Source: Parahaliea maris (GTDB lineage Bacteria > Pseudomonadota > Gammaproteobacteria > Pseudomonadales > Halieaceae). From it: a stretch of DNA of 64,000 bases. The notes beneath the pieces were generated by a model. The model made no database searches. It saw only the letters and a program-made list of their open reading frames with translations, and was not told the origin of the DNA. The first letter of the stretch is position 1, and each line of letters starts with the position of its first letter. Location of the stretch: NCBI RefSeq assembly GCF_008064665.1, contig NZ_VRZA01000002.1:806001-870000 (forward strand), given 5' to 3'. The position numbers were made by a program, and so were the translations under genes. This document shows, piece by piece, positions 1 to 64,000 of the stretch.

Positions 1-458
1 AGGGGGCCTGTTTCGGAGAGTCGAGCCTGATCGACGAGGGGCCGCGGCCGCATATGACCCAGGCGGTGGGGGATGTTCGCCTGCGGGTGCTTTCCCGCGA
101 CGATTTCGAGATGCTGTGGCGCCGGTACCCGGAAGTCTCCATGGCCGTCGCGCGGCTGCAGACCTACCGGGCGCGGCGCCTGTACGGAGTTTACGAGCAT
201 GTCAGCCTCAATGCCCTGTCGCGGCGCATGGCCGACAGGCTCAGCGTTCTGGCTGCCACGGTCGGCGAGGTCCGGGAGGACGGTATCTATTTTCGTCTGC
301 GGATCACCCAGGAGGATATCGGCAGCCTGGTGGTCGGATCCCGGCAATCGGTGAACAAAATTCTCAAACAGTGGCAGCAGGACAACGTAATCGACCTGGC
401 CTATGGCTCACTGGTCATTCGCGACCTCGCCACCCTGCAGCGCCTGGCCACGGCCTGA
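1..458 (+). CDS. Crp/Fnr-family transcriptional regulator (5' end off the window)
   Basis: The reading frame is open from base 3, ahead of the first ATG at 54, and encodes the end of a cyclic-nucleotide-binding fold (GACFGESSLID followed by an R-x-H/A-x-A stretch and VLSRDDFEML). This is the usual Crp/Fnr beta-roll exit into the long dimer helix. A C-terminal winged helix follows, with recognition-helix-like text ITQEDIGSLVVGSRQSVNKIL. The ATG at 54 therefore lies inside the gene and is not the start. No Fnr-type cysteines are visible in this part, but the N-terminus is missing, so the effector is unknown. It is co-oriented with the catabolic cluster that starts 167 bp downstream and could regulate it; that link is inference. 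Confidence 0.85.
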   Translation, partial: GACFGESSLIDEGPRPHMTQAVGDVRLRVLSRDDFEMLWRRYPEVSMAVARLQTYRARRLYGVYEHVSLNALSRRMADRLSVLAATVGEVREDGIYFRLRITQEDIGSLVVGSRQSVNKILKQWQQDNVIDLAYGSLVIRDLATLQRLATA

Positions 459-486
459 TCCTTGCTGCGCCTCCCCGGCGGGCATC

Positions 487-585
487 TACACTGTCTTCAC
501 CATCCACGCTATTGCTTCGCGGTCACTTCACGGCCTTTACACTATCGCGTGGATGACAAACTTTTCTGTTGGCGGGACCTATACT
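487..585 (+). promoter_or_regulatory. Regulatory region ahead of the catabolic cluster: inverted and direct repeats plus -10-like TATACT
   Basis: A perfect 9-bp inverted repeat, CATCCACGC at 501-509 and GCGTGGATG at 547-555, flanks a 37-bp centre. A direct repeat TACACTRTC occurs at 487-495 and 538-546, 51 bp apart. A -10-like TATACT lies at 580-585, just upstream of the ribosome-binding site of the next gene. The spacing suggests regulator binding, possibly with looping. The binding protein is unknown, and no classical CRP or FNR box is seen. Confidence 0.4.
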
Positions 586-625
586 GCGGTCCTGCAGTCT
601 GTGAATAACTACAAAGGAAGCTCGC

Positions 626-2191
626 ATGAACGGTGCCGAAAGCCTGATCCAGACCCTGGTCGACAGCGGTGTGGACGTCTGTTTCACCAATCCCGGAACA
701 TCCGAGATGCACTTTGTTGCCGCCCTCGACGAAATTGAGGGCATGCGCTGTGTCCTGTGCCTGTTTGAAGGCGTAGTCAGCGGTGCCGCGCTCGGTTACG
801 CGGCGATGGCGGAGAAGCCCGCTTCGACCCTGTTGCACCTCGGTCCCGGGCTCGGCAACGCCCTGGCCAACATCCACAATGCCAAGAAGGGCAACCTGCC
901 GATGGTTAATATCGTCGGCGACCACGCGACCTACCACCTCGAGTACGACGCTCCCCTGACCTCGGACATCGCCGGGATCGCCGGAACCGTTTCCCATTGG
1001 GTACACAGTTCGGCAACGCCGGCCGACATCGCCCGCGACGCAGCGGAAGCTGTGCAACAGGCGGGTATTGGCCAGATCGCTACCCTGATTCTGCCGGCTG
1101 ACGTTTCCTGGGGTGACAACCCTGAGGGTGCCGCTCCGGCCCCGGCCCCGGCCACCCCGGCTGCGGTAGCGGCTGACAAGCTGAATGAGGCCGCCGCCTT
1201 GCTCCGTGCCGACAAAGACACCGTCATCATGGTGGGCGGGCGCAACCTGACCCGGGAGCGCGGCCTGCAACTGGGTCGCCTCGCCGAGGCGACCGGAGCC
1301 AGGGTCCTCACCGAGACCTTCCCCAGTCGCGTTCGGCGCGGCGCCGGTACCGCGCAAATCGAGCGTCTGCCGTATCTCGCCGAACTGGCCATCGAAGAAC
1401 TGAAATCCACCGAGCAGTTGCTGCTGATTGGCTGCGCCAGCCCGGTGTCCTTCTTTGCCTATCCCAATGTGCCCAGCGTACTGGAGCCGGAAGGTTGCAC
1501 CGTGTTCCCCCTGGCCGGCCCCAACGACGACATCGATGCGGCGATCGAGGCCCTGCTGGGCGAATTCGACGCAACTGGCCGGGAGGTGGCCGTGCGGCCG
1601 CTGGAGGTGCCTCCCGCACCGACCGGGGCACTGGATGCCAACGCCGCGGCCCAGGCACTGGCCCACCATCTGCCCGAGGATGCCATCGTGGTCGACGAGG
1701 GTGTGACGACCGGCCTGGCCTGTTTCCCGTTTACCGCCAATGGCCGCTCTCACGACTGGCTGAACCTGCCGGGTGGGTCCATTGGTTTTGGTCTGCCGGC
1801 TGCCGTAGGTGCCGCCATTGCCTGTCCGGAGCGCAAGGTCATCTGCCTGGAGGGTGACGGCAGCGCCATGTACACCGTGCAATCCCTGTGGACCATGGCC
1901 AGGGAAAACCTGGATATCACCGTGCTCCTGTTCAACAACCGCAAGTACAGCATCCTCGAGCTCGAATTTGCCCGCACCGGCGCCCGCGGGGGCAAGCCGG
2001 GACCCAAGGCCGCCAGCTCGCTGGATATCGGCAGCCCCAACATGGACTTCGCCAGCATGGCTCGCGGTATGGGCATGGAGGCTATTGTGGCGACCACCGC
2101 CGATGAGTTCAGTGACGCCCTGGCCACCGCCATGGCCTTCAAGGGGCCATTCCTGATCGATGCCAGGGTTCCGCCGCTGCAACTGGGATAG
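626..2191 (+). CDS. IlvX-type acetolactate synthase-like ThDP-dependent enzyme
   Basis: This 521-residue protein has the three-domain layout of the thiamine-diphosphate decarboxylase/ligase superfamily. The N-terminal pyrimidine-binding domain carries the expected catalytic Glu near residue 48 (CLFEGVVSGA). The C-terminal PP domain has the GDG...NN Mg/ThDP motif (LEGDGSAMYT near residue 408, then LLFNNRKY). The opening, with FTNPGTSEMHFVAALD, closely resembles what I recall of mycobacterial IlvX (Rv3509c), an acetolactate synthase homologue of uncertain reaction, rather than biosynthetic IlvB/IlvI. No small regulatory subunit gene is adjacent, which argues against valine/isoleucine synthesis. 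AAAGGAAG precedes the ATG. It is the first gene of a catabolic cluster, where it may cleave or condense a 2-keto acid; the substrate is unknown. Confidence 0.85.
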   Translation: MNGAESLIQTLVDSGVDVCFTNPGTSEMHFVAALDEIEGMRCVLCLFEGVVSGAALGYAAMAEKPASTLLHLGPGLGNALANIHNAKKGNLPMVNIVGDHATYHLEYDAPLTSDIAGIAGTVSHWVHSSATPADIARDAAEAVQQAGIGQIATLILPADVSWGDNPEGAAPAPAPATPAAVAADKLNEAAALLRADKDTVIMVGGRNLTRERGLQLGRLAEATGARVLTETFPSRVRRGAGTAQIERLPYLAELAIEELKSTEQLLLIGCASPVSFFAYPNVPSVLEPEGCTVFPLAGPNDDIDAAIEALLGEFDATGREVAVRPLEVPPAPTGALDANAAAQALAHHLPEDAIVVDEGVTTGLACFPFTANGRSHDWLNLPGGSIGFGLPAAVGAAIACPERKVICLEGDGSAMYTVQSLWTMARENLDITVLLFNNRKYSILELEFARTGARGGKPGPKAASSLDIGSPNMDFASMARGMGMEAIVATTADEFSDALATAMAFKGPFLIDARVPPLQLG

Positions 2192-2240
2192 GCCAGCGGA
2201 ATCCCGGAGCCGATAAAATTCTGAGGTACAGGATAACAAC

Positions 2241-3998
2241 ATGAGCGACAAGCCAAACACCTCCCGCCCCCCTTATCGTTCCAACGTGATGAAAAACGGG
2301 CCGATCAAGGCCGCCGCCCGCGCCATGTTGCGCGGGCTGGGTCTCGACGATGAGGATATCGCCCAGCCCTTCGTTGGCGTGGTCTCCAGTCACGGTGAGA
2401 TGAGTCCCTGTAATATGCGCCTGTCCGAGGTTGCGGAACAGGCCCGCTGGGGCATTTATCGCGAGGGTGGTACCCCGCGGGAATTCAATACCATTTCCGT
2501 CTCTGACGGCCTGGTGAATGGCCACACGGGCATGCACTTTTCCCTGATGTCGCGGGAACTGATTGCCGACAGTATCGAGATCGTCATGCGGGCGCACCAG
2601 TATGACGGGCTGATGTGTATCGGTGCCTGCGACAAGAATTTTCCCGGCATGATGATGGCGCTGACCCGTCTGAATGTGCCGGGCGCTTTCCTCAACGGCG
2701 GGCCAGCCCTGCCGGGACGCTACAAGGATGCACCGGCAGACGTCAAAACCGTGGGTGAATACACCGGCAAGCTCATCGCCAGACAGACCACCGAAGATGA
2801 ACTGGAAGATGTTTCACGGGCCGCCTGGCCTGCATCCGGTTGCTGCGCCGGCCAGTTCACGGCCAATACCATGGGCATGATTGCCGAGGTACTCGGCTTT
2901 GCGCCGCTGGGTTCCAGCACCATTCCCTCGGTGCACTCCCAACGCCGGGCCATGGCCCGCAGCGCAGGACGGAAGCTGATGAGCGCGGTACAGGCGAACT
3001 TTCCGCTGCCCCGCGACCTGGTTACCCGTAAAAGCCTCGAGAATGCCTGTGCAGCAGTGGCGGCCACCGGCGGCTCCACCAACTCCGTGCTGCATATCCC
3101 GGCCATCGCCAACGAGGCGGGTATCGAGTTTACCGTTGAGGATGTCGCGGCTGTGTTTGAGCGCACGCCGCTGATCACCCACCTGAGCCCCTCCGGCCCC
3201 TACCTGTACGCCGACCTGCACGAAGCCGGCGGTGTGCCGGTCATCCTCAAGCAACTGCTCAAGGGTGGCTACCTGCACGGCGACTGCCTGACCCTTGAGG
3301 GTACAACGCTGGACCAGGCGCTCGCCGATGCGCCGGAAGCGGATGGCAAGGTGGTCGAGGCCATCGAGCATCCCCGAACCCCCCACGGCGGGCTGCAAAT
3401 TCTCAAGGGCAACCTGGCGACGGATGGCGCGGTGATCAAGTCCGCCGGACTGGATACCCGGCACTTCAGTGGGCCGGCCCGGGTGTTTGAGTCGGAGGAG
3501 CAGTGCCTGCAGGCGCTGCTGGCCAACCAGATCGAGGACGGTGAGGTGGTCGTCATCCGCAACGAGGGCCCCGTGGGCGGCCCGGGTATGCGTGAAATGG
3601 TGACCGTCACCGCGCTGCTGTATGGCATGGGCAAAGGGGAGAGCGTGGCCATGGTGACGGACGGACGCTTCTCCGGCGCTTCCCGTGGCCTCTGTGTCGG
3701 CTATGTCACACCGGAAGCCGCCAAAGGTGGCCTGATTGGCCTGGTGGAGAATGGCGATACCATCACCATCGATCTGGAAACCCAGTCGCTGCACCTGGAG
3801 GTGGACGACGGCACGCTGCAAGCGCGCGAGGCTAGCCCGCGCCCGCAGGATGCCAGTGGCAAGGCCTACATCGCCGCTGCCGGCTACGCCCAGAAGTACA
3901 TCGCCAGCGTTGGACCCGCCACTCGCGGCGCCGTCACTCACTCGGGCAATGTTGACTGGCGGAATGAGGCCGAGGCTGCGCCAGGCTCAGGAAAATAA
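2241..3998 (+). CDS. IlvD/Edd-family dehydratase (dihydroxy-acid or sugar-acid dehydratase)
   Basis: At 585 residues this is a full-length IlvD/Edd enzyme, which removes water from 2,3-dihydroxy acids or aldonic acids to give 2-keto-3-deoxy acids. The three iron-sulfur cysteine regions are present: SPCNM (Cys57), [12 protein letters not shown] (Cys130, followed by the Lys132 that is usually carbamylated) and [13 protein letters not shown] (Cys201/202). The C-terminal GGPGMREM and [10 protein letters not shown] motifs are intact. The family includes biosynthetic IlvD as well as arabinonate, xylonate and gluconate dehydratases. Position between an IlvX-like enzyme and hydroxyacid oxidoreductases, with UxaA and GntP downstream, favours a catabolic sugar-acid role, but a branched-chain dihydroxy acid cannot be excluded. 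Confidence 0.88.
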
Positions 3999-4034
3999 CC
4001 CGGCGCGAACATCGATACGGTAAGGAATTCAGCA

Positions 4035-4979
4035 ATGTCCGACGTAAAAATCACCCTGGCGGGCCCGCTGCCACCAGCACTGCGGCAAGGTATTGAACAG
4101 CTGGGCCAGGTGACGGTGGCAGGTACCGACGCCGATGCCCTGACGGGGAGTAGTGTCTATGTGGCCACTCCGATGAACCCGATCGATGCCGCAGTAATCG
4201 AGGGTCTGCCGGACAGTGTCCGGCTCATCGCCAGTATCGGCGTAGGCACCGACCACATCGATATCGACGCCGCGACCGCGCGCTCGATCATGGTCAGCAA
4301 CACCCCCGTGGTCACCGAAGACACCGCCGACCTGACCTTTACCCTGCTGTTGGCAACCTGTCGCCGGCTGACGCGCTGTGAGCAGCTGCTCAGGGACGAC
4401 GACTGGATGGGTGCCCAGCAGGTACTCGGTCACCGGGTTCACGGCAAGACCCTCGGCATCGTCGGTTTCGGCGATATCGGGCAGGCCGTGGCTCGCCGAG
4501 CAGCCGGATTCAATATGAAGGTGATCTACCACGGTCCACGTCGCAAGCCCGAGGCGGAAGCCGCACTGGGCGCTGAATACTGCGAAAGCCTGGAGGCGCT
4601 GTTGGCGCAAAGCGACATCGTTTCCTTGAACTGCCCGTTGACCAGCGACACCCGGCACCTGATCAACGCAGCCTCACTGGCATCGATCAAAGCGGGAGCA
4701 GTGTTGATCAATACCGGTCGCGGCGCCCTGGTCCACGAGCAGGCGCTGGTTGACGCCCTGGCAGCGGGCCAGCTGGGAGCGGCCGGTCTCGATGTGTTCG
4801 AGTTTGAGCCGGAGGTAACGCCTGCGCTCAAGGCGTTCGACAATGTCACGTTGCTGCCTCACATCGGCAGTGCCACCGGCGAGTGCCGGATGGATATGGC
4901 CCTGCGCCTGATTGGCAACATTAAAACTTTCATCAGCAGCGGTGCGCCCGCTGACCTCTGTAACCCGGTTGGCCTCTAA
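4035..4979 (+). CDS. D-isomer-specific 2-hydroxyacid dehydrogenase
   Basis: This 314-residue NAD(P)-dependent enzyme interconverts 2-keto acids and D-2-hydroxy acids. The Rossmann motif GFGDIG lies at residues 144-149. The catalytic triad is visible: Arg229 in NTGRGALV, Glu in DVFEFEPEV near 256-258, and His276 in LLPHIGS. After the second beta-strand comes HGPRRK rather than an acidic residue, so NADP(H) preference, as in glyoxylate/hydroxypyruvate reductases, is likely. It lies 36 bp after the dehydratase and 38 bp before the FMN oxidase, so co-transcription is probable. The substrate is probably a short keto acid from this pathway. Confidence 0.87.
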   Translation: MSDVKITLAGPLPPALRQGIEQLGQVTVAGTDADALTGSSVYVATPMNPIDAAVIEGLPDSVRLIASIGVGTDHIDIDAATARSIMVSNTPVVTEDTADLTFTLLLATCRRLTRCEQLLRDDDWMGAQQVLGHRVHGKTLGIVGFGDIGQAVARRAAGFNMKVIYHGPRRKPEAEAALGAEYCESLEALLAQSDIVSLNCPLTSDTRHLINAASLASIKAGAVLINTGRGALVHEQALVDALAAGQLGAAGLDVFEFEPEVTPALKAFDNVTLLPHIGSATGECRMDMALRLIGNIKTFISSGAPADLCNPVGL

Positions 4980-5017
4980 ACCACGATATAACAGCGATAT
5001 AACAACGGAGTCAGGTA

Positions 5018-6196
5018 ATGAGTATCTATGACGTCATTCCAGTAACCGCGGAAGATCATCGACGCAGGGCCCGCCGCCGCCTGCCGCGATTTCTGTTTGA
5101 CTACATTGAGGGTGGTGCCAACGACGAACTGACCCTGGCGGCCAATAGCCGCGATTTCCAGCAACTGCAGTTTCGTCAGCGTGTGATGCGAGATGTGTCC
5201 ACCGTCGATACCGCCTGCGAACTGCTGGGTTTTCAGTCCTCGGCACCCATGGTGATCGCCCCGGTCGGGATGACCGGTATGTACGCCCGGCGCGGTGAGG
5301 TCCAGGCAGCACGGGCCGCGAAGGCAGCCGGGCTACCGTTTACGCTGTCCACCATGAGCATCTGTCCGCTGGAGGAAGTGCAGGCCGCCACCCAGACGCC
5401 GTTCTGGTTCCAGCTTTACATGATACGCGACCGCGAGTTTGTGCAGCGGCTGTTGCAACGCGCCAAGGCGGCGGGTTGCACCACCCTGGTGTTTACCGTT
5501 GACCTGCCATTGCCCGGTATGCGCCTGCGCGATTTTCGCAATGGCATGCTCGGCGGGGGGCTTCCCGGCAAACTCAGCCAGCTCGCCCAGTTGGTGAGCA
5601 GCCCGCTGTGGGCCCTGGATGTCGGCATCAAGGGCAAGCCTCACAACTTCGGCAACCTCAAGGAAAAGATTGCCGACCCCGACGACCTGGACCTCTACAA
5701 GGCTTTCATTGATTCCCAGTTCGATCCCAGCTGTACCTGGGACGATATTCGCTGGCTCCGCGACCAGTGGCAGGGCAAGTTGCTGGTGAAGGGCGTTCAG
5801 GAAGTGGACGACGCCCGGGCGGCGGTGGACGCAGGTGCCGACGCGGTGCTGGTTTCCAACCACGGCGCACGACAGCTCGATTCGGTGGCCTCGTCCATCT
5901 CCAAGCTACCGGCGGTCGTGGCTGCTGTAGGTAGTGAGGTGGAGGTTTACGTCGATGGCGGCGTGCGCAGCGGCCTCGATGTCGTCAAGGCAAGGTGTCT
6001 GGGCGCCACCGGCGTCTTTCTCGGCAGGGCCTGGGTCTATGCCCTGGCATCGCGAGGGCAGCAGGGCGTCGAACAGCTTCTCGGTCTGTTCCAGAAGGAA
6101 ATCGCCACCGCGATGGCGCTCATGGGTGTCAACCAGCTGGATGATCTCAATCCAGAGCTGTTGGAAACCGCGATATCCAGGGGAAACCCGGGATGA
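5018..6196 (+). CDS. FMN-dependent alpha-hydroxy-acid oxidase/dehydrogenase (LldD/GOX family)
   Basis: A 392-residue TIM-barrel flavoenzyme that oxidises L-2-hydroxy acids to 2-keto acids. Family marks seen include FDYIEGGAND near the N-terminus, QLYMIRDRE, TVDLPLPG, the active-site LLVKGV lysine strand, the catalytic His in SNHGARQLD near residue 283, and the phosphate-binding YVDGGVRSG...GATGVFLGRAW. The C-terminal GNPG tail follows the barrel. It overlaps the next gene by 4 bp (ATGA), indicating translational coupling. Together with the D-specific dehydrogenase upstream, the cluster can interconvert both stereoisomers through a common keto acid. L-lactate, glycolate or a sugar-derived hydroxy acid are all possible substrates. 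Confidence 0.88.
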   Translation: MSIYDVIPVTAEDHRRRARRRLPRFLFDYIEGGANDELTLAANSRDFQQLQFRQRVMRDVSTVDTACELLGFQSSAPMVIAPVGMTGMYARRGEVQAARAAKAAGLPFTLSTMSICPLEEVQAATQTPFWFQLYMIRDREFVQRLLQRAKAAGCTTLVFTVDLPLPGMRLRDFRNGMLGGGLPGKLSQLAQLVSSPLWALDVGIKGKPHNFGNLKEKIADPDDLDLYKAFIDSQFDPSCTWDDIRWLRDQWQGKLLVKGVQEVDDARAAVDAGADAVLVSNHGARQLDSVASSISKLPAVVAAVGSEVEVYVDGGVRSGLDVVKARCLGATGVFLGRAWVYALASRGQQGVEQLLGLFQKEIATAMALMGVNQLDDLNPELLETAISRGNPG

Positions 6197-7686
6197 CCAG
6201 TGCCTTTACGCTTCTGCATCCCAACGACGATGTACTGATTGCGCTGCGTGATATTTCCGCTGGCGCTGAAGTGACGCCCGGGGTGGTAGCGTCCTCGGAC
6301 ATCACGGCGGGTCACAAACTCGCGCGCAAGCCCGTCGCAGCCGGCGAACCGGTGCATCGCTACAACCAGATTATCGGTACGGCCAGCGCAGACATCGCCG
6401 TGGGTGACCACGTTCACACCCACAACATGGCGATGGCTGAATTCGAGCGCGACTACAACATGTGCGGCAATGCACAGCCGACCGACTACGTCGCTACGCC
6501 GCGGACCTTTATGGGTATCCGTCGCCCGGACGGCCGGGTCGCCACCCGCAACTACATCGGCGTCATCGCCAGTGTGAATTGCTCTGCGACCGCGGCGAAA
6601 CAGGTGGCCGAACAGTTCAAGGGTCGCCTCGACGACTACCCCAACGTGGATGGCGTGGTCGCCCTGACCCACAAGAGCGGCTGCGGCCTGGACGCCCCAC
6701 TGGAGGGGTTCAAACTGTTCAAGCGGGCGCTAGCGGGATACGTGAAACATCCGAATTTCGCCCACATTGTGGTGATCGGTCTCGGCTGCGAAATCACCAA
6801 TCTCGGCGATATTCTCGATGGCTGGCCCGGTGACTCACTCTCGATTCAGGAGGTGGGCGGAACGCCGGCCACGGTCGCCGAAGCGGTCCGTCGCATCGAA
6901 GCGGTGCTGCCGGAAGCCAATCGGGTGGAGCGGGAGCCGATTCCCCTGGGCGAGCTGAAACTGGCGATGCAGTGTGGTGGATCCGATGGACATTCCGGTA
7001 TCAGCTGCAATCCGGCCCTGGGTTACGCCGTCGATCTGCTGGTGCGCCATGGCGGCACTGCGATTCTCTCGGAAACCACCGAGTGTTACGGCGCCGAGCA
7101 TGTCCTGACCGCGCGGGCCGCAAGTCCGGAAGTGGGCCAGAAACTGGTCGAGCGGATCAAGTGGTGGGAAGCGTTTACCGCCGGCCGTGGCCTGGTGATC
7201 AACAACAACCCGTCGCCGGGTAACAAAGCCGGCGGGCTCACCACGATTATCGAAAAATCCCTCGGATCCATTGCCAAGGGCGGCACGACCAATCTCAATG
7301 AGGTCTACGAGTACGCCGAACCGGTCGCGGCGGGCAAGGGTCTGGTGTTTATGGATGCGCCGTCCTTCGACCCGGTGGGCGCTACCGCCCAGGTGGCGGG
7401 TGGCGCCACGGTGATGGTGTTTACCACGGGGCGCGGCTCGGCCTTTGGCTGCAAGCCAACGCCCTCCATCAAACTCATCGATAACACCCGCATGTTCGAA
7501 TTGATGCCGGATGATATCGATATCAATACCGGTACGATTCTGGAAGGGCGGGAAACCGTAGAACAGAGCGGTGAACAGATCTTCGAGCGTATCATCGCGG
7601 TGGCTTCCGGGGAAATGACCAAGAGTGAACTGCTGGGTTACGGCGAGGAAGAGTTTTGCCCCTGGGATCTCGGCGTCATGCTGTGA
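6193..7686 (+). CDS. UxaA-family dehydratase (altronate/galactarate dehydratase type)
   Basis: A 497-residue protein combining an N-terminal SAF-like domain (about residues 1-85, starting with a beta-rich DVLIALRDIS) with the large UxaA/GarD catalytic domain. Conserved family stretches include LTHKSGCGLD, IGLGCEITN, MQCGGSDGHSG, NPSPGNKAGGL and TTGRGSAFGCKPTPS, the last two carrying probable metal or iron ligands. The family dehydrates altronate, galactarate or sulfolactate. The fused two-domain form matches D-altronate dehydratase UxaA rather than split SuyAB. Its ATG overlaps the stop of the FMN oxidase gene. Having both IlvD/Edd and UxaA dehydratases in one cluster suggests handling of two stereoisomers or two successive dehydrations. 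Confidence 0.85.
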   Translation: MTSAFTLLHPNDDVLIALRDISAGAEVTPGVVASSDITAGHKLARKPVAAGEPVHRYNQIIGTASADIAVGDHVHTHNMAMAEFERDYNMCGNAQPTDYVATPRTFMGIRRPDGRVATRNYIGVIASVNCSATAAKQVAEQFKGRLDDYPNVDGVVALTHKSGCGLDAPLEGFKLFKRALAGYVKHPNFAHIVVIGLGCEITNLGDILDGWPGDSLSIQEVGGTPATVAEAVRRIEAVLPEANRVEREPIPLGELKLAMQCGGSDGHSGISCNPALGYAVDLLVRHGGTAILSETTECYGAEHVLTARAASPEVGQKLVERIKWWEAFTAGRGLVINNNPSPGNKAGGLTTIIEKSLGSIAKGGTTNLNEVYEYAEPVAAGKGLVFMDAPSFDPVGATAQVAGGATVMVFTTGRGSAFGCKPTPSIKLIDNTRMFELMPDDIDINTGTILEGRETVEQSGEQIFERIIAVASGEMTKSELLGYGEEEFCPWDLGVML

Positions 7687-7804
7687 TCCCGGGCGGGCTC
7701 AATACCGGCCGTGCCGTATCCCGGTGCGCGAATGATTACGGCATGCCCCTACCGCTGAATCGGTGACGGCAGTCGTGCAAGAACATAAAAATGGAATAAT
7801 CTGA

Positions 7805-9187
7805 ATGAGCTTCGAAACACTCATCGGCTACCTGGGCCTGCTGGGCGGCCTGGTCCTGCTGATATGGCTGGCCCTGCGGGGTATCAACATTATTCTGGCA
7901 GCCTTGCTCAGCTCTGCGCTGGTCATCCTGACCAACGGCCTGCCCATCGCCGCCGGGCTGAGCGAGTACTTTGCCTTTGGTGGCCTCGGCGCCTTCACCT
8001 TCGCCGGCAAATTCTTCCTGCTGTTCGCCACCGGGGCCATGTTCGGCCGGGTCATGGGAGAGAGTCACGCCGCTTCCAGTATCGCCCTGGCGCTGGTGCG
8101 CCAGCTCGGCGCGCAACGGGTGCTGTGGATTACGGTGCTCGCCTCTACGTTGCTGACCTACGGCGGGGTAGTGGTGTTTGTGGTGATTTTTGCCATGTAC
8201 CCACTCGGGCTGAAGCTGTTGCAAAAGGCTGATGTCCCCAAGCGCCTGTTTTGTGCGGCGCTCGCTTTGGGTTCGGGGACGTACACGCTGACCGCGCTGC
8301 CGGGCACGCCCTCCATTCACAACGTGATTTCTTCCGTTTCCCTGGGTACCGACCTGTTCGCCGGCGCGTGGCTGGGTATCCTCGGAGGTTCGCTGATGTT
8401 TGCCCTGGGCATGTGGTACCTGGAGCGTGAAAGGTCCCTGGCGGCCGCACGAGGGGAGGGCTTCGAACCCGGGCCTGGCGACCACAGCCTGGCTTCTGAC
8501 CCGGGGGAAGACAGCTATCCTTCCTGGCCACTGGCACTGCTGCCCCCGGTGCTGGTCCTGGCCACGATTCTGCTCCCGCGCCTGGTGACCATCGTGCTGG
8601 GAGAGTCGGCCCAGGACATTGACCTGCTGGCCTTTGCCAACAGCCAGCCCGTGGTCTGGCCGAGCCTGGCTCTGGTGGGCGGGACGCTGCTCTGTGTGGT
8701 GCTGTTCCCGACGCTTCGCAGCAGGGCCCTGCACTGCATCGGCGAGGGCACCCAGGACTCCATCATGCCGTTGATCAACACGGCTGCGGTTATTGGCTTC
8801 GGCGGAGTGGTCACCCATACCGAGGGCTTTCAGCAGTTCGTGCAGTTGATGCTGGAGGCCCCGTTGCCGCCGCTGCTGTCCATGTTTACGTCGATCAGCA
8901 TGATCTCGGCCATCACCGGTTCTGCCTCCGGGGGATTGCAGATTTTCATGACGACCATGGCCCAGGGCTATCTCGATATGGGCATTGCGCCCGGGACCCT
9001 GCACCGCCTCGCCACCATGGCCGCCGGGGGCTTTGACTCGCTGCCCCACTGCGGGGCGGTCGTGGCGATGTTGACCATCACCGGGCTCAGCCACAAGCAG
9101 GCCTACCGGGATGTCGGCATGGTGACCGTGGTTATCCCGGTGCTCGCAACCCTGGTCTGCATTGGCCTGGCGGCGGTACTGGGCTGA
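7805..9187 (+). CDS. GntP-family permease (gluconate/hydroxy-acid transporter)
   Basis: This 460-residue, strongly hydrophobic protein has about 12 predicted membrane segments starting at residue 4. It contains GntP-family text such as LPGTPSIHNVI, TGSASGGLQIF and DSLPHCGAVVAML. GntP carriers import gluconate, related aldonates, D-serine or short hydroxy acids with protons. It follows uxaA by 118 bp and closes the cluster, so it is the likely importer of the cluster's substrate. The start is preceded only by a weak purine stretch. A charged loop near residues 210-240 (EPGPGDHSLASDPGEDS) is unusually acidic. Confidence 0.88.
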   Translation: MSFETLIGYLGLLGGLVLLIWLALRGINIILAALLSSALVILTNGLPIAAGLSEYFAFGGLGAFTFAGKFFLLFATGAMFGRVMGESHAASSIALALVRQLGAQRVLWITVLASTLLTYGGVVVFVVIFAMYPLGLKLLQKADVPKRLFCAALALGSGTYTLTALPGTPSIHNVISSVSLGTDLFAGAWLGILGGSLMFALGMWYLERERSLAAARGEGFEPGPGDHSLASDPGEDSYPSWPLALLPPVLVLATILLPRLVTIVLGESAQDIDLLAFANSQPVVWPSLALVGGTLLCVVLFPTLRSRALHCIGEGTQDSIMPLINTAAVIGFGGVVTHTEGFQQFVQLMLEAPLPPLLSMFTSISMISAITGSASGGLQIFMTTMAQGYLDMGIAPGTLHRLATMAAGGFDSLPHCGAVVAMLTITGLSHKQAYRDVGMVTVVIPVLATLVCIGLAAVLG

Positions 9188-9194
9188 GTTCGCG

Positions 9195-9758
9195 CTAGCT
9201 GCGACGCACGATCTCCTCCATGGGTTTGCGCTGGCGCGGGCCCTGGTCGCGCTGGAGATAAGCTTCCGGCAGGTCCGGGGTGTCGCCGGCGTAGCCTATC
9301 GCGAGGGCCGTGAGGGCCTCCTGGGTCGCTCCCAGGTTGAAGTCGCTGTGGGCTTTTTCTGGCTCGATTCCGATCATCTGGTGTACCACCAGGCCCCGCG
9401 CCGTGGCTTCCACGGTCAGGAACGCTGACGCGGCCCCGAGATCGTGGGGGGCCGCCTTGTTGGGCTTGCCATTGTGCTCGAAGGCGGTTTCCATGATGCC
9501 CAGGGCCAGTACCGGGGCGTGCTGCGCCCAGGGCTGGTTACCCTCGACCAGTACCTCAAGAATAGCCTGCCACAGGGACGGGTTTTCCTCCCGCACACCA
9601 AGGATGTAGCGCCACGGCTGGGCATTGTAGGAAGACATGGCCCAGCGAGCGGCCTCGAACAGGGCCTCGACGTCCTCGGTGGCGACACTGCGGGCCGGGT
9701 CAAACTGGTAGGGGCTGCGACGTTCCCGGAACAGGGGAAGGATGTTGATCTCGCTCAT
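9195..9758 (-). CDS. Nitroreductase-family FMN oxidoreductase
   Basis: A 187-residue single-domain protein with the nitroreductase N-terminal signature (ILPLFRERRSPYQFD) binding FMN phosphate through Arg-Arg-Ser. It also contains AARWAMSSYNAQPWRYI and a C-terminal AIGYAGDTPDLPE segment typical of the compact NfsB-like group. It would reduce nitroaromatics, quinones or other electrophiles with NAD(P)H. It lies convergent to gntP with 7 bp between stops and 38 bp downstream of a TetR gene on the same strand, so it is plausibly a TetR-regulated target. Its physiological substrate is unknown. Confidence 0.88.
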   Translation of the reverse strand: MSEINILPLFRERRSPYQFDPARSVATEDVEALFEAARWAMSSYNAQPWRYILGVREENPSLWQAILEVLVEGNQPWAQHAPVLALGIMETAFEHNGKPNKAAPHDLGAASAFLTVEATARGLVVHQMIGIEPEKAHSDFNLGATQEALTALAIGYAGDTPDLPEAYLQRDQGPRQRKPMEEIVRRS

Positions 9759-9796
9759 TGGGTACTCCTTGTCTGTGCGGTGAAGTTTGCTTGATG

Positions 9797-10456
9797 TTAC
9801 GTGGAGCCCAGCGCCGCTGCCTCTGCTACCACACCCTGCAGGTAGAGCCTGGCATTGGTTCTGAGCATGTCGCCGATGGACGTGGCACGGCTGAACTCGT
9901 TAAATGCCCGCTGGTTCTGCAGCAGGCTGAGGCCGTGGGCCATCGACCAGAAGGCCAGGGCGATATCCTCTGGCGGGAGGTGATGGATATCGTTGAGCCT
10001 GCACCAATCGCCCAGGGCGTCGATAAAAAATCGCAGGCCCCTGATTCGCCGGGTGAAACTCTCCTGGCTGGTCAGTTCGGTGCCGAGGCTGCCCCACATC
10101 AGTTCGTAGAAGGCCTGGTGCCGCTGCAGAAAGTCCAGGTAGGTGAGTCCCAGGGCCACCAGGCAGTCCTCGGTGCCGGGTGCGTAGCGGGCGGCGCTGC
10201 GCTCGACCTCGCAGTTCAGGGCATAGTAGGCGAGGTCGGTGACGGCTTCGAGTAATTCATTGCGGTCGCGAAAGTGGCGATAGGGTGCGGCAGTACTCAC
10301 ACCGAGCCGCCGGGCCGCCGCCGCAAGGGAGAACGCCATCAGGCCTTCTTCCTCGATGAGCTCGGCCGCGGCGATAATCAGGGCGTGCTGCAGGTCCCCG
10401 TGGTGGTAGCGTGTGCTGGCACTATTGCCGGTATTGGTGCTGCGCTCGCTGGCCAA
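9797..10456 (-). CDS. TetR/AcrR-family transcriptional regulator
   Basis: The protein has a TetR helix-turn-helix (AAARRLGVSTAAPYRHFRDR) preceded by RYHHGDLQHALIIAAAELI, then a helical ligand domain of the WHG/TetR_C type ending near EAAALGST. The frame is open back to an ATG at 10633, but that extension would cover the whole promoter region of divergent purU and lacks family similarity. I chose the TTG at 10456, preceded by a GGGGGCGA stretch, giving 219 residues, a normal TetR length. It probably represses itself and the nitroreductase gene immediately downstream. The exact start is uncertain. Confidence 0.82.
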   Translation of the reverse strand: MASERSTNTGNSASTRYHHGDLQHALIIAAAELIEEEGLMAFSLAAAARRLGVSTAAPYRHFRDRNELLEAVTDLAYYALNCEVERSAARYAPGTEDCLVALGLTYLDFLQRHQAFYELMWGSLGTELTSQESFTRRIRGLRFFIDALGDWCRLNDIHHLPPEDIALAFWSMAHGLSLLQNQRAFNEFSRATSIGDMLRTNARLYLQGVVAEAAALGST

Positions 10457-10631
10457 GGATCGCCCCCCGTCAGGCAATGAGTCTGGTATGCGGGCAGTGT
10501 GTCTCAGGCAGTGGCTCGGTGCAATGGCGTTTGGGGGCACGATAGTGCTAGTGTACTGCCCCCGCCGGGGGAGCGGACGCCGCAGCGCCCGGCTTCCGGT
10601 CACGCCACGGCAACCAGGCAAGGAAAAGAGC

Positions 10632-11495
10632 ATGACTCAACGCAGTTACCGTCTCGTGGGCATCTGCCCGGACCAGGTCGGCATCGTCGCCCGTATCGCC
10701 AGTTTTATCGCTGCGAAAGGCGGTTCCATCATCGGCGCCAGCCAGTACGAAGATACCGAGACCCGCCTGTTTTACATGCGTTATGTGGTAGATGCCGACA
10801 GTCTCAACATGGACGCTGACGCATTTCGCGCCGCCTTCGACCCGGTGGCCCGCGAGTTGCAAATGGAATGGCGTCTGACGGAATCGGCAAAACCCAAGCG
10901 TGTGGTCCTCATGGTAAGCCGACTCGATCACTGCCTGGCGGACCTGCTGCACCTGTGGCGCAGCGGCGACCTGTTTTTCGAACCGGCCTGCGTTATCTCC
11001 AATCACGACGACCTGCGTGAACTGGTAGAGTGGCACGGTGTTACCTACCATCATGTGCCCGTACCCAGGGAGGACGCAGGCAAGCAGGCGGCTTTCGAAC
11101 AGACCTCAGCCCTGATCCGTGCGGCCGAACCCGATACGATAGTGCTCGCCCGCTATATGCAGATCCTGCCGCCCTGGCTGTGTTCGGAGTATGCCGGCCG
11201 GATCATCAATATCCACCACAGTTTCCTGCCGTCCTTCATCGGGGCCAGACCCTACCACCAGGCCTTCCACCGGGGCGTCAAGCTGACCGGAGCCACCTGC
11301 CACTATGTCACCGAGGAGCTCGATGCGGGCCCCATCATCGAGCAGGACGTTATCCGTATCCGCCACCACGACACCGTGGAAGAACTGGTGCGCCTCGGCA
11401 AGGACGTGGAGAAAACCGTGCTGGCCCGCGGCCTGCGCTACCACCTTGAGGACCGGGTGCTGGTGCAGGGCAACAAGACCGTGGTGTTCTCCTGA
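10632..11495 (+). CDS. purU: Formyltetrahydrofolate deformylase
   Basis: This 287-residue enzyme hydrolyses 10-formyl-THF to THF and formate, balancing one-carbon pools and feeding PurT. An N-terminal ACT domain (about residues 5-85, LVGICPDQVGIVARIASFI) is followed by a formyltransferase domain. Active-site text is NIHHSFLPSFIGARPYHQAF and then GATCHYVTEELDAGPIIEQ, containing the conserved Asn, His and Asp. AGGAAAAG sits just before the ATG. The end is 7 bp from a convergent SDR gene. Full length and all key residues are present. Confidence 0.95.
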   Translation: MTQRSYRLVGICPDQVGIVARIASFIAAKGGSIIGASQYEDTETRLFYMRYVVDADSLNMDADAFRAAFDPVARELQMEWRLTESAKPKRVVLMVSRLDHCLADLLHLWRSGDLFFEPACVISNHDDLRELVEWHGVTYHHVPVPREDAGKQAAFEQTSALIRAAEPDTIVLARYMQILPPWLCSEYAGRIINIHHSFLPSFIGARPYHQAFHRGVKLTGATCHYVTEELDAGPIIEQDVIRIRHHDTVEELVRLGKDVEKTVLARGLRYHLEDRVLVQGNKTVVFS

Positions 11496-11502
11496 GGCGC
11501 GA

Positions 11503-12276
11503 TCAGCACATCACGCTGCCGCCATCCACATGATAGGCCTGGCCGTTGATCCACTGGCCATCGTCCGATAACAGCATGGCCACCACGGCGGCGATATCGT
11601 CCGGGTGGCCGAGGCGAGTGTGCGGTGTACCAGCCAGGGCCATCTTCTCGAACTCGCGCGGTATCCGGCCACTGCTGCGCATTTCGTCGGTAATGGTCAG
11701 TCCGGGAGAGACGCAGTTTGCCCGGATACCCTCCCGGCCCCAGCGACTGGCGACGTGCCGCATGAGTGCGTTGATACCGCTCTTGGTTACTGCGTAGGCA
11801 GGCCGCGTGGGCTCCGCCGCCTCCGCGGCGCCGGAACTGGTGTAGACCACGGCGCCGCCCCTCACCAGCAGATGTGGCAGCACGGCGCGGGTGGCGAGGA
11901 AATGACCGCGCAGGTTGACCGCCAGGGTGCGGTCGAATACGGCGAGGTCCTCGCTCAGGGCGTCGCTGTCCTCGTGAATGATCCTCATGTCCGCCGCATT
12001 GATATGGGCGCCGTCCAGCCGTCCGAGCTGGGTCAGCGCCTCGTCGATGACCTGGTTGACCGAACCCTCATCAGCGATATCGAAGGGCAGGGCGAAGGCC
12101 CGGCCACCGGCTGCAATGACTTCCTCTGCGACGGCTGCGGCGGCCTCGAGGTTGATGTCGGCGAGGCAGACATGGGCGCCTTCCTGTGCCAGCCGGCGGG
12201 CCGTGGAGGCGCCAATGCCGGTGCCGGCGCCGAGGACAATGATGGCCTTATCGTGGAGTCGTGCTGCGTACGGCAT
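11503..12276 (-). CDS. SDR-family NAD(P)-dependent oxidoreductase
   Basis: A classical short-chain dehydrogenase of 257 residues. It shows the nucleotide-binding glycine motif GAGTGIG near residue 15, the acidic residue LADINLE pointing to NAD(H), a degenerate NNAG region (INAADM), catalytic Ser in VYTSSGAAE and Tyr/Lys in YAVTKSG. The C-terminus VDGGSVMC is typical. The ATG at 12276 follows AGGGAAG, whereas the longer upstream frame has no family similarity. It is the third gene of a crotonase-thiolase-SDR operon, so a hydroxyacyl or ring alcohol substrate is plausible. Confidence 0.88.
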   Translation of the reverse strand: MPYAARLHDKAIIVLGAGTGIGASTARRLAQEGAHVCLADINLEAAAAVAEEVIAAGGRAFALPFDIADEGSVNQVIDEALTQLGRLDGAHINAADMRIIHEDSDALSEDLAVFDRTLAVNLRGHFLATRAVLPHLLVRGGAVVYTSSGAAEAAEPTRPAYAVTKSGINALMRHVASRWGREGIRANCVSPGLTITDEMRSSGRIPREFEKMALAGTPHTRLGHPDDIAAVVAMLLSDDGQWINGQAYHVDGGSVMC

Positions 12277-12391
12277 GCGAATCTTCCCTGTTATGGATGA
12301 GCCTGCATGCAATATGAGGGGGGAGGTCGGCGCAGGGAAGTGCGCCGGGGGAAAACGCGGGGAGTGGTTTGAATAGTCTCCCCGCGGACGC

Positions 12392-13624
12392 TCAGATGCG
12401 CTCGATAATGATGGCCGGGGCCATGCCGCCGGCAGCGCACATGGTGACCAGCCCAAACTGCTGATCCCGGCGCTCCAGTTCGTCGAGCACGGTGCCAATC
12501 AGGATGGAGCCGGTAGCACCAATCGGATGACCCAGAGCCATCGCGCCACCATTGACGTTGACCTTGTCGCGATCCAGGTCCAGGTCACGGATAAACTTCT
12601 CCGCGACCACGGCAAAGGCCTCGTTGATCTCGAACAGGTCGATGTCGGCCAGCGACAGGCCGGCCTTTTTCAGCACTTTGCGCGCCGCGGGTACCGGCGC
12701 ATTGAGCATCAGGGTAGGGGAGTCGCCCATGTTGGCCATGGCCACGATGCGGGCCCGGGGCTTCATGCCGTGGGCACGGGCGTAGTCCGGTGATGCCAAC
12801 AGCAGTGCCGCCGCACCGTCCACGACGCCGGAAGAGTTACCGGCGTGGTGAACGTGGTTGATTTTCAGGTCGGGGTAGACCTGGCCCACCAGGGCGCGGA
12901 AGGTGGTGCCCGCCTCGTCGAGCGGGTAATCGGCCATGGCCTCGAAAGCCGGCTTGAGCCCGGCGAGACTCTCCAGGGTGGTGCCGGGGCGGGGGAACTC
13001 CTCCCGGTCCAGGGCCAGGCTGCCATCGGGTTTGTAAACCGGCACCAGGCTCTTGGCGAAGTGGCCGTTTTCAATGGCGAAGGCGGCGCGGTTCTGGGAT
13101 TCTACCGCCAGCTGGTCCACTGCTTCCCGGTCGATGCCTTCCAGGGTGGCGATCGCGTCGGCGCACACGCCCTGGTGGGGCTGTGGGTGACGCTCCCGCA
13201 GGCGCAGGTTGTCGCTGTCGATGAAGGGCGACTGGCCCGCCGCCTGGCTATAGCTGGACATCATTTCACAGCCGCCGCCGATCACCAGGTCCTCCATGCC
13301 GGACATGATGGACGCTGCCGCCAGATTCACCGCGGTAATGCCTGAGCCGCAAAAGCGGTCCAGGGTCACACCGGAGGAGCGCACGTCGTAGCCCGCGTCC
13401 AGGGCCGCCATGCGGGCGAGGTCGCCACCCTGCTGACCGCGCTGGGCACTGGTGCCAAAAATGATATCGTCCACCTCCGCGGTGTCGAGCTGGTTGCGTT
13501 CTGCCAGGACTTTGAGGACTGCCGCCCCCAAGTGCTGGGGATGTTCGTCCGCCAGTGCTCCCTTGCCTTTTTTACCAATGCCGCGAGGGGTGCGGCAGGC
13601 GTCGATAATCCATGCTTCAGACAT
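12392..13624 (-). CDS. Acetyl-CoA acetyltransferase / thiolase
   Basis: A 410-residue thiolase that cleaves 3-ketoacyl-CoA with CoA or condenses acetyl-CoA units. Catalytic Cys92 lies in LDRFCGSGITAV, the His in GHPIGATGS, and the second Cys in TMCAAGGMAPA near the C-terminus. The crotonase gene lies 24 bp upstream and the SDR 115 bp downstream, suggesting one operon. With hydratase, dehydrogenase and thiolase functions side by side, the cluster could perform a side-chain or fatty-acyl beta-oxidation round. The specific acyl substrate cannot be read from sequence. Confidence 0.93.
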   Translation of the reverse strand: MSEAWIIDACRTPRGIGKKGKGALADEHPQHLGAAVLKVLAERNQLDTAEVDDIIFGTSAQRGQQGGDLARMAALDAGYDVRSSGVTLDRFCGSGITAVNLAAASIMSGMEDLVIGGGCEMMSSYSQAAGQSPFIDSDNLRLRERHPQPHQGVCADAIATLEGIDREAVDQLAVESQNRAAFAIENGHFAKSLVPVYKPDGSLALDREEFPRPGTTLESLAGLKPAFEAMADYPLDEAGTTFRALVGQVYPDLKINHVHHAGNSSGVVDGAAALLLASPDYARAHGMKPRARIVAMANMGDSPTLMLNAPVPAARKVLKKAGLSLADIDLFEINEAFAVVAEKFIRDLDLDRDKVNVNGGAMALGHPIGATGSILIGTVLDELERRDQQFGLVTMCAAGGMAPAIIIERI

Positions 13625-13648
13625 AACAGTACTCCTCCGTCGGGCGGC

Positions 13649-14416
13649 CTAGCGGCCTTTCCATTGCGGTGCGCGCTTCTCGGCAAAGGCAGTCGCGCCC
13701 TCGATAGCGTCCTCACTGGTAAAGACCGGCTGTACGATTTTCTGCTGTTCGGCAAACATCACGTCGCTGGTCCAGTCCTTGGCGTTGGCAATGACTTTTT
13801 TGCTGGCCGCGACGGCCATGGGGCCATTGGCGGCAATGCGTGCAGCCAGCTCCAGGGCGGCCTCCAGGGCGGTTCCGGATGCGACCACCCGGTTGACCAG
13901 GCCCAGTTCGTAGGCGCGGGACGCATCGATGAAGTCACCGGTCAGGGCCAACTCCATGGCAATGTGTTCGGGAATCTGCTTCGGTAGCTTGACCAGCCCG
14001 CCCGCCGCGGCAGCGAGACCGCGCTTGACCTCCGGGATCCCGAACCGGGCGTCGTCAGCGGCGACAATAAGATCGCAGGTGATGGCCACCTCAAAGCCTC
14101 CGGCCAGGGCGAAGCCCTCGACCGCGGCAATCAGCGGTTTGGCGGCGATGTATTCACACATCCCGGCAAAACCTTTTCCCTTCACCATGGGGTTTTCTCC
14201 GGCGACGAAGGCCTTGAGGTCCATGCCCGAGCAGAAGGTACCGCCGGCGCCGGTGATCAGCCCTACGCGTAACTCCGGGTTGCTCTCGAGCTCGTCAATG
14301 GCCGCTGCAATACCTTCAGCCACTGCCAGGTTGACAGCGTTTTTCGCCTGCGGGCGATTCAGGGTGATGATCAGGACGCCGTCCTGGACCTGGGTGAGTA
14401 CGGGGGTATCAGACAT
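13649..14416 (-). CDS. Enoyl-CoA hydratase/isomerase (crotonase) family protein
   Basis: A 255-residue crotonase fold protein. Oxyanion-hole segments GAGGTFCSGMDLKAF and EGFALAGGFEVAI are present, followed by FGIPEVKRGLAAAAGG in the region that positions the catalytic acid. Family members hydrate or isomerise enoyl-CoA thioesters. It is the first gene of the crotonase-thiolase-SDR operon and lies divergent from the IclR regulator gene, with 288 bp between starts. The intergenic region is the probable regulated promoter. Confidence 0.92.
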   Translation of the reverse strand: MSDTPVLTQVQDGVLIITLNRPQAKNAVNLAVAEGIAAAIDELESNPELRVGLITGAGGTFCSGMDLKAFVAGENPMVKGKGFAGMCEYIAAKPLIAAVEGFALAGGFEVAITCDLIVAADDARFGIPEVKRGLAAAAGGLVKLPKQIPEHIAMELALTGDFIDASRAYELGLVNRVVASGTALEAALELAARIAANGPMAVAASKKVIANAKDWTSDVMFAEQQKIVQPVFTSEDAIEGATAFAEKRAPQWKGR

Positions 14417-14704
14417 GGTGGATCTCCAGCGGAATGAATGATTTTATCGTCTGAATGGTAACCTACGCGGCCCTGCGCCAGCCAGCTAACCCTATTGCGA
14501 GGGTAGGGCGAATCGTTTCGACCACTCTCCACCCCCGCCGCGTCCTGCGGGCTATCCCTGCCATTGTACCGAAGCATTGTCCCCCCTTGTCCGGAGCGGC
14601 CCCGAGGATGTTTGCATAATAGTCTTATAGATATATCATTAAGTATAATTGGGGCAGTTTTTAGGCCGTTCCATGCAACGAAACCCATTACCTGGCACAC
14701 GAAC

Positions 14705-15448
14705 ATGATACGGTCAGTAAGCCGCGCACTGGACATCCTTGAACTACTCAATCGGCGAGATAGCATTACCGCCCTGGAACTTGCCCGAGAACTTGCGGCG
14801 CCGAGGGCGACGATCTACCGAATTCTGGAAACGCTTGTCGCCAAGGGATTCATCTATCAACATGAATCGGACAACCAGTTTCGCCTCGCACAGGGAGTGA
14901 CAAGCCTGAGTCGCGGTTATACCTGTGAATTGCAACTGGCGAGTGTTGCCAAGCCGCTGATGAAGGGCCTGACAGAGCGCCTGGCGTGGCCCCTATCGCT
15001 AGCGGTCATCTCCGGCAGCGATCTTGTTGTTATCGAAAACACAGACCGGTTCAGTCCGCTGGCAGTCGAGAAATTCAACGTCGGCCACCGAATGCCCGTG
15101 CTGCGGACCGCATCCGGGCTCTGTCTCCTGGCCTTCAGCGATGCAAAGCGGCGAGCAGAGACCTTGAGCCTGGTTGGACAAGCATCAGACAACGCTGACA
15201 ATGTTCTGCAAAGCAGGTTGCATACCATTCGAGAGCGAGGGTTCGCCCGACAGCAGAGATCCCGGGGGCGGGTAAAAATCACGGCCGTATCGGTGCCTGT
15301 GAGCGGGGAGGAAGGCCGCAAACGGGCTGCATTGACGCTGCGTTTTACAGAACCCGCTGTATCCAGGGAAATCCTTGAAAAGGCCATCATTCCGGCCATG
15401 CTACACACCGCTGCGGAAATATCGGCTGAGTCCGGTGCTGTGACCTGA
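14705..15448 (+). CDS. IclR-family transcriptional regulator
   Basis: A 247-residue regulator. Its N-terminal winged helix (MIRSVSRALDILELLNRR, then TALELARELAAPRATIYRILE) is followed by the IclR effector domain (VLRTASGLCLLAF, RERGFARQQRSRG, ITAVSVPVSGEEG). The longer frame back to 14564 adds residues with no family match, so the ATG at 14705 is preferred. It is divergent from the crotonase-thiolase-SDR operon and convergent with a TonB receptor gene. It is a likely substrate-responsive regulator of one or both; this is inference from position. Confidence 0.9.
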   Translation: MIRSVSRALDILELLNRRDSITALELARELAAPRATIYRILETLVAKGFIYQHESDNQFRLAQGVTSLSRGYTCELQLASVAKPLMKGLTERLAWPLSLAVISGSDLVVIENTDRFSPLAVEKFNVGHRMPVLRTASGLCLLAFSDAKRRAETLSLVGQASDNADNVLQSRLHTIRERGFARQQRSRGRVKITAVSVPVSGEEGRKRAALTLRFTEPAVSREILEKAIIPAMLHTAAEISAESGAVT

Positions 15449-15471
15449 TAGCCGCGGTTTCACGGAACGAA

Positions 15472-15493
15472 AACGGGGCCATCGGGCCCCGTT
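15472..15493. terminator. Bidirectional hairpin between iclR-type gene and TonB receptor gene
   Basis: A 9-bp perfect stem (AACGGGGCC / GGCCCCGTT) with a 4-base loop lies between two convergent genes. There is a T-rich stretch on the minus-strand exit side and no long T-run on the plus side. It probably acts as a shared transcription terminator. Confidence 0.6.
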
Positions 15494-15520
15494 CTCATGC
15501 CAGTGTGGCAAAAGTCTGTT

Positions 15521-17641
15521 TCAGAAGGCGTAGCGGACGTCCACAGACCAGGTTCGGGGCATGTTTGGAATCCCGGTCGGCCGGATGACATTCAGCCCTT
15601 TGACGTACACGTCTTCCTCGAGCAGGTTTTTACCCGTGAGTGCAGCGCGCCACTGGCCATTGGCTGTCTCATAGAACAACCCGGCGTCCATCAGGGTGGC
15701 CGCTTCGGCTTTGACCGCCGGGGCGTTGACGATGTCGTTGTAGTAGTCGCTGCGGTAAGACACGTGACCCATGAGGCCCCAATGACCGGAACCGCCGGCG
15801 ATTTCATTGCTGTATTCAAAGCCCATGTTGGCCGTCACTTCGGAAACCCGGTTCATCCGGAAGTCCTTGCTGATGACAGAACCGCTATCGATGTTGCTGT
15901 ATTCGTCCCATTGCCGGGTGAATGCGGCCGTCAATTCCAGATTGTCCGTAGGCAGGAAGACGAATTCAGCCTCCAGACCGATCAGCCGTGCATCGGCGAT
16001 ATTGCGAATGGTTGTGGAGCCGCTGGCGGAGGTGTTAAGCCCCTGGAGGTCGGAGAAGTCGTTCAGGAACAGGTTTACGTTCGCCCTCAGGAGGCCGTCC
16101 ATCAGGTCGGATTTCACGCCGAACTCGTAGGCCCAGACGGTCTCGGGTCCAAAGCCGGTCGCCAGTGCTTCCGGGTTGAGTGAAGCCAGCCCGTTAAAGC
16201 TGCCGGCCCTGAATCCCCGTGAGATGCTGAGGAACGAGAATACGTCCTCGCTCAGCTGGTAGTCGACCACGAACCTCGGTGTAATGGCGTCGCCGGTATT
16301 ACTGCTCGCCAACGGTACTGCAACCGTGATATCACCAGCGGTCGCCATGGCGCCATCCAGCGTTTTCTCATCGTCGGTCCAGCGTATGCCGGCAGTGAGG
16401 GACAGGCGATCGTCGATCGCGTAGGTGCCTTCGGCAAAGACCGCGTAACTCTCGGTGTCGATATCGAGAACAGTGGGCGCGCGCTGGGAGTAGAAGACCA
16501 CGTCGGAAATCGTCTGGTAAGCCTCTTCCTGAAAGAGGGAAGCGCCGACAATCCAGTCCAGTGACGATCCAAAGGCCGTCCCGCTCAGGTGAAACTCCTG
16601 GTTCCAGTCTTCCACTTCACTGGCAATGGTGCGGTTGAGGAGCCCGACGCCGGTGAGGTCAAATGCAGACGACTCATCGAGGTCGTGGTAGCCGGTGATG
16701 GACCTGAGTGTGACGCCACTGTCGAACTCGTAAGACAGGTCAGCAGACACGCGCAGTTGCTCGTTGCTGCCGAAAGTGTCGAACGGGGAGTGCACATCGC
16801 GGAAGTCCCCGGTGGTCGACTTCAGGCTGTCGGGATCGCGTTCCACGGCCTCCCCACCATCGTTTTCCTCTTCAGACGCGGCGACGGAGAGGGTGCCAGA
16901 CAAGGGACCGGCGGTTTGTAGAGCGAGCTTGCCATTCAGTGCCCAGACCTCACGATTGCCGCGATCTTCGTCCAAGGCGGTGTTTTCATACCAGTCCCCG
17001 CTTTCGCGGTAGAGCCCGGAAACCGAGGCAGCCAGAACATCTTCCAGCACCGGAAACTGGATATAGCCCCGGGTGTTGAAGGCGTCAAAGCTACCGAAGC
17101 CGCCGGCAATGTTGCCGGCCAGAGAGCCGTCGGGGGACTTGGTAACGTATTTAATGGCGCCGGTCATGGAATTGCGGCCGTACAGTGTCCCCTGTGGCCC
17201 ACGTAGCACCTCTACCCGCTGCAGCTCCAGTGCCTCTATGTTTGCGACACTCAAACGCGACATATAGACATCGTCGATATACACACCGACGCCGGATTCA
17301 GAGGTGATGATGGCCCCGCTCTGGTCCCCCGCGCCGCGGAGATAGAGGTCGACCTTCCCGGGGGCGCCAACGCCCTGCTGAATAGTGAGCGACGGGACGA
17401 ATTTCTCCAGTTCGCTTGCCTCCACGATCTGGAATTTTTCCAGCGCCGATTCTCCAAAGGCCGAGATGGTGACGGGAGTGGACTGCATATTCGTCTCCCG
17501 TCGTTGGGAGGTCACTACGACTTCCTCAATGGCACGTTCTGTACCGCTCTGGGCGACGGCAACCTGGCTTGCAGTGAGCGAAGCGAAAATGGCGTTGCCG
17601 ATCAACAGAGATGTTAAGGTCGTTGTTTTGTGAGATTGCAC
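15521..17641 (-). CDS. TonB-dependent outer-membrane receptor
   Basis: This 706-residue protein has a signal peptide ending near ASQVAVAQ, a TonB-box-like EEVVVTSQRRE, and a plug domain including LRGAGDQSGAI and LRGPQGTLYGRNSMTGAI. A 22-strand barrel follows, ending in the outer-membrane C-terminal aromatic (VDVRYAF). Receptors of this group, common in marine gammaproteobacteria and sphingomonads, import poorly diffusible substrates such as oligosaccharides, terpenoids or aromatics rather than only iron. Divergent from it, 219 bp away, is an MFS transporter gene that could pass the same substrate across the inner membrane. The substrate is unknown. Confidence 0.93.
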   Translation of the reverse strand: MQSHKTTTLTSLLIGNAIFASLTASQVAVAQSGTERAIEEVVVTSQRRETNMQSTPVTISAFGESALEKFQIVEASELEKFVPSLTIQQGVGAPGKVDLYLRGAGDQSGAIITSESGVGVYIDDVYMSRLSVANIEALELQRVEVLRGPQGTLYGRNSMTGAIKYVTKSPDGSLAGNIAGGFGSFDAFNTRGYIQFPVLEDVLAASVSGLYRESGDWYENTALDEDRGNREVWALNGKLALQTAGPLSGTLSVAASEEENDGGEAVERDPDSLKSTTGDFRDVHSPFDTFGSNEQLRVSADLSYEFDSGVTLRSITGYHDLDESSAFDLTGVGLLNRTIASEVEDWNQEFHLSGTAFGSSLDWIVGASLFQEEAYQTISDVVFYSQRAPTVLDIDTESYAVFAEGTYAIDDRLSLTAGIRWTDDEKTLDGAMATAGDITVAVPLASSNTGDAITPRFVVDYQLSEDVFSFLSISRGFRAGSFNGLASLNPEALATGFGPETVWAYEFGVKSDLMDGLLRANVNLFLNDFSDLQGLNTSASGSTTIRNIADARLIGLEAEFVFLPTDNLELTAAFTRQWDEYSNIDSGSVISKDFRMNRVSEVTANMGFEYSNEIAGGSGHWGLMGHVSYRSDYYNDIVNAPAVKAEAATLMDAGLFYETANGQWRAALTGKNLLEEDVYVKGLNVIRPTGIPNMPRTWSVDVRYAF

Positions 17642-17860
17642 TATATGTTTCCCCTTTGGTGCGAGCGGTGTGGATAGAAATTGCGGGAAAACATACCATC
17701 GAAAGAAATCGCCAATGACGGCTTTTTCAAACCTGTCTCAATAGTGGGCGTCGCCAACTCAGTACTCGACTTTGGATCGCACTGCGTTAACGTAGAACGC
17801 CCCGGTGTCGGGGCGATCCAGTACACGCTGTGGCAACCCCATGATTCGGAAGGACCCTCA

Positions 17861-19147
17861 ATGTCAGTAGAACGCACTGCATCAATGCCTGGATCAGCGT
17901 CGTCGGTGCAGGAGTTCAGGCGCGGATACCGGCCCCTGATCGCTTCTATGGTGGGGGCCGGTTGCGGCATCTCGTCCGTGTGCTTCTACACCAACAGTGT
18001 GTTCGTTGCCGCTATCGACAGCGATATGCCGTGGTCAAGAGGGGAAATCCAGGTCGGGATCAGCATCATGATCCTGGCTGCGGTGTTTACCGCCCCGCTG
18101 GTCGGAGGGCTGATCGACCGTTTCGGTGCCAGGGCGGTTGCTCTCACTTCGGTGCCGCTGTTTGCCCTGAGCCTCGTCGGCCTTTCCTTTACCAGCGACC
18201 AGTTGTGGACCTTCTACGCCGGGTGGGTGGTGATGTCTGTCCTGGCAGCGGGTACGCTTCCCATTACCTGGACGAAGGTGGTGAACGAGTGGTTTGACCA
18301 GTCCCGGGGATTGGCGTTGGGGCTGACCCTGATGGGCACAGGAATCGCAGCAGCGATTGCGCCGGGTTATGCAGCCTGGCTAATCGAGCAGTTCGGCTGG
18401 CGCAGCGCCTATGCCTGGCTCGGCGTCACTATTTTTGCCATTGCTTTCGCCCCCATCTTTTTTCTTTTCTTTGAATCTGGCAGGGTGCCCGCAGTCAATG
18501 AAGACCCGTTGACACCGCCAGAGGAGGCGTCCGGTCACTCGGGGCTGAGCCTTGGGACGGCGCTGCGCGGATACCGGCTGTGGGCACTCTGTATTGCCCT
18601 GCTGTGCGTTGCTGTCGGTATCTCCGGCGTCATCACGAACCTGGTGCCCATCCTCACCGACCGGGGCCTGAGCGTTGTCGATGCGGCCCGGTACGCCGGT
18701 CTCGTCGGTGTCAGCGTCATTGTCGGGCGATTACTGGCGGGATTCCTCATGGACCGCATCTGGGCACCTGCGGTGGCAGCGTTGTTCCTGGGCATGCCGC
18801 TGTTAGCGGCCATTCTGCTCAAATTGCCAGTCATCAATGAGTCGCAAATCATCTGCGCGGCCCTCATTATCGGTCTCGCAGCGGGCGCTGAACTCGATAT
18901 CATGGCGTTTCTCATCAGCCGCTACTTTGGCCTCGCCCACTACGGTGCGCTGTACGGCTTCCTTTACGTCTTTTTCTCGATTGGCGCCGGCTGCGCCCCG
19001 ATGCTCTTCGGCTGGGCTTACGACGCCTCGGGTAACTATGACCTGACGCTGACCGGCGTTGCCGTGCTGTCGATCACAGGGGCGGCGCTCATCCTCGCCC
19101 TGGGCAGATATCCAGGGGCTACCACTCGCCCCGCCGAAAGCGCTTGA
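17861..19147 (+). CDS. MFS transporter (monocarboxylate/oxalate-formate antiporter-like)
   Basis: A 428-residue inner-membrane carrier with 12 apparent transmembrane segments. The MFS loop signature is GLIDRFGARAVAL between segments 2 and 3, and it has a paired second half with FLMDRIWAPAVAAL. A FYTNSVFVAAI stretch in the first segments recalls the MCT/OFA subgroup that carries carboxylates. The ATG at 17861 follows GGAAGGA; an in-frame upstream extension to 17681 would run through the divergent promoter region and lacks hydrophobic or family character. It probably works with the divergent TonB receptor. Confidence 0.88.
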   Translation: MSVERTASMPGSASSVQEFRRGYRPLIASMVGAGCGISSVCFYTNSVFVAAIDSDMPWSRGEIQVGISIMILAAVFTAPLVGGLIDRFGARAVALTSVPLFALSLVGLSFTSDQLWTFYAGWVVMSVLAAGTLPITWTKVVNEWFDQSRGLALGLTLMGTGIAAAIAPGYAAWLIEQFGWRSAYAWLGVTIFAIAFAPIFFLFFESGRVPAVNEDPLTPPEEASGHSGLSLGTALRGYRLWALCIALLCVAVGISGVITNLVPILTDRGLSVVDAARYAGLVGVSVIVGRLLAGFLMDRIWAPAVAALFLGMPLLAAILLKLPVINESQIICAALIIGLAAGAELDIMAFLISRYFGLAHYGALYGFLYVFFSIGAGCAPMLFGWAYDASGNYDLTLTGVAVLSITGAALILALGRYPGATTRPAESA

Positions 19148-19394
19148 GCGAGCCGCCCGAGGCACGCGTCTCAGGCCCCAAAACGGAGGAATGCTGGCGC
19201 GATCATCAGCAGTTGGTTATCTGGCTGCGACCGCCATGGGGCCATCCGGCAGCCAGCTAGCTGAAATGCGGGGTTTGTCCGGTGGCCGGGTGGCATTTTT
19301 GCGAGACTTCCCAGGGAGGATTTTGCTCATGCTGGCTCATGTTATAGTTGCCGCCAAAAAATAGAGAGGACCACAGCTTTGTAGGGGAGCATCC

Positions 19395-20099
19395 ATGCCA
19401 ACAATGCAAAAAGCACCGCGGCGTAAACGGGATCCGCAGTCCACCCGTATTGCCATTCTCGAGGCCGCCAAGACGGTACTGGCAAAAGACGGTTCAGAGG
19501 GCCTGAGTGTGTCGAGCGTGGCACAACTGGCGGGGGTCAACCGGGGCACTGCCTACCAGCACTTCAACGCCAAGGAAGAACTGGTGCGCGCTACCCTGGA
19601 GTGGGTCAGTCAGCAATTGCTGGTCGCGGTTTTCGAGGACGGTGGCCTGGGCGGCGAGGGCGCGAGTTCTCGGCCCGACATCGACCTGGCCCACCTCCCG
19701 GGAGTGATCAACGGAATGGCGGAGTTCAACCTGCGGCTCTCCCTGTATGCGGTCGAGAACCCCGAGATCGGGCGCATCTGGCTCTATGATGTACTGTCCC
19801 GACAGAATCCCCGCGAGGACGTTTTCTACAAGCGCTTCGAGCAGTCCATGCAGAACTTTGCCGACAGTGATGCCAGCGAAAAGGACATCGACGTGCAGGC
19901 TCTGGCCGTGCTCATGCTGACCGGATATTTCCTCTGGCCGGTGTGGGTGGAGTCTCACGCCAAGAGTAAAAAAGCCCGGCAAAAAATGGCCGAGCGGTAC
20001 GCGGCGGAGGTCCTGCGGGTGTCCATGCATGGTGTTATCCATGCCGACGGTTACGCTATTCTGCAGTCCTTCCTGGAGAAAAACCTGAACAAATCCTGA
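19395..20099 (+). CDS. TetR/AcrR-family transcriptional regulator
   Basis: A 234-residue regulator with an N-terminal basic arm (PRRKRDPQSTRIAILEAA) and a TetR DNA-binding helix pair (SVAQLAGVNRGTAYQHFNAKEEL). A long helical ligand domain follows that matches no specific subgroup I recognise. The upstream 247 bp hold a direct repeat GCTCAT at 19325 and 19335 and a -10-like TATAGT at 19343-19348, which may be operator and promoter. acuI starts 96 bp downstream on the same strand, making it a plausible target. Confidence 0.9.
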   Translation: MPTMQKAPRRKRDPQSTRIAILEAAKTVLAKDGSEGLSVSSVAQLAGVNRGTAYQHFNAKEELVRATLEWVSQQLLVAVFEDGGLGGEGASSRPDIDLAHLPGVINGMAEFNLRLSLYAVENPEIGRIWLYDVLSRQNPREDVFYKRFEQSMQNFADSDASEKDIDVQALAVLMLTGYFLWPVWVESHAKSKKARQKMAERYAAEVLRVSMHGVIHADGYAILQSFLEKNLNKS

Positions 20100-20195
20100 C
20101 AGACTCAGCCGCGCCCGCCCCCGGCGAGGGAGAGGCCCTCACCACGACTGCTGACTGAATCGCATTAGCCATTGATCACAAGGAGTATTTTCCCC

Positions 20196-21179
20196 ATGTT
20201 TTCCGCCATCCTGATCGACAAGAACGACGAAGGCCAGACCGTGGCCGTGACTGAGCTCGACGAGGCTCAATTGCCCGAGGGCGATGTCACTATCGACGTG
20301 GAATATTCCACGATGAACTTCAAGGACGGCCTGGCCATCACTGGCAGTTCTCCTGTCGTTCGCAAATTTCCCATGGTGCCGGGCATCGATCTGGCGGGCG
20401 TGGTCACAGAGAGTTCACACAGTGACTGGCAAGCCGGCGACCGGGTGGTGCTCAACGGCTGGGGTGTCGGTGAAACCCACTGGGGCGGCCTTGCCCAGAA
20501 AGCCCGCCTGAACGGCGACTGGCTGGTCGCCCTGCCGGAAGCCTTCAACAGCCGCCAGGCCATGGCCATTGGTACCGCCGGCTACACGGCCAGTCTCTGC
20601 GTGGAGGCACTGGTGCAGCACGGGGTGAAACCGGAACAGGGTGAGGTGCTGGTGACCGGTGCCACCGGGGGAGTGGGCAGCGTCGCCATTGCACTCCTGA
20701 AAGCTGCCGGGTTCACAGTGGTTGCCGCTACTGGCAAGGCCTTCGAGGAACCTTACCTGAAGTCCCTCGGGGCCGCCGCTATCATCGACCGGGCGGAGCT
20801 GGCCGAGCGCGGCAAGCCCCTGCAGAAAGAACGCTGGGCCGGGGTTGTGGATGCCCTGGGCAGCCAGACCCTGGCCAATGCCTGCGCCCAGACCCGTTAC
20901 GGCGGCGCTGTCGCCGCCTGTGGCCTGGCCCAGGGCGCGGACCTGCCGGCAACGGTGATGCCATTCATTCTACGCGGCGTGGCCCTGCTCGGTATCGACA
21001 GCGTGATGGCGCCGAAAGCGCCGCGCGTCGCCGCCTGGGAGCGCCTGGCCAGGAATCTCGACCCTGCGTCACTGGATGTGATCGCCAGGGAAATTACGCT
21101 CGCCGATGCCATCGGCACCGCCACCGAATTGATGGAAGGCACCCTGCGCGGCCGCGTGGTGATCGACGTCAACCGGTAA
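20196..21179 (+). CDS. acuI: Acrylyl-CoA reductase / YhdH-type quinone oxidoreductase (MDR family)
   Basis: A 327-residue medium-chain dehydrogenase without zinc ligands. Family text includes [43 protein letters not shown] and the NADPH-binding [16 protein letters not shown]. YhdH/AcuI reduces toxic acryloyl-CoA to propionyl-CoA with NADPH and is used in dimethylsulfoniopropionate breakdown and 3-hydroxypropionate metabolism. The ATG at 20196 has AAGGAG 10 bp upstream, so an earlier in-frame start was rejected. No DMSP lyase or demethylase gene is in the window. The preceding TetR gene is the likely regulator. Confidence 0.88.
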
Positions 21180-21188
21180 TTCACTCGC

Positions 21189-21208
21189 ACAGGGCGGCAC
21201 CCTGTTTT
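21189..21208 (+). terminator. Rho-independent-like terminator after acuI
   Basis: A 6-bp stem (ACAGGG / CCCTGT) with a 5-base loop is followed by TTT just after the acuI stop codon. The stem is short and the T-tract modest, so efficiency may be partial. Confidence 0.55.
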
Positions 21209-21566
21209 ACAGCGTGGTGCCCCGTGCGTCTGGCTGACCGACCCGGCCCGGATCTACCGTAATAATGTCGACGGGCTCATCAACCAGCCCTCGACGTCCA
21301 GTGCGGTCCACTGGCGGGCCTGCGGCCGTAAACCTGTCCGTGCCGCTCCGCTCCCCGGGTGAAATCGACTGCAACCGGCGCCCGTTTTCCGGTACAATGT
21401 CGCGCCTTCCAAAAACTACAAAGTAGGAACCGCGCACAGATCCTGCAGCGTTTGCCTCCCCAGGACTTGTTCGCAGATCCCTGAACAACAGGCTCAGCGG
21501 GGTGACCCAAGGTCGCCTTAATCGAGTATTGCCGGTCCTATCGGCCATCTACTATTTGGGAAAAGA
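21209..21566 (+). promoter_or_regulatory. Long leader/promoter region of icd
   Basis: This 358-bp stretch holds no supported gene. The clearest signal is a -10-like TACAAT at 21393-21398 with only a poor -35 (TGCAAC at 21370-21375). That would leave a transcribed leader of about 160 nt before the icd ATG. A small reverse frame across it has no recognisable features. No riboswitch class was recognised. Confidence 0.4.
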
Positions 21567-23801
<2,235 letters not shown>

Positions 23802-23835
23802 TCGACATCGGCTGGCTTGCCTGCCGAGCGTAATG

Positions 23836-23868
23836 AAAAACCGGCCTCTTAGGGGGCCGGTTTTTTTT
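23836..23868 (+). terminator. Rho-independent terminator of icd
   Basis: An A-tract, a 6-bp CCGGCC / GGCCGG stem with an 8-base loop, and a run of eight T residues lie 35 bp after the icd stop. The leading A-tract also makes it usable from the opposite strand for the convergent antiporter gene. Confidence 0.88.
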
Positions 23869-23884
23869 CAAAAGGTGAAAATAC

Positions 23885-25063
23885 TCAGTCCCGCCGCAGC
23901 CGATCCGAAATGGCGATGGGAGTAGGGTAATTCAGCACCACAATATACGACGATGCCAACAGCGTAATGATGGTCGTCGCCTGGATCAGCAGAGAGGCGC
24001 TCTGGCCAATCAACCCGTTGGCGATGGCGACATAGGCAATCAACAGCGAGAACTCACTGGCCTGCCCGAGCCGAAAGCCCAGGTCCCAGGCCAGTACCCG
24101 CTTCTCACTCATCCCCTTGAGCAGAAAGCGGTAGACCACCGGCTTGATCCCGAGGACCAGCGCCGAAAGCAGGAGCGCTGGCACCAGGACACTGCCCAGC
24201 AGGGCCAGCTCGAAGCGGGCCCCGACCGAGAAGAAAAACAGGATCAGGAAAAAATCCCGCAGCGGTTTCAGGTTGACCGCAATGTACTGGGAGATCGGGC
24301 TGGTGGCGATAGTGATGCCGGCCAGGAAGGCGCCTATCTCGGCAGACAGGCCCATCAGCTCTGCCACCTCGGCCACACCCAGGCACCAGCCCAGGGCCAC
24401 CAGGAAAATGTACTCGTGGAAGCGGTCAAAGCGGGTGATCAGTTTCAACAGGACGAAGCGCACCAGCAGCCAGGCGCCTGCACCAAGCAGCGGCAGGGCC
24501 AGGAAGGGCAGGAGGATTTCCCACAACATGGCCTCTTCGCTGGCGTCGCCACCGGCGGTGCCAAGGAGCATCAGGGTGATGATCGCGAGCAAGTCCTGCA
24601 GCAGCAGCAGGCCGATCATGAGCTCGCCAATGTGGCGATGGTGGAGGATGGTGGTTGGCAGGAGTTTGATACCAATGATGGTTGAGGAAAACATCATGGC
24701 CGCGCCAATCACCAGTGACTCCAGCATTCCGAAACCGAAGAGGTAGGCCACGGAAAAGCCCATCAGGGCAAAGATGGCGGAACTGGCAAGCCCTACCACG
24801 GTGGACTTGCGCAGGGTGGCGAACAGCGCACTGGGCTGCATGTCCAGCCCCAGCAGGAACAGCAGGAAAATAATACCGACATGGCCGATATCAGACAGCA
24901 GCTTGAGGTCGGTCACCATCGACAGGCCATAGGGGCCGATCGCCGCGCCCAGGGCGATATAGGCAATGATCAGCGGCTGACGGGTGTACAGCGCTATCGA
25001 CGCAAACACCGCTGCGCCGGTAAAAATCAGGAAAAATGAAAAGGTGATGCTGCCGCCGTCCAT
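23885..25063 (-). CDS. Cation:proton antiporter, CPA2/Kef-like, without RCK domain
   Basis: A 392-residue membrane protein with 12-13 hydrophobic segments. CPA2 family text includes AYIALGAAIGPYGL, FLLFLLGLDMQPSALF and GLSAEIGAFLAGITIATSP, the last being the acidic ion-binding helix region. The protein ends after the membrane domain and lacks the cytoplasmic TrkA-N/RCK domain of KefB/KefC, so glutathione- or NAD-gating of the classical sort is not expected. It likely exchanges K+ or Na+ for protons. The neighbours (sulfite reductase operon upstream on the same strand, 92 bp away) do not indicate a shared function. Confidence 0.87.
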   Translation of the reverse strand: MDGGSITFSFFLIFTGAAVFASIALYTRQPLIIAYIALGAAIGPYGLSMVTDLKLLSDIGHVGIIFLLFLLGLDMQPSALFATLRKSTVVGLASSAIFALMGFSVAYLFGFGMLESLVIGAAMMFSSTIIGIKLLPTTILHHRHIGELMIGLLLLQDLLAIITLMLLGTAGGDASEEAMLWEILLPFLALPLLGAGAWLLVRFVLLKLITRFDRFHEYIFLVALGWCLGVAEVAELMGLSAEIGAFLAGITIATSPISQYIAVNLKPLRDFFLILFFFSVGARFELALLGSVLVPALLLSALVLGIKPVVYRFLLKGMSEKRVLAWDLGFRLGQASEFSLLIAYVAIANGLIGQSASLLIQATTIITLLASSYIVVLNYPTPIAISDRLRRD

Positions 25064-25155
25064 ACCACTGCCTTCCCCATGGGCCTGCGGCTAGTGTACT
25101 GGACGGCTGGAGGCGGGGACAGGGACTGCCCCCGGGATTTTGCTACAACGCGGCC

Positions 25156-25626
25156 TCAGGCGCGCCGGCGAAACAGCGGCAGGGGCTGGTCGATGGCGGC
25201 CTGGTAGTGCTCGCTGAAGTCGCCAAGGCTGGCCACGGCCTCTTCCAGTTGGGACTCGTCGGCGAGCTGGAACGCGTCGAAACCACAGCGGCTGAGGTAG
25301 TGGAGCTGGTCGCGGATAAAGCCGCCCACTGCGCGCAACTCGCCGCGGTAGCCGCGCTCGCGCAATTCCCGGGCATAGGAGAAACCTCGGCCATCGGTGA
25401 ACACCGGGAAGTTGACGGCGACCAGGGCCAGTTCATCGAGATGGGGTAGGAGGGCCTCCACGCCATCGCCGGGCTCCAGTTGCACCGCGCTGTCCTGTTT
25501 GTCGCCCAGGGCTTCCCATTGGCTCAGGGTGGCGATACTGCCTGGCCCCGCCGCGTCGGCGTCGGGGTTTGCGGCCTGCCACTGCTCGTCGCTGAGAACG
25601 GCACCGTTTTTAATCAGCCTTGGCAT
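25156..25626 (-). CDS. DUF934 protein, sulfite-reduction partner
   Basis: A 156-residue DUF934 protein (FPVFTDGRGFSYARELRERGY and LRAVGGFIRDQLHYLSRCGFDAF). DUF934 genes in proteobacteria almost always sit next to an assimilatory sulfite reductase gene, and a role in electron supply or assembly has been proposed, not shown. Here the ATG at 25626 lies inside the end of the sulfite reductase gene (17-bp overlap), so the two are translationally coupled. A longer in-frame start upstream would duplicate coding sequence of that gene and was rejected. Confidence 0.87.
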   Translation of the reverse strand: MPRLIKNGAVLSDEQWQAANPDADAAGPGSIATLSQWEALGDKQDSAVQLEPGDGVEALLPHLDELALVAVNFPVFTDGRGFSYARELRERGYRGELRAVGGFIRDQLHYLSRCGFDAFQLADESQLEEAVASLGDFSEHYQAAIDQPLPLFRRRA

Positions 25627-27274
25627 AGACGCGCTCCTTGAAGGGATCGATGCCCACACGGCGGTAGGTGTCGAGGAAGGTTTCTTCCTCGCCGCGCAGG
25701 TCGACATAGGTGTTGAGAATTTTTGCCATCACATCGGGCATGTCTTCCTGCTTGAACGACGGGCCCAGGATCTTGCCGAGAGAGGCGTCTTTCGCCTGGC
25801 TGCCGCCCAGGGAGACTTGGTAGAACTCCTGGCCTTTCTTGTCCACCCCGAGAATGCCGATATGGCCGATATGGTGGTGACCACAGGCGTTCATGCAGCC
25901 GCTGATATTGAGCTCCAGCGGCCCGAGGTCGTAGACGTAGTCCATGTCGTCGAAGCGGGCCTGGATGGCCTCTGCGACGGGGATGGACTTGGCGTTGGCC
26001 AGCGAGCAGTAATCGCCGCCGGGGCAGCAGATCACGTCCGTCAGGTAGCCGATGTTAGCGGTAGCGAGCCCCGCCTTCTGCAGGCTCTGCCACAGGGGGT
26101 AGAGGTCCTGCTGGCGCACATCAGCCAATACCATGTTCTGCTGGTGGGTACTGCGTATCTCACCGAAGCTGTACTGGTCGGCCAGATCGGCCAGCAGTTC
26201 CAGCTGGACGTCGGTGATATCACCCGGTGCCTGGCCGGTCTGTTTCAGGGAGACTGTGACCGCCTGGTAGCCGGGTACCCGGTGCGCCACCGTGTTGCGC
26301 TTGAGCCAGTTACCGAAGATCGGCTCAGCTGTTGCCTGCGCCTGCAGGGCGGATTCGCTGGCCGCTCCGTCAATGGTCCCGTAGGCAGGGTCGGTGAAGA
26401 AGCTTTTTGCGCGGGCAATTTCTTCCCCGGTCAGGGTGCTGGGGCCATCCTTCAGGGCTGCCCATTCTTTCTCGACGGCTTCGCGGAAGGCCTCGATACC
26501 CATGGCCTTGACCAGGATCTTGATGCGCGCCTTGAACTTGTTGTCGCGACGCCCGTGCTGGTTGTACACCCGCAAAATCGCTTCGAGGTAGGTCAGCAGG
26601 TGTTGTTTATCCAGCCATTCGTTGACCACCGAGCCGATGACGGGGGTGCGACCCAGGCCGCCGCCGGCAAGGACCTTGAAGCCGATCTCGCCGCTGGCAT
26701 TGGGCACCAGTTCGATACCGATATCGTGGGCGTGAATGGCGGCGCGGTCCTCTTCCGATGCGCACACGGCGATCTTGAACTTGCGCGGCAGGAAGGCAAA
26801 TTCCGGGTGGAATGTGCTCCACTGGCGAATGATTTCACAGTAGGGGCGGGGGTCTTCCAGTTCATCCCGGGCGACCCCGGCGAACTGGTCGGTAGTGGTA
26901 TTGCGAATGCAGTTGCCGCTGGTCTGGACCGCGTGCATCTGCACGCTGGCCAGTTCCTCGAGGATGTCCGGCACCTCTTCCAGCAACGGCCAGTTGAGCT
27001 GGATATTCTGGCGGGTGCTGATATGGGCGTAGCCCTTGTCGTACTGACGGGTGATGTGGGCTACCTTGCGCAGCTGCTTCGAATTGAGCAGGCCATAGGG
27101 CACGGCGATGCGCATCATGGGCGCCAGGCGCTGTACGTACAGCCCGTTCTGCAGGCGCAGGGGCAGGAACTGCTCCTCAGTGATCTTGCCAGCGAGATAG
27201 CGCTGGGTCTGGTCGCGGAACTGCGCGACGCGCTCATCGATGATGCGCTGGTCGTATTCGTCGTAAACGTACAT
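25610..27274 (-). CDS. cysI: Sulfite reductase hemoprotein (nitrite/sulfite reductase family)
   Basis: A 554-residue siroheme/4Fe-4S enzyme that reduces sulfite to sulfide for cysteine synthesis. The cluster cysteines are ICCPGGDYCSLANAKS (C-x5-C) and GCMNACGHHHIGHIG (C-x3-C). Siroheme-binding arginine/lysine text such as HISTRQNIQLNW is in the N-terminal half. There is no flavoprotein CysJ gene nearby, so it belongs to the ferredoxin-type or DUF934-associated group. The ATG at 27274 begins the conserved MYVYDEYDQRIIDERV; residues upstream in frame look non-conserved. Nitrite reduction is an alternative but less likely given the DUF934 partner. Confidence 0.92.
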   Translation of the reverse strand: MYVYDEYDQRIIDERVAQFRDQTQRYLAGKITEEQFLPLRLQNGLYVQRLAPMMRIAVPYGLLNSKQLRKVAHITRQYDKGYAHISTRQNIQLNWPLLEEVPDILEELASVQMHAVQTSGNCIRNTTTDQFAGVARDELEDPRPYCEIIRQWSTFHPEFAFLPRKFKIAVCASEEDRAAIHAHDIGIELVPNASGEIGFKVLAGGGLGRTPVIGSVVNEWLDKQHLLTYLEAILRVYNQHGRRDNKFKARIKILVKAMGIEAFREAVEKEWAALKDGPSTLTGEEIARAKSFFTDPAYGTIDGAASESALQAQATAEPIFGNWLKRNTVAHRVPGYQAVTVSLKQTGQAPGDITDVQLELLADLADQYSFGEIRSTHQQNMVLADVRQQDLYPLWQSLQKAGLATANIGYLTDVICCPGGDYCSLANAKSIPVAEAIQARFDDMDYVYDLGPLELNISGCMNACGHHHIGHIGILGVDKKGQEFYQVSLGGSQAKDASLGKILGPSFKQEDMPDVMAKILNTYVDLRGEEETFLDTYRRVGIDPFKERVYAKAD

Positions 27275-27411
27275 CAGGTGGGTCCTGTCCCCGCTGGCTG
27301 GTTCGCGTAGGGGCGCTACCATACCAGAAAAGTTTGTGGGTTAAATATGCCTTCTTTTCATAAGGTTAGAACCGGCGAGAGAGGTCCCCTGGGGCTTCGT
27401 GCCGGGGCCGC

Positions 27412-27439
27412 TTCCCAACGGTCGATGCATTGCTATAAT
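27412..27439 (+). promoter_or_regulatory. Extended -10 promoter for the 37-residue membrane protein
   Basis: A perfect TATAAT at 27434-27439 is preceded by TGC, the extended -10 element, with only a weak -35 candidate (TTCCCA at 27412-27417, 16 bp upstream). It is the closest match to a consensus sigma-70 -10 that I noticed in the window and points at the small gene 55 bp downstream. Confidence 0.65.
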
Positions 27440-27494
27440 GGCCGCTCGAGTCTGTCTGACCGAGTCTGTTTCTGGCCATTAATAAGGAGTCACA

Positions 27495-27608
27495 ATGTCA
27501 GGTCCTTCCCAGCAATCCGACGGCAGCGCCGACGCCATCGCCGCTACCGCCATTATCAGCATTGTCGTATTCAGCCTGTACCTCTGGCTCGGTGGCATGC
27601 CTCACTGA
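27495..27608 (+). CDS. Small single-pass membrane protein, 37 residues, unknown function
   Basis: An ATG at 27495 lies 5 bp after AAGGAG and opens a 37-codon frame ending in TGA at 27606-27608. The first 14 residues are polar (MSGPSQQSDGSADA). They are followed by a continuous hydrophobic helix of about 20 residues, IAATAIISIVVFSLYLWLGG, and a short MPH tail. A consensus extended -10 promoter lies upstream. It stands between the divergent sulfite reductase gene and the convergent DUF2970-metH operon. No family is recognised. Good translation and transcription signals support a real gene despite its size. Confidence 0.72.
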   Translation: MSGPSQQSDGSADAIAATAIISIVVFSLYLWLGGMPH

Positions 27609-27635
27609 AGTCCCGCTGCCCGGCGCCGGCCCCTG

Positions 27636-27857
27636 TCAGTGGCCGGCGTTTTTCAGCACCATCTGCACAACAAAGAACACGGTACCGATAAACAGCAGGG
27701 TGAAAATGATCCCCGCCGCCACAAAAATACCGAGCCGGCCCTGCTTGAAGTCGCGCTCGCGATTGCGGCTACTCTGAACCCCGAACCCCGCGGCAAATAC
27801 CGAACTGATCACCTGCCAGGGGCTCAGTTTTTCCTTTTTCTGCTGCTCGTCGTCCAT
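27636..27857 (-). CDS. DUF2970 small membrane protein
   Basis: A 73-residue protein with a charged N-terminus (MDDEQQKKEKLSPWQVISSV), the DUF2970 core FAAGFGVQSSRNRERDF, and one C-terminal transmembrane helix (GIFVAAGIIFTLLFIGTVFFVV). DUF2970 proteins are widespread short inner-membrane proteins in gammaproteobacteria with no known function. It begins 11 bp after the metH stop on the same strand, so it is co-transcribed with metH. Confidence 0.85.
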   Translation of the reverse strand: MDDEQQKKEKLSPWQVISSVFAAGFGVQSSRNRERDFKQGRLGIFVAAGIIFTLLFIGTVFFVVQMVLKNAGH

Positions 27858-27868
27858 CGTGTCCTCTC

Positions 27869-31555
<3,687 letters not shown>

Positions 31556-31687
31556 CGTTCCGTCCTGCTGTCTCTGTCGTTGTTAACCCGCGCCGGCTGC
31601 CTTGCGGCCAGCGGGCGCGTATTCTATCAGAACCACCGTGGCAAGGCCGTTCAAATTCAAAGACTTCTCGAAGATAGCTAGAGAGAG

Positions 31688-31696
31688 TGCTAGAAT
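31688..31696 (+). promoter_or_regulatory. Extended -10-like promoter element of nfuA
   Basis: TGC followed by TAGAAT lies 48 bp upstream of the nfuA ATG, in the 189-bp divergent metH-nfuA region. No convincing -35 or IscR-type operator was found. Confidence 0.45.
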
Positions 31697-31744
31697 ACCT
31701 GACCGTTTTACTCGGAATCACGTTTTACCGGAACCGAACACGCT

Positions 31745-32320
31745 ATGGTCACCATCACCGAATCTGCCCAGGACTACCTCGCCGAGCTGCTCTCCAAGCA
31801 GGAAGACGCCCTCGGCGTCAGGGTTTTCATCAACCAGCCCGGCACCCCCCGGGCGGAAACCTGCATTGCCTACTGCCGTGACGGCGATGTGGAGGAGGGT
31901 GACGAACAGCACCCCTTCGAGAAGTTCACTGCCTGGTTCGACGGCCGCAGCCTGCCCTACCTGGAAGATGCCCTGGTGGACTACGCCAAGGACCGCATGG
32001 GCGGCCAGCTCACGATCAAGGCCCCCAACGCGAAGCTGCCTCGTGTCGACGAGAACAGTCCCCTCGAGGACCGCATCAATTATGTGCTGTACAACGAGGT
32101 GAACCCGGCTCTGGCAGCCCACGGTGGTGAGGTGAGCCTGGTGGAGGTCACTGAGGACAATTACGCGATCCTGAAATTCGGCGGTGGCTGCCAGGGTTGT
32201 GGCATGGTGGACCAGACGTTGAAAGGCGGTGTCGAGAAGACGCTGCTGGAGCAGTTGCCGATGCTGGCGGGTGTGCGGGATATGACCGACCACACTGATC
32301 GGTCGAACGCGTATATGTGA
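31745..32320 (+). CDS. nfuA: Fe-S biogenesis protein NfuA
   Basis: A 191-residue iron-sulfur carrier with a degenerate A-type (IscA-like) N-terminal domain of about 95 residues and a C-terminal Nfu domain. The cluster-binding C-x2-C is in [19 protein letters not shown]. It delivers 4Fe-4S clusters to targets such as aconitase, especially under oxidative or iron stress. Length and both domains match E. coli NfuA. It is a stand-alone gene, convergent with DAHP synthase across a 568-bp gap that carries structured repeats. Confidence 0.95.
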
Positions 32321-32418
32321 TCGGTGAGTTCAATCAGGCTACCGCGAACACAGGTTATAGCTCTTCTGTTGAGCGCTTAAGTAGCTTTCATCTAACTGCT
32401 TTAACACGATTCATGCTC

Positions 32419-32548
32419 AGTGGCGGCTTGGAATGCCGGTGGCCCTTCCGCGAACCGCCAAAAAGCAGACGTCCATGTCAGGCTTCTATGCGCACATCCA
32501 TGTGCGCATAGATTCGCTACAGGGCCACCGACATTCCAACCCTTCAGT
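32419..32548 (+). repeat. Structured repeat copy 1 (cloverleaf-like, about 130 bp)
   Basis: Nested pairings are visible. An outer 19-bp arm runs 32428-32446 with 32521-32539 (one mismatch). A 5-bp inner stem GCGAA (32450-32454) pairs with TTCGC (32513-32517). A short hairpin is GACGT/ATGTC (32468-32479) with AAGC/GCTT outside it. A perfect 12-bp hairpin CTATGCGCACAT/ATGTGCGCATAG spans 32486-32511. The 41-base segment 32447-32487 matches the inverse of 32743-32783 at 38 positions. GTGGCGGCT and CCAASCCTTC mark the outer edges in both copies. Confidence 0.85.
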
Positions 32549-32682
32549 TCCGCCTGAGACGATATTCCCGGCCACCGGGCAAACCCGTTAGCAACTTGTT
32601 TGTCTCTACAAAACGCTCTGGGCTGTTCGCCGCGCAGATTTCCTGATTCGAGGGGGAGGTGGGCCGGGCTTAATAGCCAGGT

Positions 32683-32811
32683 CCGAAGGCTTGGTGCCCC
32701 GATAGTCCCGGAGCAAATCTAGGCGTCCATGGACGGACGCCTAGAAGCCTGACATGGATGTCCGCTTTTTGGCGGTTTGCGGAGGGACTATCGGGGCAGC
32801 GAGCCGCCACC
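32683..32811 (-). repeat. Structured repeat copy 2, inverted relative to copy 1
   Basis: It has the same architecture with changed bases. The outer perfect 15-bp arm TGCCCCGATAGTCCC (32695-32709) pairs with 32784-32798. The inner stem GCAAA (32713-32717) pairs with TTTGC (32776-32780). A perfect 11-bp hairpin TCTAGGCGTCC/GGACGCCTAGA spans 32718-32745, and GACAT/ATGTC forms the short hairpin. Outer arm and main hairpin differ from copy 1 in sequence yet remain paired, and GCAAA/TTTGC against GCGAA/TTCGC is a compensatory pair. Confidence 0.85.
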
Positions 32812-32888
32812 CCGCCTGCTACAACGCTCCAGCTAACGAGTAAGGAGCAAAAGAAGCACGCATCAAATAGCGTGTGAGTCGCAAAGTA

Positions 32889-33962
32889 CTAGGAATTACG
32901 CCCCGGCAACACGTCCTTCAACTTCGCCCGCATATCCCGCAGCGTATTCGCCGTCGTATCCCAGTCAATACAGCCATCGGTTACCGACACACCGTATTCC
33001 AGGTCTGCCAGGTTCTCCGGGATCGACTGGTTGCCCGCCTTCAGATTGCTCTCGATCATCAGGCCGACAATAGAGCGGTTGCCCTCCAGAATCTGGTGAG
33101 TCACATCCTCGACCACCAGCGGCTGCAGTTCAGGCTGCTTGTTCGAGTTGGCGTGAGAGCAGTCCACCATGATATTGCGCGGCAGCTTTGCCTTCTCCAG
33201 CGCATCCTCACACAACTTGATGTGCACCGAATCGTAGTTCGGGCCGGCGCTGCCGCCGCGCAGGACCACGTGGCCGTAGCGGTTGCCCTTGGTGGTGTAC
33301 ACCGACACCTGGCCCTCGTGGTTGATGCCGAGGAAGCGGTGAGGCTTGGCCGCAGAGTTGAGGGCATTGGTGGCCACGGTCAGGCCGCCGTCGGTGCCAT
33401 TTTTGAAGCCGACGGCGCAGGACAGGCCGCTGGCCATCTCGCGGTGGGTCTGGGATTCAGTGGTGCGGGCGCCGATGGCGGACCAGCTGATCGCGTCCTG
33501 CAGGTATTGCGGGGAGATCGGGTCCAGGGCCTCGGTGGAGGTCGGCAGCCCCAGTTCCAGGATGTCCAGCAACAGCTTGCGGCCGATTTGCAGCCCTTCC
33601 TCGATTTTGAAGGAGTCGTCGAGGTAGGGGTCGTTGATCAGGCCCTTCCAACCAACCGTGGTGCGCGGCTTCTCGAAGTACACCCGCATCACGATATACA
33701 GGGTATCAGACAGCTCTTCCGTCAGTTCCCGCAGGCGGCGGGCATAGTCCATGGCCGCTTCGGTGTCGTGGATGGAGCAGGGGCCCACCACCACGAACAG
33801 GCGCGGGTCCTTGCGATCGAGAATATCCCAGATAGCCTGGCGGCTGCTGGTGACGGTGTCGTGGGCGTTGTCACTGAGCGGCAGGGAATTCTTCAGCTGC
33901 TCCGGCGTGACCAGCACATCCTGGGATGCGACATTGATATTGTGTACGGCCGTATTGCTCAT
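32889..33962 (-). CDS. aroG: 3-deoxy-7-phosphoheptulonate synthase (class I DAHP synthase)
   Basis: A 357-residue class I AroFGH-type enzyme that condenses phosphoenolpyruvate with erythrose-4-phosphate in the first step of aromatic amino-acid synthesis. Diagnostic stretches are VVGPCSIHDTEAAMDYA, YFEKPRTTVGWKGLINDP, IGARTTESQTHREMASGLS, VGFKNGTDG and MVDCSHANSNK, which carry the metal ligands and substrate arginines/lysines. Feedback specificity (Phe, Tyr or Trp) cannot be assigned from sequence alone, so the symbol is by family. It is convergent with nfuA and divergent from the nuclease-helicase pair. Confidence 0.93.
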   Translation of the reverse strand: MSNTAVHNINVASQDVLVTPEQLKNSLPLSDNAHDTVTSSRQAIWDILDRKDPRLFVVVGPCSIHDTEAAMDYARRLRELTEELSDTLYIVMRVYFEKPRTTVGWKGLINDPYLDDSFKIEEGLQIGRKLLLDILELGLPTSTEALDPISPQYLQDAISWSAIGARTTESQTHREMASGLSCAVGFKNGTDGGLTVATNALNSAAKPHRFLGINHEGQVSVYTTKGNRYGHVVLRGGSAGPNYDSVHIKLCEDALEKAKLPRNIMVDCSHANSNKQPELQPLVVEDVTHQILEGNRSIVGLMIESNLKAGNQSIPENLADLEYGVSVTDGCIDWDTTANTLRDMRAKLKDVLPGRNS

Positions 33963-34140
33963 TACTGCTTACCTGCTAGAGTGTGTGCCTCTCGCGCCGG
34001 GACCGTGGCTTGCAGGATGGGTACATCAGGTGAGCCATTCGCCCGAAGGAGGGCGCGACATTCTATAGCAGGCTGCGGTTTTTGGGTAGGATGCCCCGGA
34101 ATCCACCCGCTCAAGTCCGCCCCTTCATGGAGGAACACCG

Positions 34141-36831
34141 TTGGCGCCCGAAACGACCGGCTCCCGCTACGACCTCACACCACTGCTGCCCTGGATCGAA
34201 CAGGGCTTTACTCTGCTCACCCCGAACCTGCGCCTGGCCCGGCGCATCAAGGCCGAATGGGACCAGCGGCAGCAGGCCGCAGGACTGCGGGCCTGGCAGC
34301 CCCTGCCGGTGCACTCCCTCGAGGGCTGGCTGCAGTCCTTGTGGCAGCAACGCTGTAACGCTGAACCGGTGCTGCGCCGCATCCTCCTCGACGGCGGTGC
34401 CGCACTGGCGCTCTGGCAGCAGATCATCGACGAGGACCAGCGTCGGACCGGCTATCACCTGCTGCGAACCGACGCGGCGGCCCGCCAGGCCCAGCAGGCA
34501 CGGGACAATCTGCTGCGCTGGGAGGTCGCGCCCAATGGTACCGCTGCCGCGGAGTTTGCGCTGGACGCCGATTGCTCCGCCTACCTGCGCTGGCACGTTG
34601 CCTTCGACAAGGCCCTGGCAAAGGGCGGCTTCGCGACGGCGCTGGATGTCATCGGCCTGTTGGCCGCCACACCCGCGGCCGGCCACGCGGACAGGAAAGC
34701 CCTGTTGGTTGCATTCGAAGAGGTGCCGCCACTGCTGTCGTCAGCACTGTCCGCCCATTGCGTAGTGGTTGAAGAGTTGCCACCGCCCCCTCCCGGGGCT
34801 GCCCGTCACGCCATTGCCTATCCGGATCGCAAGAGCGAGCTGACCGCCATTGCCCGCTGGGTGAAGTCCACCTTCGATGGTGACCCCCGGGCCAGCATCG
34901 GCGTGGTGCTGGATGATATGCGGGGGGACCGCCAGCGTCTGGAATACCTGCTGCGACGGGAATTCGGCTGTCTCGATACCGACTACGGAACCCTTCCCGT
35001 CAACTTTTCCACCGGTTGGGCATTGGCGGAGGTACCGGTAGTGCGGGATGCGCTGGCCGCACTCGAAGCCGGGGGCCGGCAAGTACCACTCGAGAGCGCA
35101 CTGGCGCTGCTGCGCTCACCGTTTCTGCAGTTGCCGGATCGACACAGCCCGCTGGCACTCGATTTCATTCGCAAACTCCACGACCACGGGCGCGAACAGG
35201 TGGACGGCGGCGCCCTGCGCTCGCTGGCGGCGGACCTGCGACTCGGAGAGATGCTGCTGGAAATCTCCACCTGGCGGGAGCTGCACGAGGCCGCGGCGCC
35301 CTCGGTGTGGGCCGAGCGCTTTCACGCCCAACTGGCCCTGTGGGGCTGGCCCGGCGAGCGCAGCCTGGATTCGCTGGAATATCAGCAGGTAGAGCAGTGG
35401 CATGGGCTGCTGGAGCAACTGATGGCCTACGATGCGGTGTGCCCGTCGCTGGACCAGTCCGGCGCGCTCAACCTGTTGCGACGCTGCGCCCAGGATGCGA
35501 GTTTCCAGCCGCGTACCGCCGACAGTCGGGTGCAGGTGCTGGGCCCGCTGGAGGCGGCCGGGCTGCAATTCGACCACCTCTGGCTCTGCGGCCTGCAGGC
35601 CAGCCAGTGGCCGGCTCCGGCCAGGCCCAACCCCTTTATCCCGGTCGCCCTGCAGCGGCGGCTTGGCATGCCCCACGCCAGCGCCGAGCGGGAGTGGAGC
35701 TACGCCCGCAACCTGTTGAGCCAGTACCGCAGCCATTGCCGGATGCTCCACGCCAGCTATAGCCAGAGCGTGGACGGCGCGCCGGAATTGCCCAGCGCCC
35801 TGCTGGATGACTTTGCGTGGGAGGATCGCTCAGTGACCGCCGGGCCGCCTGCCAACTGGCAGCGCCAGTGGCAGGCGCGCGACATCGAAGAGTGTGAGGA
35901 TCAACTCGCCCCTGCGGTCGACGCGGCGGAGCTCGCGACCATTCGCGGCGGCAGTGCCCTGGTCGAGGACCAGTCCCACTGTCCATTCCGGGCTTTTGCC
36001 CGGCGCCGACTCCGGTTGCAGCCTCTCTCGGAACCCTCCCTGGCGCTGAACGCCGCCGAACGGGGTAACCTGTTACACCGGGCCCTGCATATTATCTGGG
36101 AGGAACTGGAGAACGCCGCCAACCTGGCAGCACTGGATGCGAACGCCCAACAGCAGCTGGTTGCAGCGGCCGTGAGCAGTGCCTTCGAGACTCTCAAGAC
36201 CGCCCGACGGGTCGCCGTGGGGCACGCCTGTATCGAGCAGGAATCCCGGCACCTTGCGGTAGTACTGCAGCAATGGCTTGCGGTAGAGCGCCAGCGAGAG
36301 GATTTTGTGGTGGTGGCCCGGGAGCAGCGTGTCGATCTCGATCTCGGAGCGCTGCCACTGCACCTGCAGGTGGACCGGATTGACCGCAGCGCCGGTGCGG
36401 AGGGTGTCACCATCATCGACTACAAGTCCGGCAACTGTGAACCGCGCAGCTGGCTGGGGGAGCGTCCGGCATTGCCACAGCTGCCCCTGTACAGCCTGGC
36501 CAGCGAGTCCCCGGTGGAGGCCCTGGCCTTCGCCCAGGTGCGGGCGCGCAAATGCACCTACAAGGGGCTCGGTGCGCGGGCGGTGGCGCCGGGCGTCAAC
36601 ACCGATATCGCCAGGGCCACCCGCGGCAAGGAGGAGGTCGATGCCTGGGAAGACCTGCTCGCGGCCTGGCGCAATAATCTACAAGACCTCGCCGACAGTT
36701 TTATCCGGGGTAGGGCAGAAGTAGACCCGCTCAACGCCAACAGTTGTACCTGGTGCGGCCTGCAGGCCCTGTGCCGGGTGGAGGTTGATCATAGCGCGCC
36801 GGCTTCGGCAGATGAGGAGGGCGCATCGTGA
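34141..36831 (+). CDS. AddB-like PD-(D/E)XK nuclease, DNA repair protein
   Basis: An 896-residue protein of the family often labelled 'probable DNA repair protein' that pairs with an AddA-like helicase. The N-terminal part is a degenerate helicase-like fold (TLLTPNLRLARRIK in place of Walker A). The C-terminal nuclease has LQVDRIDRS...TIIDYKSGN, giving the D-x(n)-D-x-K active site. Cysteines in SHCPFRAFARRRL and NSCTWCGLQALC match the four-cysteine Fe-S staple of AddB. The start is TTG at 34141, supported by GGAGGA just upstream. It overlaps the helicase gene by 4 bp. Role: processing of double-strand ends. Confidence 0.85.
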   Translation: MAPETTGSRYDLTPLLPWIEQGFTLLTPNLRLARRIKAEWDQRQQAAGLRAWQPLPVHSLEGWLQSLWQQRCNAEPVLRRILLDGGAALALWQQIIDEDQRRTGYHLLRTDAAARQAQQARDNLLRWEVAPNGTAAAEFALDADCSAYLRWHVAFDKALAKGGFATALDVIGLLAATPAAGHADRKALLVAFEEVPPLLSSALSAHCVVVEELPPPPPGAARHAIAYPDRKSELTAIARWVKSTFDGDPRASIGVVLDDMRGDRQRLEYLLRREFGCLDTDYGTLPVNFSTGWALAEVPVVRDALAALEAGGRQVPLESALALLRSPFLQLPDRHSPLALDFIRKLHDHGREQVDGGALRSLAADLRLGEMLLEISTWRELHEAAAPSVWAERFHAQLALWGWPGERSLDSLEYQQVEQWHGLLEQLMAYDAVCPSLDQSGALNLLRRCAQDASFQPRTADSRVQVLGPLEAAGLQFDHLWLCGLQASQWPAPARPNPFIPVALQRRLGMPHASAEREWSYARNLLSQYRSHCRMLHASYSQSVDGAPELPSALLDDFAWEDRSVTAGPPANWQRQWQARDIEECEDQLAPAVDAAELATIRGGSALVEDQSHCPFRAFARRRLRLQPLSEPSLALNAAERGNLLHRALHIIWEELENAANLAALDANAQQQLVAAAVSSAFETLKTARRVAVGHACIEQESRHLAVVLQQWLAVERQREDFVVVAREQRVDLDLGALPLHLQVDRIDRSAGAEGVTIIDYKSGNCEPRSWLGERPALPQLPLYSLASESPVEALAFAQVRARKCTYKGLGARAVAPGVNTDIARATRGKEEVDAWEDLLAAWRNNLQDLADSFIRGRAEVDPLNANSCTWCGLQALCRVEVDHSAPASADEEGAS

Positions 36832-39800
36832 CGGTTATCGATGCCCGTGAGCGGGAAACCGCCCTCGACCCGCTGTCCAGTTTCTGTGTCAGCGCCCCGG
36901 CGGGTTCCGGCAAGACAGAATTACTGATTCAGCGCTTCCTCGCCCTGCTGGCCCGGGTGGAGCGTCCGGAGCAGGTGCTGGCCATTACCTTCACCCGCAA
37001 GGCCGCCGCCGAGATGCGCGAGCGCGTATTGCAGGCCCTCAACGACGCGGCGGCACAAACGCCCATCACCAGTGCGCATCAGCAGCGGACCCGGGAACTG
37101 GCGCTGGCTGCGCTGGAACGCGATGCCGCGGGGCACTGGGAGTTGATGGCCAACTCGGCCCGGCTCAGTATTCGCACGATAGACGGTTTCTGCAGCGGGC
37201 TCACCCGGCAAATGCCGGTGCTCAGTAGCTTTGGCGCCCAGGTGAGCGCGGTGGATGACGCCGGCCCACTCTACGCCGAGGCCGTGGCGGCGCTGTTCGC
37301 CATGCTCGAAACCTCACACCCCGTGGTGGAAGACCTGCGGCCCCTGATGCTGCATTTTGACAACCACTGGGACCGGCTCAGTGACCTGTTGCAGAGCCTG
37401 CTGGCCCGCCGGGAGCAGTGGCTGACCTATCTCGGGGTCAGGGCCGACCCGGCCGCAGCGGAACAACTGTTGCACCAACTGCTGCAGGCGGTGGTCGAGG
37501 ACGCGCTGGCGGCCTTGCATCAGCGTATGGGCAGCTTTGTCGGTGAGCTCTATGAGCTGCAGTGTTTTGCCGCATCCCAGCTGGGTGATAAAGAACCGGC
37601 AGGCGCCGCGGGGACCCGGCTCGAGGACCTGCCGCTGTGGCAGGGCCTGCGCAAACTGCTGCTGACTGCCGATGGCAAGCAGTGGCGCAAGCGGGTGGAC
37701 AAGCGCAACGGCTTCCCCAGCGGCAGCGGGCAGGCAGCGGAGATGAAGGCGCGGATACAGGGTGTGCTGGAGGCCCTGGCCGAAGACGACAGCCTGCGCG
37801 AAGCCCTGCTCGACGTCGCCCTGATGCCCACCCCGGGAGAGGACAGCGACAGCTGGCGACTGGTGGTGCACCTCACCCATGTCCTGCCGGTGCTCGCCGC
37901 TCAGTTGATCCTGGTGTTCCAGCAACACGGTCAGGTGGATCACACCCAGGTGGCGCAATCGGCGCTGCAGGCGCTGGGAGACGACGACGCCCCCACCGAC
38001 CTCGCCCTGCGCCTGGACTACCGTATCGAGCACATCCTGGTGGACGAATTCCAGGACACCGCCATCAACCAGTACAGGTTACTGCAGCGCCTGACCCGGG
38101 GCTGGGCCGAACACAACGCCGCCACCCCGGAGCGGCCGCGCACGTTTCTCATCGTCGGCGATGGTATGCAGTCAATCTATGGTTTTCGGGATGCCAATGT
38201 GGGCCTGTTCCTGCAGGCCCGGGACCACGGCTTCAACGGGGTCCTGCCGCAATACCTGGAGTTGCGCGCCAACTTCCGCTCCGAGGAAGGCATCGTTCGC
38301 TGGGTCAACGACACCTTCGCCGAGGTGTTCCCGTCAGAAGACAACATCAGCCGCGGCGAAGTGAGTTTCAGTGAGGCCCACGCGGTAAAGCCTGCCGGGC
38401 AGGCAGAAGCGGTGAGCGTCGCAGTATTTCACGGAGACGCTGCCGCTGCGGCCGAAGTCGAGTTTGTCTGCGAGAGCGTCGCTGCCGCACTGGCTGCGGA
38501 CGGCGAGGGCAGTATCGCCGTGCTGGGGCGCAGCCGCCCACAACTGCAGGCCTTTGTCAGCGGCCTGCGGGAGCGGGGCATCGCCTTTGCCGCCCAGGAT
38601 ATGGATCGCCTGTCCCGGTCGCCCGTGATTCTCGACCTGATGAGCCTGGTGCGGGCGCTGGCCAATCGCGCCGATCGCGTCGCCTGGGCGGCCCTGCTGC
38701 GCAGTCCGCTTTGTGGCCTGGCGCTGTCCGACCTGCATGCATTGCTGCGCGCCGATGTAGTCGACGAACACGCGGACCTTCTCGCCTGCGCCGTAGCCGG
38801 CGCTCAATCGGAGGCGCTGTCAGCGACGGCAAGAGGCTTGCTGGAGCGCTTCAGCGGCGCCCTGTTGTGGGCCGAGTCCCAACGCGACCGCCTGTCCCAG
38901 CGAGCCTGGGTCGAACTGCTCTGGCTGCGGTTGGGTGGGCCTGCCACAGTGAGCGCCGCCCAGACCCTCAGCGATGCCGAGCGATTTTTTGAACTGCTGG
39001 AACAGGGCGAACTGGAGGGCAGGGTTCTCGATGTCCGCTGGTTGGCAACCCAACTGGACCGATTGTATGCCGATGCCGGCGGTGCCGACGCCCGCGTCCA
39101 GATCATGACCCTGCACAAGGCCAAGGGTCTGGAGTTCGATCACGTGTTTATACCCGCCCTTGGCCGCGGTACCGCAGGTGATGACCGGGCCCTGTTCCTC
39201 TGGGACGAAGTCAGCACAGCTGGAGGCGACAGCGGTTTCCTGCTGGCGGCGGACGATCACAGCGAAAGCGGGGAGCCCGGCCTGTACAATTACCTGGCCA
39301 GCCAGCGCAAGCGCAAGCGCCTGCTGGAAAATACCCGTCTGTTGTACGTGGGCGCCACCCGGGCCGTTCAGCGCCTGGTGCTCACGGCCACCCTGAATGA
39401 GGACAGCCGGAGCGGCGGGGTCAAACCGCCCGGCAGCCAGAGCCTGCTGGCCGCCATCTGGCCTGCGGTGGCTGACCAGGCCCAGGTAATCGAGGCAACC
39501 AGCGCCGGGAACGAAACCAGTAACGAACAGCCAATGCTGCCGAATCTGCGGCGACTGCGCGCACTGCCCGCTGGCGCCCCGGCGGTCACCCGGCCACCCC
39601 AGCCCCCAGGCGCCAATGTGCCACTGGCAGCGCGTAACCAACTCGACCGCTACGTGGGGACTGTCATTCACCAGAATCTCGAGCAGCTGGCCAGCCAATC
39701 GCCGCTGCCGGCGGGCCCGGGAGGCGAGCAGGAAGCTTTCAGTCGCTGGGCGCTTGCCAGCCTGGGCCTGCAGGGTCCTGCCCTGGAGAAGGGGATTGAG

Positions 39801-40175
39801 CGAGTGCTGTCAGCGCTGGTAACCACGCTCGCCGACGACAGTGCTGGCCGCTGGTTATTACGCAGCGATCACCGGGCCAGCGCCTGTGAACTGCCCCTGA
39901 CCCGGGTGGACGGGGAGGGCGAGATTCGCGACATTGTCATCGATCGCAGTTTCATCGATGCGCAGTCCGGCGAGCGCTGGATCGTGGATTACAAATCCAG
40001 CGTTCCTGGCCCCGGGATGAGTGCAGAGCAGTTTTACCAGGAGGAGGCAGAACGCTACCTGGAGCAGCTCTCCGGTTACCGGGAAGCGCTCACCAGTCTG
40101 GGGCCTGAACCGGTCCGCTGCGCCCTCTATTTCACTGCGCTGGGCAAATTGATGGAGCTCGAGGCAGGCCGCTGA
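36828..40175 (+). CDS. AddA-like UvrD-family helicase-nuclease
   Basis: A 1115-residue superfamily 1 helicase with a C-terminal RecB-type nuclease. Walker A is APAGSGKTELLIQRF near residue 24, followed by ITFTRKAAAEM. Motif II is VDEFQDTAINQ, motif III GDGMQSIYGFRDAN, motif V MTLHKAKGLEFDHV and motif VI LLYVGATRA. The nuclease motif is WIVDYKSS near residue 1050. The GTG start lies within the stop of the AddB-like gene, indicating coupled synthesis of a heterodimer for recombinational repair. Whether it recognises a Chi sequence cannot be judged, and RecBCD may exist elsewhere in the genome. Confidence 0.9.
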   Translation: MTVIDARERETALDPLSSFCVSAPAGSGKTELLIQRFLALLARVERPEQVLAITFTRKAAAEMRERVLQALNDAAAQTPITSAHQQRTRELALAALERDAAGHWELMANSARLSIRTIDGFCSGLTRQMPVLSSFGAQVSAVDDAGPLYAEAVAALFAMLETSHPVVEDLRPLMLHFDNHWDRLSDLLQSLLARREQWLTYLGVRADPAAAEQLLHQLLQAVVEDALAALHQRMGSFVGELYELQCFAASQLGDKEPAGAAGTRLEDLPLWQGLRKLLLTADGKQWRKRVDKRNGFPSGSGQAAEMKARIQGVLEALAEDDSLREALLDVALMPTPGEDSDSWRLVVHLTHVLPVLAAQLILVFQQHGQVDHTQVAQSALQALGDDDAPTDLALRLDYRIEHILVDEFQDTAINQYRLLQRLTRGWAEHNAATPERPRTFLIVGDGMQSIYGFRDANVGLFLQARDHGFNGVLPQYLELRANFRSEEGIVRWVNDTFAEVFPSEDNISRGEVSFSEAHAVKPAGQAEAVSVAVFHGDAAAAAEVEFVCESVAAALAADGEGSIAVLGRSRPQLQAFVSGLRERGIAFAAQDMDRLSRSPVILDLMSLVRALANRADRVAWAALLRSPLCGLALSDLHALLRADVVDEHADLLACAVAGAQSEALSATARGLLERFSGALLWAESQRDRLSQRAWVELLWLRLGGPATVSAAQTLSDAERFFELLEQGELEGRVLDVRWLATQLDRLYADAGGADARVQIMTLHKAKGLEFDHVFIPALGRGTAGDDRALFLWDEVSTAGGDSGFLLAADDHSESGEPGLYNYLASQRKRKRLLENTRLLYVGATRAVQRLVLTATLNEDSRSGGVKPPGSQSLLAAIWPAVADQAQVIEATSAGNETSNEQPMLPNLRRLRALPAGAPAVTRPPQPPGANVPLAARNQLDRYVGTVIHQNLEQLASQSPLPAGPGGEQEAFSRWALASLGLQGPALEKGIERVLSALVTTLADDSAGRWLLRSDHRASACELPLTRVDGEGEIRDIVIDRSFIDAQSGERWIVDYKSSVPGPGMSAEQFYQEEAERYLEQLSGYREALTSLGPEPVRCALYFTALGKLMELEAGR

Positions 40176-40177
40176 GC

Positions 40178-41053
40178 TCAGTTCGTGTCGAACCGGGCAA
40201 TGACATCGTCGGCAAAGCGACGGATGCCATCCTGTTTGAGCTGCAGGTCCTCGGTCTCACCGTGATAGAAGGCCCAGGGCATGGTGAGAATGTGGGTCAC
40301 ACCGGCGTCCTGCAGGCGGCGGTAACCGTCCACGTCCCAGGCGTCGGACGGGGTTGCCATCACTTCGAAGGGTTCGTTGTCGCGCCCGGCCTCCCGTCGC
40401 CAGGCCTTGATCCTGCCGATACAGTCGATGATTTCGTCCGAGGTCTGCAGGTCGGTGACCCAGCCGTCGGCCAGCCGGGCGGCGCGACGCATGGCGGGGT
40501 CGGAGATGCCGCCAATCCAGATGGGGATACGCGCCGACGGCGCCGGATTCATTTCCAGTCGCTCGAAGTCGTAGTGCTGGCCGTGGTACTCCACCATTTC
40601 CCCGGTCCACAACAGGCGCATGATCTCCAGCATCTCATCGGTGCGTTTGCCCCGGCTGCGGAAGTCCTGCTGTAACAGGGCGAACTCGTCCTGGGACCAA
40701 CCGACGCCGAACGCCGGAATCACCCGGTTATTGCTGATAATCGCCGCGGTACTGATTGCCTTCGCGACCAGGAAGGGGTTGCGCATCGGCAACACGAAAA
40801 TGTTGTTGGTAAAGCACAGGCGTTCAGTAATGGCGGCCAGGGCGCCGATGGTAACCCAGGGATCGGGCCAGTCGGTGAAGGGTTGCCAGCGGCGGCTGCC
40901 GTCCTCGGTATAGGGGTAGGGATTGTTGATCTGCTCCGGATTCACCACGTGGTCGGAAAATGACATGGCGTACCAGCCGCACTGATCCGCCACCGGGGCG
41001 AGGGCGGTCAGGTGGGCAACGGTACTGAATGAGGTCGACAGGACAAACTTCAC
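40178..41053 (-). CDS. LLM-class (luciferase-like) flavin/F420-dependent oxidoreductase
   Basis: A 291-residue luciferase-like monooxygenase fold. Typical segments are GWYAMSFSDHVVNP, ERLCFTNNIFVLPMRNPFLVAKA, RVIPAFGVGWSQDEF, RGKRTDEMLEIMRLLWTG and IPIWIGGISDPAMRRAARLADGW. The subgroup is commonly named F420-dependent, but the cofactor cannot be told from sequence, and FMN is possible in gammaproteobacteria. The stop is 2 bp from the convergent helicase gene, and the gene has its own promoter region of 116 bp shared with the divergent sirtuin gene. The substrate is unknown. Confidence 0.85.
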   Translation of the reverse strand: MKFVLSTSFSTVAHLTALAPVADQCGWYAMSFSDHVVNPEQINNPYPYTEDGSRRWQPFTDWPDPWVTIGALAAITERLCFTNNIFVLPMRNPFLVAKAISTAAIISNNRVIPAFGVGWSQDEFALLQQDFRSRGKRTDEMLEIMRLLWTGEMVEYHGQHYDFERLEMNPAPSARIPIWIGGISDPAMRRAARLADGWVTDLQTSDEIIDCIGRIKAWRREAGRDNEPFEVMATPSDAWDVDGYRRLQDAGVTHILTMPWAFYHGETEDLQLKQDGIRRFADDVIARFDTN

Positions 41054-41169
41054 GGATTTCGCTCCCTTTGTTTTTGTAGCGTGCTTTTATAGCTCGCTTT
41101 TAGAGCTGTTCACTGGGTACTGCAGCCGCTACTGTAATACCTCCGCCTGTCACCCGGACCATTCAGCCC

Positions 41170-41898
41170 ATGCTCTACTACCGGCAACGCGCCATTGACC
41201 AAATTGTCATACTCACCGGTGCCGGAATTTCTGCCGCATCGGGACTTTCCACCTTCCGCGACGCTGATGGACTCTGGGAAAATCACGACCCCATGGATAT
41301 CGCCACACCGGAGGCCTTTGCCCGTGATCCGGACCTGGTCTACCGCTTCTACAATGCCCGGCGCCAGCAACTGGAAGAGGTACAGGCCAACAGCGCCCAC
41401 TGTGCACTCGCGCGGCTGCAGCAGGCGCTGGGCGACAAGGTCTTCCTGGTCACCCAGAACGTGGACGACCTCCACGAGCGCGGTGGCAGCGAGCAGGTCT
41501 GCCACATGCACGGCGAATTGCGTTCCATGCTGTGCCAGCACTGCGGGCAGCGGCAGCCGGCCCCGCCCATTTTCGACGCCAGCACAGCGTGCCCTCATTG
41601 CGGGAAGAGCGGCGGGCTGCGACCCGACATCGTGTGGTTCGGGGAGATGCCCCATCACATGGACAGTATCGAGGCCCATCTGCACGGCTGCGATCTCTTT
41701 GTTGCCGTAGGTACCTCCGGGGCCGTTTATCCCGCTGCCGGATTCGTTCAGCTGGCCCGGGCTACGGGGGCGACTACCGTGGAGGTCAACCGTGAATTCA
41801 GTGACGTCGCCGGCTACTTTCACCACCACTACACCGGCTGTGCCACCGATCAACTGGGCCTGCTGGTGGATGAACTGCTGGCGGCGAGGGTGGGGTGA
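41170..41898 (+). CDS. cobB: NAD-dependent protein deacylase (sirtuin, CobB-type)
   Basis: A 242-residue Sir2 enzyme that removes lysine acyl groups with NAD. The NAD-binding GAGISAASGLSTFRD is at residues 17-31, the QNVDDLHERGG helix and catalytic His in CHMHGEL follow, and the zinc tetrad is CQHCG and CPHCG. FYNARRQQL contains the Tyr-x-x-Arg pair that in SIRT5 and CobB binds succinyl or malonyl groups, so desuccinylase activity is likely besides deacetylase. The start is ATG with no clear ribosome-binding site. Confidence 0.92.
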   Translation: MLYYRQRAIDQIVILTGAGISAASGLSTFRDADGLWENHDPMDIATPEAFARDPDLVYRFYNARRQQLEEVQANSAHCALARLQQALGDKVFLVTQNVDDLHERGGSEQVCHMHGELRSMLCQHCGQRQPAPPIFDASTACPHCGKSGGLRPDIVWFGEMPHHMDSIEAHLHGCDLFVAVGTSGAVYPAAGFVQLARATGATTVEVNREFSDVAGYFHHHYTGCATDQLGLLVDELLAARVG

Positions 41899-41922
41899 CG
41901 CCGACGCGCCAGGACTGCGGAG

Positions 41923-43071
41923 CTAGCTGGTACGAGGGCTGCTGGCCAGCCACACGGTAAAGCGCTGGTCGCTGCCCAGTATTTTCACTGCGGCAAAACT
42001 GCGCAGCAGGGCCGGTTTGTAGCGCAGGTGCCGGTTGGCCACCAGGCACAACTGACCGGCGCTCCCAAGATGCCGGGCGGCGTGGGCTAACAGGCGGCGG
42101 CCGGCGTAATCGTCCACCGTGTGTTGCAGGTGGAAAGGTGGGTTGCAGAGCACCAGGTCGGCTTGCTCTCCGAAATAGTCACGCAGGCCGTCGCCATGGT
42201 GGAACTCCGCGTCCTCGACTCGGTGCGGAAGCAGGCGGCGGAGGTTGTCCCGTGTCGAGGCTACGGCCATGGCCGATTCATCGCAGAACAGGACCCGGTC
42301 GGCCAACCCGGACGACAGGGCGGCAAGGCCCAGCACGCCGTTGCCGCAGGCCAGGTCAGTCACCCGCTGCACATGTTCGAGGCTGGACAGGGTCTCCAGT
42401 AGCAGGGCGCTGCCACCATCGAGCCGATCGCGGCTGAACACATTGGGCAGGGCGCGCAGTTCGCCACCCAGGGGCTGGCAGAAATAGCTGCTCCACGGGT
42501 CCGGTGCTTGCACACTCGCTGAACCTGCTCCACTGGCTGTCGCGGTGAACAGGCGCGCCTTGCGCTGGCCGCGGTGCCGCTCGGTGGGGCCAAGGTAGCG
42601 TTCCATCAGTCCGGCGGTGTGGGGAGAGAGGTGTTTGTCCATTCCCGCCACCAGCACCGGGGTGCCCGCGGGCATACATGCAGCAAGCCGGGCCAGCTGG
42701 AATTCAAAGAAAGCGAGTTGTTTCGGGACCCGCATCACCACCAGATTTGCTACGGGGGCATCGTCGGTACTCCAGTACAGCGTTGGCAGTGGCCGCCCGT
42801 TGTGCTGGCAGTTCTCTTCAAGTGCCAGTCTGCTCATGGCGGAGTCGGTCCACACTGCCGAGGCGGCGAGGGACAGGGCGAGGGCACCGTGATCGTCGTT
42901 GACCACCAGCACCCCGTCAGGGGGCGACTCACCATAGCGTTCGGCAACGGCCTCCAGCAACAGGCTGTCAGCGCTGCACCAGGCCTGCAGAGTCTCCTTA
43001 GGCCGAGCCGGGTAGCGTCTCAGCTCCGGTTCACCGAAGGGGGTAGAAAAGCGGGTGTCAGCCGCACTCAT
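41923..43071 (-). CDS. rlmG: 23S rRNA (guanine-1835-N2) methyltransferase RlmG
   Basis: A 382-residue class I methyltransferase made of two similar halves. The N-terminal half is degenerate, and the C-terminal half holds TDLACGNGVLGLAALSSG for SAM and NPPFHLQHTVDDYAG for catalysis (N-P-P-F). This fits RlmG, which methylates 23S rRNA G1835; RsmC is the close alternative, but the NPPFH-type motif and the partner position favour RlmG. It begins 6 bp after mltD and is the last gene of the gloB-mltD-rlmG operon. Confidence 0.85.
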   Translation of the reverse strand: MSAADTRFSTPFGEPELRRYPARPKETLQAWCSADSLLLEAVAERYGESPPDGVLVVNDDHGALALSLAASAVWTDSAMSRLALEENCQHNGRPLPTLYWSTDDAPVANLVVMRVPKQLAFFEFQLARLAACMPAGTPVLVAGMDKHLSPHTAGLMERYLGPTERHRGQRKARLFTATASGAGSASVQAPDPWSSYFCQPLGGELRALPNVFSRDRLDGGSALLLETLSSLEHVQRVTDLACGNGVLGLAALSSGLADRVLFCDESAMAVASTRDNLRRLLPHRVEDAEFHHGDGLRDYFGEQADLVLCNPPFHLQHTVDDYAGRRLLAHAARHLGSAGQLCLVANRHLRYKPALLRSFAAVKILGSDQRFTVWLASSPRTS

Positions 43072-43077
43072 CCACGT

Positions 43078-44460
43078 TCATCCGCTCTCGTCGCTGAGAT
43101 AGAGGGTCAGTTGCTGGCCGGGTTGCAGGTAGGCGCCTGGATCGAGCGAGTTCCAGCTGATGATGTCGGCGATGGAGACCTTGAAGCGCCCGGCAATCCG
43201 GTACAGGGAATCGCCCTGGCGAACCCGGTAGTCATGGCTGCGCGGAGTGGCCCCACCCCGCAGCGCCAGGCTGCCGGCCCACTGGTTGCCGCGGGGTATC
43301 AGGAGGGTGTCACCGGCGCGGATCAGGTTGCCGCGGACCTTGTTCACTTCCCGCAGCAGGCCGACTTCGGTATTGAACTTACGTGCAATCCGGATAAGGC
43401 TGTCGCCGCGCTCGATGCGATAGTGCTGCCACTGGACCCGGTCCTCGTCGCCCAGCTCGGCGACGCCGGCGGCAAAACGGGGCGCGGCTTCCGGGGGCAG
43501 CAGCAGCTCCTGGAGCTGGTTGGGCGCAGTAGCCCAGCGCAGCTGCCCCGGGTTCAGTGCCCGCAGCAGGCTTTCATCAACGCCAGCCAACTCGGCAGCT
43601 CGAGACAGCTCGATCTGGCCCCCGGTATCCGCCACCACAAAGGCGGGGTCGTTAGGCAGGGAGGGCAGGGTAACGTCGTAGCGTTCCGGGTCGCTGATGA
43701 TCGAGCTGAGAGCGAGCAGCTTGGGCACGTACTGGCGGGTTTCCCGCGGCAGGCTCAGCGACCAGTAGTCTGTGGGTTTGCCCTGGGACTGGTTGCGGCT
43801 GATGGCGCGGCTGACCCGGCCCTTGCCGGAGTTGTAAGCCGCCAGGGCCAGTAGCCAGTCGCCGTCAAAATCCGCCTGCAGTGACTCCAGGTAGTCCAGG
43901 GCCACTTCGGTGGAGGCGCGCACATCCTTGCGCCCGTCATACCACCAGTTACTGGTGAGGCCCAGGTGCCGGCCGGTGGCCGGCATGATCTGCCACAGCC
44001 CCACGGCGTGATCCGGTGAACGGGCAAAGGGGTCCATGGTGCTCTCTACCAGGGGTAGCAGGGCGATCTCCGCAGGCATGCCCCGGGCCTCGACCTCCCC
44101 CGCGATGTAGTAGAGATACAGGGCCGAACGCTCGGTCACCACGTCGAGGTAGGTGTCCTGCCGGAGAAAGGATTCCCTGGCCTGGGTGACCTGGGAATTC
44201 TCGGGGTGCTCCCAGCTGAACTGATCGCCCAGGCGCAGCCACAGGTCGGTGACCGGCTCCTCCACTGGCGGCGCGACGTCGGGGGCCTTGCCTCGCTTGG
44301 CCAGGCTGGGCTTTTTCTTCTTGGCCGGGGGGGTTACCTGCTGTTCCGGGGGCGTGCCACCCTTGCCGGCAACGGTTTCCGGTGGCAGCGTCTGACAGCC
44401 AGCCGCCAGGGCCAAGCTACAAACTACCGCAGATAGTCTTGGTATCGTATTGAAATTCAA
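43078..44460 (-). CDS. mltD: Membrane-bound lytic murein transglycosylase D
   Basis: A 460-residue lipoprotein. The signal ends in the lipobox LAAGC (Cys22), followed by a Pro/Lys-rich linker. The SLT domain carries the catalytic Glu in LLPLVESTMDPFA, then GLWQIMPATGRHLGL and LALAAYNSGKGRVSRAI. Two C-terminal LysM repeats follow (about residues 342-386 and 402-450, each with RxGDSLxRIA). It cleaves peptidoglycan with 1,6-anhydro ends and sits in the periplasm. It follows gloB by 15 bp, an order also seen in E. coli. Confidence 0.93.
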   Translation of the reverse strand: MNFNTIPRLSAVVCSLALAAGCQTLPPETVAGKGGTPPEQQVTPPAKKKKPSLAKRGKAPDVAPPVEEPVTDLWLRLGDQFSWEHPENSQVTQARESFLRQDTYLDVVTERSALYLYYIAGEVEARGMPAEIALLPLVESTMDPFARSPDHAVGLWQIMPATGRHLGLTSNWWYDGRKDVRASTEVALDYLESLQADFDGDWLLALAAYNSGKGRVSRAISRNQSQGKPTDYWSLSLPRETRQYVPKLLALSSIISDPERYDVTLPSLPNDPAFVVADTGGQIELSRAAELAGVDESLLRALNPGQLRWATAPNQLQELLLPPEAAPRFAAGVAELGDEDRVQWQHYRIERGDSLIRIARKFNTEVGLLREVNKVRGNLIRAGDTLLIPRGNQWAGSLALRGGATPRSHDYRVRQGDSLYRIAGRFKVSIADIISWNSLDPGAYLQPGQQLTLYLSDESG

Positions 44461-44475
44461 ATGTTTTCTACTTTT

Positions 44476-45252
44476 CTAGAAGTTGTCTTTCCAGGCTCGC
44501 ACTGTCGCAAAAACCGCCGCGGGGGCGGTTTCTTCCAGGCGTCCCTGCCGGCGCAGGGATTCCTGCAGGCCTGCGCTTTCACAGCGCATAAAGGGATTCG
44601 TGGACAGCTCGGTCCGCAGTTCCGAGGGAACCGTAGGGACTCCCGCCTCGCGGCTGGCTTCAGCCGCCTGTTGCCGCTCCAGCAGGGCCTGGTTATCCGG
44701 TTCGACGGCGCGGGCGAAGGCCAGGTTGGCCAGGGTGTATTCGTGGGCGCAGTACACCAGGGTAGCTGCCGGCAGGGAAGCCAGGCGCTGCAGGGATGCG
44801 TGCATCATCTCCGGGGTGCCCTCGAACAAGCGGCCGCAGCCTCCGGCGAACAGGGTGTCACCGCAGAACAGCACCGGCTGGCCCGTGGCCTCGCCGTCGT
44901 GAAAATAGGCAATGTGGTCCAGGGTGTGTCCGGGCACTTCGAGCACCCGGAAGGGTGCGCCCAGCACGGTGATTTCGTCGCCCGCACCGAGGCGCCGGGT
45001 GATCTGTTCAACCGTGGGGTTACGCGGTCCCCAGACCGGGATGTCGCGCCCGGCGAGCAGCGCCGGCAGCCCACCCACGTGATCAAAGTGGTGGTGGGTG
45101 ATGAGAATTCCCGCCAGGGTAAGTCCGCGTTCGGCCAGCACTTGCTGTACCGGGGCGGCGTCACCGGGGTCTACCACGACGGCTTCGGAGCCGTTGTCGA
45201 GGAGCCAGATGTAATTGTCGTTGAACGCCGGGATGGGCGAAATTGAAAGCAT
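44476..45252 (-). CDS. gloB: Hydroxyacylglutathione hydrolase (glyoxalase II)
   Basis: A 258-residue metallo-beta-lactamase-fold enzyme that hydrolyses S-D-lactoylglutathione to D-lactate and glutathione. The metal motif is ITHHHFDHVGG near residue 52; further ligands are in VPGHTLDHIAYF, LFCGDTLFAGGCGR and YCAHEYTLANL. The C-terminal arginine/lysine substrate region FMRCES is present. Its start is only 35 bp from the divergent yafS-type gene, so the two promoters must overlap. Confidence 0.95.
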   Translation of the reverse strand: MLSISPIPAFNDNYIWLLDNGSEAVVVDPGDAAPVQQVLAERGLTLAGILITHHHFDHVGGLPALLAGRDIPVWGPRNPTVEQITRRLGAGDEITVLGAPFRVLEVPGHTLDHIAYFHDGEATGQPVLFCGDTLFAGGCGRLFEGTPEMMHASLQRLASLPAATLVYCAHEYTLANLAFARAVEPDNQALLERQQAAEASREAGVPTVPSELRTELSTNPFMRCESAGLQESLRRQGRLEETAPAAVFATVRAWKDNF

Positions 45253-45287
45253 GGTGCACCGTTCAATTGAGCTGAAAATCCAGTACT

Positions 45288-46124
45288 ATGGACGCACTGT
45301 ACGCACCCCGCCGGGGCCTCATGCGCCAGGCTTATGACCGCGCATCGGGGAAAGAGTTTAACGAGATTTTGACTGAACTGGAAACCTGGTACCGGACGCC
45401 CAAGGGGCAGTACCTGCTGGCGTGCCTCGAGGCGAGGCTGGCAGGCGAGCTGGACACTGCTTTTGGCTACCACCTCGCCCAGGTGGCCGTGACCGGCTGC
45501 CACCCGCTGTTCGACAGCAGCCCCATACGCCACCGGATTTACATCGCCAGCGAGGAAGGACCCAGTGTCGGGCTGCGGGCAGACGCCGATGAACTGCCCC
45601 TGGCCAGTGACAGCGTCGATGTGCTGATTGCCTTTCACAGCCTGGAATTCTGTGACAACCCGCATCAGGCGCTGCGCGAGATGCACCGGGTACTGACGCC
45701 CCAGGGGCACCTGTTTATCGTGGGCTTCAATCCGGTCAGCCTGCCGGGGCTGGGCATGGCGATTCGGGCCCGCAGTGGCTCCCCCCTGTGGCGCAGCCGC
45801 CGCAGCCTGACGACCTGGCGCCTGAACGACTGGCTCAGCCTGCTGGGGCTGGAGGTGGAAAACGTCCAGCACTGCTATGCCCTGGCCCCGCTGGGAAAGG
45901 GCCGCCTGCGTGACACCATCGAACGTTGCAATGCCTGGAGCACCCGTCACGGACTCCCGGTTGGCGGCGTCTACGTCGTGCACGCAATGAAGCAGGTGGC
46001 CGGGCAGGTGCGCCCGCTGCAGCGTGCTCGCAGTGCCCGTCTTATCGACCTCGCCGTACCGAAACCCGCACCGACGCCGCGTCCCGCCGCCACACCGAGA
46101 TCCAAAGGAGACACCGCTGCTTGA
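45288..46124 (+). CDS. yafS: YafS-like class I SAM-dependent methyltransferase
   Basis: A 278-residue methyltransferase-fold protein with a degenerate SAM site ([37 protein letters not shown]) and the YafS-like [14 protein letters not shown]. It occupies the YafS position between gloB and rnhA, as in E. coli. The target is unknown. A -10-like TACTAT ends at the ATG at 45288, so the true start may be the in-frame ATG at 45321 (MRQAYDR). The C-terminus is a Pro/Ala-rich tail. The rnhA TTG overlaps its stop. Confidence 0.8.
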
Positions 46125-46558
46125 AAGCTGTAGAAATTTTTACCGACGGCGCCTGCCGGGGAAACCCGGGGCCCGGCGGCTGGGGCGCCTTGTTGCGCTT
46201 CCAGGGACGTGAGAAAGAACTCTATGGCGGTGAACCCGCCACCACCAACAACCGGATGGAACTCACTGCTGCCATCGAGGGCCTGCGGGCACTCAAGGAG
46301 CCCTGTACCGTCACCCTCACCACGGACTCCGTCTATGTACGCGACGGCATCACCAAGTGGCTGGCGAACTGGAAGGCCAAAAACTGGAAGACTGCGGCGC
46401 GCAAACCAGTGAAAAACGAAGACCTGTGGCGAGACCTGGACGAGCAGAACCAGCGTCACCAGGTCAAATGGCACTGGGTGAAGGGGCACAGTGGCCACCG
46501 GGAGAACGAGATAGCCGACCAACTGGCCAATCGCGGCATTGACGAGATGAAAGCATGA
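46121..46558 (+). CDS. rnhA: Ribonuclease HI
   Basis: A 145-residue enzyme that degrades RNA in RNA-DNA hybrids. The catalytic acids are seen in [16 protein letters not shown] (Asp8), [11 protein letters not shown] (Glu), [11 protein letters not shown] (Asp) and [10 protein letters not shown] (Asp). The start is TTG at 46121, overlapping the yafS stop and lying 10 bp after AAAGGAG; no ATG lies upstream in frame close enough to give family-like sequence. It overlaps dnaQ by 4 bp, so all three genes are coupled. Confidence 0.93.
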
Positions 46559-47277
46559 GACAAATCGTACTGGATACCGAGACCACCGGCCTGGAAGCCA
46601 GCCAGGGTCACCGGATTATCGAAATCGGCTGCGTGGAACTGGTGAACCGGCGCCTGACCGGCAACCACTACCACCAGTACATCAACCCCGAACGGGAAGT
46701 GGACCAGGGCGCAATCGAAGTCCACGGCATTACCAACGAGTTCCTCAAGGACAAGCCGGTCTTCGCGCGGATTGCAGAGGAATTCATGGAGTTCGTCACC
46801 GGTGCGGAGCTGGTGATCCACAACGCGGCCTTCGATATCGGCTTCCTCAACGCCGAGTTGCAGCGCCTCGACGGCAGCCTGCCGGATGTCGATACGGTCT
46901 GTACCGTGGTCGACAGCCTCACCATGGCGCGCAAGAAACACCCCGGCCAGCGCAACACCCTGGACGCCCTGTGTACCCGCTACATGGTAGACAACTCCCA
47001 GCGGGACCTGCACGGCGCATTGCTCGATGCCGAAATCCTGGCGGACGTGTACCTGGCCATGACCGGCGGGCAAACCACCTTTGCCCTGTCAGACCAGGAC
47101 GGCGATGGCGAAGGCGGTGGCCGTAGCGGCGAGGGTATTCGACGCCTGGCAAGCGGGCGCCAGCCATTGCCGGTTACCGGGGTGAGCGAGGCCGAAATCG
47201 CCGCGCACGAAGCGCAACTGGAAGCGATTGCCGCCAGCAGTGGCGGTAAGGTGTTGTGGCGGGAACTTTACGGCTGA
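46555..47277 (+). CDS. dnaQ: DNA polymerase III epsilon subunit (proofreading exonuclease)
   Basis: A 240-residue DEDDh 3'-5' exonuclease. Exo I is [10 protein letters not shown] near residue 5, Exo II is [15 protein letters not shown] near 92, and Exo III is [18 protein letters not shown] with the catalytic His. A C-terminal segment (about 175-240) would bind the polymerase alpha subunit. The ATG overlaps the rnhA stop. The rnhA-dnaQ pairing is normal for gammaproteobacteria, although in E. coli the two are divergent. Confidence 0.96.
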
Positions 47278-47319
47278 GGTAGCGGGCCACGATAACTTGC
47301 GGGCCCGCCTCAATCCGGT

Positions 47320-48825
47320 TCAGATAAACAGCGCTACGCAGGCGAAACCGACACCGCCCAGCACCAGGGTGTAGGGCGCCGCCATGACCACCATGCGGCC
47401 GTAGGACAAGCGGATCAGCGGAGCCAGGGCCGAGGTCAGCAGGAACAGGAAGGCCGCCTGACCGTTCGGGGTCGCCACGCTGGGCAGGTTGGTGCCGGTA
47501 TTAATGGCTACCGCCAGGTGGTCGAACTCTTCACGGGTGATGGTGCCGGCATCCAGCGCCGCTTTCACTTCGTTAATGTAGACCGTGGCCACGAACACGT
47601 TGTCGCTGATCATCGACAGAATGCCATTGGCCAGGAAGAACATGGGCGGACGGATGCCCGCATCCATGGCCAGCACAGCGTCGATGACCGGTGTGAACAG
47701 GTGCTGTTCGTGGATCACGGCGACAATGGCAAAGAACACCACCAGCAGGGCGGTGAAGGGCAGGGCCTCCTCGAAGGCGTGCCCCAGCTGGTGCTCGTCG
47801 ATGATGCCGTTGAAGGCCGTGAGCAGCACAATCACCATCAGGCCGATCAGGCCCACGGCGGCCCAGTGGAAGGCCAGGGCCACCACCAGTAGCACGGCCA
47901 CCAGGCTCTGTACCAGCAGGCGCGCATTCATGCGGGAATTGCGGTGTGCCTCCTCGCTGCGCTGGAATTCCTCCAGTACATGGCGAACGTTGGCGGGCAA
48001 CTTGGCGCCGTAGCCGAATTTTCCGGTCATCTCCAGCACCACACAGGTAGCAAGACCGCACACCAGTACCGGCATGGTCACCGGCGCCATGATGGCGACA
48101 AAGTGGCCGAAGCTCCAGCCGGCCACCGTGGCAATCAGCAGGTTCTGGGGCTCGCCCACCAGGGTGCAGACACCCCCCAGGGCGGTACCCACGGCGCCGT
48201 GCATCAGCAGGCTGCGCAGGAAGGCGCGGAAGTCCTCGAGATCCTCGCGGCTGTGCTCCTGCACGGACTGGTCGTCGGCGTGGTCGTGGTCGTCGTGGTG
48301 CATCTGCTTGCCCGAGGCCACTTTGTGGTACACCGCGTAGAAGCCCACGCCGACGCTGATCAGCACTGCGGTCACCGTCAGCGCATCGAGGAAGGCGGAC
48401 AGGAACGCAGCGACAAAGGAAAACATCAGCGACAGGGCGACCTTGGATTTCACCCGCAGCAGGATCTTGGTGAACACAAAGAGCAGGAGCTCTTTCATGA
48501 AATAGATGCCGGCCACCATGAACATCAGGAGCAGGATGACCTCGAAGTTGGCCAGGGCCTCATGGTACACCGACTCCGGTGACGCCATGCCTAGGATCAC
48601 GGCCTCGATGGCCAGCAGACCGCCGGGTTGCAGGGGATAGCAGCGCAGGGCCAGTGCCAGGGTGAAGATGAACTCGCCGATCAGTATCCAGCCCGTGACA
48701 AAGGGACCCAGGACATACAGGAACAGGGGATTCAGTACCAGGAAGGCGACGATGGTTTTCTTATACCACTCGGGGGAGGGCCCGAGAAAATTCTTCCAAA
48801 GGGCGGAGGTTACCGACTCAGTCAT
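47320..48825 (-). CDS. nhaB: Na+/H+ antiporter NhaB
   Basis: A 501-residue inner-membrane antiporter, close to the 513 residues of E. coli NhaB. Characteristic regions are [21 protein letters not shown] at the N-terminus, [35 protein letters not shown], and [15 protein letters not shown]...[20 protein letters not shown]. It has about 12 membrane segments. A His/Asp-rich loop ([11 protein letters not shown]) near residue 176 is unusual and could bind metal. It exports sodium in exchange for protons, expected in a marine organism. Confidence 0.95.
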
Positions 48826-48998
48826 AACGCGCTTACAGCCATACCAGGAATTTCAGCGAAGCATTCTACGTTAATAATTGACAAGGAGAACAGCTTTACC
48901 GGGCCAGTTGCCCCTGATATAAGTGAGCGACCTTGCCCGGTCCGGAGTGGGGGCATACCATAGCCGGTCCATTGAATTGCAGATAATACCGGGCCCGC

Positions 48999-49811
48999 AT
49001 GTTTCGACTGGACAACCAGCCCCCCGAGCGCCGCGAAGGCGCACTTCTCATTGTATTCCAGGAAGGTGAGCTACTCAGCGACCTGCGCTCGCCGCTGGCC
49101 TGCCTGCTGGCCGAGGAAGACCTGCACAGCTTTCGCTGGATCGTGCTGCGGGAACAGTTCCTGGGGTACTGGGAGGACCGCCCCTGTTACGCCGTTGAGA
49201 TCGACAGCGCCCATGCGCTGGACCCGATGCGGTTTCAGCGCGGCAACCTCTACAGTATTCTGGGTCGGGTAGAGGATCCACTATTTGCCCTGGCCGGCCG
49301 CGCTGCCCAGCTGCTCGATTGGGAACGCGACCACCAGTTCTGTGGCCGTTGTGGTCGCCCGATGGAGCTGGACACCGCGGAGCGCGCCATGCGTTGCCGC
49401 CCCTGCCGCATCATCAACTACCCGCGCATCTCGCCCTGCATCATTGTGCTGGTCACCCGGGGGGAGGAGTTGCTGCTGGCTCGAAACGCGAATTTTCCTC
49501 GTCCCATGTACAGCACCCTGGCCGGGTTTATCGAGGCGGGAGAAACCGCGGAAGATACCCTGGTGCGTGAAGTGAAGGAGGAGGTGGGTGTGGACGTAGA
49601 CAATCTGCGTTACTTCCGCTCCCAGAGCTGGCCCTTTCCGGGGCAGTTGATGCTCGGATTTTTTGCCGACTATACCGGTGGCGACATTGTCTGCGACCCC
49701 ACTGAAATCGCCGATGCCCGCTGGTTCCATTACCGTGAACTGCCCCAGGTACCGCCGCCGAGCTCGGTGGCGGGGCAGTTGATTCAGCACTACGTCAATT
49801 CCTTTAACTGA
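48999..49811 (+). CDS. nudC: NAD(+) diphosphatase / NADH pyrophosphatase
   Basis: A 270-residue Nudix protein. The zinc ribbon is CGRCGRPMEL...MRCRPCR near residues 114-138, the NudC signature region YPRISPCIIVLV follows, and the Nudix box is GFIEAGETAEDTLVREVKEE with the downstream SQSWPFPGQLMLGF typical of NADH-specific members. It cleaves NADH to NMNH and AMP and can remove NAD caps from RNA. It lies 21 bp before sohB. Confidence 0.95.
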   Translation: MFRLDNQPPERREGALLIVFQEGELLSDLRSPLACLLAEEDLHSFRWIVLREQFLGYWEDRPCYAVEIDSAHALDPMRFQRGNLYSILGRVEDPLFALAGRAAQLLDWERDHQFCGRCGRPMELDTAERAMRCRPCRIINYPRISPCIIVLVTRGEELLLARNANFPRPMYSTLAGFIEAGETAEDTLVREVKEEVGVDVDNLRYFRSQSWPFPGQLMLGFFADYTGGDIVCDPTEIADARWFHYRELPQVPPPSSVAGQLIQHYVNSFN

Positions 49812-49832
49812 TATTTACAGGCGGAAAACACC

Positions 49833-50891
49833 TTGGAATTTGTTTCGCAATACGGCCTCTTTCTCGCCCAGTCGGTCACTGTGGTCATCGCTATTCTCAT
49901 CGTGGTCGGGGGCGTAATCGCCCTCGGCCAGCGCCAGCGGACCGAGCGCGACGGCCATATCGAGGTACGCCACCTCAACGAGCGCTACCGCCGCATGGGC
50001 GAGGCACTGCATGAGGCCGTCGCCGACAAACACGCGGTAAAGGCGGAGCACAAGGCGGAAAAGAAAGCGGAAAAGGCCCGGGACAAGGCCGCTAAAAAGG
50101 CGGCAAAGCAGGGCAAAGAGGGCGATAACAAAGACGACAAGCCGCGCCTGTACTGCCTGCATTTCCACGGCGACCTCAAGGCCAGTGCCACCGAACACCT
50201 GCGCGAGGAAATCTCCACGGTGCTGTCACAGGTGCGGGACAATGATGCCGTCCTGCTGCGCCTGGAGAGCCCCGGCGGCATGGTGCACGGCTACGGCCTC
50301 GCCGCCAGCCAGCTGGAGCGAATCCGGGCAGCCGGTGTCGAGTTGACCGTCGCGGTGGACAAGGTTGCCGCCAGCGGAGGCTACATGATGGCCTGTGTGG
50401 CCAGCCGTATCATCGCGGCGCCTTTCGCCGTGATCGGTTCGATCGGCGTGCTCGCCCAGTTGCCCAATTTCCATCGCCTGCTGAAAAAGCACGATGTCGA
50501 TTTCGAGCTGCTCACTGCCGGTGAGTTCAAGCGCACCTTGACCTTGTTTGGCGAAAATACCGACAAGGGCAGGGAGAAATTCCAGGAGGAACTGGAAATT
50601 ACCCACCAGCTGTTCAAGGATTTCATCCGCCAGCAGCGCCCGTCCCTGGATGTCGACAAGGTTGCCACCGGCGAAGTGTGGTACGGGCGCAACGCGCTGG
50701 AGGAGGGCCTGATCGACGCCCTGCAGACCAGCGATGACTTCGTGCAGGAACACCTCAAGGACTGGGACGTGTACGAGGTGCGTTACGTGCAGCGCAAGCA
50801 CTGGCAGGAGAAACTCGGTGTTGCCGCCGAGGGCGCGGTGGAACGCAGCCTGCTGCGCTGGCTCCAGCGCAGCAGTGGCCCCCATTACTGA
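49833..50891 (+). CDS. sohB: Inner-membrane serine protease SohB
   Basis: A 352-residue S49-family protease. One N-terminal membrane helix (LFLAQSVTVVIAILIVVGGVIAL) is followed by a Lys/Glu/Ala-rich coiled linker (about residues 67-107). The protease domain has the catalytic Ser in VAASGGYMMACV and the general-base Lys in the downstream FELLTAGEFKRTLT region. The start appears to be TTG at 49833, preceded by AGGCGGA. E. coli SohB is a multicopy suppressor of htrA loss. Confidence 0.92.
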   Translation: MEFVSQYGLFLAQSVTVVIAILIVVGGVIALGQRQRTERDGHIEVRHLNERYRRMGEALHEAVADKHAVKAEHKAEKKAEKARDKAAKKAAKQGKEGDNKDDKPRLYCLHFHGDLKASATEHLREEISTVLSQVRDNDAVLLRLESPGGMVHGYGLAASQLERIRAAGVELTVAVDKVAASGGYMMACVASRIIAAPFAVIGSIGVLAQLPNFHRLLKKHDVDFELLTAGEFKRTLTLFGENTDKGREKFQEELEITHQLFKDFIRQQRPSLDVDKVATGEVWYGRNALEEGLIDALQTSDDFVQEHLKDWDVYEVRYVQRKHWQEKLGVAAEGAVERSLLRWLQRSSGPHY

Positions 50892-53212
50892 GCGGTAGTC
50901 TCCACCGGATTGCCGAGGTAACGGTTGTAATCGAACAGGCCGTTGTAGATCGGGTCGGCACTGAGATGGCGCTGATGGAAGCTGTCGCTTACACGCCAGA
51001 ACCAGGGGGCGTTGCGCGCCACGCTGTAGCGATGGCGCAGCACCTCCCAGTCTTCGGCGGTCTCCAGTGCGGCGATATCCTCGGCAAACAGCGGTAGTTG
51101 TTTTTCATGTACCTCGAAAAACAGGTTGGGGTGGTCACCGACGAAGCCCTGAACCACGGTGAGTTTGTCTTCCCCGGGCAGGCGCCTGGATTCTTCGAGA
51201 AAGGGCAGGGCGATGTTGGAGTAACCGGAATCCCGCAGCAGGGTGAACGCATGCTCTCCTGACCCGCCAATCACATTCAGGAAACTTACCTGGGGCATGA
51301 AGCGGTTGTGCTTGCCGGCGGCCGCCACCAGGCTGTCCAGGGCCTCACTCACCGGCTTGGCGACCTTGTCATGGTAGTCGTAACGCTCGGCGCTGGCCTG
51401 GTGGATGTGCTGACGCATCCAGCCGAGAAATTCGGCTTTGGGGTCGTTGCTGGAAAAGTGCAGGTCCGACGGCCGCTCGCTCATCAGTTCGCTGTCGGCA
51501 AAGGCGTGACTGCGGGCAAATCCCGGGGCATCCCGGTACCAGAACTCGCGCAGTTTCTTGCGCTCCTCGGGGGGCAGGAACATCAGGAAGTTAAGCTCAC
51601 CCTCCATCCGCAGGAAATCCATGTACAGGCGGGTTTCCAGCTGGTGAGCCACGGCGCCATACACGTCAAAGCCCGCCACCAGCAGGTAGTGGATCCGCTC
51701 CAGTAACGCATAGCTGATGACCCAGGCCGTTTTCGGAGTTTCCCCGACAAAGCCCTTCACCACCGTGGCGGTATCGAAATGGCGAAAGATGGTCAGGGCG
51801 GCGTTGGGATTCTTGCCGTCGCCGTCCCACAGCACATCCATGTCGATGTTACGGTCGTCGCGATTCAGCTGTTCCGCCAGGAACTCGACTTTGGCCTTCT
51901 GGTAGCGGTCGTGGGACTTGGCGTAGCTGCGCCAGGTGACCAGGTCGACCACCGTGCCGGTGGCGCTGACGGGGAGGCGCAGGTTGTCACTCTCGCGGGC
52001 GAGAAAGGCGCCATCGGACTCGGGCGAGATTGACTCCGGGTCCATGAACATGACCCAGAAGCGGTCTTCGATCACGTTCAGGGCAATCTGCCCCCGGCAG
52101 ACCGGGCCCTTGATAAAGTTCATGATGGTGAATTCGGCCTCTTCCAGCAGAAAGCGGTAGCGCGAACGCACGGGAATCGCCACAAAGCTCTTGAAGGGAT
52201 TGGCGGCCACCTGCTGCTTGTAGCCCGGGAGTTCCGGCACGGTGTAATCGGGCTCGAGAAAGTTCTGCCGGTACCACTCGCGGCGCTCCTCGTCGAAGCG
52301 ATAGGCGAGGTGGCTCTTGCCGAGCGGGGTAATGGGCATGCGCTGCAGGCGGTAGTAGACGCGCTTCACGCCGGGGTCGTCGTAGGGACGGCGAGTACTG
52401 ATCAGGTCGATCGGTTCACCGGGAGGCGTCGCCGAGCGCACCAGGCGGAACCACACCGGCTCGTCGCTGGCCTGCAGGAAGAGAGTGGCCAGAAACAGGT
52501 GTTCATAGAGGTAGCGCCCCATCAGGCGCTCCTTGTTGCTGTCGCCGTTGAGGAAACTCTCCCAGGCGTCGAACTGCGCCTGCAGGGGCGGGGCCAGATC
52601 CGCTTGCGGCACGGGAGGGGCGCCTGACTCCAGCCAGCGAATCATGGCCTGGTGTTCATCGGGCTGGAGCCCCGGCAAACCAAAGGGCATTCCCCACAGG
52701 GGATAATCCTGCGCGTAGCTGTCGAAATCCTCCTGCCGGGTACACTGCTGCTCGCGGTAGAGCGAAAAATCAAAACTGTTGTCGACGGGCCCGCGAGGGG
52801 CGAGCGGGTGGGCCTGCTTCAATTCCAGCATCCGGTACAGAACGCCGTCTTCAGGGTTGTCGTCGTCAACGACGGGATAAAAGCCTTTCTTGCGCCAGCG
52901 CTTCACCGAGCGGGCGTCATCGAACAGTCGCGTAAGATTGGCTGTCATGAGGCGGGCGCCATCGTATACCAGGTCCTGGCTGGCTCCCCGCGCCAGCCCC
53001 TGGCTGGCCTCCAGCTTGAGCTGGCACGGAGCGTCGTAACAGCCGTGGCAGACCATACAGCGGTTTTGCAGAATGTCATGGGCAGCGCTGGCGGTGTCCT
53101 CTAATGCAGCGCGCGCACCCGGCGCAGCGAGGCTTGCGAAGCCCAACAGCAACAGACCGAGAAGGGGGAAAAAGTACCGCCGGGTTTGCTCAGTTTTTCT
53201 CGTCCTGCTCAC
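50885..53212 (-). CDS. cti: Periplasmic fatty acid cis/trans isomerase
   Basis: At 775 residues this matches Cti, a haem c enzyme that converts cis-unsaturated membrane fatty acids to trans forms, stiffening membranes under solvent, heat or salt stress. A signal peptide (LLLGFASLAAPGARA) precedes the haem-binding CMVCHGCYDAPC (C-x2-C-H). Large downstream segments such as MNFIKGPVCRGQIALNVIEDRFWVMF are Cti-like. The start is GTG at 53212, located within the last codons of the small membrane protein gene, so expression is probably coupled. It is convergent with sohB, with a 7-bp overlap of the ends. Confidence 0.93.
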   Translation of the reverse strand: MSRTRKTEQTRRYFFPLLGLLLLGFASLAAPGARAALEDTASAAHDILQNRCMVCHGCYDAPCQLKLEASQGLARGASQDLVYDGARLMTANLTRLFDDARSVKRWRKKGFYPVVDDDNPEDGVLYRMLELKQAHPLAPRGPVDNSFDFSLYREQQCTRQEDFDSYAQDYPLWGMPFGLPGLQPDEHQAMIRWLESGAPPVPQADLAPPLQAQFDAWESFLNGDSNKERLMGRYLYEHLFLATLFLQASDEPVWFRLVRSATPPGEPIDLISTRRPYDDPGVKRVYYRLQRMPITPLGKSHLAYRFDEERREWYRQNFLEPDYTVPELPGYKQQVAANPFKSFVAIPVRSRYRFLLEEAEFTIMNFIKGPVCRGQIALNVIEDRFWVMFMDPESISPESDGAFLARESDNLRLPVSATGTVVDLVTWRSYAKSHDRYQKAKVEFLAEQLNRDDRNIDMDVLWDGDGKNPNAALTIFRHFDTATVVKGFVGETPKTAWVISYALLERIHYLLVAGFDVYGAVAHQLETRLYMDFLRMEGELNFLMFLPPEERKKLREFWYRDAPGFARSHAFADSELMSERPSDLHFSSNDPKAEFLGWMRQHIHQASAERYDYHDKVAKPVSEALDSLVAAAGKHNRFMPQVSFLNVIGGSGEHAFTLLRDSGYSNIALPFLEESRRLPGEDKLTVVQGFVGDHPNLFFEVHEKQLPLFAEDIAALETAEDWEVLRHRYSVARNAPWFWRVSDSFHQRHLSADPIYNGLFDYNRYLGNPVETTAQ

Positions 53213-53408
53213 ATTTGCCTCTTACAATAATGGCTCGATTGACCAGGGCATCCTGATCGCCTGTGTCGTCTGCCAGCACCGCCGCCCCGACATCCCGTTC
53301 AGTGGAGCTGCAGGCTGTCTCTTCCTCGCCGGTTAGCACAGTGAGTGCCGCCACAATGACCAGTACTGCAACAAAAGCGACAGCAGACAGCAGCAAGGGC
53401 TTGATCAT
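53190..53408 (-). CDS. Small membrane-anchored periplasmic protein upstream of cti
   Basis: A 72-residue protein with one N-terminal hydrophobic helix (LLLSAVAFVAVLVIVAALTVL) followed by an acidic soluble region with two cysteines (ETACSSTE and RGKCEQDE) that could form a disulfide. No family is recognised. Its last 23 bp overlap the cti start, so it reads as the first gene of a two-gene unit. There is no strong ribosome-binding site ahead of the ATG, which lowers confidence. Confidence 0.6.
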   Translation of the reverse strand: MIKPLLLSAVAFVAVLVIVAALTVLTGEEETACSSTERDVGAAVLADDTGDQDALVNRAIIVRGKCEQDEKN

Positions 53409-53508
53409 GGCAAGGTATACCCGTGGTCAGTACAGTGAGCGATCATAGCACGTGCCATTGGCCAGGCTGGCAGCTGGACACAAACGGGGTAGAGGAGGAA
53501 CATCCACC

Positions 53509-54132
53509 GTGAACATGGCCAACGCAATCTATACGTTTGACCTGCTGGGCGTTGCCGTTTTCGCCATCAGTGGCGCGCTGGCCGCTGCGGAACGGCGCAT
53601 GGATATACTGACCTTCATACTCTTTGGCACCATTACCGGCATTGGCGGTGGTACGCTGCGAGACCTGCTGTTGAATACCGACCGGGTGTTCTGGATACAT
53701 GACCCGAGCTATATCTGGGTCTGTATCGGGGCCTCCGTCGCCACCTGGTTTTTCGCCCACCACTTCGACTCCCGCCGCCGCGTGCTGTTGTGGGCCGACG
53801 CCCTGGGGCTCGCGTTATTCTGTGTCCTCGGCACCCAGAAAGCCCTGGCCTGGGATGCGCCGGCCATCGTGGCCATTGGCATGGGCATGATGACCGCCAG
53901 TTTCGGCTCGCTTATTCGCGACAGCCTGCTCAACCGCCCACCGGTGCTGCTGGGCCCGGAAATCTATGTCACCGCAGCCTTGCTGGGGGCCGCCAGTTTC
54001 ACCTTGTTGCAGCAGTTTCCCGAGACCGCCACGCTGGCGTTGCCCCTGAGCATGACGGCGGCCTTCGCCCTGCGGGCAGGCGCTCTCCTGTTCGACCTGC
54101 GCCTGCCGAAGTACCGCGCCGGGCAGGAGTGA
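53509..54132 (+). CDS. TRIC-type cation channel family protein (UPF0126/YadS-like)
   Basis: A 207-residue membrane protein built from two similar halves with about seven helices. The repeated glycine-rich motifs FGTITGIGGGTLRDLLL and GMMTASFGSLIRDSLL mark bacterial TRIC-like potassium-permeable channels. GTG at 53509 lies 9 bp from AGAGGAGGA and gives the usual length; an ATG at 53515 two codons later is the alternative. It stands alone between cti and the Tag-like gene. Confidence 0.88.
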   Translation: MNMANAIYTFDLLGVAVFAISGALAAAERRMDILTFILFGTITGIGGGTLRDLLLNTDRVFWIHDPSYIWVCIGASVATWFFAHHFDSRRRVLLWADALGLALFCVLGTQKALAWDAPAIVAIGMGMMTASFGSLIRDSLLNRPPVLLGPEIYVTAALLGAASFTLLQQFPETATLALPLSMTAAFALRAGALLFDLRLPKYRAGQE

Positions 54133-54257
54133 GCGGGCGCACTCGCCAGGCCTGCCCGGTGTGCTGATTAGCCTTCACCCGGTTATCGCGGTGGCAGTCT
54201 GGCGCAAGTAGTGTCACTCTTTGCAGCCCGCCAACCCAGGGAGTGGAGCGACCAGCC

Positions 54258-54932
54258 ATGGACACCTTTGACAGCATTCACCAGCGCGCTATTGAACTCA
54301 AGGGTGGCAAAGCCGCGCTCGGTCGCCTGATGCCGGAAGTGAAAAGTCCACGCCAGCTGGCCCGCAGCAAGGATCACCGCTGGCTGGCACAAATGGCCCG
54401 CTGTATCTTCCAGGCCGGCTTTGTCTGGCGCGTTGTCGACAATAAATGGGAGGGCTTCGAGGAAGTTTTCTTCGGCTTTCCCCCTGAAAAAATTGTCATG
54501 CTCAGCCCTGAGCAGATCGACCGTTTTGCGAGCAACCCCCTGATCATCCGCAACCGGCAGAAGGTGGTCAGTGTCCAGCGCAATGCGCGTTTCGTGATGG
54601 ATGTGGCCAGGGAAGAGGGCAGCTTTGGCCGTTTCGTGGCTCGCTGGCCCGATGAGGACCTGGTGGGCCTGTTCCAGTTGTTCCGCAAGCGCGGTGATCG
54701 GCTTGGTGGCATGACAGGTCAGCGGGTGTTGCGCAACATGGGACGCGACACCTTCATCGTCACCGGCGACGTCGTCCGCTGCCTGCGCGGAGCGGGCCTG
54801 GAAATTGCCCCCAATCCCACCAGCCAGCGTGATCTTGGCCGTATCCAGAACGCCTTCAACGACTGGCACCAGGAAAGCGGCTTGCCCTACAGTCACATCA
54901 GCCGAATTTGCGCCTGTGCGATGGGTGATTGA
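54258..54932 (+). CDS. DNA-3-methyladenine glycosylase I-like (divergent Tag)
   Basis: A 224-residue protein with the Tag/adenine-glycosylase helical core: MARCIFQAGFVWRVVDNKWEGFEEVFFGF, then IIRNRQKVVSVQRNARFV and YSHISRICACAM at the end. It resembles TagA, which excises 3-methyladenine. The N-terminal Cys/His zinc ligands of E. coli Tag are absent and only the C-terminal His-Cys pair remains, so the zinc snap is probably lost. ATG at 54258 is preferred; GTG at 54243 is possible. Confidence 0.8.
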   Translation: MDTFDSIHQRAIELKGGKAALGRLMPEVKSPRQLARSKDHRWLAQMARCIFQAGFVWRVVDNKWEGFEEVFFGFPPEKIVMLSPEQIDRFASNPLIIRNRQKVVSVQRNARFVMDVAREEGSFGRFVARWPDEDLVGLFQLFRKRGDRLGGMTGQRVLRNMGRDTFIVTGDVVRCLRGAGLEIAPNPTSQRDLGRIQNAFNDWHQESGLPYSHISRICACAMGD

Positions 54933-54946
54933 TTATCGCCACAAAA

Positions 54947-54989
54947 GTCTAAAAATAGACATTATCCGATTTTTGGTCTATATATAGAT
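54947..54989 (+). promoter_or_regulatory. Twin-palindrome operator over the Xre-RES promoter
   Basis: Two 14-bp palindromes, GTCTA-AAAA-TAGAC (54947-54960) and GTCTA-TATA-TAGAT (54976-54989), have centres 29 bp apart. A -35-like TAGACA (54956-54961) and a -10-like TATATA (54979-54984), 17 bp apart, fall within or across these palindromes. Such an arrangement is expected for autorepression by the antitoxin or the complex. Confidence 0.7.
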
Positions 54990-55016
54990 AAATAGTTGGC
55001 TAATAGCGGTATAAAT

Positions 55017-55388
55017 ATGAACCAAGTAGCGCCAGCGCGCTCCGATCAGGAGGTTGTCACCCACGCCCTGCTGGAGGCGGGTAGCTACCTCGGGCTGACG
55101 CTCTCCGAACTGGCAATGATTGTCGGGGTCAGTACGGCGTCCATGAAAAACTATTCCCGGGGCACGGCGGTGCTCTCCAGCGCCAAGGCAGTGGAGCTGG
55201 CATTGGGTCTGGTACGGGTCTACCGCTCGCTGTACGCGATCGTCGGTGGTAACCGGGAGCAGATGCAGCACTGGATGGAGACCGCCAACAGCCACCTGCG
55301 CGGCGAGCCACCTGCACAACTGGTGCAAAGCTATGAGGGCCTGGCCCTGGTCAATCACTACCTCGATGGTATGCGCGGCCGGCTGTGA
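55017..55388 (+). CDS. Xre/MbcA/ParS-type antitoxin
   Basis: A 123-residue antitoxin. An N-terminal Xre-like helix-turn-helix (LGLTLSELAMIVGVSTASMKNY) is followed by the C-terminal toxin-binding domain (AVELALGLVRVYRSLYAIVGGNREQMQHWMETANSHLRGEPPAQLVQSYEGLALVNHYLDGMRGR), a textbook MbcA/ParS/Xre match. The ATG at 55017 gives a normal length. It overlaps the toxin gene start in TGATG. It is expected to neutralise the RES toxin and bind the two palindromes upstream. Confidence 0.92.
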   Translation: MNQVAPARSDQEVVTHALLEAGSYLGLTLSELAMIVGVSTASMKNYSRGTAVLSSAKAVELALGLVRVYRSLYAIVGGNREQMQHWMETANSHLRGEPPAQLVQSYEGLALVNHYLDGMRGRL

Positions 55389-56128
55389 TGGACCCGAGAT
55401 TACTGCGGGTCGGTACCGCCAGTGGCCACATCTGGCGGATTGTCGAATACCAGGAGGAGGCCGCCACCCGCAACATCACCCGCTCCGCAGCGGAACAGGA
55501 CCGGCTGGAACAACTGCTGGACGCTCACAAGCCGTCCTACCCACCTGCCACAGATCACCTTCACTGGATTCTCAAAGCGCCGTTTCGCTACCCGCCCCTG
55601 CGCCACGGCTCCCGCTTTGGCCTGGCCACCGAGATGGGGATCCTCTACGGCGCACGAGAACGAAATACGGCGATGGTGGAGTCTGCGGTGTACCTCTGGC
55701 TGTTTCAGCAGGGGCTTCAGGATCTCGGGCCGCTGGAGGTGATCAAGGACGGACGCTGTGCCCTGCACTTTGCCGTCAATCATCAACGCGTCGCCGACCT
55801 TACCACGCCCGATGTGCGGGAGTGGTGGGACCGCATCTCCGACCCGGCCGACTACCATTTCTCGCAACAACTGGGGTCTTCCCTCAGGGAGTCGGGCAGC
55901 GGCATGATCTGGTTTCGGTCCGCCCGTTGGGCGCAGGGTGTGAACTGCGCTGTACTCGACCCGGCGGCGATAGCGGCGAACACAGTGCCCGTGCAAAGCC
56001 AGTGGAGTCTGCGAATCGATACCACCACCTGCTGGTGGGGGCGCCCGGGCGGCGAGCGTTTCGAAATCCAGTACAGCGAGGTGGCAGACCAGGCGGGACG
56101 TATCCCGCACCCGGCGCTGGCTGCGTGA
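55388..56128 (+). CDS. RES-domain toxin (NAD-degrading family)
   Basis: A 246-residue RES-family protein. Family features are an early Arg in HIWRIVEY, APFRYPPLRHGSRFG, ATEMGILYGARERNTAMVES with the conserved Tyr and Glu, and WFRSARWAQGVNCAVLD carrying the Ser-Ala-Arg. Studied RES toxins (Res, MbcT) degrade NAD and stop growth. It overlaps the antitoxin stop by 1 bp. At 246 residues it is longer than the typical 150-230, with an N-terminal extension of about 60 residues. Confidence 0.9.
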   Translation: MDPRLLRVGTASGHIWRIVEYQEEAATRNITRSAAEQDRLEQLLDAHKPSYPPATDHLHWILKAPFRYPPLRHGSRFGLATEMGILYGARERNTAMVESAVYLWLFQQGLQDLGPLEVIKDGRCALHFAVNHQRVADLTTPDVREWWDRISDPADYHFSQQLGSSLRESGSGMIWFRSARWAQGVNCAVLDPAAIAANTVPVQSQWSLRIDTTTCWWGRPGGERFEIQYSEVADQAGRIPHPALAA

Positions 56129-56207
56129 ACAAGGACTTTTGTCAGGCGTTGAGCCTGTTACACTGGCGTTTTTGCTCAACCCCGCACCCGCGGTATCTGG
56201 AGAGGGT

Positions 56208-56684
56208 ATGCTGAGATTAACCTGCCTCGCGTTGTTATGCTGTGTCAGCGTATCCGCGAACGCGCAGACAAGAGTGTTCAAGTGCAAGGGCGAGCAGGGG
56301 CAGATGATTTTTAGCCAGCAACCCTGCGGCGAGAACGCCGAGGAAACCACCGTTCGCCCTCCCGATACCAGCACCGGCCCCAGCGCTGCAGACAAAGCCA
56401 CCTGGCGGCGAATAGCCGAGTCGAATGAAGTCCGGGAGTTGCGCCGGGAGATTTCACGTTACGAGGTGCGTATCAGGGACCTGGAAGAAGCACGGGACAT
56501 GGATATGCAGCGCCTGCGCGATTCAGGGGGTACCGGCAATACCCCCCCTGGCCAGACGTATGAAGAGGGGCTGCAGCCGCAACTGGACGCCCTGGCTGCC
56601 GGCTACCAGCGGCGTATCGATGCCGAGCAGAAGAGGATCGACGAAATCGAATCCAGAATCAGCACATTGACGAAAGACCAGTAG
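56208..56684 (+). CDS. DUF4124 secreted protein with coiled coil
   Basis: A 158-residue exported protein. The signal peptide (LTCLALLCCVSVSANAQ) is followed by a DUF4124 core with two cysteines, VFKCKGEQGQMIFSQQPCGENAEE. A charged helical region, probably a coiled coil, lies at about residues 65-158 (ELRREISRYEVRIRDLEEA and RRIDAEQKRIDEIESRI). GGAGAGG precedes the ATG at 56208. DUF4124 proteins are periplasmic with no defined role. Confidence 0.87.
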   Translation: MLRLTCLALLCCVSVSANAQTRVFKCKGEQGQMIFSQQPCGENAEETTVRPPDTSTGPSAADKATWRRIAESNEVRELRREISRYEVRIRDLEEARDMDMQRLRDSGGTGNTPPGQTYEEGLQPQLDALAAGYQRRIDAEQKRIDEIESRISTLTKDQ

Positions 56685-56735
56685 CGCGGAGCCGGAGGTC
56701 TTCTGACAACGCCCGCGCTGTTGACTCAGTGCGCT

Positions 56736-57998
56736 TCACGACAGCCGATACCGCACCGGCATGGAGCGCAAGCCCCCCACGAATATCGCCTTGATCCACT
56801 CGGGATCCCCGGCAAATTCCATCTGCTGAAGGCGGGGTAGCAGTTCGCGAAAAAAGCAGCGTAACTCCAGTGCCGCCAGGTGCTGCCCGAGACACATGTG
56901 AGAACCGTATCCAAAGGCCAGCTGGGTTTTAGGGTCACGCTGGAGGTCGAGACGATTGGGCTGCTCGAATACCTCGGGGTCGCGATTGGCCGCGGGATAC
57001 CACAGGGCCACATGGTCACCCGCACGGATCACCTTGCCGTGCAGTTCGGTGTCTTCAGTTGCAGTGCGCACCATGTGGCGGACAGGTGACACCCAGCGGA
57101 TAACTTCCCTGGCCGCACTGTCATCCAGCGCCGGGTTGTCACGCCACAGGGTCCACTGGTCGGGGTGCTCCAACAGTGCCTTCATGCCGCCGCCAATCGC
57201 CGCAGAGGTGGTGTCGTGTCCGGCGCTGGCGGTGATGATGAAATAGCTTGCCTGGTCGAGCATGTTCATGGGCTCGCCATCCACTTCGGCGTTGGCCAGC
57301 ACCGTAGCGAGGTCATCCCTGGGGTTGCGTTTGCGGTCTTCGATCACCTCGGCAAAGTAGGCGCCGAACTCGTTGAGCACTTCCAGGCCGGCTGTTTCCG
57401 AATCGCCGCGCTGCAGCTCCGGATCCTGGCCGCCAAACATCTCCTGGGTCAGCCGCAGCATGGTTTCCTCGGCTTCACGCGGCAGGCCCAGGATCGACAG
57501 GATTATGCGCAACGGGAAGAGGAGGGCAATGTCCTTCACGAAGTCGCACTCGTCACCCATTTCCTGCATGCGGTCGACAAACTCTTTCGACAGTGCCTCT
57601 ACCTCCAGCCGCAGTTTCTCGATGCTCCGGGGCAGGAACCACTCACGGGTGACCTTGCGCATCTTCAGGTGCTTGGGTCGGTCCATGTGTATCAGGGTTT
57701 CCAGCCCGTTGCTGGTGCCGAACTGCGCCAGCAGGGCCTCCTCGAAAGCTGACGGAATCAGTACGGTGCGTGGCGCACTGAGAAAGCTGTCGTTCTGGCT
57801 CCCGATCGAGCGCACGTCGTCATAGCGGGTCAGTGCCCAGAACGGGCGGTACTCCGGGTGCTCCACCCGGGCCACGGGGTCGGAGTTGCGCAGATAGTCG
57901 AACAGGGCGTACATGCTGCGTTCGTCGCCCATGATGGTCGGGTCGAGGATATCGGCCGGTTGGAATCCGTTCAGTTTCACCGCTGCCTGGCTGCTCAC
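56736..57998 (-). CDS. Cytochrome P450
   Basis: A 420-residue soluble bacterial P450. The I-helix oxygen-activation motif is SAGHDTTSA, the ExxR is REVIRW, and the haem Cys369 lies in FGYGSHMCLGQHLA. The sequence resembles the CYP107/CYP125-type hydroxylases of lipid, terpene or steroid substrates in marine proteobacteria, but the substrate is unknown. GTG at 57998 is chosen because AAGGAG lies 6 bp upstream; the in-frame upstream extension has no P450 similarity. No ferredoxin partner gene is adjacent. Confidence 0.92.
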   Translation of the reverse strand: MSSQAAVKLNGFQPADILDPTIMGDERSMYALFDYLRNSDPVARVEHPEYRPFWALTRYDDVRSIGSQNDSFLSAPRTVLIPSAFEEALLAQFGTSNGLETLIHMDRPKHLKMRKVTREWFLPRSIEKLRLEVEALSKEFVDRMQEMGDECDFVKDIALLFPLRIILSILGLPREAEETMLRLTQEMFGGQDPELQRGDSETAGLEVLNEFGAYFAEVIEDRKRNPRDDLATVLANAEVDGEPMNMLDQASYFIITASAGHDTTSAAIGGGMKALLEHPDQWTLWRDNPALDDSAAREVIRWVSPVRHMVRTATEDTELHGKVIRAGDHVALWYPAANRDPEVFEQPNRLDLQRDPKTQLAFGYGSHMCLGQHLAALELRCFFRELLPRLQQMEFAGDPEWIKAIFVGGLRSMPVRYRLS

Positions 57999-58158
57999 AC
58001 GCGTCTCCTTGAGGTGGGTCAGCGGCAGAGTATGGCTCAGCCAACCGGAAATGAACCGGTATATTGTGGCCAAAAAGCGGTTAAATCCTGTCGACCTTGA
58101 AGCTAAGCCGTTACCCCGCACACCTGCGCGATGGCGGGGTTAGCCTTGTTCCGCGTCA

Positions 58159-58341
58159 TCATTGCCCGTCGTCGAATACCTGGCCTTTCCAGTCTGGCCC
58201 CATACCGTTCTCGATGTACTCGCGCATGAACTGACGAATCTTCTGCGACGGGGTGACATCCTCCAGAGCGCAAAGTTTTTCAAAGGCCGCTTTTTTCTTT
58301 GGGTCTACCAACACGGTCAGTCGCGCAGTTCGTTTTTCCAT
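58159..58341 (-). CDS. Ribbon-helix-helix (CopG/MetJ-Arc-like) DNA-binding protein
   Basis: A 60-residue protein whose first half fits a ribbon-helix-helix fold: a short beta-strand (TARLTVLVD), then two helices (KKKAAFEKLCALED and SQKIRQFMREYIE). Such proteins act as dimeric repressors or antitoxins. It is divergent from the SulP operon, and palindromic AT-rich sites lie between. No toxin-like partner is adjacent on its strand, so a regulator of itself and sulP is the more likely role. Confidence 0.78.
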   Translation of the reverse strand: MEKRTARLTVLVDPKKKAAFEKLCALEDVTPSQKIRQFMREYIENGMGPDWKGQVFDDGQ

Positions 58342-58442
58342 GGATGGTCTCGTCTGTGAGGGTTGGAGTGAATCTTCATTTGATGATTGCGGGAGTGTAC
58401 AACGCTCACACCGCCCGGGACGCCGATTCTAATATGTCATTC

Positions 58443-58467
58443 ATCATATGATAATATTATTATCATA
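58443..58467. promoter_or_regulatory. AT-rich perfect palindrome, probable RHH operator
   Basis: A perfect 21-bp palindrome TATGATAATA-T-TATTATCATA spans 58447-58467 and overlaps a 10-bp palindrome ATCATATGAT (58443-58452). Additional TCAT/ATGA half-sites occur at 58376-58386 and just downstream. It lies 106 bp from the RHH start and 83 bp from the SulP start, in otherwise GC-rich DNA. TACAAT at 58466-58471 may be the sulP -10. Confidence 0.65.
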
Positions 58468-58549
58468 CAATGATACTATGTGAGTACCCAGGCGGGCATG
58501 CATCGGGCGTGCTTGCCGGATTTATGTTCCAGCCGAAGGGAGCTGTCTG

Positions 58550-60298
58550 ATGCCGCACCGGGCGCATGTGGTGTCCTTGCGTATCGGGCATGCGCTGCGG
58601 GAGGCGCTGAGCGGGGGTTACCGGCGAGCCGACCTGGCAAGGGATGTGCTGGCCGGATTGACCGTTGGCATCATTGCCATCCCCCTCGCCATGGCGCTCG
58701 CCATTGCCAGCGGTGTGGCGCCCCAGTACGGGCTATATACGGCGATGATTGCCGGTGTCCTGATCGCCGTGCTCGGCGGCAGCCGCTACAGCATTTCGGG
58801 CCCCACGGCGGCCTTCGTCGTCATCCTTTACCCCCTTGTGGCAAAGCATGGCCTGGCCGGATTGTTGCTGGCCACGACGATGGCCGGCCTCATCCTTATC
58901 GCCATGGCGTACGCCCGACTCGGGCGCTTTATCGAATACATTCCGGAGTCAGTTACCCTGGGCTTCACCGGCGGTATCGCCATCGTGATCGCCACACTGC
59001 AGGTTCCGGATTTCACCGGCCTGGTGGTGCCGTCAATGCCGGAACATTACCTGGGCAAAATCCACACGATTGCTGTCCATCTCGGACAGGCCGATGCGGG
59101 CAGTTGCCTGATTGCCGTCTTCACGCTGACGGTCATGTTAGCCTGGCCGCGCCTGCGACTGCGACTGCCGGTTCCTCCCCTCTTGCCGGCGCTGCTGCTG
59201 GCCAGTCTGCTGGGTGTCGTGCTGGGGTGGGGCGGCATGGACGTGGAGACCATTGGCACGCGCTTCCACTCTGTGTTGCCCAATGGGTCCGAGATGGGGG
59301 GCATGCCTCCCTTCCTGCCGACCCTGGATTGGCCCTGGCACAGGCCGGGGCCAGACGGAGAACCGTTGGCGCTGACACTGGAACTGGTTTCGGAACTGTT
59401 GCCCGCGGCCTTTGCTATCGCGGTTCTGGGTGCTATTGAATCATTACTTTGCGCGGTAGTACTGGATGGCATGTCGGGCAAACGCCACAGCGCAAACAGC
59501 GAACTGCTGGCACAGGGTGTGGGCAATCTGGAGACCCCCTTTTTCGGTGGTATCACGGCGACCGCCGCCATCGCGCGTTCCGCCACCAACTTCAGGGCCG
59601 GTGCAGTCTCTCCGCTGGCAGCACTGACTCATGCTCTGGCGGTGTTTGCGGGGCTGCTGTTACTGTCGCGGGCGCTGGCCTGGATCCCCATGCCCGCCCT
59701 GGCCGCGCTGTTGATGGTTGTGGCCTGGAACATGAGCGAAGCGCCTCGATCTGTCCGCTTGATAAAGCGTTCACCACGCGCTGACGTCCTGGTGTTCGTG
59801 ACCTGCCTGTCGCTGACCGTACTCTTTGACATGGTCATCGCGATTACCGCGGGTGTTGTCCTGGCTTCACTGTTGTTCATGAAGGAGCTGGCCGGATTGA
59901 CCCGGATTGTCGACATATCCGGCAATAGCGCCTATGTCGAAAGTCCGTTGCCGGAGAACTGGAAGGTATTCAAGGTGCGGGGAGCCATGTTTTTCGCAGC
60001 CGCTGACCGGATAGCCGCAGAACTGTCGCGAGCGGCCCGCGAACTCGATGGCATTGTTTTGCATATGCAGTACAGCTCTTATCTGGATGCCGGCGGCATG
60101 TCTGCCCTGGAGCGGTTGATGGACGAGTGCGCCGCCAGGCACATAACGGTCAGATTTTCAGCGTGGCAGTTCCAGCCGCTCAAAGCAATGGCCAAGGCGC
60201 GCAACGGGACTCCAGGTCCACTGGACGTCTCGTTCCCCTCGCTGGAAGAGGCCATCAGGGATATTTTGACAGGAGGTAGAGAAAATGCTGCTCGATGA
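58550..60298 (+). CDS. SulP-family anion transporter with STAS domain
   Basis: A 582-residue inner-membrane carrier. The N-terminal membrane domain has 12-14 segments with the SulP signature region GLTVGIIAIPLAMALAIASG and PQYGLYTAMIAG. FGGITATAAIARSATNFRAGA and a C-terminal cytoplasmic STAS domain (about residues 460-570) follow. It imports sulfate, bicarbonate or another small anion; the substrate cannot be fixed from sequence. AAGGGAG precedes the ATG. It heads a probable operon with the 76-residue protein, VOC, SDR and truncated TfoX genes. Confidence 0.92.
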   Translation: MPHRAHVVSLRIGHALREALSGGYRRADLARDVLAGLTVGIIAIPLAMALAIASGVAPQYGLYTAMIAGVLIAVLGGSRYSISGPTAAFVVILYPLVAKHGLAGLLLATTMAGLILIAMAYARLGRFIEYIPESVTLGFTGGIAIVIATLQVPDFTGLVVPSMPEHYLGKIHTIAVHLGQADAGSCLIAVFTLTVMLAWPRLRLRLPVPPLLPALLLASLLGVVLGWGGMDVETIGTRFHSVLPNGSEMGGMPPFLPTLDWPWHRPGPDGEPLALTLELVSELLPAAFAIAVLGAIESLLCAVVLDGMSGKRHSANSELLAQGVGNLETPFFGGITATAAIARSATNFRAGAVSPLAALTHALAVFAGLLLLSRALAWIPMPALAALLMVVAWNMSEAPRSVRLIKRSPRADVLVFVTCLSLTVLFDMVIAITAGVVLASLLFMKELAGLTRIVDISGNSAYVESPLPENWKVFKVRGAMFFAAADRIAAELSRAARELDGIVLHMQYSSYLDAGGMSALERLMDECAARHITVRFSAWQFQPLKAMAKARNGTPGPLDVSFPSLEEAIRDILTGGRENAAR

Positions 60299-60515
60299 GG
60301 CGATTACACTGGGTGAACAGGGTACCTGGCACGAAGTACAGGTCAGGCCGAGGCCCGGCAGCACCGCGCAATGGTTCGTGATGTTACGTGACATCCACGG
60401 CAAGTCGTTTATTCTCGCGGATAACGAAGATAATGCGATTTCCAGTGACGACATGAACGAGATCGCGCAGTTGGTGCGATCCATGGGCCAGAAAGAGTTC
60501 ACGGTCTTCGTCTGA
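60285..60515 (+). CDS. Hypothetical 76-residue protein in SulP operon
   Basis: A 76-residue soluble protein with predicted mixed alpha/beta character (GTWHEVQVRPRPGSTAQWFV, then a DNEDNAISSDDMNEI acidic turn and EFTVFV strand). The ATG lies 6 bp after AGGAGGTAGAG, one of the strongest ribosome-binding sites in this region, and overlaps the sulP end by 14 bp, indicating coupling. No family was recognised; a small accessory or regulator of the transporter is conceivable. Confidence 0.72.
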   Translation: MLLDEAITLGEQGTWHEVQVRPRPGSTAQWFVMLRDIHGKSFILADNEDNAISSDDMNEIAQLVRSMGQKEFTVFV

Positions 60516-60546
60516 CCCTTACGCACGAACCGCCAGGAGACTTGCC

Positions 60547-60927
60547 ATGGCCAACCAGGGGCTCAATCACATCAACCTGTCGCTACCGGCGGACAGACTG
60601 GAAGAGATCCGCGATTTCTACATCGATATTGTCGGCCTGCGCGAGGGGCCACGGCCCGCTTTTGATTTTCCGGGATACTGGCTGTACGCGGGTGATTCTC
60701 CGGTAGTTCACATGATGCACAGACCCACCGAGGGTAGGGGCCCGGGAACGTCTTACCTGGACCACGTCGCTTTCACCTGCACCGATCTGGATGAAACCGA
60801 ACAGAAACTCGAGCGTCAGGGCATCTCCTACCGGAAACGGGAGATCGCGGCATTTAACATCGTCCAGCTGTTCTTCCATGACCCCACCGGTCTGGGCATC
60901 GAAATGAATTTCCAGGTGGAGAACTGA
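60547..60927 (+). CDS. VOC-superfamily (glyoxalase/dioxygenase-like) protein
   Basis: A 126-residue vicinal-oxygen-chelate protein with paired beta-alpha-beta-beta-beta motifs. Probable metal ligands are His8 (LNHINLSLP), a His in SYLDHVAFTC and Glu near the end (GLGIEMNFQ). The single-domain length suits glyoxalase I-like or fosfomycin-resistance-like members. It lies between the 76-residue gene and the SDR gene with a gap of 3 bp to the latter. The substrate is unknown. Confidence 0.85.
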   Translation: MANQGLNHINLSLPADRLEEIRDFYIDIVGLREGPRPAFDFPGYWLYAGDSPVVHMMHRPTEGRGPGTSYLDHVAFTCTDLDETEQKLERQGISYRKREIAAFNIVQLFFHDPTGLGIEMNFQVEN

Positions 60928-60930
60928 TCG

Positions 60931-61695
60931 GTGCCTGCACTGCAGAACAAGGATCGCGTGCTGTTGATTACCGGTGGGTCCCGCGGCATTGGCGCCGCTA
61001 CCGCCACGCTGGCGGCCTCACGCGGTTATCGGGTCGTTATCAACTACCGGTCGCAGGAAGCGGCCGCGCAGTCCGTTGTCGACGCCATCCGCCAGCAGGG
61101 CGGCGAGGCGCTAGCGTTGCAGGCTGACGTTGCCCGGGAGGACGATGTCCGGCGTCTGTTTGAGAGCATTGTCGACCACTATGGCCGGCTGGATGCGCTG
61201 GTCAACAACGCGGGCATTCTCGAGCAACAGGGGCCGTTGCGCGACATGACCGCAACGCGCCTGCAGCGCGTGTTTGATACCAATATCCTGGGCAGTTTCC
61301 TGTGCGCTCGTGAAGCCGTGCAGCGAATGTCCAGCCGGGAAGGAGGGGAGGGCGGTGCTATCGTCAATGTCTCGTCCGCGGCTTCGAGACTCGGTTCGCC
61401 CAATGAGTACGTCGATTATGCCGCGTCCAAGGCGGCCATCGATACCCTGACCATCGGCCTCGCCAAGGAGGTCGCGGCGGATGGCATTCGCGTCAACGCG
61501 GTGCGCCCCGGCGTTATTTACACCGAAATACACGCCTCCGGCGGCGAGCCGGGCCGGGTGGACCGGGTCAAGGCCCAGGTGCCGATGGGGCGGGGCGGCC
61601 AACCGCAAGAGGTAGCCAACGCCATCCTGTGGTTGTTGTCTGACGAAGCTTCCTATATCACGGGAGCTTTGATCGACATCTCCGGCGGCCGTTAG
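60931..61695 (+). CDS. SDR-family NAD(P)-dependent oxidoreductase
   Basis: A 254-residue classical SDR. The cofactor site is TGGSRGIGAATA near residue 15, INYRS after beta-2 suggests NADP(H), and NNAGILEQ, NVSSAAS and the catalytic YAASKAA (Tyr-x3-Lys) follow. The C-terminal ALIDISGGR is typical. The start is GTG at 60931, 3 bp after the VOC stop. It belongs to the sulP operon by spacing; the substrate is unknown. Confidence 0.9.
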   Translation: MPALQNKDRVLLITGGSRGIGAATATLAASRGYRVVINYRSQEAAAQSVVDAIRQQGGEALALQADVAREDDVRRLFESIVDHYGRLDALVNNAGILEQQGPLRDMTATRLQRVFDTNILGSFLCAREAVQRMSSREGGEGGAIVNVSSAASRLGSPNEYVDYAASKAAIDTLTIGLAKEVAADGIRVNAVRPGVIYTEIHASGGEPGRVDRVKAQVPMGRGGQPQEVANAILWLLSDEASYITGALIDISGGR

Positions 61696-61709
61696 GGGAG
61701 CGCACCTGC

Positions 61710-61935
61710 GTGAGCAATCGTCAGCAACAGGAGTTTGCCGACTACATCGTGGAACTGATGCAGTCACTGGGCCCCGCAAGCGCACGGCGCATGTTCGGCG
61801 GCTATGGCATCTTTATGGACGGGCTGATGTTTGGGCTGATCATCGGGCGAACTCCCTACTTCAAGACCGATGCAGAGAACCTGCCGTCGTTTAGCGAGCG
61901 CGGGTTGGAGCCGTTTACCTACCAACGCCGGCCAA
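61710..61935 (+). pseudogene. Truncated TfoX N-terminal domain protein
   Basis: The first 70-75 residues are clear TfoX N-terminal domain (ADYIVELMQSLGPASARRMFGGYGIF, then YFKTDAENLPSFSERGLEPFTYQRR). Similarity stops near base 61935, about 25-30 residues short of the domain end. The frame continues as unrelated residues to a stop at 62021. The next recognisable sequence is an IS5-type transposase tail in another frame, so an insertion or deletion linked to that element removed the gene's end. GTG/ATG-proximal signals and the 14-bp gap to the SDR gene suggest it was the last operon gene. Confidence 0.75.
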
Positions 61936-61983
61936 AAGCAAACGATCACCGATCACGCCCCCCGCGCTCAAGACTTTACCTAG

Positions 61984-62238
61984 GCCAGAGGCAGCCGCAA
62001 CCGGAAGCTGACCGACGATGAACGCGCCAAAAACCGGAACAAGTCGCGCGTCCGGGCACGTGTGGAACATCAGTTCGGGATTATCAAACGGCAGTTTGGC
62101 TTCAACAAAGTCCGCTACCGTGGGCTGGCGAAAAACGCTTATCGTCTCTTCGTCGCCTGCGCCCTGCGTAACCTTGTTATTGCAAAGAAGACGCTGCTGG
62201 GTAGACGCCGAATGGAATTGCAGGGAAGTTGCGCCTGA
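61984..62238 (+). mobile_element. IS5-family transposase remnant (C-terminal end only)
   Basis: A frame open from 61984 (after TAG at 61981-61983) to TGA at 62236-62238 encodes an IS5-type C-terminus: RNRKLTDDERAKNRNK, then SRVRARVEHQFGIIKRQFG, VRYRGLAKNAYRLF and ALRNLVIAKKTLL. These are typical of the DDE transposase end, including the terminal catalytic Glu region (RVEHQF). The first two-thirds of the gene are absent, so the element is dead. No clear terminal inverted repeat was found. Confidence 0.8.
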
Positions 62239-62250
62239 TGCGTAGCTAAT

Positions 62251-62268
62251 CGAGGCCATATTGCCTCG
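62251..62268 (+). terminator. Small hairpin after the IS5 remnant
   Basis: A perfect 6-bp stem CGAGGC/GCCTCG with a 6-base loop lies 12 bp after the transposase stop and is followed by an A-rich stretch. It may be a terminator of the element; there is no T-run, so confidence is low. Confidence 0.35.
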
Positions 62269-62476
62269 AAAGACAAAATAGACCGACGATTCCGCACGAC
62301 GTTTCCGCGGAGACGCCCCAGAAAAGATGGGAAGTGGCGGATACTGGATCGGTCCGCTGTTCATAGGCTATTAATCAGATGATCCTTAACTTGAAAATAT
62401 AAATCCTTATAAATCTCTAAGTTACGTAACACCGAAGCTCCCCTTGCGCCGAGCCTTGCTCTTTTAGCTTGCCCGG

Positions 62477-62971
62477 TCAAGCGCCACCCAACCACTTGTT
62501 TTTTGGGGGCTTGATGTTACTTCCGACGCCAGATGGTGTGGGTAACGCCAGGTTTCCGCGGACAATATCCTGCAGCCGGCAATAGAGCTCTTGCGGAATT
62601 TCACTTGACCTTCTGGCAACTAAATCGATGTGAATATCCACTTGCTCAGATACCGCAGCCCTACATACTCTTGTCTTGTTGTAGACTTCGTGAAAGAAAT
62701 GTAGCCGCTTTTGGTCTACCGCCAATAGCCACGACTTGATTTCCAGTTCATCACCTTCTGATACTTCACGTTCGTAAATCATGTGGCTCTCCAACACGGC
62801 CTTGCCACAGTTTGTAGACTTCACATATTCTTCACCCAAGCCAATCGCTTCCGTGAAATTAAAATGTGCATCATAAACAACGAGACCATAGTGAGTTGCG
62901 TTCATATGGCCATTGACGTCTATCCATTCTTTTGGGACGACAACTTTTAATCCAGTAAATGGAATACTCAC
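62477..62971 (-). CDS. Hot-dog-fold acyl-CoA thioesterase
   Basis: A 164-residue thioesterase-like protein. VPKEWIDVNGHMNATHYGLVVYDA is the D-x-N-G-H-M-N active-site region of the 4-hydroxybenzoyl-CoA/betainyl-CoA thioesterase group. YEREVSEGDELEIKSWLL and LHFFHEVYN are the following strands. It would hydrolyse a short or medium acyl-CoA. Codon and base composition are visibly more AT-rich than the rest of the window, hinting at later acquisition together with the surrounding gene-poor DNA. Confidence 0.83.
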   Translation of the reverse strand: MSIPFTGLKVVVPKEWIDVNGHMNATHYGLVVYDAHFNFTEAIGLGEEYVKSTNCGKAVLESHMIYEREVSEGDELEIKSWLLAVDQKRLHFFHEVYNKTRVCRAAVSEQVDIHIDLVARRSSEIPQELYCRLQDIVRGNLALPTPSGVGSNIKPPKNKWLGGA

Positions 62972-63731
62972 AGTCTCTTCTCTCGCTTAGTGCTCGCAGC
63001 CGGTTCGAAATAACCTTGAAGCGGTTTCAACCTACCGGTGGTGGCCCGTGCTCATGATGATTCGGATGCTACTTGTGTTCAGCAGTTCGTATCTCGAAGT
63101 GTTCACGCTTCTTAGGAACGCATGCTTTTAAGGGCATCTACACTTTCGCCCGGAGCGCCACTACAACAGTTCGATTTTGTTAGAGTTTTATCAAGAATTC
63201 GATCGGAATCAATTAGCGTCGCGCTGTGCAGTACCAAGTGGTTCGCCTGTCGATACTCACTACCAACATATTTTGTAGAGGCAGCGCCACTGCTGTGCAC
63301 GCCCCCGTTTTGGTGGCGATACCCTTCTCGCTATTATCAGCAAAAATCGCACCTGCAAGCTGGCTGGAGCCTATTAGACGACAATTAACTTGTCCGGTCA
63401 GCGAAAAATAGTTTGGCCGGTTGACCTGCCAGGTTCGGACACTGATCTCAGCAGGAGAGACCAGTGTCTGCCAAGCGCATCACTGATCAACTGACCAACT
63501 TGTATATATACGAACGCAAGCAAGTCCAGGACAGTAGAAATTTGCATTTCCAAGCTATTTGCACATCGGTCGTTAGTGTTTGTCCCATGAGAAAAAATCT
63601 TGGGACAACTTTTCCGCGAAAGGCTTATGGACAATCCCTACCCGAACCGGCGTGGACAACGAATGCCCCAGCGGGAAGCATGGGGACCCCCATTTCACCA
63701 ATTCCGGCTGATTTCGTTTATCACAGAGACA
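62972..63731. other. Gene-poor, AT-richer stretch without supported genes
   Basis: No frame in these 760 bases shows a family match, good start signals or plausible composition. Small palindromes are seen: TTGAA-GCGGT-TTCAA at 63016-63030, upstream of the thioesterase gene, and the larger hairpin at 63438-63468. The stretch looks like decayed or acquired DNA between the thioesterase and the sulfatase gene. Confidence 0.6.
63438..63468 (+). repeat. 12-bp inverted repeat (hairpin)
   Basis: GACACTGATCTC at 63438-63449 and GAGACCAGTGTC at 63457-63468 pair with one mismatch across a 7-base loop. There is no T-run after it. It could be an element end, a regulatory site or a terminator relic. Confidence 0.5.
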
Positions 63732-64000
63732 CTAGCCGCTTTCGAGGGCGACCACTCCAATTTTCGCGCCTTTGAGAGGATAACCGATGGGAGCCGCTTG
63801 GGGATAACTGCCGGCCGGCGACCCGGTATCGATACCCAGGTCGAAGGTTTCGTCGATGGTATAGAAAGACGGTTGCGATGCCCGGATTCTGGCGCTGCCC
63901 AGCACTTTACCATTGACTGACAGAGTGAAGGTGCCTCCCTTGGCGTATCCCTGCCCGTCGTAGGCAAAATTCAACTCCAGCTGGTTCTCGCCTGGTGCCA
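63732..64000 (-). CDS. Arylsulfatase, C-terminal fragment (runs off the window)
   Basis: The frame is open from the right edge to a TAG at 63732-63734. Its 88 or so visible residues match the C-terminal domain of arylsulfatases: LNFAYDGQGYAKGGTFTLSVNG, then RIRASQPSFYTIDETFDLG and DTGSPAGSYPQAAPIGYPLKGAKIG. The catalytic formylglycine site lies outside the window. Such enzymes remove sulfate from aryl or polysaccharide esters. The TTG at 63974 is internal and not the start. Confidence 0.82.
   Translation of the reverse strand, partial: APGENQLELNFAYDGQGYAKGGTFTLSVNGKVLGSARIRASQPSFYTIDETFDLGIDTGSPAGSYPQAAPIGYPLKGAKIGVVALESG

Follow-up and report, generated by a model that had tools for sequence, protein, structure and literature searches.

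The inverted pair of elements between nfuA and a DAHP synthase gene of Parahaliea maris is one of dozens in this genome, and the element appears to be a mobile RNA repeat of 3′-intergenic regions, a branch of the YPAL/TwoAYGGAY kind that is paired and has diverged, with transcription and CsrA binding predicted. The conclusion draws on observations of how many copies there are, how they pair and covary, the strand polarity of the long outer stem (P1), the conserved loops, the genomic position, and a kinship with YPAL/RU-2 in sequence and with TwoAYGGAY in shape. A whole chain of action running from read-through transcription through CsrA binding to an effect on host mRNA would build on these, and we put its probability at roughly 0.5.

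The window, the whole stretch of 64,000 nt that was analysed, carries the pair in the gap between nfuA (31745–32320, plus strand) and a convergent gene (32889–33962, minus strand). The preliminary description had placed two inverted copies there, as we find, and had called the right-hand gene aroG; it is indeed a convergent DAHP synthase gene, which we assign to the aroFGH family. The left element, W1 (32425–32542), has its RNA strand on minus and consists of P1, an inner stem, the P4 hairpin and the P3 hairpin; the right element, W2 (32688–32805), has its RNA strand on plus. Each scores 112.8 bits with our covariance model (contig positions 838433–838534 and 838696–838797). They lie within an inverted repeat (32420–32545 and 32685–32810) that is 75% complementary across 126 nt. 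The 41-base conserved cores (32448–32488, minus, in W1; 32742–32782, plus, in W2) differ at 3 positions when one is reversed, by our by-eye count, the same number as first reported. On the minus strand, the P4 hairpin of W1 (32485–32512) has the loop AUGGAU (32496–32501) and its P3 hairpin (32468–32479) the loop AUGGAC (32471–32476). On the plus strand of W2 the two loops are exchanged, with AUGGAC (32729–32734) in P4 (32718–32745) and AUGGAU (32754–32759) in P3 (32751–32762). Arms pair in each copy despite their sequence divergence between copies, and the inner stems read GCGAA/TTCGC and GCAAA/TTTGC, both as originally noticed. The pair is far from chance: with up to three mismatches allowed, the window has two instances of the core pattern and 100 shuffles have none, and folding of W1 and W2, on either strand, gives z scores of −9.3 to −10.6 against 200 shuffles.

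Further copies were found by BLAST, as the preliminary description had proposed to check. A search with the left copy returned another inverted pair as well as two matches that stood alone, at loci that each proved to hold a pair. A covariance model built from eight elements and searched over 59 loci of the genome gave 107 matches; three were opposite-strand readings, leaving 104 copies in the fetched loci, so the two in the window are not the only ones that exist. Neither this abundance nor the structure-bearing strand had been recognised at first. A scan of the contigs with a 15-base pattern, which hit at least 119 stretches, was set aside as too short; among the stretches fetched, every one from outside this genome had at least 4 mismatches to a 25-base core.

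The 104 copies form 43 pairs and 18 singles, the latter a class in which a diverged partner could have escaped detection. Order is invariant in this genome: minus precedes plus in 43 of 43 cases of two copies within 600 bp. Different subtypes, by a pattern-based label, are joined in 33 of the 43 pairs, and the A/B kind of pair stands in one orientation eight times and in the other eight times, which fits a pair moving as a unit. Left of the pair at locus L008, a fragment of a third copy was seen by eye. The minus–plus polarity sets the 5′ ends face to face, and with two GGA hairpins in each element it brings to mind two CsrB/RsmZ-like small RNAs transcribed divergently from promoters within the spacer. 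This we consider very unlikely: the spacers, which run from 79 to 250 bp and cluster near 83, have no motif common to all of them by eye, a scan of the window spacer (32543–32687, no strand assigned) found no sigma-70-like promoter, and by eye no U-tract follows the stem.

Covariation in the family is strong. In an alignment of 123 sequences taken from our genome and others, which was fitted to the model and so leans towards the structure, 93.8% of cells are paired versus 56.6% in shuffles, double changes number 1336 versus 367.5, and sliding the partners abolishes the signal. A MAFFT alignment of eight sequences has the same covariation, the structure having been drawn from those eight. One shuffle control (a) did not separate pairs changed on both sides (213 of 500 shuffles reached the observed value) and separated further pair types weakly (38 of 500); the other three measures were reached by 0 of 500. 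The selection on structure that had been read from two copies is thus borne out by the covariance model and the covariation.

The strand on which the structure is selected can be read from the G-U and A-C oppositions. In P1 they stand at 77 to 2, and a count from the ends gives a similar outer-stem bias whichever strand a copy lies on (36 to 0, 40 to 2). Beyond the model, P1 gives 103 to 24 if the stop rule counts Watson-Crick pairs only, and 156 to 98 if it counts G-U and A-C both as pairs; the ratio in other genomes is 73 to 12. P4 has 31 to 10. The short P3 helix runs against the trend, with 2 G-U versus 20 A-C cells, which we attribute to the helix being uneven in length and poorly aligned by column. 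The excess of G-U on one strand of P1 marks the strand with the AUGGAY loops as the selected folding strand, and the simplest reading is that it acts as RNA. G-T is tolerated in single-stranded DNA also, so strand bias alone would admit a single-stranded DNA reading. RNA is favoured because of the CsrA-type loops and the Rfam match described below; with these, and with no match to the Y1 transposase (Y1_Tnp, RAYT) in the genome, the folded single-stranded DNA transposition substrate considered in the preliminary description is not supported.

Stem partners also change together between this genome (G000) and a relative (G002). In nine element comparisons at five loci, taken over all predicted pairs, 36 two-sided changes kept pairing, against 40 one-sided changes (18 kept, 22 lost) and 7 two-sided changes that lost it. 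Joint change of this sort would suit DNA-level palindromes kept perfect by template switching, with no RNA function. By our reasoning, template switching should yield G-T and A-C equally, and the 77 to 2 of P1 has already weakened this explanation to the point where we give it hardly any credence.

The loops of the selected strand are nearly fixed. Two GGA hairpins (ANGGAN or a pentaloop) are present in 91 of the 104 copies, one in 10 and none in 3; the corresponding numbers for 116 distinct copies from other genomes are 101, 12 and 3. On the opposite strand of the 104 copies there are 0 such sites. The closing pair is C-G at 192 of 192 loop sites in this genome and at 207 of 214 in others, and the second loop base (N2) takes all four identities among 180 hexaloops (T 161, G 11, A 5, C 3). 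The ANGGAN rule requires the A, so its conservation is not an independent result; AUGGAU and AUGGAC are still the top loops with a looser finder that drops this requirement. As predicted sites, C-ANGGAN-G hairpins in twos (91 of 104 copies) agree with the published CsrA/RsmA/RsmE consensus, RUACARGGAUGU and (A/U)CANGGANG(U/A) (PMC6692469, in part). The genome has one csrA match. Elsewhere csrA is present also in genomes without element matches, and one draft genome (G026) has 12 element matches and no csrA match.

The elements are concentrated downstream of genes. With genes called by a simple codon-usage caller, the 43 pairs occupy 22 convergent gaps, 20 codirectional gaps and 1 divergent gap; among the 28 gaps longer than 40 bp in the window, the same classes number 5, 15 and 8. 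Single copies are oriented with the upstream gene in 9 of 18 cases, the chance level. By eye, a terminator is kept between gene and element at secF (locus L010) and at nfuA of G002, which would limit read-through. Location 3′ of genes and long stable stems, together with the suggestion in a review that YPAL/RU-2 might act on the stability of upstream transcripts (PMC2229807, in part), could be accounted for by a mobile 3′-UTR stabiliser and nothing more, a long stem blocking 3′ exonucleases without any role for CsrA, its GGA loops serving another protein or the spread of the element. We think this unlikely, though it deserves to be kept in mind; it leaves unexplained the near-fixation of loop and closing pair beside freely varying stems, and the freedom of N2, as in the CsrA consensus.

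Comparison with relatives at the same sites, another check proposed at the outset, found the nfuA site empty in a genome of the same genus (G001), where the gap is ∼100 bp, and occupied by one element in G002. Copy numbers are one in G001, 104 in G000 and at least 67 in G002 (69 candidates scored). At five of seven fetched G002 loci the G000 counterpart is occupied too. G000 and G002 differ at the meaB locus (L136, L224) in where a short P3 insertion is found: G000 has it in its left element, G002 in its right one. This placement suggests that one half of a pair can convert the other.

In a search of relatives, 33 of 58 genomes (own included) have matches at E ≤1, one of them only at 0.003. 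At E ≤1e-6, matches occur in 67 of 369 genomes sampled from the class and in 30 of 398 from the phylum (own included in both); every positive of the phylum search belongs to the same class or order, the share of the 398 lying outside the class being not shown. Matches per genome are lower bounds throughout, with 69 candidates scored in the relatives search and, for the class and the phylum, 10–11 in each genome. The minus–plus pair is not universal, since L284 holds minus, minus, plus. Other arrangements were also seen: in G027, alternating elements repeated in tandem about every 350 bp (L185, L238, L250, L256; G027:C5:732066-733406), and six minus copies in a row, ∼230 bp apart, at G598:C1:94422-95646, unlike the divergent pairs of our genome.

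One genome, G305 (L274–L282), has the element as the middle of a very abundant 165-bp MITE, which carries the same RNA core as the element of P. maris. The MITE end motif (≤2 mismatches) has 170 matches on one strand and 154 on the other, and its reversed control has 0; of eight fetched copies tried, six could be parsed, and by eye each of these has a duplication of 9 bp or a little longer. A MITE-like mobile repeat and a structured RNA had been offered as alternatives; the element appears to be both. In G092 (L287, L288) the same core was seen by eye between perfect terminal repeats CTAAATACGTGTTCCGAAT, unlike the G305 ends, and no duplication was seen by eye at these two loci. A match in G305 (L276, 1014–1116, minus) to the DUF3800-IV RNA scores 33.7 bits versus a cut-off of 60.7; we take it as shared shape.

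Abundance, the A/B pair in both orientations (8 and 8) and the G305 element within a MITE with duplications of ∼9 bp would be expected of a selfish repeat that transposes as a folded single strand, DNA or RNA, its loops being read by a transposase encoded elsewhere. We hold this to be quite unlikely. There is no Y1_Tnp match in our genome; the repeat ends in G305 are external to the element and unlike the G092 ends, so that the core there is cargo and does not form the ends; and the five of seven G002 loci occupied in G000 too indicate that turnover is not fast.

We return to the reading with which we began, a small mobile repeat in dozens of copies that lands mostly 3′ of genes. Each half would specify an RNA of ∼100–120 nt, a long stem of free sequence opening on two C-ANGGAY-G hairpins. 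The element RNA would be made by read-through from neighbouring genes; one CsrA/RsmA dimer would be bound at both its sites by the two hairpins, and docking would both titrate CsrA and change how stable the host mRNA is or how it is used. With divergent pairing, transcripts arriving from left or right would each include a sense copy. Against this we count that Ysr224 models the opposite strand, that the spacer has no promoter, that singles are gene-oriented in 9 of 18 cases, that terminators stand at some loci, that the csrA distribution is mismatched, that the P3 bias is reversed and that the pair rule fails in L284 and G598.

In a bolder reading, a mobile repeat family may spread CsrA/RsmA docking sites through gammaproteobacterial genomes, about a hundred copies with some two hundred sites in 3′ regions forming a genome-wide, transcription-dependent CsrA sponge, and YPAL, TwoAYGGAY and Ysr224 may be one RNA superfamily; we advance this tentatively, at somewhat less than even odds. 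Three things described separately, a mobile repeat and an annotated sRNA of Yersinia and an Rfam RNA whose function is unproven, would then belong to one RNA-bearing mobile superfamily across Gammaproteobacteria. Joining YPAL/RU-2, TwoAYGGAY and Ysr224 is the useful part, the G-U bias points to the working strand, and the family offers a way to ask directly whether CsrA sites are seeded genome-wide by mobile DNA.

No family was found when the window was searched at the Rfam gathering thresholds. MicroRNA matches were far under cut-off and were taken as long-stem artefacts. BIME/REPIN repeats have a paired arrangement, and our elements are likened to them and to ERIC repeats as intergenic palindromes, by description and not by sequence; RAYT-mobilised REP/REPIN differ in that our genome has no Y1_Tnp match. 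CsrB, RsmY and RsmZ share the multiple GGA hairpins with our elements, but are genes with their own promoters, whereas ours are dispersed repeats. ERIC repeats are described as intergenic palindromes (PMC2229807, in part), and the CsrB/RsmY/RsmZ sRNAs as carrying several CsrA-binding GGA hairpins (PMC4333381, in part).

TwoAYGGAY (RF01731) was the only Rfam family above cut-off in an E-value search of sample loci. It is listed from human gut, gamma-Proteobacteria and Clostridiales (PMC2864571, in part) and has been proposed to bind CsrA, from motif matches (PMC4333381, in part). The likeness is in a long outer stem and two AYGGAY-loop hairpins in the same order, the window loops being AUGGAU and AUGGAC; the Rfam model differs in its longer second hairpin, and in the portions of the literature consulted it is not described as a dispersed repeat. 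One copy at L134 scores 44.5 bits, and in our genome at least two copies exceed the 43-bit cut-off and 11 have E ≤0.01 (39 of 174 candidates scored). The window copies, at 34.3 and 32.1 bits, are under it, which counts against identity, and for this reason we regard the set as a new paired variant and not as members of TwoAYGGAY.

The link to the Yersinia repeats came from weak matches to Ysr224, on the antisense strand, in genomes other than ours. The Ysr224 (RF02770) consensus reads as this core in antisense when aligned with G330 (L264); it differs in modelling the opposite strand, scores 30.8 bits versus a cut-off of 70, and has no match reported at the window pair. It is listed as a temperature-responsive Yersinia sRNA (PMC9029176, in part), so a transcript of the opposite strand has been reported.

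The RU-2/YPAL sequence is printed in PMC2759123 (in part), and our family profile, window copies included, matches this one printed RU-2 sequence at E 1.7e-9, versus 0.91 for the best of 2000 mononucleotide shuffles. The Yersinia palindromic sequence, of 168 bp, has the core and both GGA hairpins in the same order, and holds AGCCTACATGGATGTATTTACGGCG, close to the form of some copies in our genome. It is described as a single element, whereas ours come in divergent pairs; its outer arms are other, and the P3 linker of the window subtype differs. Its published target duplications are 3–26 bp (PMC2229807, in part), and none was made out by eye at the element ends in our genome. A literature search, mostly of papers outside subscription, found none that mention YPAL together with CsrA or with TwoAYGGAY. 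Published accounts give YPAL/RU-2 as intergenic, multi-copy and mobile, and our element is multi-copy, intergenic and present or absent between relatives. The family that the preliminary description had not recognised is thus related to both known types, in sequence to YPAL/RU-2, which it also works like, and in shape to TwoAYGGAY.
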